This document shows, piece after piece, positions 1-21,153 of a stretch of 21,153 nucleotides of DNA. This stretch comes from a virus. The DNA is taken from the IMG/VR virus record IMGVR_UViG_3300046535_001274, positions 1-21,153 of that record. The stretch is one strand, 5' to 3'. A model generated the notes under the pieces. That model did not search any database, had not been told where the DNA came from, and worked only from the letters and a program-made list of their open reading frames with translations. Each line of letters begins with the position of its first letter. Position 1 is the first letter of the stretch. A program made the position numbers and the translations under genes.

Positions 1-434
1 GCGATCGTGCGGCCGTTGGCGATCTGTTCGGGATCCGTTGCGCCGTCCGATTCGTCGGCGGTGAGGAAACACCAGCGGACGGCGCCGCCGAGCGTTGTGT
101 CGGTGTGGTGGACCTGATCGGCGAGGATCCGCAAAAGTTCGTACGCGCGATCCGAGCAGACCTGTTCCTGTTCGGGCCCGCCGCCGCGGTAGACGCTGAT
201 CGTGACTTCCAGCTCGAGCGAGGTTTCGCGGGCCCGGTTCGTGCCGAGCGTCGCCGGATCCTGCGTCGAGCTGATCCGGCCGATCCGGATAATATCGACG
301 TCCTCGAACGTGCCCGGCTGCCCGAAACAGACCTGCACGTTTTCGGCGCCGGCCGTGCCGGCGAGCAGCTGGACCGCCATTGCATAAAACGCGTTCTTGA
401 AATCGGGCGATGCCGTGCCCTTGATCGGGCCCAT
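1..434 (-). CDS. tail terminator / tail-completion-like protein (3' end outside window)
   Basis: An open frame starts at ATG 434 and runs off the left edge, giving about 144 residues without a stop. The ATG shares its A with the TAA stop of the upstream adaptor gene (TAATG), so translation is probably coupled. The product is of mixed alpha/beta character: an N-terminal helix (DFKNAFYAMAVQLLAG), then strands with RARETSLELEVTISVYRGGG and a later DTTLGGAVRWCFLTA segment. This pattern, directly after a head-tail adaptor, resembles tail terminator or tail-completion proteins of siphoviruses that cap the tail tube. The position in the head-to-tail order is strong support; the family assignment rests on recall of similar actinophage proteins and no catalytic motif is expected. 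Confidence 0.6.
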   Translation of the reverse strand, partial: MGPIKGTASPDFKNAFYAMAVQLLAGTAGAENVQVCFGQPGTFEDVDIIRIGRISSTQDPATLGTNRARETSLELEVTISVYRGGGPEQEQVCSDRAYELLRILADQVHHTDTTLGGAVRWCFLTADESDGATDPEQIANGRTI

Positions 435-1252
435 TAGGCGAACCCGCCTAGCCGGTTGAGCCGGCCGCACAACTGCACGACGCGATACGGCACGGCGTAA
501 CCGCCGGGCGTGTAGGTTTCGGCGCCCTGCCCGAATCCGTTACCCGCGCCGCCCTGGCCCTGCTTGCCGAGCTGCCACCAGTGCCGGAGCAGTTCGCGGG
601 CCGCGAGGCGCACGTTCGGCGGCACCAGCTGCGCGCCGGCCTTGTAGGTGATCACCACGGCTTGATATCCCGGCATGAAACGCCGGGTTGCCTGCGGCCG
701 GCCGGCGAACACGATCCCGGCCTCATAGTCGGGGAAATACGCCGTTGGGTCTAGGACGGTTCCCAGCTCGGCGACGCTCACGATCTGCGTCGGCTGATTG
801 TGCAGCACGATCGCCCAAGATCCGCCGTCGTCGGTCTGCGTGAACGTGCCCGGCACGATCGGCCCGACAATATCCTCGATCACCGGCGTCACGGCCGCGA
901 TGTAGAGCCGGAGATCGTCGAGCTGCCCCGGTGTGACGTTCGTCGTCATGTTGAGCGCGTTTTTCGCGTCGTCAAGACTGATGATGAAACGCGGATCCGC
1001 CGGCCATACGTCGAGAATGTCCGTATACGCGCCGGCCGGTGTGGTGCCCGTCCACCGGATCACATGCCGGCCGGCCATTGTCGGAATGAACACCAGGGCC
1101 GGCGGCGTGCCGTTAACGGCCGGCGAGCCGGTGACGGCGCCCGTCGCGGCCGGCGTGCCGTCCGGTGCGGTGATGCTGATCGCGACGGTAGACCCGGCCG
1201 GCGCCGTCGCCCATGTGAGAGTTACCGCCGCGCCGAGGTCTACCGTAGCCAT
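434..1252 (-). CDS. head-tail connector (gp6-like adaptor) with N-terminal Ig-like domain
   Basis: The protein has 272 residues, with ATG at 1252 and an AAGG ribosome-binding site. Residues ~1-85 look like one immunoglobulin/FN3-type beta sandwich (alternating strands, VTLTWATAPAGSTVAISIT, ending near GRHVIRWTGTTPAGAYTD). From ~90 the sequence changes to the all-helical start of HK97 gp6-type adaptors (ISLDDAKNALNM, then DDLRLYIAAVTPVIEDIVG) followed by a beta region, and it ends with a Gly-rich stretch and basic tail. Adaptors of this family form the ring under the portal. Being second after the capsid gene fits. The adaptor half is a confident call; the Ig-like domain is inferred from strand pattern and composition. 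A fused Ig domain is unusual for this position and could decorate the neck. Confidence 0.7.
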   Translation of the reverse strand: MATVDLGAAVTLTWATAPAGSTVAISITAPDGTPAATGAVTGSPAVNGTPPALVFIPTMAGRHVIRWTGTTPAGAYTDILDVWPADPRFIISLDDAKNALNMTTNVTPGQLDDLRLYIAAVTPVIEDIVGPIVPGTFTQTDDGGSWAIVLHNQPTQIVSVAELGTVLDPTAYFPDYEAGIVFAGRPQATRRFMPGYQAVVITYKAGAQLVPPNVRLAARELLRHWWQLGKQGQGGAGNGFGQGAETYTPGGYAVPYRVVQLCGRLNRLGGFA

Positions 1253-1265
1253 TTAGTAGCCGGCC

Positions 1266-1547
1266 TTACTTGGCTGCGGCAGTGTCGTCGCCGGCTGCTG
1301 CAGTTGCGGCGCCGTCGTCGGCGGCCGCTGCTTTGAGCGAGCCGTTCGCTGCCCGGCGCCCCTGCGGTGCGGCAGCTGCGGGATCGGCGCCCTCGGGAGC
1401 GTCGCCGGCGGCGCGGGAGCGGAGCCAGGCCGCGAGGTTCTTATCGCCGTGCGATTCGACGCGTACGGCGATCGACTCGAACGATTCGCCGGTTGACTCG
1501 TGCAATTCCTCGTAGTTCTGTTTCAGATCGTCGATGTATTCGCCCAT
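1266..1547 (-). CDS. small acidic protein downstream of capsid gene
   Basis: The protein has 93 residues, with ATG at 1547 preceded by an AAAGG ribosome-binding site. Residues 1-45 are a charged helical segment (YIDDLKQNYEELHE, then NLAAWLRSRAAG). The rest is Ala/Asp-rich and low complexity (AAAADDGAATAAAGDD) and is probably disordered. I do not recognise a family. Small proteins between the major capsid and connector genes of actinophages are often virion-associated accessory proteins, but that is inference from position. It lies 13 bp before the adaptor gene and after the hairpin that follows the capsid gene, so it is probably in the same late operon at lower expression. Confidence 0.65.
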   Translation of the reverse strand: MGEYIDDLKQNYEELHESTGESFESIAVRVESHGDKNLAAWLRSRAAGDAPEGADPAAAAPQGRRAANGSLKAAAADDGAATAAAGDDTAAAK

Positions 1548-1593
1548 GAGTGCGGCACCTTTCGGGAGTGTGTAGAGCGTGTGGAGTGTGGAG

Positions 1594-1635
1594 CAGCGCG
1601 GCGCCGGGCCCGTACGGGCAGCCGGCGCCGCGCTG
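1594..1635 (-). terminator. strong hairpin after the capsid gene (attenuator or RNA-stabilising element)
   Basis: Fourteen-nucleotide perfectly complementary arms (CAGCGCGGCGCCGG at 1594-1607 and its reverse complement at 1622-1635) enclose a 12-nt palindrome GCCCGTACGGGC. It begins 14 bp after the capsid stop codon. No U-tract follows on the minus strand, so full termination is doubtful; partial termination or protection of capsid mRNA is more likely. Confidence 0.6.
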
Positions 1636-1648
1636 GATCAGATCAGGC

Positions 1649-3097
1649 TTAGAACACCGGAGCGATCAGGCCCTGCCCGGCGGTAGCGTCGAGGCCGCCG
1701 ACCTTGGCGATCGCGTTCGGGTAACGGCCGGCCGTGAATGCGATGTAGCCGTACACAACCAGCTTGGTTGTGAGGCTGCCGCCGGTGGTCTGCTCGAAAG
1801 AGAGCTGCCGCGGCATGCCGTCGCCGTCTTCCCAGAGGTGCAGTTCGTCGGAGTCGATCGCGAGAATCACGTCTTCGACGTTGGTTCCGACGTTTGTCGG
1901 AATGTTCAGATCCAGCAGCACCGGCAGGCCGGAGCTGTGAACGCCGACGAACGGCGTCGGGGAATCGCCGAGCGCTTCGCCCGTCGCGGTGCCCTGGGCC
2001 GAGGTATTGAACGCGATGTTTGAGTTCGCCTGCACCAGCGGCCGGCCGGTGGTGTCCACCTGGCCGGAGAGCCAGCCCCAGCGGCGCGGGTGCATAACCA
2101 GCACGTCGGCGGCGATGCCCTGGCCGGCAGACCATACGGCGACGTTCGCGCCGGCGATCTTGCTATTGAGGTTCGTCGGCGTCAGTGCAGCGGCGAACGC
2201 CGTCATTGCGCCGATCCCGGCAGTGTTGAGGATGCCGAGCACCTGGCCCGAGGCGCCGGTTCCCGAGATCACCTGAGTGCCGACCTGCTGCATGTAGGCG
2301 CGTGCCAGGTCCGAGTAGATCAGCTGATCGACGCCGGCGCCGCGCTCGAGAGCCTGCCGGGAAACGTCGGCCTGTCCCGAGATCGTGCGAACGGGCACGG
2401 TGAGGTCTGCCCATACTTCGTCAGTGTTCGATACGGCCGTGTTTTCCGCGGTCTGCGCGGCAGCGCTCGAGCCGGTGGTTCCGCGCGGGATGACCAGGTT
2501 CATGCCGCTATCGGGGATCTGATGCCGGCTGACGACGTTCGCCAGCGGCCGGCCGTTGCGGAGCGTCAGCGCCGCCATTTCGACCAGGTACTGCGGCACG
2601 ATCAGGCCGCCGAACGTGCCCGAGGTCACGGAACGTTCGGACATTTCCTTGTGCACCTTGACCTCGCGGGCGTGGCGTTCGATGCGTTCGCGGGCGTGCA
2701 CGTCGCCCTTTTCGAATCCCCACGCGTCGCCGAAGAATGACGAACCGGCGGCCGCGGTTTCGCGCGTGTAGGTGCGCGGCTCGGCCCCGACGCGGGAAAT
2801 CTCGTCGTAGGCCGGCAGCTTGGCGGCCGGCTCGGCCTGCCGCTGCAGCCGCTCGAGGTTTTCGTCGTCGGACATTTCGCGCTTAAGTTCGGCGATCTCG
2901 GCGTCGAGAGCGTCGACGGCGCCGGAGATAGTGCCCTTGCGTTCCTTGATCTCGTCGACGCGGGCGAAATCGGCGGCCGTGGGTGCATCGATCGCGCGGA
3001 GCTTCTTAAGCTCGTCGGTCAGATCGTTGTATTCCTCGAACTTGGCAGAGCGTGCCGCGGCCTTAGTGGCGAGCAGCTTTTCGATCGTGAGAGCCAT
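1649..3097 (-). CDS. major capsid protein, HK97 fold, with N-terminal delta/scaffold domain
   Basis: The protein has 482 residues, with ATG at 3097 and a GGAG site 8 bp upstream. Residues 1-~85 are a charged coiled coil (FEEYNDLTDELKKLRA, then AEIAELKREMSDDENLERL), the typical delta domain that acts as an internal scaffold and is removed by the prohead protease. The rest matches the HK97 capsid fold (Phage_capsid family): an N-arm with GGLIVPQYLVEM, then a spine-helix/P-domain region with PVRTISGQADVSRQALE, a YMQQVGTQVISGTG stretch, VLVMHPRRWGWLSG, and a C-terminal hydrophobic end with VVYGYIAFTAGRYPNAI. The length suits a delta domain plus a ~380-residue shell subunit. The prohead protease gene immediately upstream supports maturation by cleavage; the exact cleavage site cannot be read from sequence. 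Confidence 0.95.
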   Translation of the reverse strand: MALTIEKLLATKAAARSAKFEEYNDLTDELKKLRAIDAPTAADFARVDEIKERKGTISGAVDALDAEIAELKREMSDDENLERLQRQAEPAAKLPAYDEISRVGAEPRTYTRETAAAGSSFFGDAWGFEKGDVHARERIERHAREVKVHKEMSERSVTSGTFGGLIVPQYLVEMAALTLRNGRPLANVVSRHQIPDSGMNLVIPRGTTGSSAAAQTAENTAVSNTDEVWADLTVPVRTISGQADVSRQALERGAGVDQLIYSDLARAYMQQVGTQVISGTGASGQVLGILNTAGIGAMTAFAAALTPTNLNSKIAGANVAVWSAGQGIAADVLVMHPRRWGWLSGQVDTTGRPLVQANSNIAFNTSAQGTATGEALGDSPTPFVGVHSSGLPVLLDLNIPTNVGTNVEDVILAIDSDELHLWEDGDGMPRQLSFEQTTGGSLTTKLVVYGYIAFTAGRYPNAIAKVGGLDATAGQGLIAPVF

Positions 3098-3240
3098 TTC
3101 GGCGTCTCCATTCTGGCCATAGGCGGCCGTCAGAGTGATTTGTTTTGACTGCCCCGGATAATCAGGCCGGATACCCCAAGCCAGGCCGCGAGCGCGGCGC
3201 GAGGTATCGATTCACGCGATGTTCGGGATTTGCCGCCGGT

Positions 3241-4002
3241 CTAGAACCGGCGGTACTGCAGATCCGATTCGGAAATCAGATCGGCAAACTGTGAGCGAGC
3301 CACCGGCGAGCGCCGGATATGCTCGAGGGCCGCGCGCTGCTCGGCTTCGGTGAGCTGTGCCAGCTCGGCGAGCGCGCCGTCGTTATCGGGCGTGAGCAGC
3401 CCGGCGCCGGCGGTGTGCGGTGAGGCGCCGTAGCCGACGATCGCGACGTCGCCGCGGTTGAGATCGACGTCCTGAATCCGGTACGTGAGCCAATCCGGCG
3501 ACCAGGATCCGGCGTTGATCCGGAACTTGAAACTCATCTCGTCGATCAGGCCCGAACGCAATTTCGGTTCGATGTATTGCACGTCCTGATCGGACGGATC
3601 GAGATCGGCCTGCACCAGCAGCCCGCTCGAGTCCTCGGAGAGCCGGAGCGAGCCGTTCGTCGTGCGCGCGATCCGGCGTAGATCCTGATGCTGCAGCACG
3701 AGAGGAACGTCGAGATCCGCGCGCGCCAGGCTCGAGCCGAACGCGCCCGGTTCGACTTCTTCCGTGTATTCGCCGAACATGTCGTACATTTCATAGCCGG
3801 CGCCGGTGACTGAGGCGTAGCCGCGGAACTGCAGCAGCCCGTTACCGCCGGCGGCCGGCGCCCTCAGCTCGAGGCCCTGGATCCGGACCGAGACGCGGGC
3901 CGCGGATCCGGGAGCCTCGGAGCTGCGGCGTTGCGAGGGCCGATCGGCCGGCGCCTTGACGGCCTGGCCGCGTTCCTGTGCTGCGTTGAGTCGTGCGTTC
4001 AT
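3241..4002 (-). CDS. prohead protease (HK97 family, U35)
   Basis: The protein has 253 residues, with ATG at 4002 just after the portal stop and a GAGGGGG site. It is a serine protease that assembles inside the prohead and cleaves the capsid delta domains. Visible family features are RGYASVTG near residue 60, EEVEPGAFGSSL near 82-92, the catalytic-type His105 in LQHQDLRRIARTTNGSL, and the Ser157 nucleophile in the hallmark MSFKF motif. The N-terminal ~40 residues are basic and low complexity; the C-terminal ~60 are helical and acidic. The order portal-protease-capsid is canonical. It is followed by 143 bp before the capsid start, in which I see no clear promoter or terminator. Confidence 0.93.
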   Translation of the reverse strand: MNARLNAAQERGQAVKAPADRPSQRRSSEAPGSAARVSVRIQGLELRAPAAGGNGLLQFRGYASVTGAGYEMYDMFGEYTEEVEPGAFGSSLARADLDVPLVLQHQDLRRIARTTNGSLRLSEDSSGLLVQADLDPSDQDVQYIEPKLRSGLIDEMSFKFRINAGSWSPDWLTYRIQDVDLNRGDVAIVGYGASPHTAGAGLLTPDNDGALAELAQLTEAEQRAALEHIRRSPVARSQFADLISESDLQYRRF

Positions 4003-4004
4003 TG

Positions 4005-5195
4005 CTATGCCCCCTCGGCCGTTGCGACGGCGCCCGGCGCGGCAGATGCCGGCGCGGTGCCGAAAATGTTTTTGTTTTCCGCGATCTGCTCGGCCGTGAG
4101 TGGCGCCCGGTTTTCCTCGGCCCGCGCTTCATCGACCGTGATCTGCCGGTTTTGGATCTTCGAGGCGAGCACCAGCTGCAGCGCGGCCGGATCCATCCTC
4201 AGCAGCGCTTTTTCGTCGAGCTTCACGCGGCGCGGATTGGGCAGCAGCCGAGACAGTGCCCGCTCGCGCCTGGCAACAGCCGGCCCGATATTCATAATGA
4301 GCAGCTGCAGGTTCCGTTGGGTGATGTTCGCGTACGTGATCGACCCGGATTCCTGCGGCGCGTCGATCGTGTCCGCCGGCACTCCAAAGAATCGGGCGAT
4401 ATCCGATAGCGAGTACCGCATTTCCTCGAGAAATGCCGTCTCCGTCGCTTTCGCGCCGATCATTTCGTAATCCCAATCCTTGCCGGTAACGAACGGTTCG
4501 CCCGTCGTCACTGAGGCCATGAATTTACGTTTGGTCAGTGCCGCCTCGGCCTGATCGAGCGTTCGGCCGTTGTTCTTGAGGATCGCGCTCGGCGTGGCCC
4601 CGTTGGCGAACCAGTCGAGCGCGAATTGCTGCGCCGAGAGGTAGCCGCCGATCGAGGCCGCGGCGTAGGCGATCGGCGAGAGCCCGACCGGGGATCCGGA
4701 CACCGGATATTGCCGTTCATGCCAGATCTGATCGGGCGTGTAGACCTCGCGGCCGATCTTGTAGTGATCGAGCTTGCCGCCGCGGACGGATACCGTCACA
4801 TCGGACACGTTGACCGGCTGCACCTGGGCCGGCAGGCCGAGGCCGTCGCGCGCGGTGATGATCCCGTAGTTGTTGCCGGTTGAGTCCAGATCCGTTTGTG
4901 TTGCATAGATCCATTCATCGATAGCCATAGGCTGATCCGGCCCGTACTCGGCCGGCGTCACCAGCACCGGCGGCGCCGCCGAGACGACCTCGAGGCCGCC
5001 GGCGATCGTGCGATAGCACTGGATCGGCATGGACGAAATCAGATCGGCCCGGAGCCGTACGGCCGCCCACACTGCGGAGTGTTGCCGCGCCTTATCCGGC
5101 GTCACGTCCACCGAGCCGTTACGGCGCGGCGAGCGCTGCGGCAGCCCCTGCCAGATCAGTTCGGTTTGGCTGCGCTCGGCCCGGAACAGACTCAC
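4005..5195 (-). CDS. portal protein (HK97-type)
   Basis: The protein has 396 residues. GTG at 5195 overlaps the stop of the small membrane-protein gene (GTGA). Portals form the dodecameric DNA entry ring at the capsid vertex. Phage_portal-family features are ARQHSAVWAAVRLRADLISSMP near residue 38, the NNYGIITARD region near 107, VYTPDQIWHERQYP near 151, SPIAYAAASIG with the long following helix, and the conserved DIARFFGVPADTI near 265 followed by YANITQRNLQLL. The C-terminus is Ala-rich. The length is slightly short for the family but complete, and the neighbours (terminase upstream, protease downstream) are as expected. Confidence 0.95.
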   Translation of the reverse strand: MSLFRAERSQTELIWQGLPQRSPRRNGSVDVTPDKARQHSAVWAAVRLRADLISSMPIQCYRTIAGGLEVVSAAPPVLVTPAEYGPDQPMAIDEWIYATQTDLDSTGNNYGIITARDGLGLPAQVQPVNVSDVTVSVRGGKLDHYKIGREVYTPDQIWHERQYPVSGSPVGLSPIAYAAASIGGYLSAQQFALDWFANGATPSAILKNNGRTLDQAEAALTKRKFMASVTTGEPFVTGKDWDYEMIGAKATETAFLEEMRYSLSDIARFFGVPADTIDAPQESGSITYANITQRNLQLLIMNIGPAVARRERALSRLLPNPRRVKLDEKALLRMDPAALQLVLASKIQNRQITVDEARAEENRAPLTAEQIAENKNIFGTAPASAAPGAVATAEGA

Positions 5196-5407
5196 GCGGC
5201 ACCGCCGGCCCGCGAGCGCTCGGCTGCCGCTGTGCGGGCCGCGGCCGCTGCCCGGTAGCCGATCAGCCAGGACACAAACAGCAGCCCGGCGCCGGCCGTC
5301 AGGACGCCGGCCGGCATGTAGAACAGCCCGGCAGCGAACGCGAGGCCGGCGACCACTGCCAGCGAGCCGGCGAGATCGAGGATCGTCGTAAGAATGGAGA
5401 GCTGCAC
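5192..5407 (-). CDS. small two-helix membrane protein between terminase and portal genes
   Basis: The protein has 71 residues. I chose GTG at 5407, preceded by GAAAGAGG at ideal spacing, rather than the ATG at 5485, which would overlap the end of the large terminase gene by ~58 bp. The product is mostly hydrophobic: residues ~5-24 (ILDLAGSLAVVAGLAFAAGL) and ~27-47 (MPAGVLTAGAGLLFVSWLIG) are two transmembrane segments, followed by an Ala/Arg-rich basic tail. The stop overlaps the portal start (GTGA). I do not recognise a family. A membrane protein inside the packaging module is unexpected; it could be a holin-like or exclusion protein, or an anchor, but there is no sequence evidence for any of these. 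Confidence 0.65.
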   Translation of the reverse strand: MQLSILTTILDLAGSLAVVAGLAFAAGLFYMPAGVLTAGAGLLFVSWLIGYRAAAAARTAAAERSRAGGAA

Positions 5408-5427
5408 GCGGCGCCTCTTTCGTAGGG

Positions 5428-6888
5428 TTAGGCGATCGAGTCGCCGATTTCGTAGGTTGACGGCCGGAGCTTCACAAACGCCCATCGGGCGATAGTGACG
5501 GCATAGAGCGGCGAGATATCCGCCAGCGACTTACCGCGAGAGAAGATCCAAGCGTCGCCGTATTTGAGCTTGGCCGCGGCTTTCATCGCGTCCGTGAGCA
5601 GCGGATCATCTAGGAACCGGAGCGCCCCGATCAGCGAGTCGTCGTAGAACTTGCCGCACGCTGCGGCACGTTCGCGCGCGTTCATCTGCAGCACCTCGAA
5701 CGGGCCGCCGTCGAGATCGTCGGATTCGAGATCGTCGACCAGCGAGCCGGCGGCGCCGGATCCGTCGAGCGCGACCTGATTTCCGCCATGCTCGCGCCGG
5801 AGCTGCAGCAGCCGATCGATCACGCGCGAGGTTCCCTCTTGCCGTTCGATGACCTCGAGGAAACACCGCGCGCCCGGCGCCGTCGACTCGGCCGCGAGCC
5901 CGATCGAGGCGTACTCGCGTTCGGGTGAGACGTCGACCGTCCACAGCGGCACGCCGTGCCAGAGCCCGGCCGGATCCTCGGCGTCGGCGACGTTCGTCGA
6001 CCAGGACGCGAGCGGAATCACCGGATCCGGCACCTTGGCTTTAGGCCACCAGCCGAGGTAAGCGCGCTCGAACTCGTCGGCCTCCATGTTCGTCCGCTCG
6101 TCGATAATGTCCTCGAGGCTGATCGTGTAACCGATCGCCGGGTGACAGAGGTACGTTTCCGGATCGTCCGGATCCGCGCCGGGATCGGCCGAATATTCGA
6201 TGTAGCACGTGCGCGATTCCTGCCCGGACTCCACCAGGGCCCGGCCCATGACGACTTTTGAGCGGAGGAAATTGGACTCGAACTCGCCGGCCGCCGACGT
6301 GATCCACTTTTGCGAGCCCTTGACCGTGATCAGCGTCGGCGAAACGTTCTGTTCGATCCGGTTATCCCGGTGTGCGAACGCTTCGTCGATGTGGACTTCG
6401 TCGAGCGTGGCGCCGTGCCCCGAGGTTTTCGATACGGCGTCGATTTTCAGCTGCGAGCCGTTGCGCCAGCCGACAGACTCGGAACCGTTGGACCAGCGCG
6501 GCTTTTTCAGACTGCCCGCGATCAGCGGGTGCGGCGCCTTGCTGAGAGGTTCGTAGATCGACTCTTTCAGCCGCTCGAGCGCCTTGTTCCGGTCCTGCGC
6601 TGTGTAGAGCATTTTCGCGCCCGGCTGAGACAGGGCCCGGTGCGTGAGCTTGCCGCGCGTCATTGTCGTTTTGCCGGCCTGCCGCAACACGACGATGATC
6701 ACTGTTCGATACCAGTAGAGCCCCGTCGCCGGATCGATCTCACACGCGACGTCGAGCGCCTGCCGCTGCCAGGGCATAGCCGGTTTGTCGATCATGCCGA
6801 ATACCTTCGACACCTGGCCGCCGAGCGTTTCGCGCTGCAGGTTCCGAGGCGTCGCCCGGTACGGGATCGCCTCGAACTGCCGGCTCAC
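5428..6888 (-). CDS. terminase large subunit
   Basis: The protein has 486 residues from GTG 6888, which overlaps the small-subunit stop (GTGA); ATG 6924 would add 12 Arg/Cys-rich residues and is less likely. This is the packaging motor and nuclease. The N-terminal ATPase has the Walker A-like LRQAGKT at ~68-74 (form typical of actinophage enzymes), Walker B/catalytic HIDEA at ~166-170, and a coupling region with WITSAAG near 195. The C-terminal RuvC-like nuclease has acidic residues in WTVDVSP (D319) and ALDGSG (D375) and a late Asp in LADISP. It ends with the usual AVTIARWAF helix. It follows a small-subunit candidate and precedes the portal gene, as in HK97-like phages. Confidence 0.95.
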   Translation of the reverse strand: MSRQFEAIPYRATPRNLQRETLGGQVSKVFGMIDKPAMPWQRQALDVACEIDPATGLYWYRTVIIVVLRQAGKTTMTRGKLTHRALSQPGAKMLYTAQDRNKALERLKESIYEPLSKAPHPLIAGSLKKPRWSNGSESVGWRNGSQLKIDAVSKTSGHGATLDEVHIDEAFAHRDNRIEQNVSPTLITVKGSQKWITSAAGEFESNFLRSKVVMGRALVESGQESRTCYIEYSADPGADPDDPETYLCHPAIGYTISLEDIIDERTNMEADEFERAYLGWWPKAKVPDPVIPLASWSTNVADAEDPAGLWHGVPLWTVDVSPEREYASIGLAAESTAPGARCFLEVIERQEGTSRVIDRLLQLRREHGGNQVALDGSGAAGSLVDDLESDDLDGGPFEVLQMNARERAAACGKFYDDSLIGALRFLDDPLLTDAMKAAAKLKYGDAWIFSRGKSLADISPLYAVTIARWAFVKLRPSTYEIGDSIA

Positions 6889-7361
6889 TCCGGAGCAGCG
6901 AGCGCGGCCGCTGCAGCGTCCCAATCAATCGCGCCGCTGCCGGCGGCAGTCTCGCCGGATTTGTTGAGCCGGTCTAGCACGTTGAGGAAACGCGACTGTA
7001 TGCCCGAGGCGAGATCGAACCGCTCGAGGCCGGGGATCTGATCGAGTACCCGCGCGTTATAGCGTGCGAGTGCGAACAGCGTATTTTTCCAGGCCGGCTC
7101 GCCGGTGAGCTTGTCTAGCTCGGCGTCGACGATCTGCTCGAGCGCGCCCGGTTCCGATTCCCAGTTCACCGGCGCCGACGACGTTTCGATCGCGGGCCGT
7201 TTGGTCAGATCCGCCGGCGGGATGATCCCGGCGTCGCGGAGCCGGCGATTCTCGCGCGATTTCGCGTTTGCGTCGGCGTGGCCCTTACGGCAAACACTGC
7301 AGCGGCCGCCGGCCCGGTAGCCGCTCGCGCCGTGCGTCTTGGCCTTGCACTGCTCTGACAT
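6885..7361 (-). CDS. putative terminase small subunit
   Basis: The protein has 158 residues, with ATG at 7361 and a GAAAGGCGG site. Residues 5-28 carry a Cys/His cluster (CKAKTHGASGYRAGGRCSVC ... GH) that may bind zinc, then a basic stretch (DANAKSRENRRLRDAG). The C-terminal half is helical (PGALEQIVDAELDKLTGEP; LFALARYNARVLDQIP). Its place directly upstream of, and overlapping, the large-subunit gene is the main reason for the call: the small subunit recognises the packaging site. The Cys-rich N-terminus with a helical C-terminal half is seen in other actinophage proteins at this position by recall. A generic DNA-binding protein is the alternative. Confidence 0.6.
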   Translation of the reverse strand: MSEQCKAKTHGASGYRAGGRCSVCRKGHADANAKSRENRRLRDAGIIPPADLTKRPAIETSSAPVNWESEPGALEQIVDAELDKLTGEPAWKNTLFALARYNARVLDQIPGLERFDLASGIQSRFLNVLDRLNKSGETAAGSGAIDWDAAAAALAAPE

Positions 7362-7382
7362 TGGGCCCGCCTTTCAGCTTGT

Positions 7383-7742
7383 CTAGACGCTCGCTACCCA
7401 GTCGACGGCGAACGTGATCGACGGCGTTGTTCCGCCGACTGCCCACGAGATCCGGAGCAGCCCGGAGAAAACAGCCGTCACGTTGATGACCTGCCGGCCG
7501 GCGGCCGTCGCCTGCGGGAACGTGCCGATCGTGTTCCATGTGGCGCCGTTGTCGAGAGAGTCCTCGATCACGACGTCGAGCGTCGGCGAGGTTCCCGAGA
7601 TCGCGGTGACGTTCAACTGAGCCCGGAGCGCTGCAGCGGCGCCGTAGTCGCCGATCGGGCCGGTGTTGCCCGAGGTTGTGACGGCCGCGGACGGCACCGG
7701 AGTTTCGCGGAGGTTCGCGCTTGCCTGATTGATAAACGGCAT
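7383..7742 (-). CDS. beta-rich protein upstream of terminase, possible decoration/structural protein
   Basis: The protein has 119 residues. I chose ATG at 7742 (GGAAGGG upstream); an earlier in-frame ATG at 7802 would add 20 unrelated residues. The sequence after ~30 residues is an alternating beta pattern: ALRAQLNVTAISGTSPTLDV, then EDSLDNGATWNTIGTFPQ, then a hydrophobic C-terminal strand region. This looks like a compact beta sandwich or carbohydrate-module-like fold found by recall in many phage structural proteins of unknown role. It is the first gene of the leftward packaging/head module. A virion surface role is inference; the gene itself is well supported. Confidence 0.7.
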   Translation of the reverse strand: MPFINQASANLRETPVPSAAVTTSGNTGPIGDYGAAAALRAQLNVTAISGTSPTLDVVIEDSLDNGATWNTIGTFPQATAAGRQVINVTAVFSGLLRISWAVGGTTPSITFAVDWVASV

Positions 7743-7893
7743 AGGTTTTGACCCTTCCAGATCGTCGAAATTCCGCGGGATTCCGCGGCTGTAGAGCACC
7801 ACCCCACGTTTTTATGGAGAGAGAGAAAATGGTTTTGAGGGGGGGGTCTACCGCCTGGGCGATCTCAAAAAAATGTGGACGCGCCCCACGCGA
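7743..7893. other. candidate cos/packaging region between HNH and terminase modules
   Basis: This is 151 bp of noncoding DNA unlike its surroundings. It holds an eight-G run (7839-7846), a purine tract GGAGAGAGAGAAAATGG (7816-7832), and a direct repeat ATTCCGCGG at 7770-7778 and 7780-7788 (10-bp period). In HK97-like phages the cohesive-end site lies just upstream of the small terminase gene, often with an HNH gene at the other genome end, which is exactly the arrangement here. The location is inferred from context; the cut position cannot be read. Confidence 0.4.
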
Positions 7894-8196
7894 TCACCAT
7901 CGACGCGACGCCGGCCGGGCCGCCGCCTGCTTGCGTGACCGGCCCGACCCTTTCGACGCGTTGCATCCGAAATGTGCGGGTGCCAGGTTTTCGCGGGCCG
8001 TTGGGTGCCCGCCCATGTCCAAGCTGATCCGGTGATCGACGGACGGCCCGCGCGGGTGATTCCGCCGTAGCCCGAACTCGATCGGCTCTCGGCAGATCCA
8101 GCAGCAGACACCGGGAACGAACAGCTCGGCCTTGATCCGTTCCCATGCCCGACCGGAGCGGCCGCGCCGCGGATCCCAATCACTGAGAGCAGCCAC
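7894..8196 (-). CDS. HNH endonuclease (packaging-associated type)
   Basis: The protein has 100 residues from GTG 8196 (GGCGG upstream). A TTG at 8328 would extend it by 44 low-complexity residues and overlap the likely promoter, so I prefer the short form, which matches the usual ~100-residue length. The fold is clear: zinc-ligand pair CWIC at 32-35, the first His of HNH in SVDHRISL (D54, H55), Asn70 in TARENLAPAH, and the closing FGCNASKG. In HK97-like phages a small HNH protein encoded beside the terminase genes takes part in DNA packaging (HK97 gp74), and that is the probable role here. Confidence 0.88.
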   Translation of the reverse strand: MAALSDWDPRRGRSGRAWERIKAELFVPGVCCWICREPIEFGLRRNHPRGPSVDHRISLDMGGHPTARENLAPAHFGCNASKGSGRSRKQAAARPASRRW

Positions 8197-8226
8197 ACGA
8201 TCACCGCCTATCCCCGGACATGGCAA

Positions 8227-8258
8227 CGGCGCCGGATCCTGTGGACGATCCGGCGCCG
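8227..8258 (-). terminator. 12-bp perfect hairpin between early genes and HNH gene
   Basis: Arms CGGCGCCGGATC (8227-8238) and GATCCGGCGCCG (8247-8258) enclose the loop CTGTGGAC. No U-tract follows on the minus strand. It could be a U-less terminator for the early operon or a structured leader for the HNH transcript. Confidence 0.45.
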
Positions 8259-8298
8259 CTTGCGCCCCTGTGCACCCCTGCACTTTCGACAGTTCTTG

Positions 8299-8345
8299 AC
8301 CGTCAGTTGGTAACTGTACCCATGTCAACGATATTTAGCTAATAG
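8299..8345 (-). promoter_or_regulatory. candidate late promoter with operator-like palindrome
   Basis: On the minus strand a perfect -35 TTGACA (8328-8323) follows an A/T-rich stretch (CTATTAGCTAAATATCG), resembling an UP element. The -10 is weak: GACGGT lies 18 bp downstream, and TACAGT lies too close. The 13-bp palindrome CAGTT-GGT-AACTG (8304-8316, + strand) sits where a regulator would block it, and AACTG recurs just downstream. It would drive the HNH/packaging/head genes leftward. Confidence 0.4.
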
Positions 8346-8534
8346 GTGCGTTCTAACCCGCGTGTCGCGGGATGTAGTCGCCGAGCGCGTAACGTCTCGC
8401 GCGCTGTATTTCTGCGGCTTAGTACCTGCCCGCTGCCATGCGTCGATACTCGCGCGCTTACTCACGTACGCGCGCGACCAGCCGGTGAGCTTGGCGATCG
8501 CCGCGACGTCGAGCCACTGATCAGATGTGGACAT
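8325..8534 (-). CDS. small HTH protein, AlpA/excisionase-like
   Basis: The protein has 69 residues, with ATG at 8534 and GGGAC upstream. Residues 6-50 fit a MerR/AlpA-type winged helix: WLDVAAIAKLTGWSRAYVSK as helix-turn-helix, followed by a short wing (WQRAGTKPQKYSARDV). Such proteins act as excisionases or as small transcription regulators. No integrase is visible, so excisionase is unproven. Being the last early gene, with its 3' end on top of the candidate late promoter at 8328, it could instead control the switch to late genes. The last ~12 codons are noticeably A/T-rich, as expected if they also carry promoter sequence. Confidence 0.65.
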   Translation of the reverse strand: MSTSDQWLDVAAIAKLTGWSRAYVSKRASIDAWQRAGTKPQKYSARDVTRSATTSRDTRVRTHLLAKYR

Positions 8535-8745
8535 ACTGCAGCCGTCCCGTATATGGGTAGTCCGGAGCTTTAGCGAGCCGGTAGACCGCGGTCTCGTAGC
8601 CGATCGCGGCCGGCAGCTCGGCGTCGTTGCACCATACGGCCCGCGCCGGCGGTTCTATCGGGATCCGGAGGAACGGCAGCAGCGGCTCGCGCATTTCGTA
8701 CGTGCGGCCGTCATCGGGCCCGCCCACCAGCACAACGGCCGTCAC
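8521..8745 (-). CDS. small conserved actinophage-type protein (LVGGPDDGR motif)
   Basis: The protein has 74 residues. GTG at 8745 overlaps the upstream stop (GTGA). It opens with a beta strand and the motif VVLVGGPDDGRTYEM, followed by PPARAVW, ETAVYRLAK and a Tyr-rich end. By recall, short proteins beginning in this way are widespread in actinophages as hypothetical proteins of unknown function; I know no biochemical role. It overlaps the next gene by 14 bp and sits at the distal end of the early operon. Confidence 0.7.
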   Translation of the reverse strand: MTAVVLVGGPDDGRTYEMREPLLPFLRIPIEPPARAVWCNDAELPAAIGYETAVYRLAKAPDYPYTGRLQYVHI

Positions 8746-9248
8746 GCCGGCGCCTCGGATCGCTTGATCAGCTGCCACTCGCCGGCCTCGCGCTGCAGCA
8801 GCTCGGCGACGTACGCCTGATCGACCATGCCTGCATACATTTGATCGGCCCATGCCCGATCGAACGTATAGATCGCGTCCGTCTCGTGCCCGCCCCATAT
8901 CTCGCGCACCAGGTATTCGGGCCGGCCGGCGGTCCCGCGTTCGCCGGGCTGCCGCTCGTAGTCGTGAAACGCGATCCATTTTTTGCCGTCGCACCGAATG
9001 GCCGAGCGATCGGCGATAGCCGGCGGCTCGGCAGCAGCCGGCGGCGCGTAGTTCGCCGGTATCGGATCCGCGATAGACCCGGCAGCCATTGGCCGGAGCC
9101 GTACCGAGTAAGCGCGGATCTCGGCGGCCGTCAGCAGCGCCGGCAGATCCGAGCGCGCGCTGTAGCCGATCACCTTACCGTCGTGATCCTTAAGGATCGT
9201 CGTGATCACGTCGCCAGGCTCGAGGCGATCGCGGATCTCGCCGATCAT
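8742..9248 (-). CDS. hypothetical protein of early operon
   Basis: The protein has 168 residues. ATG at 9248 overlaps the DUF6221 gene stop (ATGA), which fixes the start. Residues 10-40 form a small beta region (PGDVITTILKDHDGKVIGYS). A Pro/Ala-rich linker follows (~60-80), then SAIRCDGKKWIAFHDYE and a helical, aromatic C-terminus (TFDRAWADQMYAGMVDQAYV). I do not recognise the family; the two-part layout suggests two small domains joined by a flexible linker. Codon use matches its neighbours. Confidence 0.75.
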   Translation of the reverse strand: MIGEIRDRLEPGDVITTILKDHDGKVIGYSARSDLPALLTAAEIRAYSVRLRPMAAGSIADPIPANYAPPAAAEPPAIADRSAIRCDGKKWIAFHDYERQPGERGTAGRPEYLVREIWGGHETDAIYTFDRAWADQMYAGMVDQAYVAELLQREAGEWQLIKRSEAPA

Positions 9249-9712
9249 CGCCGGCCCCAAGTCTCTACCGTGCCGGCCGCCGGCGGCGCCCACGCCTCGG
9301 AGTATTCCGGGTGATCCCGGTACGGCAGCGCGAGATAGCGGAGCGGCAGATCGGACGGCAGCGCGTAATAGATCGCGTCGGTTTCGAGGCAGCGGTTCGC
9401 CGCCTCGGCCTGCCGGCGTCGCGTCATGTAGTCGAGCAGGATCCCGCGTTTCGCTTCGCACTCGAGCAGCACGCGGGCCGGATCCCAGCGTGCGACGTGA
9501 GCCTCGAGCCCGTCCCAACTCATGCCGTCGCGCCCGACCTCGAGCACGTAGGACTCGAGGCCCGGCGCCTCGGCCTTGATAACGCCGTAATCGTCGGACC
9601 AGCGCCAGCCGCCGGCCGGCGCCGCCGGGCTGCTGCCATACGGCACCGGCTCGCGGGCCGCCTGTTCGTCGTCGTAGATCCTGGCCGCGAGGAAATCCGC
9701 GATATCGCCCAT
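9245..9712 (-). CDS. DUF6221 family protein
   Basis: The protein has 155 residues, with ATG at 9712. It shows the DUF6221 pattern known from actinobacteria and their phages: start GDIADFLAARIYDDEQAAR, then HVARWDPARVLLECEAKRGI in the middle (the most conserved part), and the closing LRYLALPYRDHPEYSEAW. The function of the family is not known. It begins a run of three overlapping small genes. The start is 12 bp after the preceding gene's stop, and GGCAGGCAAACA upstream is a weak ribosome-binding site. Confidence 0.85.
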   Translation of the reverse strand: MGDIADFLAARIYDDEQAAREPVPYGSSPAAPAGGWRWSDDYGVIKAEAPGLESYVLEVGRDGMSWDGLEAHVARWDPARVLLECEAKRGILLDYMTRRRQAEAANRCLETDAIYYALPSDLPLRYLALPYRDHPEYSEAWAPPAAGTVETWGRR

Positions 9713-9724
9713 TGTTTGCCTGCC

Positions 9725-9862
9725 TTAGTTCATCGCCGCATACGCGGCCGGTTGATGTGTCTTGCACGGTTCGGATTCGGTAGGCGTGCCGCACTCGGCA
9801 CATACGAACCCGCCGATCGGATCGAACTCGTGCGCGTAAACATGCATGTTGTCAGCGTCCAT
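9725..9862 (-). CDS. 45-residue zinc-finger-like protein
   Basis: ATG at 9862 has an excellent GAAAGGACGG ribosome-binding site in the gap after the lipoprotein gene. The product carries CAEC (residues 19-22) and, further on, CKTH (31-34), a C-X2-C-X8-C-X2-H arrangement suited to one zinc ion, preceded by an acidic/aromatic N-terminus (MHVYAHEFDPIGGF). Tiny zinc-binding proteins of this kind are common in actinophage early operons and their role is unknown. Confidence 0.65.
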   Translation of the reverse strand: MDADNMHVYAHEFDPIGGFVCAECGTPTESEPCKTHQPAAYAAMN

Positions 9863-9864
9863 GC

Positions 9865-10269
9865 CTAGCCGTCCTTTCGGCACTCGGCCGAGCCGGCGCC
9901 ATTGTTTGAGAGCATCGACCACCACAGCAGCGGCGATAGATCCGTGCTCGAGTGATTGATGATGATCGGCGCCGGCGCTGCGGGTGCCCGGTAGGCCGGT
10001 GCCGGCCGCGGTGCCGGTGCCCGGTAGGCCGGCGCGGGCCGCGGTGCCGGCGGCCGAGGCGCCGAGATCCCCGGCACGGCATAGACCGCGCTTGCCCGAT
10101 CGATCGCGGCCGGGCCGGCTGCGCTGCACTGCTGCCCGCAACCTGTCAGCAGCAGCGCCAGGCCGAGGCCGGCGAGCGGCAGGATCCCGCGCCTCGCGCG
10201 CGATGCCCCCGGCTGCCGGCACTCGGCACAATGCCGGCCCCTGCATTTCGTTTCGTGGGTGCGCTTCAT
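9865..10269 (-). CDS. putative phage lipoprotein with Pro/Ala/Tyr repeats
   Basis: The protein has 134 residues. ATG at 10269 overlaps the preceding stop (ATGA). After a Cys/Arg-rich n-region (CRGRHCAEC, then RARR), residues ~28-43 are a hydrophobic signal segment ending in the lipobox LTGC, with Cys44 as the expected lipidation site. The mature part contains an 11-residue tandem repeat (PAPAYRAPAPR-like; 33-bp DNA period from 9983 and 10016), then a hydrophobic stretch (DLSPLLWWSML). This points to an exported, membrane-anchored protein on a Pro-rich stalk. Phage lipoproteins expressed early can block superinfection, but that role is inference. The long n-region is atypical. Confidence 0.7.
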   Translation of the reverse strand: MKRTHETKCRGRHCAECRQPGASRARRGILPLAGLGLALLLTGCGQQCSAAGPAAIDRASAVYAVPGISAPRPPAPRPAPAYRAPAPRPAPAYRAPAAPAPIIINHSSTDLSPLLWWSMLSNNGAGSAECRKDG

Positions 10270-10583
10270 GCGCGCCGCTGCCAGGCCGGCCGCATGAACG
10301 CCGGCTGCTGCAGCCGGATCGGCGGCAGCGCGTCATTCATGCGTGCGAGCGGTTCGGAGACTGCTCGGCCGTACGCTGCCATTGCCTCGGCCGGGCCCTG
10401 CAGCGCCTCGGCGAACGCGGCGAGCTGGGCCCGGATCGGCGCGAATTGCTGCTCGAGCTGCTGCCACACGATCCGGACTGCCTCGCGTTCGGTTTCCGTC
10501 ATAGCGGCCGGCGCCTTGCCCGAGGCGATCAGCCCGTCGACGATCCGATACGCCTCGGCCGGTTTCATTGTGTCGTTGTTCAT
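10266..10583 (-). CDS. hypothetical helical protein
   Basis: The protein has 105 residues. ATG at 10583 overlaps the upstream stop (ATGA). The product is almost entirely helical: KPAEAYRIVDGLIASGKAP, then TETEREAVRIVWQQLEQQ and a long amphipathic stretch rich in Ala/Gln, ending in a basic tail (PAWQRRA). No catalytic motif and no cysteine pair are present. I do not recognise a family. It sits between the Zn-ribbon-like protein and the lipoprotein, with overlaps on both sides. Confidence 0.7.
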   Translation of the reverse strand: MNNDTMKPAEAYRIVDGLIASGKAPAAMTETEREAVRIVWQQLEQQFAPIRAQLAAFAEALQGPAEAMAAYGRAVSEPLARMNDALPPIRLQQPAFMRPAWQRRA

Positions 10584-11437
10584 GCCTTGCCCCTTTGTTT
10601 GGTTTTGAGCAGCCCGAGCCATTCGGCTTGTGGGATCTCGTGTGATGGGTCTGCCTGGCACGTGATCGAGGATCCGCGCGGATCTGTGCCGTCGCGGAGC
10701 AGCGCCCACAGCTGCCCGCCGCACGGCCCCGGATCGTCGACGGGATCGATCGGCCGCGAGCAGCGGGCCGGCAGCTTTTGCCGGCGGATCCCGTCAGGGA
10801 ACAGCCGGGCCCGGACCCGCGCGACCATATCGGCGATCTCGGCGACCATCGCCGCGGGAAATGAGCTATCCGGGTGCGTCGCGATGTAGGGAACATGCCA
10901 CGCGGCCGCCCACCGGAGCAGCGCCGGCGTTTCGGTATCTTCCGGCGGCGACATAGCCGGCCGATCCTCGAGCATGTGTTCAATCAGCGACCAGCACCAG
11001 GCCGCGACGGTGCGCCGGATCTCGGCGATTTCCAGATCGAGCGGCGCCGCGGCGTCAACGTCGGAACTGCCGCCGCCCTCGGATTGGGAGCCGGGCCCGC
11101 GCTGCAGCAGATCCGCGAGGAATCCCCAGCAGCCGGCGAGCGTGAGCAGATCCCGGCGGATCCGCTCTGTGCAGTCCCAGCAGAGCCACGAGTGCCGCTC
11201 GGCCGCCGGCACCAGCTGCAGCGCCGAATGATTCCCGAGACAGCCGTCGACGCCGTACGCCGTCCACTTTTTCGCGATCGTGTACGGCAGCGGCCGCGGG
11301 CCCCAAAGCGTGCCCGGCAGCACGTACCGGCGTTCGGCCGCCAGGACGGCAGCGGCGCGGCGATCGGCGAGCCGTTCGGCAACCCGCGCGGCCGCCAGCT
11401 GCTCGGCCGGCGTTTGCGGCTCGAGGATTTCAAGCAT
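10580..11437 (-). CDS. zinc-binding, HTH-type actinophage protein (unknown role)
   Basis: The protein has 285 residues. ATG at 11437 overlaps the upstream gene by 8 bp. A CWDC pair near residue 86 (SWLCWDCTERIRRDLLTLAG) is followed by a helical middle (EIAEIRRTVAAWCWSLIEHM; LLRWAAAWHVPYI). The C-terminal ~60 residues look like a zinc ribbon: ARCSRP, then CGGQLWALLRDG, ITCQADPSHEI and EWLGLL. By recall this three-part layout belongs to a family common in Streptomyces and other actinophages and annotated as DNA-binding or HTH proteins. The exact role is unknown; DNA binding is the reasonable inference. Confidence 0.65.
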   Translation of the reverse strand: MLEILEPQTPAEQLAAARVAERLADRRAAAVLAAERRYVLPGTLWGPRPLPYTIAKKWTAYGVDGCLGNHSALQLVPAAERHSWLCWDCTERIRRDLLTLAGCWGFLADLLQRGPGSQSEGGGSSDVDAAAPLDLEIAEIRRTVAAWCWSLIEHMLEDRPAMSPPEDTETPALLRWAAAWHVPYIATHPDSSFPAAMVAEIADMVARVRARLFPDGIRRQKLPARCSRPIDPVDDPGPCGGQLWALLRDGTDPRGSSITCQADPSHEIPQAEWLGLLKTKQRGKA

Positions 11438-11690
11438 CGCGCCTCTTTCCGATCGTTGGATTCGAGATTTCGTAGAGCCGATTGATGCAGTAGGCCGCTG
11501 CCGCCTTGTGCCGGAGATCGGCCGCCGCCGGATCGCTCGGATCCTGCCCGGCCGCGAGCTGCGCCCGCTCGAACCCTTTAGCGAAACTACTAACCTCGCG
11601 ATCGATGTTCCGCGATGCTGCGGCGACCTGCTCGAGCAGCCGTTCGGCCGGCGACGGGATCCCGAGGATCCGCCCGAGCCACGCGATCAC
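11430..11690 (-). CDS. small hypothetical helical protein
   Basis: The protein has 86 residues. GTG at 11690 overlaps the VRR-NUC stop (GTGA); no ATG start gives a better fit. It begins with a hydrophobic segment (IAWLGRILGI), then charged helices (SPAERLLEQVAAASRNIDRE; DLRHKAAAAYCINRLYEI). I do not recognise a family. An amphipathic N-terminus could contact a membrane or partner protein, but nothing decides this. Confidence 0.65.
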   Translation of the reverse strand: MIAWLGRILGIPSPAERLLEQVAAASRNIDREVSSFAKGFERAQLAAGQDPSDPAAADLRHKAAAAYCINRLYEISNPTIGKRRDA

Positions 11691-12025
11691 TTGGCAGCCT
11701 GCAGCTGCTCGAGGATCAGGCCCGACCAGAGATCCGCCGGCCGCCAGATCGCGAAATCCTGGCCGGCGGCGAGCAGCGCGGCGCCCCACTTTTTCTGATC
11801 CGGTGAGATCCGGCCGGTGCGCGTTTTCAGCTCGCGGAACAGCGAGAGCCCGCGGACGGGATGCACGAGATGCAGATCCGGATAGCCTTTTTCGGAGCGG
11901 CGCGAATCGAACGTGTGATAGGCGAGCCAGCCGAGCGCCCGAGCTACGCCGATCGTGTGATCCTGCAGCTGCTTCTCTGTCCATGAGTTGAGGACCGCGA
12001 GCCGTGCCTGTTCGGCCGTGATCAT
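11687..12025 (-). CDS. VRR-NUC domain nuclease (Holliday-junction-resolvase-like)
   Basis: The protein has 112 residues. ATG at 12025 overlaps the upstream stop (ATGA). It is a stand-alone VRR-NUC nuclease of the PD-(D/E)xK superfamily. The helix TEKQLQDHTIGVARALGWLA is followed by the catalytic strand GYPDLHLV (D50), FRELKTRTGRISPDQKKW (E65 and K67 forming ExK), and the closing DFAIWRPAD. In phages such proteins act as structure-specific nucleases, probably resolving branched DNA before packaging. All expected residues are present and the length is typical for the viral form. It lies downstream of the replication-type gene in the same overlapping operon. Confidence 0.9.
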   Translation of the reverse strand: MITAEQARLAVLNSWTEKQLQDHTIGVARALGWLAYHTFDSRRSEKGYPDLHLVHPVRGLSLFRELKTRTGRISPDQKKWGAALLAAGQDFAIWRPADLWSGLILEQLQAAK

Positions 12026-12243
12026 GCTGCAGCCCGGAACGCGTCGATCGCTGCGGCAGCCTGCCGGCGGAACTCGGCCCGGTACGCCGGCAGCATGAGC
12101 GGCGTATGCCAGTTCATGCCGGCAGTTTGGGCGATCGCTGCGGCGACTGCATCGACCAGGGCCGGCGACGGCGCGTAACGCGTGCGGCCGGGCGATGGAG
12201 TCAGGCAGGGCCGGCGACGGCGCCGGAACCATCGCGGCGTCAT
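12022..12243 (-). CDS. small basic hypothetical protein
   Basis: The protein has 73 residues. ATG at 12243 overlaps the preceding stop (ATGA). The first 25 residues are Arg/Pro-rich (PRWFRRRRRPCLTPSPGR) and could bind nucleic acid. The rest is helical (ALVDAVAAAIAQTAG; AYRAEFRRQAAAAIDAF). An alternative start at Met43 would remove the basic part. No family is recognised. Confidence 0.6.
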   Translation of the reverse strand: MTPRWFRRRRRPCLTPSPGRTRYAPSPALVDAVAAAIAQTAGMNWHTPLMLPAYRAEFRRQAAAAIDAFRAAA

Positions 12244-12488
12244 GCCTGGATCCCGACTGATTCGAGCAGCTGCCCGGCACTGCGGACGGGAGCCTCGATC
12301 TGCAGCCAGGGTGAACCGTCGACGTCGATCAGGACCGGCTCGCCGATCGGGCCCGCGACCATACCGAGCTGCAGAATATCCTCAGTGATCCGCTGCCGAG
12401 CTTCACCGGCGAGCGCCGAGATTGGCTGTTCCTGATCGGTGATTTCGTATTGTGCCCGGTAGGTGGTTTGAGGCTGTGGTGTGTTCAT
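12240..12488 (-). CDS. small hypothetical protein
   Basis: The protein has 82 residues. ATG at 12488 overlaps the stop of the replication-type gene (ATGA), so it is probably translationally coupled to it. The N-terminus is polar and Gln-rich (NTPQPQTTYRAQYEIT), then a helix (LAGEARQRITEDILQLG) and a beta hairpin (PVLIDVDGSPWLQIEAP). It is a compact alpha/beta protein that I do not recognise. Confidence 0.65.
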   Translation of the reverse strand: MNTPQPQTTYRAQYEITDQEQPISALAGEARQRITEDILQLGMVAGPIGEPVLIDVDGSPWLQIEAPVRSAGQLLESVGIQA

Positions 12489-13705
12489 TGGTTTCCCCTG
12501 CGTGTGCGTGGCCGTGAACGGCCGGGCTGATCTGTTGTGTGTTGTGTGTGGGTGGGTGTGGAGATCGCGGGCCCTGCCAGTACCGACCCGACCCGACCCG
12601 ACCCGACCCGTCCCGGCGAATCCAGATTTTGCAGTCTGCCGTTCTGCGGAATCTGCGGATTTCTGCCAGATCCGGTGTTTTGCCTGTTCAGCGGCGTTTT
12701 TTCCGGTTCGGGCGGCGTTTTTTCTGTGTTCGTTTTTACGTGTTTTTCGAGGTGGTTTTGATTTTCCGGCCCGTTTTCGTGATTTTCTGCGCGGTTTGTT
12801 TCGCCCGTTGGGATCCGGTTACTGCTTCCGTTGATCCCCGGCGCCGGCCCGGTGTTGCTTCCGTTGGCCGGCGTTGCTCCACTTGCCAGAGGTTCGCCCG
12901 TTGGGATCCGGTCACTGCTTCCGTTGATCCCCGGCGCCGGCCCGGTGCTGCTTCCGTTGGCCGGCGTTGCTCCACTCTTACGCGCCGGTTCGCCCGGCGC
13001 GATCGCTTTGCCCTTGCGAGGCGGCTTTATGCCGTTTCGTTTGGCCCAATCATTAGTTCGGATCCATTCGATCGTGTGCGGGCTGTAGTACGGCCGCGAC
13101 GGCGCCGGCAGCAGCGGCAGCGAGGCGTCGGCGTTTGTGTCGTCGCCGCGGGACGCGTTGCACGCCCTGCAGCAGACGACGTACGTCTCGATCGTTGCCT
13201 CATGCCCTGGCTGCCGGTGATCGTAAGTGCCGGCGATCCGGCCCTTACGCTGCCCCGGCCGGAAATCGACGACCAGGCCGCAATAACGGCACGCGTCGCC
13301 GTCGCGGAGCCTAACCGGCACGATCAGCGCCGGATTAGAGTTATCGGTTTTCCGCTGCCGCTCCCACTCGATTTCCTCGCGCGTGCGCATGTGGATGAAA
13401 TCGGGATCGTCGAGCAGCTTGTAAGCCTTGCGTGCGATCCCGTCGACGATCATCTCGGCCGGCGAGAAATAGCCGGCGTCCACTGCTGCGTCGAGCAGTG
13501 TCCAGACCCGCGAGTGCCCGCCGATCTGAATCGCTGTTCCCATGCTCACCAGGTAGTCGGTTAGGTGCGCTGTGGATTGCAGAGCGCACCGCGCGACGAA
13601 CCCGAAAACCTCATTGAGCAGCCGATCATCGGCGGCCGGATCCTCGAGTACCGCGAGCGCGATCGGGTGATTCGCTGCGGTATCGCCAATCCTGAGCCAC
13701 GGCAT
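12485..13705 (-). CDS. replication-type protein with HNH domain and low-complexity, origin-like C-terminus
   Basis: The protein has 406 residues, with ATG at 13705 and GAAAGG upstream. Residues 1-~125 form a winged-helix-like module beginning MPWLRIGDTAANHP, with DRLLNEVFGFVARCA and HLTDYLVSMG, and ending KLLDDPDFIHMRTREEIEWE. An HNH domain follows (130-190): CRYC (139-142), YDHRQPG (D162, H163), VVCCRACNASRG. This pair is a common actinophage family by recall. A replication role is inferred from the N-terminal type, the single early-operon copy and the repeats below. After ~230 the protein is disordered and repeated (SGATPANGS and NGSS-RIPTGE, twice), then Glu/Asn/Pro-rich. The coding DNA of this tail carries iterons, a T-rich block and a (CCGAC)n run. 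Confidence 0.8.
   Translation of the reverse strand: MPWLRIGDTAANHPIALAVLEDPAADDRLLNEVFGFVARCALQSTAHLTDYLVSMGTAIQIGGHSRVWTLLDAAVDAGYFSPAEMIVDGIARKAYKLLDDPDFIHMRTREEIEWERQRKTDNSNPALIVPVRLRDGDACRYCGLVVDFRPGQRKGRIAGTYDHRQPGHEATIETYVVCCRACNASRGDDTNADASLPLLPAPSRPYYSPHTIEWIRTNDWAKRNGIKPPRKGKAIAPGEPARKSGATPANGSSTGPAPGINGSSDRIPTGEPLASGATPANGSNTGPAPGINGSSNRIPTGETNRAENHENGPENQNHLEKHVKTNTEKTPPEPEKTPLNRQNTGSGRNPQIPQNGRLQNLDSPGRVGSGRVGSVLAGPAISTPTHTQHTTDQPGRSRPRTRRGNQ
12583..12610. repeat. (CCGAC)5.6 tandem pentamer
   Basis: Five perfect CCGAC units plus CCG lie inside the 3' part of the replication-type gene, where they encode a Gly-Arg-Val-Gly-Ser cycle. A pentamer run in a coding region changes the frame if a unit is gained or lost, so it could be a phase-variation or slippage site near the protein's C-terminus, or a protein-binding array. 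Confidence 0.85.
12680..12976. other. candidate replication origin (iterons plus T-rich block) within the rep-type gene
   Basis: An 84-bp direct repeat (12800-12883 and 12893-12976, period 93 bp, two mismatches seen) contains four copies of TGCTTCCGTTG (12823, 12856, 12916, 12949). Next to it (~12676-12800) is the most T-rich part of the early operon, with a 21-bp spaced pair of GGCGTTTTTT (12693-12702 and 12714-12723). Iterons beside an unwinding-type block inside an initiator gene is the lambda O arrangement. The repeats are seen; origin function is inferred. Confidence 0.5.
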
Positions 13706-13754
13706 ATGATCCGGCTGCCTTTCGTGTTGCGGGTGTTTGTGCGGGTGCTGCTGT

Positions 13755-14135
13755 TCATTCGGTGCGGGCTGCGGCCGCGCGTTCGGGCGGCCAATAGCCC
13801 GTTGAGGTCCGGAGACTGAATACCTCGCCGCTGTTCAGATCGGCGACTTCTACGCCTGGCAGCGGGAGCGCCTGCCGGCCGGTGCGCCGCTCCTGGGCGG
13901 CGAGCAGCAGATCGCGGGCCCGTTCGTCGGCGGCCGGATCTTTCATCGGTTCGATCTGCAGGATCCGGGCCGTCGCGATCTCGTAGCCCTTATCGACGTC
14001 ATGCGTGATCGATTTGCAGTCAATGATCGCGATCACTACGTGCGTCTCGTGCGGGTGATCGATCAGATCCTTATTGATCGAGCCGAGACCGTCGTCCTCA
14101 TACTCTTTCGGCAGCGAGCTAGAGATTTTCGTCAT
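13755..14135 (-). CDS. hypothetical alpha/beta protein
   Basis: The protein has 126 residues. ATG at 14135 overlaps the preceding stop (ATGA). After a polar N-terminus (KISSSLPKEYEDDGLG) comes a strand-rich core with HPHETHVVIAIIDCKSITHD and EIATARILQIEPMKD, then a charged helix (DERARDLLLAAQERRTG) and a beta tail. I do not recognise it with certainty. It is complete, with normal codon use, and lies 49 bp before the replication-type gene, so it may be cotranscribed as an accessory. Confidence 0.7.
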   Translation of the reverse strand: MTKISSSLPKEYEDDGLGSINKDLIDHPHETHVVIAIIDCKSITHDVDKGYEIATARILQIEPMKDPAADERARDLLLAAQERRTGRQALPLPGVEVADLNSGEVFSLRTSTGYWPPERAAAARTE

Positions 14136-14509
14136 GCGATCACAGCCGAGACGCCGAGGGATCCGAGGCTGTCCGCCTTGACCCGGTACGGGCTGCGTGT
14201 GTCGTCGCTGAGGATCGACCAGGGATCCGCGGCCGTCCCGAGAGGGACGTCGGCGGCGTAGAGTGCCGCGGCGAGCGCGTCGCGGGCCGCGCTCTTTGTT
14301 GCCTCGGCGCGGGCCTCGCGTTCGTCACAGATCGCGATCGAGCCGGCGATCAGCTGCAGCCAGGCCGGCAGCTCGAGCGCGTCCGGTGAGCCGACGTAGG
14401 TAGCGCCGCCGGCCCGGTAGGTGTTGCCGTTGTCGTCGACGGTGACGGCGAGCAGAGCCGGCACGGTGACGGCGTACGTTACCGAGCCGTCAGGGTTGAT
14501 CGTGTGCAT
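14132..14509 (-). CDS. hypothetical protein
   Basis: The protein has 125 residues. I chose ATG at 14509, with AAGGA upstream in the 17-bp gap; an earlier ATG at 14587 would overlap the upstream Cys-rich gene. The N-terminal half is beta (INPDGSVTYAVTVPALLAVTVD, then NTYRAGGATYVGSP). The C-terminal half is helical and Ala-rich (CDEREARAEATKSAARDALA). No catalytic motif is seen and no family recognised. Confidence 0.65.
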   Translation of the reverse strand: MHTINPDGSVTYAVTVPALLAVTVDDNGNTYRAGGATYVGSPDALELPAWLQLIAGSIAICDEREARAEATKSAARDALAAALYAADVPLGTAADPWSILSDDTRSPYRVKADSLGSLGVSAVIA

Positions 14510-14526
14510 TGTTCGGTGAGTCCTTA

Positions 14527-14706
14527 CTAGTCGCTGCACTGGCATTCGCCAGTTTGGGTATTGATCACGCCGCCGCACGGTGTGCACGTGGCGAGCTTGT
14601 CGGGTTTGTGTGCGAGCTGCGCGGCGCCGGCGGGCCGGGTGAGCAGCTGCCGGAGCATCGCGGCCGCCTCGGCGTCGTCGACGTCGGCGAACGGATCCCG
14701 CGCCAT
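14527..14706 (-). CDS. 59-residue Cys-rich protein
   Basis: ATG at 14706 shares its A with the TAA of the upstream gene (TAATG), which sets the start. An acidic helical N-terminus (DPFADVDDAEAAAMLRQLL) precedes a C-terminal knuckle with CTPC (41-44) and CQC (55-57), separated by GGVINTQTGE. This four-cysteine layout is suited to one zinc ion. The role is unknown; it could be a small nucleic-acid or protein-binding factor. Confidence 0.65.
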   Translation of the reverse strand: MARDPFADVDDAEAAAMLRQLLTRPAGAAQLAHKPDKLATCTPCGGVINTQTGECQCSD

Positions 14707-14918
14707 TACTTGAACCCGCCGAGCAGCTGCACGGCGATAGTCACGGCGAGCAGCGTCCCGAGGAACACAGTTAGAGCGAACGGATCGTGTAGCAGAAAAT
14801 GGAGATCCGCGGCGATCGCGGCGCGGGTGCGCCGGATCTCGCGGGCCGCGGCTGCCTTGATTGTCCAGAGCGTCAGCCAGGCCGAGCGCGGCCGGCGGGC
14901 CGCTGCGTGGCGGCTCAC
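14706..14918 (-). CDS. single-pass membrane protein, 70 residues
   Basis: GTG at 14918 overlaps the upstream stop (GTGA). The N-terminal half is basic (SRHAAARRPRSAW; REIRRTRAAIAADLHF). Residues ~48-68 (LTVFLGTLLAVTIAVQLLGG) are a clear transmembrane helix at the very C-terminus, so the protein is probably tail-anchored with its basic part in the cytoplasm. No family is recognised. It is one of several small membrane proteins in this operon. Confidence 0.65.
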   Translation of the reverse strand: MSRHAAARRPRSAWLTLWTIKAAAAREIRRTRAAIAADLHFLLHDPFALTVFLGTLLAVTIAVQLLGGFK

Positions 14919-15280
14919 GCGGCAGCCCTGCGGCCGAGGCCGGCGAGCAGCCCGCCGAACTCCACAGCGGCCGGCAGAGCATCGCAGACGGTATCGGGTG
15001 ACGGATCCGGCAGCGTGGGATCGAGCCAGATCCGGACCTGCCAGCGCCCATCGGCCCGGAGACGTACGCCGGCGCGCGGGTACGTCGCGCCCGGCACGTG
15101 GAACGGCCGGATCGCGCGCCGCATTACGCGGATAGCCTCGGCCTCACTGATCGCCCCGATCTGTGCCGGCGTCGCGATCTGTTCGATCGTGAGCAGCGGT
15201 CCGGAGCGTGCCAGCTGCTCGAGCTTCGTTTTCTGCTTCATGCTGTCCTGTCTGTGGTTGCTGTTACGGTTCGCGCTCAC
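14915..15280 (-). CDS. hypothetical protein of early operon
   Basis: The protein has 121 residues from GTG 15280, which overlaps the upstream stop (GTGA) and has GAGGCGG before it; ATG 15241 (AGGAC upstream) would remove 13 residues and is also possible. After a Lys-rich start come helices (ATPAQIGAISEAEAIRVMRR) and a beta part (GVRLRADGRWQVRIWLDP), then an Ala/Gly-rich end. No catalytic motif is visible and I do not recognise the family. Confidence 0.6.
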   Translation of the reverse strand: MSANRNSNHRQDSMKQKTKLEQLARSGPLLTIEQIATPAQIGAISEAEAIRVMRRAIRPFHVPGATYPRAGVRLRADGRWQVRIWLDPTLPDPSPDTVCDALPAAVEFGGLLAGLGRRAAA

Positions 15281-15726
15281 TGTGCCGCCTCGCGCCGCTG
15301 CACGCCGAGGCTGAGCCGGTAGATCCCGAATCCGGCGAGCGCGGCGCCGGCGAGATATTCGCCGTCGATGTGGCCGGCGGCGAGCGTGAGCGCGAGGCCG
15401 GCGCCGGTGACGGCGATCTGTGCCAGGGTGTGCCGGCCGCGAGCTGCGGGCCGGCGACGCGGAACGGCGACGGGAGCCGGCGCCGCGGGTGCCGGCGTGC
15501 CGGCGATGTGGAGCCGGTAGTTCGCGACGGCCGCGCCGTCGACCAGGATCTCGAGCGAATTAGTGTCGACGTCGATCCGGCGGGCCGTGATCCAGATCGT
15601 CGCGGCGTACGCCTCGAGCTGCTTTTTCAGTTCGGCACGGTTTGCGTAGAGCACGATCGCCGTCCGCTGCAGGTGCCGGCGCCCTTTGGGCTGGATAAAG
15701 ACCTCGGCGCGCGTCTTGTCTTTCAT
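15277..15726 (-). CDS. hypothetical protein with C-terminal membrane segments
   Basis: The protein has 149 residues. ATG at 15726 overlaps the methyltransferase stop (ATGA). Residues 1-75 are a soluble alpha/beta domain (EVFIQPKGRRHLQRTAIVLY; AELKKQLEAYAATIWITAR; SLEILVDGAAVANYRLH). An Ala/Pro linker with an Arg-rich patch (VPRRRPAARGR) follows, then two hydrophobic stretches (IAVTGAGLALTLAAG; YLAGAALAGFGIYRLSLG). It is probably anchored to the membrane with the domain in the cytoplasm. The function is unknown. Confidence 0.65.
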   Translation of the reverse strand: MKDKTRAEVFIQPKGRRHLQRTAIVLYANRAELKKQLEAYAATIWITARRIDVDTNSLEILVDGAAVANYRLHIAGTPAPAAPAPVAVPRRRPAARGRHTLAQIAVTGAGLALTLAAGHIDGEYLAGAALAGFGIYRLSLGVQRREAAQ

Positions 15727-16481
15727 GCCACCCCTACCAATTCCCCGGCGTTGCGGCCGGCGTCGATCATGCGGTTTGTGTTGGCCTCGAATACGGCGCG
15801 GGCGAATCCCATCGGCGTTGCGCTGCGGAAATTCGCGCGTTCGGCGCCTGGGCTCGCGTAGTGGATCCGGTTATCGGGTGCTCCGAGTGATCCGTCTTTC
15901 GCCGGCTGCGGCATGATGAACCCGCCGCCAGTCCAGAGACACGTTTTTTTCGTGTAGTTGTCTGCCGGTTCGTAGGCTGTGTAATCGGCCGGGTGGAACG
16001 TGTGCTGCGGTTTGCCGAACGCGCTTGAAAGCACGCTTACCGGGTTTTCCACCATCCACGGCGCCCCGGAGAGCCGGCCGGCTGTGCGGCACTGCTCGGC
16101 GACCATTACGGCCTTAGCCTGGAACATCGCGTCAGCGGCGCGCTTGCTCTCGAACCAGCGGGCCCCGGATACGGCCATATCTGTGCACGGCGGGAAACCA
16201 AAGATGATAGCGATCCTGCCGGCGCGCATGACGTCGCCGATCAGGCCGAGAGCGTCCTCGATCGTGCCGGCGACGTACGCGATCCGGCCCTCTACGCGGC
16301 TCGTGCCGTGCTGCGGATCGATCAGGATCGCGTTATAGCCGGCTTCGACCCAGGGCTGCACCATGTGCCCCGTCAGATCGCACAAGCTGATAACGGTAGG
16401 CCGGGAAGGATCGAGCTTGCCCCCCAGCGAGGTAATCTCGGCCGAGCGCCGGGCCGCTACCAGCGCTTTACGTGCGCTCAC
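15723..16481 (-). CDS. C5-cytosine-type DNA methyltransferase (phage orphan)
   Basis: The protein has 252 residues. GTG at 16481 overlaps the upstream stop (GTGA). It is an AdoMet-dependent methyltransferase of the small phage Dcm-like type: motif I VISLCDLTGHMVQPWVEAG (30-48), the acidic end of strand 2 in ILIDPQHG (D55), FGFPPCTDM with the catalytic-type Cys99, and the ENP motif in PWMVENPVS (145-147). It then has QHTFHPADYTAYEP and YTKKTCLWTGGGF, which by recall mark this family. There is little room for a target-recognition domain, and no restriction enzyme is nearby. It probably modifies phage DNA against host restriction; the target base context is unknown. Confidence 0.88.
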   Translation of the reverse strand: MSARKALVAARRSAEITSLGGKLDPSRPTVISLCDLTGHMVQPWVEAGYNAILIDPQHGTSRVEGRIAYVAGTIEDALGLIGDVMRAGRIAIIFGFPPCTDMAVSGARWFESKRAADAMFQAKAVMVAEQCRTAGRLSGAPWMVENPVSVLSSAFGKPQHTFHPADYTAYEPADNYTKKTCLWTGGGFIMPQPAKDGSLGAPDNRIHYASPGAERANFRSATPMGFARAVFEANTNRMIDAGRNAGELVGVA

Positions 16482-16978
16482 AGCCGCGGGCCCGGCTTGG
16501 GAGCGGATACGGCGCCGGCTGCTGCCTCGGCGGCGTCGACGTCGGCGAGGGCCGAGCGTGCCGAGAGTGATTCCTCGAGTACCTGCTGATCGAGTGCGCG
16601 GCCGGAGCCTGCCGGGTGGTCGGCCTCGGCTGCTGCGGCGTAGGTGAGGCCGCGTTCCATACGGGCCCGGCGCTCGTGCCGCTCGAGGGACCGGCGTACG
16701 TCGTCGACGAATGCCTCATGCGCCTTGACCAGATCGGCGACGCTGATCGCCAGGTGCGGGAGCGCGGCCGGGATCTGCCCGGTTGTGTCGAACGTGCGGG
16801 CCGTTTTGACGGCCGCGGCGATCTGCTCGGCCTTGTAGATCAGGTTTTGCGCCAGCGTGTTTCGCGCGGCGACCGCGACCTGCTGCTGCGAGATCCGGGC
16901 CGGCGATGCGTTCGGATCGAGCGGCGCGTGATCCTCGGCGGCGAAATAGGCCCGGCGCGGGAGCTGAGATTCTGGCAT
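16478..16978 (-). CDS. hypothetical helical protein, first gene of the main early run
   Basis: The protein has 166 residues. I chose ATG at 16978 (AAAGGA upstream); an extension to 17128 would run through a terminator hairpin into the regulator gene. The product is helical throughout: ARISQQQVAVAARNTLAQNL, AEQIAAAVKTARTF, VADLVKAHEAFVDDVRRSLE and a long Arg/Ala-rich segment. No catalytic residues are evident. It could be an oligomeric or nucleic-acid-binding accessory protein, but I do not recognise it. It overlaps the methyltransferase gene by 4 bp. Confidence 0.7.
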   Translation of the reverse strand: MPESQLPRRAYFAAEDHAPLDPNASPARISQQQVAVAARNTLAQNLIYKAEQIAAAVKTARTFDTTGQIPAALPHLAISVADLVKAHEAFVDDVRRSLERHERRARMERGLTYAAAAEADHPAGSGRALDQQVLEESLSARSALADVDAAEAAAGAVSAPKPGPRL

Positions 16979-17039
16979 GGCTGATATCCTTTGGCTTGTT
17001 GTTTGTTGTGTTCGCCTGGCCTGCCGCCCGGCGATGGAA

Positions 17040-17071
17040 ACAGCCCGGCGCGTGCCGGGCTGTTTTCTTTT
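17040..17071 (+). terminator. hairpin between the HTH regulator and the early gene run
   Basis: A 10-bp stem (ACAGCCCGGC, loop GCGT, GCCGGGCTGT) is followed by TTTTCTTTT on the + strand, a good rightward terminator. On the minus strand the stem is followed only by TTTCC, so leftward transcription from the HTH gene may be only partly stopped here: a possible attenuator or antitermination site. Confidence 0.7.
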
Positions 17072-17073
17072 GT

Positions 17074-17319
17074 CTAGGCCGGCGCCGGCGTGGCCGGTGC
17101 GGGTATGTCGGTTTCGCCGAACAGCCACGCGACCGAGACGCCGAGCGCGTCGGCGAACAGTTCGGCCTCTACTACGGTGATCGGCGCCGTGCCGGCGAGC
17201 CGGCGCGAAACGTTCTGTTGCGTGACGCCGATTCGCTCGGCGAGCGCGGCCTGCGGGATCCGCTGCCGCGCTGCTTCTTCCTTTACGCGCTGAGCTACAG
17301 CAGCGGGTGTTTTTCTCAT
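17074..17319 (-). CDS. XRE/Cro-CI family HTH regulator, leftward (Cro-like position)
   Basis: The protein has 81 residues, with ATG at 17319. No ribosome-binding site precedes it, and the candidate -10 (TATTGT) ends 7 bp upstream, so the mRNA is probably leaderless. The HTH occupies ~22-43 (IPQAALAERIGVTQQNVSRR), followed by helices ending SVAWLFGE and a Pro/Ala tail. The recognition helix TQQNVSRR resembles TQGSFSRR of the divergent regulator at 17551, suggesting related operators. As the first leftward gene before the early run it holds the place of a Cro-type regulator, but size and position alone do not say which of the two maintains lysogeny. Confidence 0.88.
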   Translation of the reverse strand: MRKTPAAVAQRVKEEAARQRIPQAALAERIGVTQQNVSRRLAGTAPITVVEAELFADALGVSVAWLFGETDIPAPATPAPA

Positions 17320-17326
17320 AGGCGAG

Positions 17327-17356
17327 ACAATACGCGCTAATCGAGTGCGGATCGAA
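17327..17356 (-). promoter_or_regulatory. leftward early promoter with operator dyad in the spacer
   Basis: On the minus strand TTCGAT (17356-17351), an 18-bp spacer, and TATTGT (17332-17327) lie 7 bp from the ATG at 17319. The spacer carries the degenerate dyad CACTCG-N5-CGCGTA. The -10 begins at the TA that closes the right half-site, the same geometry as at 18067-18096 and 18865-18894. Confidence 0.55.
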
Positions 17357-17417
17357 TTATGTGCATAGTTTCCCGCGTGTCGCGTTTTTTCTGTACCGTG
17401 CGGTATAGCTACGCGTG

Positions 17418-17512
17418 TACTCACTTTTGGGCCCGATTAGGTACTCGATTACTTGGTTCCTACTCGCCGCAATACTCACATTTTGCATACAGGTACGGGT
17501 GTTATAACTCAC
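17418..17512 (+). repeat. TACTC half-site cluster in the divergent control region
   Basis: TACTCA at 17418 and 17473, TACTCG at 17442 and 17461, and AACTCAC at 17506 lie in the gap between the divergent regulators. They repeat in one orientation at uneven spacing. They may be regulator half-sites or a second operator type. The whole gap is A/T-richer than the window. Confidence 0.4.
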
Positions 17513-17542
17513 TGCTTGCTGTACGCGCTCGGCGTGTATACG
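17513..17542 (+). promoter_or_regulatory. rightward regulator promoter with operator dyad
   Basis: The dyad TACGCG (17522-17527), CTCGG, CGTGTA (17533-17538) is the same as at 18073 and 18871. A -10-like TATACG starts at the TA of the right half-site (17537-17542), and the ATG at 17551 would be at or next to the transcription start. The -35 is weak: TGCTTG at the matching offset, or TTGCTG at 17516. Confidence 0.5.
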
Positions 17543-17550
17543 CTCGTTTA

Positions 17551-17994
17551 ATGACGACTCCACCGGCAGCCGGCCATAACGGCGAATTTGAAACCCTGTC
17601 CCAAGCAGTCGCCCGCCGCCTAAGAGGCCGTATGGGTGAACTCCAACTCAAGGGAACTGAGGTAGCCGCGGCTATCGGCATGACTCAAGGCTCGTTTTCG
17701 CGCCGCTACACCGGCTCGGCAGCGTGGGAGCTTGACGAACTCGAACGGCTCGAATCCGCGACCGGGATCCGGATTACCTATCTACTCGGCCTCGAGGACG
17801 CGAGCGGCGAGTCGACGATCACCGGCGTTATCTCCCGCATAGAGGCCGCCGACCAGCAACAGCGGCAGCAGCCAGACAGCGGCACGCTGCCGCCGGCGCC
17901 GCCAGGGCCGCCCCAGCTGCAGTACCTAGACCCGGCCCCGATCCGCTACGAACATTCGCTCTGGCCCGGATCCCCGCGGCAGCAGATCGCCTAG
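17551..17994 (+). CDS. XRE-family HTH regulator, candidate immunity repressor
   Basis: The protein has 147 residues, with ATG at 17551. No Shine-Dalgarno is present (CGCTCGTTTA precedes it) and the -10 is 8 bp away, suggesting a leaderless mRNA, as known for lambda cI. The HTH lies at ~36-55 (EVAAAIGMTQGSFSRR), then helices (ELDELERLESATGIRITYLL). The C-terminal ~65 residues are Gln/Pro-rich with YEHSLWPGSP near the end, and show no recognisable LexA-type peptidase. It is transcribed away from the Cro-like gene, with dyads before it and before the downstream genes, and is followed by its own terminator. The repressor role is inferred from this layout. Confidence 0.85.
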   Translation: MTTPPAAGHNGEFETLSQAVARRLRGRMGELQLKGTEVAAAIGMTQGSFSRRYTGSAAWELDELERLESATGIRITYLLGLEDASGESTITGVISRIEAADQQQRQQPDSGTLPPAPPGPPQLQYLDPAPIRYEHSLWPGSPRQQIA

Positions 17995-18000
17995 CACCAC

Positions 18001-18035
18001 AACGGCCGCCAGCAGCCCGCCGGCGGCCGTTTTCG
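18001..18035 (+). terminator. terminator of the rightward regulator gene
   Basis: A perfect 10-bp stem, AACGGCCGCC (18001-18010) with GGCGGCCGTT (18022-18031), is followed by TTTCG, 7 bp after the stop codon at 17994. Confidence 0.8.
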
Positions 18036-18066
18036 TACCCGCGACGCGACACGTTTTACTCGGCTA

Positions 18067-18096
18067 TTGCATATCTACGCGCGCGGCGCGTAGAGT
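18067..18096 (+). promoter_or_regulatory. rightward promoter with full operator dyad
   Basis: TTGCAT (18067-18072), an 18-bp spacer, and TAGAGT (18091-18096). The spacer is ATC-TACGCG-CGCGG-CGCGTA, a near-perfect palindrome (TCTACGCGC GCG GCGCGTAGA). It shares the 15-bp block TTGCRTATCTACGCG with the site at 18865. It would drive the genes at 18141 and 18404. Confidence 0.65.
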
Positions 18097-18140
18097 GCGC
18101 GTTGTTAGATCAATCCAGCGAGACGAACCGAGGCCCCGAA

Positions 18141-18407
18141 ATGACCCAATCACAGCACCAGCCGGCGAGCGCCGAGGATCCGGCCGCCATGCTGGCCGTA
18201 CTCGAGGCCGAGAGCGCCGAAATCGCTAAACTCTCGGCCGAACGCGAGGCCGAGCGCGAGGCGGCCGGGATTACTCACCTTGCCGGAAACGTCGGGAACG
18301 CCGGGAATCAGCCCTACACCGGCGTATGCGGCGCCCGCGGCAGCATGACGACGATGCGCCGGCAGGCAACCTGCCCGGCGTGCCTCGCGCCGGCGGCCGC
18401 GCTGTGA
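18141..18407 (+). CDS. small protein with coiled-coil N-terminus and Cys-rich C-terminus
   Basis: The protein has 88 residues, with ATG at 18141 and GAGG 8 bp upstream. Residues 10-45 are a charged helix (MLAVLEAESAEIAKLSAERE). The C-terminal part has CGARGSMTTMRRQATCPAC: one Cys, then a C-X2-C pair, possibly a zinc site. I do not recognise a family. It is the first gene behind the dyad-controlled promoter at 18067 and overlaps the next gene (GTGA), so both may be expressed under repressor control, for example as immunity or exclusion factors; that is inference only. Confidence 0.7.
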   Translation: MTQSQHQPASAEDPAAMLAVLEAESAEIAKLSAEREAEREAAGITHLAGNVGNAGNQPYTGVCGARGSMTTMRRQATCPACLAPAAAL

Positions 18408-18592
18408 GCGCCGGCGAGCGCGGGCCGCTGCGGGCGTCTGAGAACGGCGTCACGCGTGCATCGTGGCCGTATTTCCTCGGCGCGCTGCAGTACACGATCG
18501 ACGAATCCGGCGTGATCGACGTCGAGGCATGGAACCGCTGTATCGAGACTGCCCGCGACCTCGCGGCAGAGCGTCCGTCAGACAACGTTTAG
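18404..18592 (+). CDS. 62-residue hypothetical protein
   Basis: GTG at 18404 overlaps the stop of the upstream gene (GTGA), which fixes start and coupling. The product has a compact aromatic core (ASWPYFLGALQYTIDESGVI) and a C-terminal helix (VEAWNRCIETARDLAAE). No motif is recognised. It is the second gene of the dyad-controlled rightward unit; the DUF4236 gene follows after 13 bp. Confidence 0.65.
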   Translation: MSAGERGPLRASENGVTRASWPYFLGALQYTIDESGVIDVEAWNRCIETARDLAAERPSDNV

Positions 18593-18605
18593 GGAGCTGG
18601 AAATT

Positions 18606-18812
18606 ATGGGTTGGATCTTTCGTAAGCGTGTGCAGCTTGGCAACGGTGCGGCGTTGAATGTGTCTAAGCGCGGTGTGAGCGTTTCTAAGCGTGTGGGCCC
18701 GGTGACTGTGAACAGTCGCGGCCGGGTGACGGTTCGGCTCGCTCCTGGGCTGTCCTGGCGTCTCGGCAGCGGCAGCAGCGGCCGGCGTAAGCGGCCGAAT
18801 CTGTTTGAGTAG
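18606..18812 (+). CDS. DUF4236 family small protein
   Basis: The protein has 68 residues, with ATG at 18606 and AGGGAG upstream. The first half follows the DUF4236 pattern closely: WIFRKRVQLGNGAALNVSKR, then GVSVSKRVGPVTVNSRGRVT and RLAPGLSWR, a run of basic short strands ending in GSGSSGRRKR. The family's function is not known. Codon use differs from the neighbours (many CGT, TCT, GTG and GCG codons), and there are no GGATCC, CTGCAG or CTCGAG sites within it, which suggests separate ancestry (a moron-like gene) or selection for expression. A strong terminator follows. Confidence 0.8.
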   Translation: MGWIFRKRVQLGNGAALNVSKRGVSVSKRVGPVTVNSRGRVTVRLAPGLSWRLGSGSSGRRKRPNLFE

Positions 18813-18828
18813 GGCCCCGGAACAACGG

Positions 18829-18866
18829 CAGCGGGCCGGCGTGATCAACACGCCGGCCCGCTGTTT
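18829..18866 (+). terminator. strong terminator after the DUF4236 gene
   Basis: A perfect 15-bp stem, CAGCGGGCCGGCGTG (18829-18843) and its complement (18849-18863), with a 5-nt loop ATCAA, is followed by TTT. It ends the rightward gene unit 16 bp after the stop codon. Confidence 0.85.
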
Positions 18867-18894
18867 GCGTATCTACGCGTTTCGCGTGTAGATT
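18865..18894 (+). promoter_or_regulatory. rightward promoter with operator dyad facing a noncoding segment
   Basis: TTGCGT (18865-18870), an 18-bp spacer, and TAGATT (18889-18894). The spacer holds ATC-TACGCG-TTTCG-CGTGTA. The layout is identical to 18067-18096, and it starts immediately after the terminator hairpin, yet no gene lies downstream on this strand. Confidence 0.6.
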
Positions 18895-18900
18895 CTTTTT

Positions 18901-19040
18901 GAACACGCCCGTAAAACGGCGATATCCCCCCGGCTCCAACCAGGGGGATATCTTGAAAATCATTCTTTGCGAATACAGAAAGCCTAGCAAACCGCTCCAA
19001 CGGATGCTAGGACCGTGGTAAGTGTCCAGAGCCACGTTTC
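18901..19040 (+). ncRNA. candidate small RNA with paired GCTCCAAC hairpin loops
   Basis: Downstream of the -10 at 18889 are three consecutive hairpins. The first has a GATATCCCCC stem (18921-18930 with 18943-18952). The second has CCTAGCA with TGCTAGG (18983-18989 with 19005-19011) plus an inner CCG/CGG. The third has CGTGG with CCACG (19014-19018 with 19032-19036). The first two show the same octamer GCTCCAAC in or at the edge of the loop (18933-18940 and 18994-19001). As RNA this offers CUCC, complementary to Shine-Dalgarno GGAG. The true 3' end is unclear; the next rightward terminator is at 19691. Confidence 0.4.
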
Positions 19041-19310
19041 CCGCTACGGCAGGATAAACACAAAAGACCAGGCCGCGAGAGCAGCCGATCCGGGTTAGAG
19101 CCGGTTCTATTGTCGAGTCTTGATCCAGACTGTTTCACCGGAGAGCGCGAGCCCCGGAATCGAAGTAGCGCCAGCAGTTACAGCCCCTCTAGCCGGAGAG
19201 CCAGAGATCAAGACATATGCCGCCGCTGCAGTGCCACTAACCCGCCTGCCAAGCTTGCACCCCTCAAGGTGCCCAACCGATACCGACCGTCCGACCGACG
19301 CGGTAACACA

Positions 19311-19338
19311 GCTTGCCTTGTTTCAAAGCAAGGCAAGC
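19311..19338. repeat. perfect 10-bp inverted repeat
   Basis: GCTTGCCTTG (19311-19320), loop TTTCAAAG, CAAGGCAAGC (19329-19338). No U-tract follows on either strand, so it is not a standard terminator; it may be an RNA structure or a protein-binding dyad. Confidence 0.6.
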
Positions 19339-19393
19339 CCCTGCCCTCCACCTCCCTACCTCCCTCTGCGGTGTGGGCAAAACAAGAGCAAAG

Positions 19394-19422
19394 ACAAAAG
19401 AAAACGGCTGCTAGAGCAGCCG
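19394..19422 (-). terminator. second leftward terminator after the lysis genes
   Basis: On the minus strand CGGCTGC, loop TCTA, GCAGCCG (19422-19405) is followed by TTTTCTTTTG. It backs up the stronger terminator at 19547-19587. Confidence 0.75.
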
Positions 19423-19546
19423 AGCCAGGCAGCCCGGCGGCAGGGTGAGACAAGAGCAGCCGGCGGCAGCTCGAGGCCGGCCAGAGAACGAAATGCGGTA
19501 GCGAGATTGCTCAAGTCTCACCAGCGCGCGGGAGTCTCACCAGGGC

Positions 19547-19587
19547 AAAAAAACAGCGGGCCCGGATCCATAAGGATCCGGGCCCGC
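19547..19587 (-). terminator. main leftward terminator of the lysis/late operon
   Basis: A perfect 14-bp stem (GCGGGCCCGGATCC with a 4-nt loop; arms 19556-19569 and 19574-19587). On the minus strand it is followed by TGTTTTTTT (A run at 19547-19553 on the + strand). It lies about 130 bp after the holin-like gene stop. Confidence 0.9.
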
Positions 19588-19690
19588 CAGCCTGCAGCGT
19601 TTCACACCGCTGCAAGCCACAAATAACCGGCGTGTATCCGGTCATCGGTAATCTCGAGATGCAACACTACGCGCCGGCCGCGATAGATGC

Positions 19691-19719
19691 CAGCCGGCGA
19701 GTAGCGGGCCGGCTGTTTT
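19691..19719 (+). terminator. rightward terminator abutting the holin-like gene
   Basis: An 8-bp stem CAGCCGGC (19691-19698) with GCCGGCTG (19708-19715) is followed by TTTTA. It overlaps the holin-like gene's stop codon on the opposite strand. It would stop rightward transcripts from 18865 before they enter the lysis genes antisense. Confidence 0.55.
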
Positions 19720-20344
19720 AGCTCGGCCGTGCGGGATCGACGAACGTCTCGGCCGGATCGTGAATCACCGGCTCGGCCGCCGGCGCGATCACCGGAGCAG
19801 CTGCAGCGGCCGGCAGGACTGTGCCGGGGATCGCTGCGGGCTGAAAGTAGGGTGTGTCGACCGGAGCGAACAGTTCCGGCGCCGCCGGCGCGATCACCGG
19901 AGCAGCTGCAGCGGCCGGCAGGACTGTGCCGGGGATCGCTGCGGGAGCCGGAGCCGGCGTTTCAAGCGTCACGCGGGCCGCGGGAGCGGCTGCGGGCTGT
20001 GAGGCCGGCAGAGCGGCCGGCAGCGGGTGATCAGCGGAGGATCCGAGGCTCTGGACAACTGCAGCGGCGCCGGTAGGATTCCAGAGCCCAAAGTGCATAC
20101 CGACCGCGACCAGGAATGACACCAGGGCCGCGAGCAGCGCGGCGATCAGATCGTACGGCTTGCCCGACTGCAGCGCGACCGCCAGCTGTGCCGCGAGCGA
20201 CGTCGAGACTGAGAGCGCCGCGAGCAGGATCGCCCGGCGGGCCGGGTGAGTGTCGCGGGTAGTGATCAGCCCGATCAGCAGCGGAAAAATTGTCGATGCG
20301 AGCAGCTGCAAGAGCTGGGCCGGTTCAACATGGATGAACAACAT
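19718..20344 (-). CDS. holin-like membrane protein with repeated Ala/Pro tail
   Basis: The protein has 208 residues. ATG at 20344 shares its A with the endolysin stop (TAATG). Three hydrophobic segments are visible: ~10-29 (QLLQLLASTIFPLLIGLITT), ~38-58 (AILLAALSVSTSLAAQLAVA) and ~65-86 (DLIAALLAALVSFLVAVGMH). The last ~115 residues are an Ala/Pro-rich tail with AAIPGTVLPAAAAAPVIAPA twice, encoded by a perfect 65-bp direct repeat. Position directly after an endolysin gene and the membrane topology support a holin, which opens the inner membrane at lysis. The tail is much longer than in classical holins. Confidence 0.75.
   Translation of the reverse strand: MLFIHVEPAQLLQLLASTIFPLLIGLITTRDTHPARRAILLAALSVSTSLAAQLAVALQSGKPYDLIAALLAALVSFLVAVGMHFGLWNPTGAAAVVQSLGSSADHPLPAALPASQPAAAPAARVTLETPAPAPAAIPGTVLPAAAAAPVIAPAAPELFAPVDTPYFQPAAIPGTVLPAAAAAPVIAPAAEPVIHDPAETFVDPARPS
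19776..19945 (-). repeat. 65-bp perfect direct repeat in the holin-like gene
   Basis: Positions 19776-19840 and 19881-19945 are identical (period 105 bp = 35 codons). They encode the duplicated Ala/Pro segment. The identity at DNA level suggests a recent duplication that keeps the frame. Confidence 0.95.
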
Positions 20345-21123
20345 TATTTGCCCCCTGCGGTAGTGGTAATGGTGGCGGCGACGTCGACGGGTGCCGGCAG
20401 CGGTGCGCCGTGAATCTCGGAGTGCAGAGCGGCCGTGATTTCATCGACTGCCGCGGCGAGCTTCTGCCGCTGATCGTCGATCTCGCGATCGCCGTTACCG
20501 TTGTCGACCGCCTGCTCGAATGTCTTGATATCCCACGCCGAGGCCGCGATCGCCTTAAGAATCGCGTTCGCCGCGGCGCCGACCTGGGCGCGGTTGTCCA
20601 GAATCGCCCGGTCAGTGTCCGTGTGAATCACGGTCTGAACAAACACGCGATCGTCATTATCAAGCTGTGCCATAATTCCGGCCTCCTGTAGTTGGGTGAT
20701 GCTTTGCGGTGAGAGCCCCAAGGGCCCGGCGCCCTCGAGGGAAATAACGGGATAGCCGGCGACGTCCTCAGTCCACCCGAGGTAGACCAGCTGCATCTTT
20801 CCCCACCGGGCGTAATAGGCGATCAGATCCTCGATATCCGGGTGATGGTGCGGCGTGCTTGTCAGATCCGAGGATGAATAGATCGACCCATCCGGCGCCT
20901 GCAGTGCGATATGGCCGTTCGGTTCGACGTCGATCGAGAAATACACCGGCGCCCACATACCGGCCGGAATGTTCCGGTCCCGGTGCTGTGAGGCCGATTT
21001 TTCCCATGCCTCCGTTGCGGATCCGTACCGGATCGGCAGGCCGAACGTCTCGCGGACGTACTCGAGGCAGTAGCCCGGCCGGCACGGCACGGCCGCGTTA
21101 GGTGTGATCAGCTGCGTAGCCAT
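20344..21123 (-). CDS. endolysin with CHAP/NlpC-P60-like peptidase domain
   Basis: The protein has 259 residues, with ATG at 21123 and GAAAGGCGGG upstream. Residues ~10-90 match a CHAP-like cysteine peptidase/amidase: RPGYCLEYVRETFG with candidate nucleophile C19, SATEAWEKS, MWAPVYFSID and NGHIALQAPDGSIYSS with H71 as the general base and nearby Asp residues. It would cut peptidoglycan peptides or amide bonds at the end of infection. Residues ~95-165 carry YPVISLEGAGPLGLSPQSIT. The C-terminus is helical and acidic (EIDDQRQKLAAAVDEITAAL), with no LysM, SH3 or PG-binding repeat that I can recognise. The holin-like gene follows directly. Confidence 0.82.
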   Translation of the reverse strand: MATQLITPNAAVPCRPGYCLEYVRETFGLPIRYGSATEAWEKSASQHRDRNIPAGMWAPVYFSIDVEPNGHIALQAPDGSIYSSSDLTSTPHHHPDIEDLIAYYARWGKMQLVYLGWTEDVAGYPVISLEGAGPLGLSPQSITQLQEAGIMAQLDNDDRVFVQTVIHTDTDRAILDNRAQVGAAANAILKAIAASAWDIKTFEQAVDNGNGDREIDDQRQKLAAAVDEITAALHSEIHGAPLPAPVDVAATITTTAGGK

Positions 21124-21153
21124 ATCGGCCCGCCTTTCGTTGTGTGTGGTTAG

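Follow-up and report, generated by a model that had tools for sequence, protein, structure and literature searches.

What does a phage transcribe from a promoter that has zero conserved genes between it and the lysis genes? The question is raised at 18865–18894 of the window, a 21,153-bp fragment (IMG/VR virus record IMGVR_UViG_3300046535_001274). Leftward genes of the window encode virion and other functions, and a lysis region (holin and another gene) occupies the minus strand at 19718–21123. The C-terminal part of the holin gene holds a long direct repeat, GCGCGATCACCGGAGCAGCTGCAGCGGCCGGCAGG, in two copies (19770–19950). Two HTH regulators lie divergently, back to back around 17425–17550, and a short rightward operon (18141–18812), which includes a DUF4236 protein, has a perfect 15-bp inverted repeat at its end (Table 1). 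No Rep or integrase was found among the tested ORFs of this fragment, and no parABS was recognised by Pfam/PHROGs near the RNA described below, nor among the tested genes of JanetJ, Aoka and EvenBluerMoon.

Table 1 Features of the window from the regulator genes to the lysis-side terminator
Feature	Position	Strand	Basis
Cro/CI-type HTH regulator	17074–17424	−	HTH_3, E = 5.6e-9; PHROG repressor families
Second HTH repressor-like gene, start inferred at 17551	17551–17994	+	PHROG 2328, E = 1.4e-10
Second promoter with operator in spacer, ahead of operon 18141–18812	18067–18094	+	Direct repeat 79%; operator 1 mismatch
Terminator-like hairpin of a 15-bp inverted repeat, between operon 18141–18812 and the RNA gene it insulates	18829–18863	+	100% complementary (repeat search)
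Promoter: −35 TTGCGT, 18-nt spacer, −10 TAGATT; expected start near 18902	18865–18894	+	Sequence and conservation
Operator-like palindrome ATCTACGCG-N5-CGTGTAGAT (ATCTACRCG-N5-CGYGTAGAT) in promoter spacer	18871–18893		0 mismatches
Hairpin 1, loop GCTCCAAC at 18933–18940	18921–18952	+	Covariation, alignment A4
Hairpin 2, loop GCTCCAAC at 18994–19001	18983–19011	+	Sequence, relatives
Hairpin CCGG-GUUAGAG-CCGG, element common to mycobacteriophage origins	19090–19104	+	Covariation
Core outer helix, 5′ arm GTCTTGATC	19117–19125	+	Alignment A3, columns 8–16
Inner hairpin, GNRA tetraloop (GCGA in window, GCAA or GGAA in relatives)	19138–19157	+	Read from A3
Core outer helix, 3′ arm GATCAAGAC	19206–19214	+	Alignment A3, columns 121–129
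Conserved AUGCCGCC, then hairpin with loop GAGUAAU in most relatives	19217–19249	+	Alignments
Conserved motif GACCGACGCGGT	19293–19304	+	Alignments
3′ hairpin GCTTGCCTTG..CAAGGCAAGC, sequence varying among relatives	19311–19338	+	Repeat search, alignment
Conserved pyrimidine tract ending CTCCCTCTGCGGTG	19339–19373	+	Alignments
Hairpin then T-rich stretch, predicted leftward terminator	19405–19422	−	Hairpin conserved in relatives
16-bp leftward terminator behind lysis genes	19554–19589	−	

An earlier note on this DNA placed the promoter right behind a 15-bp terminator, and its sequence and the perfect repeat at 18829–18863 agree. A simple consensus promoter scan did not list 18865–18894; the support comes from relatives, the promoter being kept in loci L041 and L032 and in JanetJ, EvenBluerMoon and Aoka. 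The operator suggested there is borne out by the palindrome within the spacer, which is conserved in relatives. Another operator-like copy lies at 18073 of the window, equivalent sites occur in L032 and L041, and weaker versions are found near divergent HTH genes in JanetJ, EvenBluerMoon and Aoka.

Read from its alignments, the window from 18902 to ~19425 on the plus strand encodes one large structured RNA of roughly 500 nt. The promoter reads rightward into it, as the note had supposed; its stems are conserved, and it has no conserved ORF, since many alignment indels are not multiples of three. A protein in 19120–19626 was rejected (no Pfam match, frame broken by indels in relatives). The small RNA of two hairpins that had been envisaged holds as to a structured noncoding RNA, but those hairpins form only the 5′ end of the ~500-nt molecule. 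Similarly, a hairpin with TTTT is present at ~19691–19719, where a rightward terminator had been placed (19691), but the conserved unit ends near 19373–19425.

Covariation was tested for individually named helices only, rather than for a full-length aligned structure. The outer helix (alignment A3) is paired in 99.1% of cells with double changes at 9/9 pairs, scoring 1.098 for covariation against 0.292 when shuffled and ≤0.19 in slid versions. The 19090–19104 hairpin occurs in 10 distinct versions, 100% paired, with both-side changes at 4/4 pairs, and hairpin 1 (alignment A4) is paired in 96.7% of cells with both-side changes at three pairs. The reverse complement folds with lower energy, which counts against a plus-strand RNA; this and C–A mismatches in hairpin 1 hinted at the minus strand, but the plus strand is favoured by the outer helix (on the plus strand, nine G–U cells and a single non-standard, A–C, cell), the GNRA loops and the promoter direction. 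The pyrimidine tract (19339–19373) is likely to lie near the functional 3′ end. Because this tract is conserved before 19373, the opposite strand is G-rich (by reading, GAGGGAGGTAGGGAGGTGGAGGGCAGGGG) and might, hypothetically, form an RNA–DNA or G-rich structure. The leftward terminator at 19405–19422 would keep out antisense transcription. No Rfam family model matched the RNA (GOLLD, ROOL, OLE, introns, riboswitches).

At the 5′ end, the two hairpins of unlike stem and identical loop octamer that the note described are both present and conserved in relatives. The octamer, GCTCCAAC, occurs in the window only in these loops; in hairpin 2 its ends sit within a small inner stem. Because at least two octamer copies arose in 11/100 shuffles, the repeat alone is weak evidence; conservation makes it strong. 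Both loops carry an octamer in six window-clade phages, as GCTCCAAC in two (the window and L041) and as GCGCCAAC, twice each, in four (L032, JanetJ, EvenBluerMoon and Aoka), and the Kocuria plasmid pKPAL3 has GCGCCAAC in two hairpins whose stems differ from those of the window. A covariation check in related phages, proposed beforehand, gave covariation in hairpin 1 and a loop octamer conserved in the window clade and pKPAL3. Compared across these relatives, the octamer is a real feature that changes jointly in both loops, and the twin GCKCCAAC hairpins are probably a 5′ module acting as a protein- or RNA-docking site. Not every member keeps the octamer in both loops: a single copy is present in Ryan, GCTCGAAC, GTTCCCGC or GCTACCAAC in others, and none in pHiyo8-2.

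By blastn, 18865–19397 is ~75% identical in Arthrobacter phages JanetJ, EvenBluerMoon and Aoka, and the Ryan group shares the 3′ part of the RNA. Profile searches unite one family comprising the six window-clade phages, the Ryan/Zaheer group, L036, L039, L257, pHiyo8-2 and pKPAL3, with Gordonia phage Daredevil and cluster A mycobacteriophages as more distant members. Covariance model R1 found one further supported member, L318, in 396 genomes; a loose genome pattern scan and one viral scan returned mostly chance matches, but gave L144 and L257. Matches of the pKPAL3 RNA by blastn in 297 genomes were short only, without profile support, and were rejected.

The Daredevil copy (L314, 2775–3190; 90-kb genome) lies slightly upstream of the terminase gene, a setting unlike the others. 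The 14.7-kb pHiyo8-2 record (L177, AP014721.1) appears to consist of ~2.7 tandem copies of a 5.5-kb unit and contains the RNA twice, perhaps as a multimer or an assembly artefact. L144 (47–587, minus strand), on a 187-kb Metallococcus carri contig, adjoins the 3′ end of a tRNA gene, a setting that suggests an integrated element carrying an origin RNA of its own. L318, an AT-rich member at ~1480–1990 in a 2.3-Mb genome (G131), preserves the outer helix as GCCTTGTG/CACAAGGC. L012, L009 and L257 have one or two tyrosine integrases, with the RNA directly upstream of the integrase gene. Tyrosine recombinases co-occur with the RNA in Ryan, Zaheer, L257 and pKPAL3, so it does not simply take the place of integration; neither an integrase nor a Rep protein is annotated in the complete genomes of JanetJ and Aoka. 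Downstream of the RNA in these two phages (L005/L007; JanetJ 27–30, Aoka 27–28) is a small operon with a MerR-like HTH protein, occupying the place of parAB in cluster A phages; it is possibly a partition system.

The strongest functional evidence comes from pKPAL3, because homology there is direct. In their passages on this small Kocuria palustris plasmid, whose derived vectors reach ~20 copies per cell, Toda and Itoh (2017, PMC5711781) report that no replication gene was found, that replication required no ORF and that Region I (2123–2626) and Region II (2721–2854) are both essential for replication in Kocuria; the passages on Regions I/II mention no RNA. The homologue of the window RNA is at 2121–2727 of the record and coincides with Region I. 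Its profile match is full length (E = 8.9e-70, pKPAL3 itself being in the profile), and independent blastn matches to pKPAL3 come from plasmid and phage relatives (2e-7 and 3e-5). Beyond full-length homology, the two share the twin hairpins (with GCGCCAAC loops in pKPAL3), the core helix and the GNRA hairpin, whereas upstream pKPAL3 has Region II and the window a phage operator promoter. No par gene is annotated in the pKPAL3 record.

The other mapped origins are those of cluster A mycobacteriophages. Wetzel et al. (2020, PMC7157519) showed that a noncoding RNA is transcribed from these regions in the direction opposite to parA, that stable lysogeny depends on them and that they are sufficient for replication. 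As ~600 bp replicate without parABS (PMC7157519) and no par gene is annotated in pKPAL3, we take parABS to accompany the cluster A systems rather than to belong to the origin. We connect the window RNA to these phages through iterated profiles, the order of motifs and a single hairpin that covaries. L047, a distant member, has matches in the noncoding DNA next to parAB of cluster A mycobacteriophages and of Daredevil; the iterated profiles reached L047 (5.5e-5) and Daredevil (1.1e-4) and, after them, the origin of LadyBird (1.4e-5) and AnnaL29 (2.4e-4). LadyBird falls to E = 0.0016 once the AT-rich L318 is added. With the wider profile shuffled decoys never reached E = 2, and an apparent background match proved to be L144, the M. 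carri contig with the same motifs. The reciprocal profile placed Arthrobacter loci at E = 1.8 or worse, though in the right places, and a covariance model built on the 142-nt core recovered members from Arthrobacter and Kocuria alone, missing the mycobacteriophage RNAs and L047. Matches to the Daredevil RNA were obtained in 125 Mycobacterium phage records; in Alma, LadyBird and Gladiator they fall inside published origins (PMC7157519).

Three motifs occur in the same order over 175–215 nt in Steamy, LadyBird, Daredevil, L047, L144 and four Arthrobacter-type loci, compared with 0/1800 shuffles and 0/286 background loci; the window itself does not fit the strict pattern, nor do RedRock, AnnaL29 and Refuge. 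The GUYAGA hairpin covaries across the Arthrobacter-type and mycobacteriophage groups and, together with motif order, supports common descent of both. Mycobacteriophage homologues lie on the transcribed strand, the published direction (opposite to parA) being that of the strand predicted here; in the window, which has no parA, promoter, G–U bias and homologous strand agree on direction. Like the window RNA, the origins of RedRock, LadyBird, Alma and Gladiator comprise a noncoding RNA of ~500–600 bp without a Rep protein (PMC7157519); cluster A origins also lie near immunity/maintenance genes, agree with the predicted transcribed strand of the window and have a co-linear GUYAGA hairpin, GAGUAAU hairpin, GACCGACG and CUCCCUC tract. 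They differ in lying beside parABS and in a 5′ domain and 142-nt core unlike those of the window, whose clade has the twin GCKCCAAC loops and the operator in the promoter spacer. At window 19492–19543, AATGCGGTAGCGAGATTGCTC resembles an element, AACGCGGTAGCGGGGTAGC, located close to where mycobacteriophage origins have their 3′ end; behind AATGCGGTAGCGAGATTGCTC are two direct repeats, AGTCTCACCAG (19514–19543), and the first part of this stretch is also present in L041 and L032.

Homology to experimentally mapped origins argues for a replication role, and the window RNA very probably serves as the origin from which the phage replicates as a plasmid-like prophage. The part of this reading established in our analysis comprises conservation, covariation, the plus strand and homology to two mapped Rep-free origins; from these we infer that the window phage, too, needs the RNA region to replicate autonomously.

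It is improbable that the RNA has some other ornate function (a GOLLD/ROOL-like scaffold or cage, defence or host takeover), linked to origins by location only. Like GOLLD and ROOL it is large, structured and phage-borne, an octamer shared by two loops would be suited to kissing interactions or to docking of a protein, and some carriers also hold integrases; but it differs from them in matching no Rfam model and in having homologues with mapped replication phenotypes, in the pKPAL3 minimal replicon (PMC5711781) and the required region of cluster A phages (PMC7157519). Selection on RNA is favoured by the compensatory changes with their one-stranded bias in G–U pairs, by the GNRA loops and by the presence of a promoter for this unit, which leaves little room for a conserved DNA element (origin, partition or attachment site) that is transcribed incidentally, even though origins, parS and attP are also located here in temperate phages and the short direct repeats lie downstream. 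Least credible is the trans-acting phage sRNA of the earlier note, whose CUCC loops would pair with Shine–Dalgarno GGAG and block phage or host mRNAs: the loops are real, exposed and repeated, and their octamer changes jointly between relatives, but CUCC is not conserved (GCGCC in most relatives, as GCGCCAAC; GCTCGAAC, GTTCCCGC or no such loop in others), conservation extends ~500 nt and goes furthest in the 3′ core rather than the loops, and the target search that had been proposed found no perfect octamer complement on the mRNA strand of the 21-kb window or the complete JanetJ and Aoka genomes (it occurs there only opposite the loops themselves and at a single antisense position), so the mechanism fails.

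As a replication origin, the folded RNA may stay on or invade its template, its 3′ end priming DNA synthesis by host enzymes in the style of ColE1 RNA II. That the RNA would prime or recruit host replication enzymes has been proposed for mycobacteriophages by ColE1 analogy (PMC7157519). Since the same operator lies in another promoter near the immunity region, repressor level would set the amount of RNA made and couple immunity to copy number; we put forward such copy-number control as a hypothesis. ColE1 RNA II is analogous as a structured transcript that starts replication without a plasmid Rep protein; the likeness is one of function, no sequence similarity was seen and no antisense RNA I was identified here. 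The R-loop segment of RNA II is G-rich, whereas the 3′ tract of the window RNA is pyrimidine-rich instead. More tentatively, and with rather less confidence than in the origin itself, one ancient origin-RNA family with a shared core fold may span actinobacterial phages, plasmids and chromosomal elements, the window-clade promoter being switched by a phage operator so that repressor, in place of antisense RNA, would set prophage copy number.

In the literature found, cluster A mycobacteriophages are the one group for which RNA-based extrachromosomal prophage origins have been described, with no structure given, and the Rep-less replicon of Kocuria has had no explanation. This RNA was not found described in Arthrobacter phages, nor the Kocuria replicon linked to mycobacteriophage origins, in a search largely outside subscription journals, such that earlier reports are possible. 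One covarying RNA joining both systems offers a fold, conserved motifs and mutants with which to approach how an RNA starts DNA replication. It also brings Arthrobacter phages and other Actinobacteria into the group with RNA-based origins, and suggests vectors for these hosts that need no Rep.
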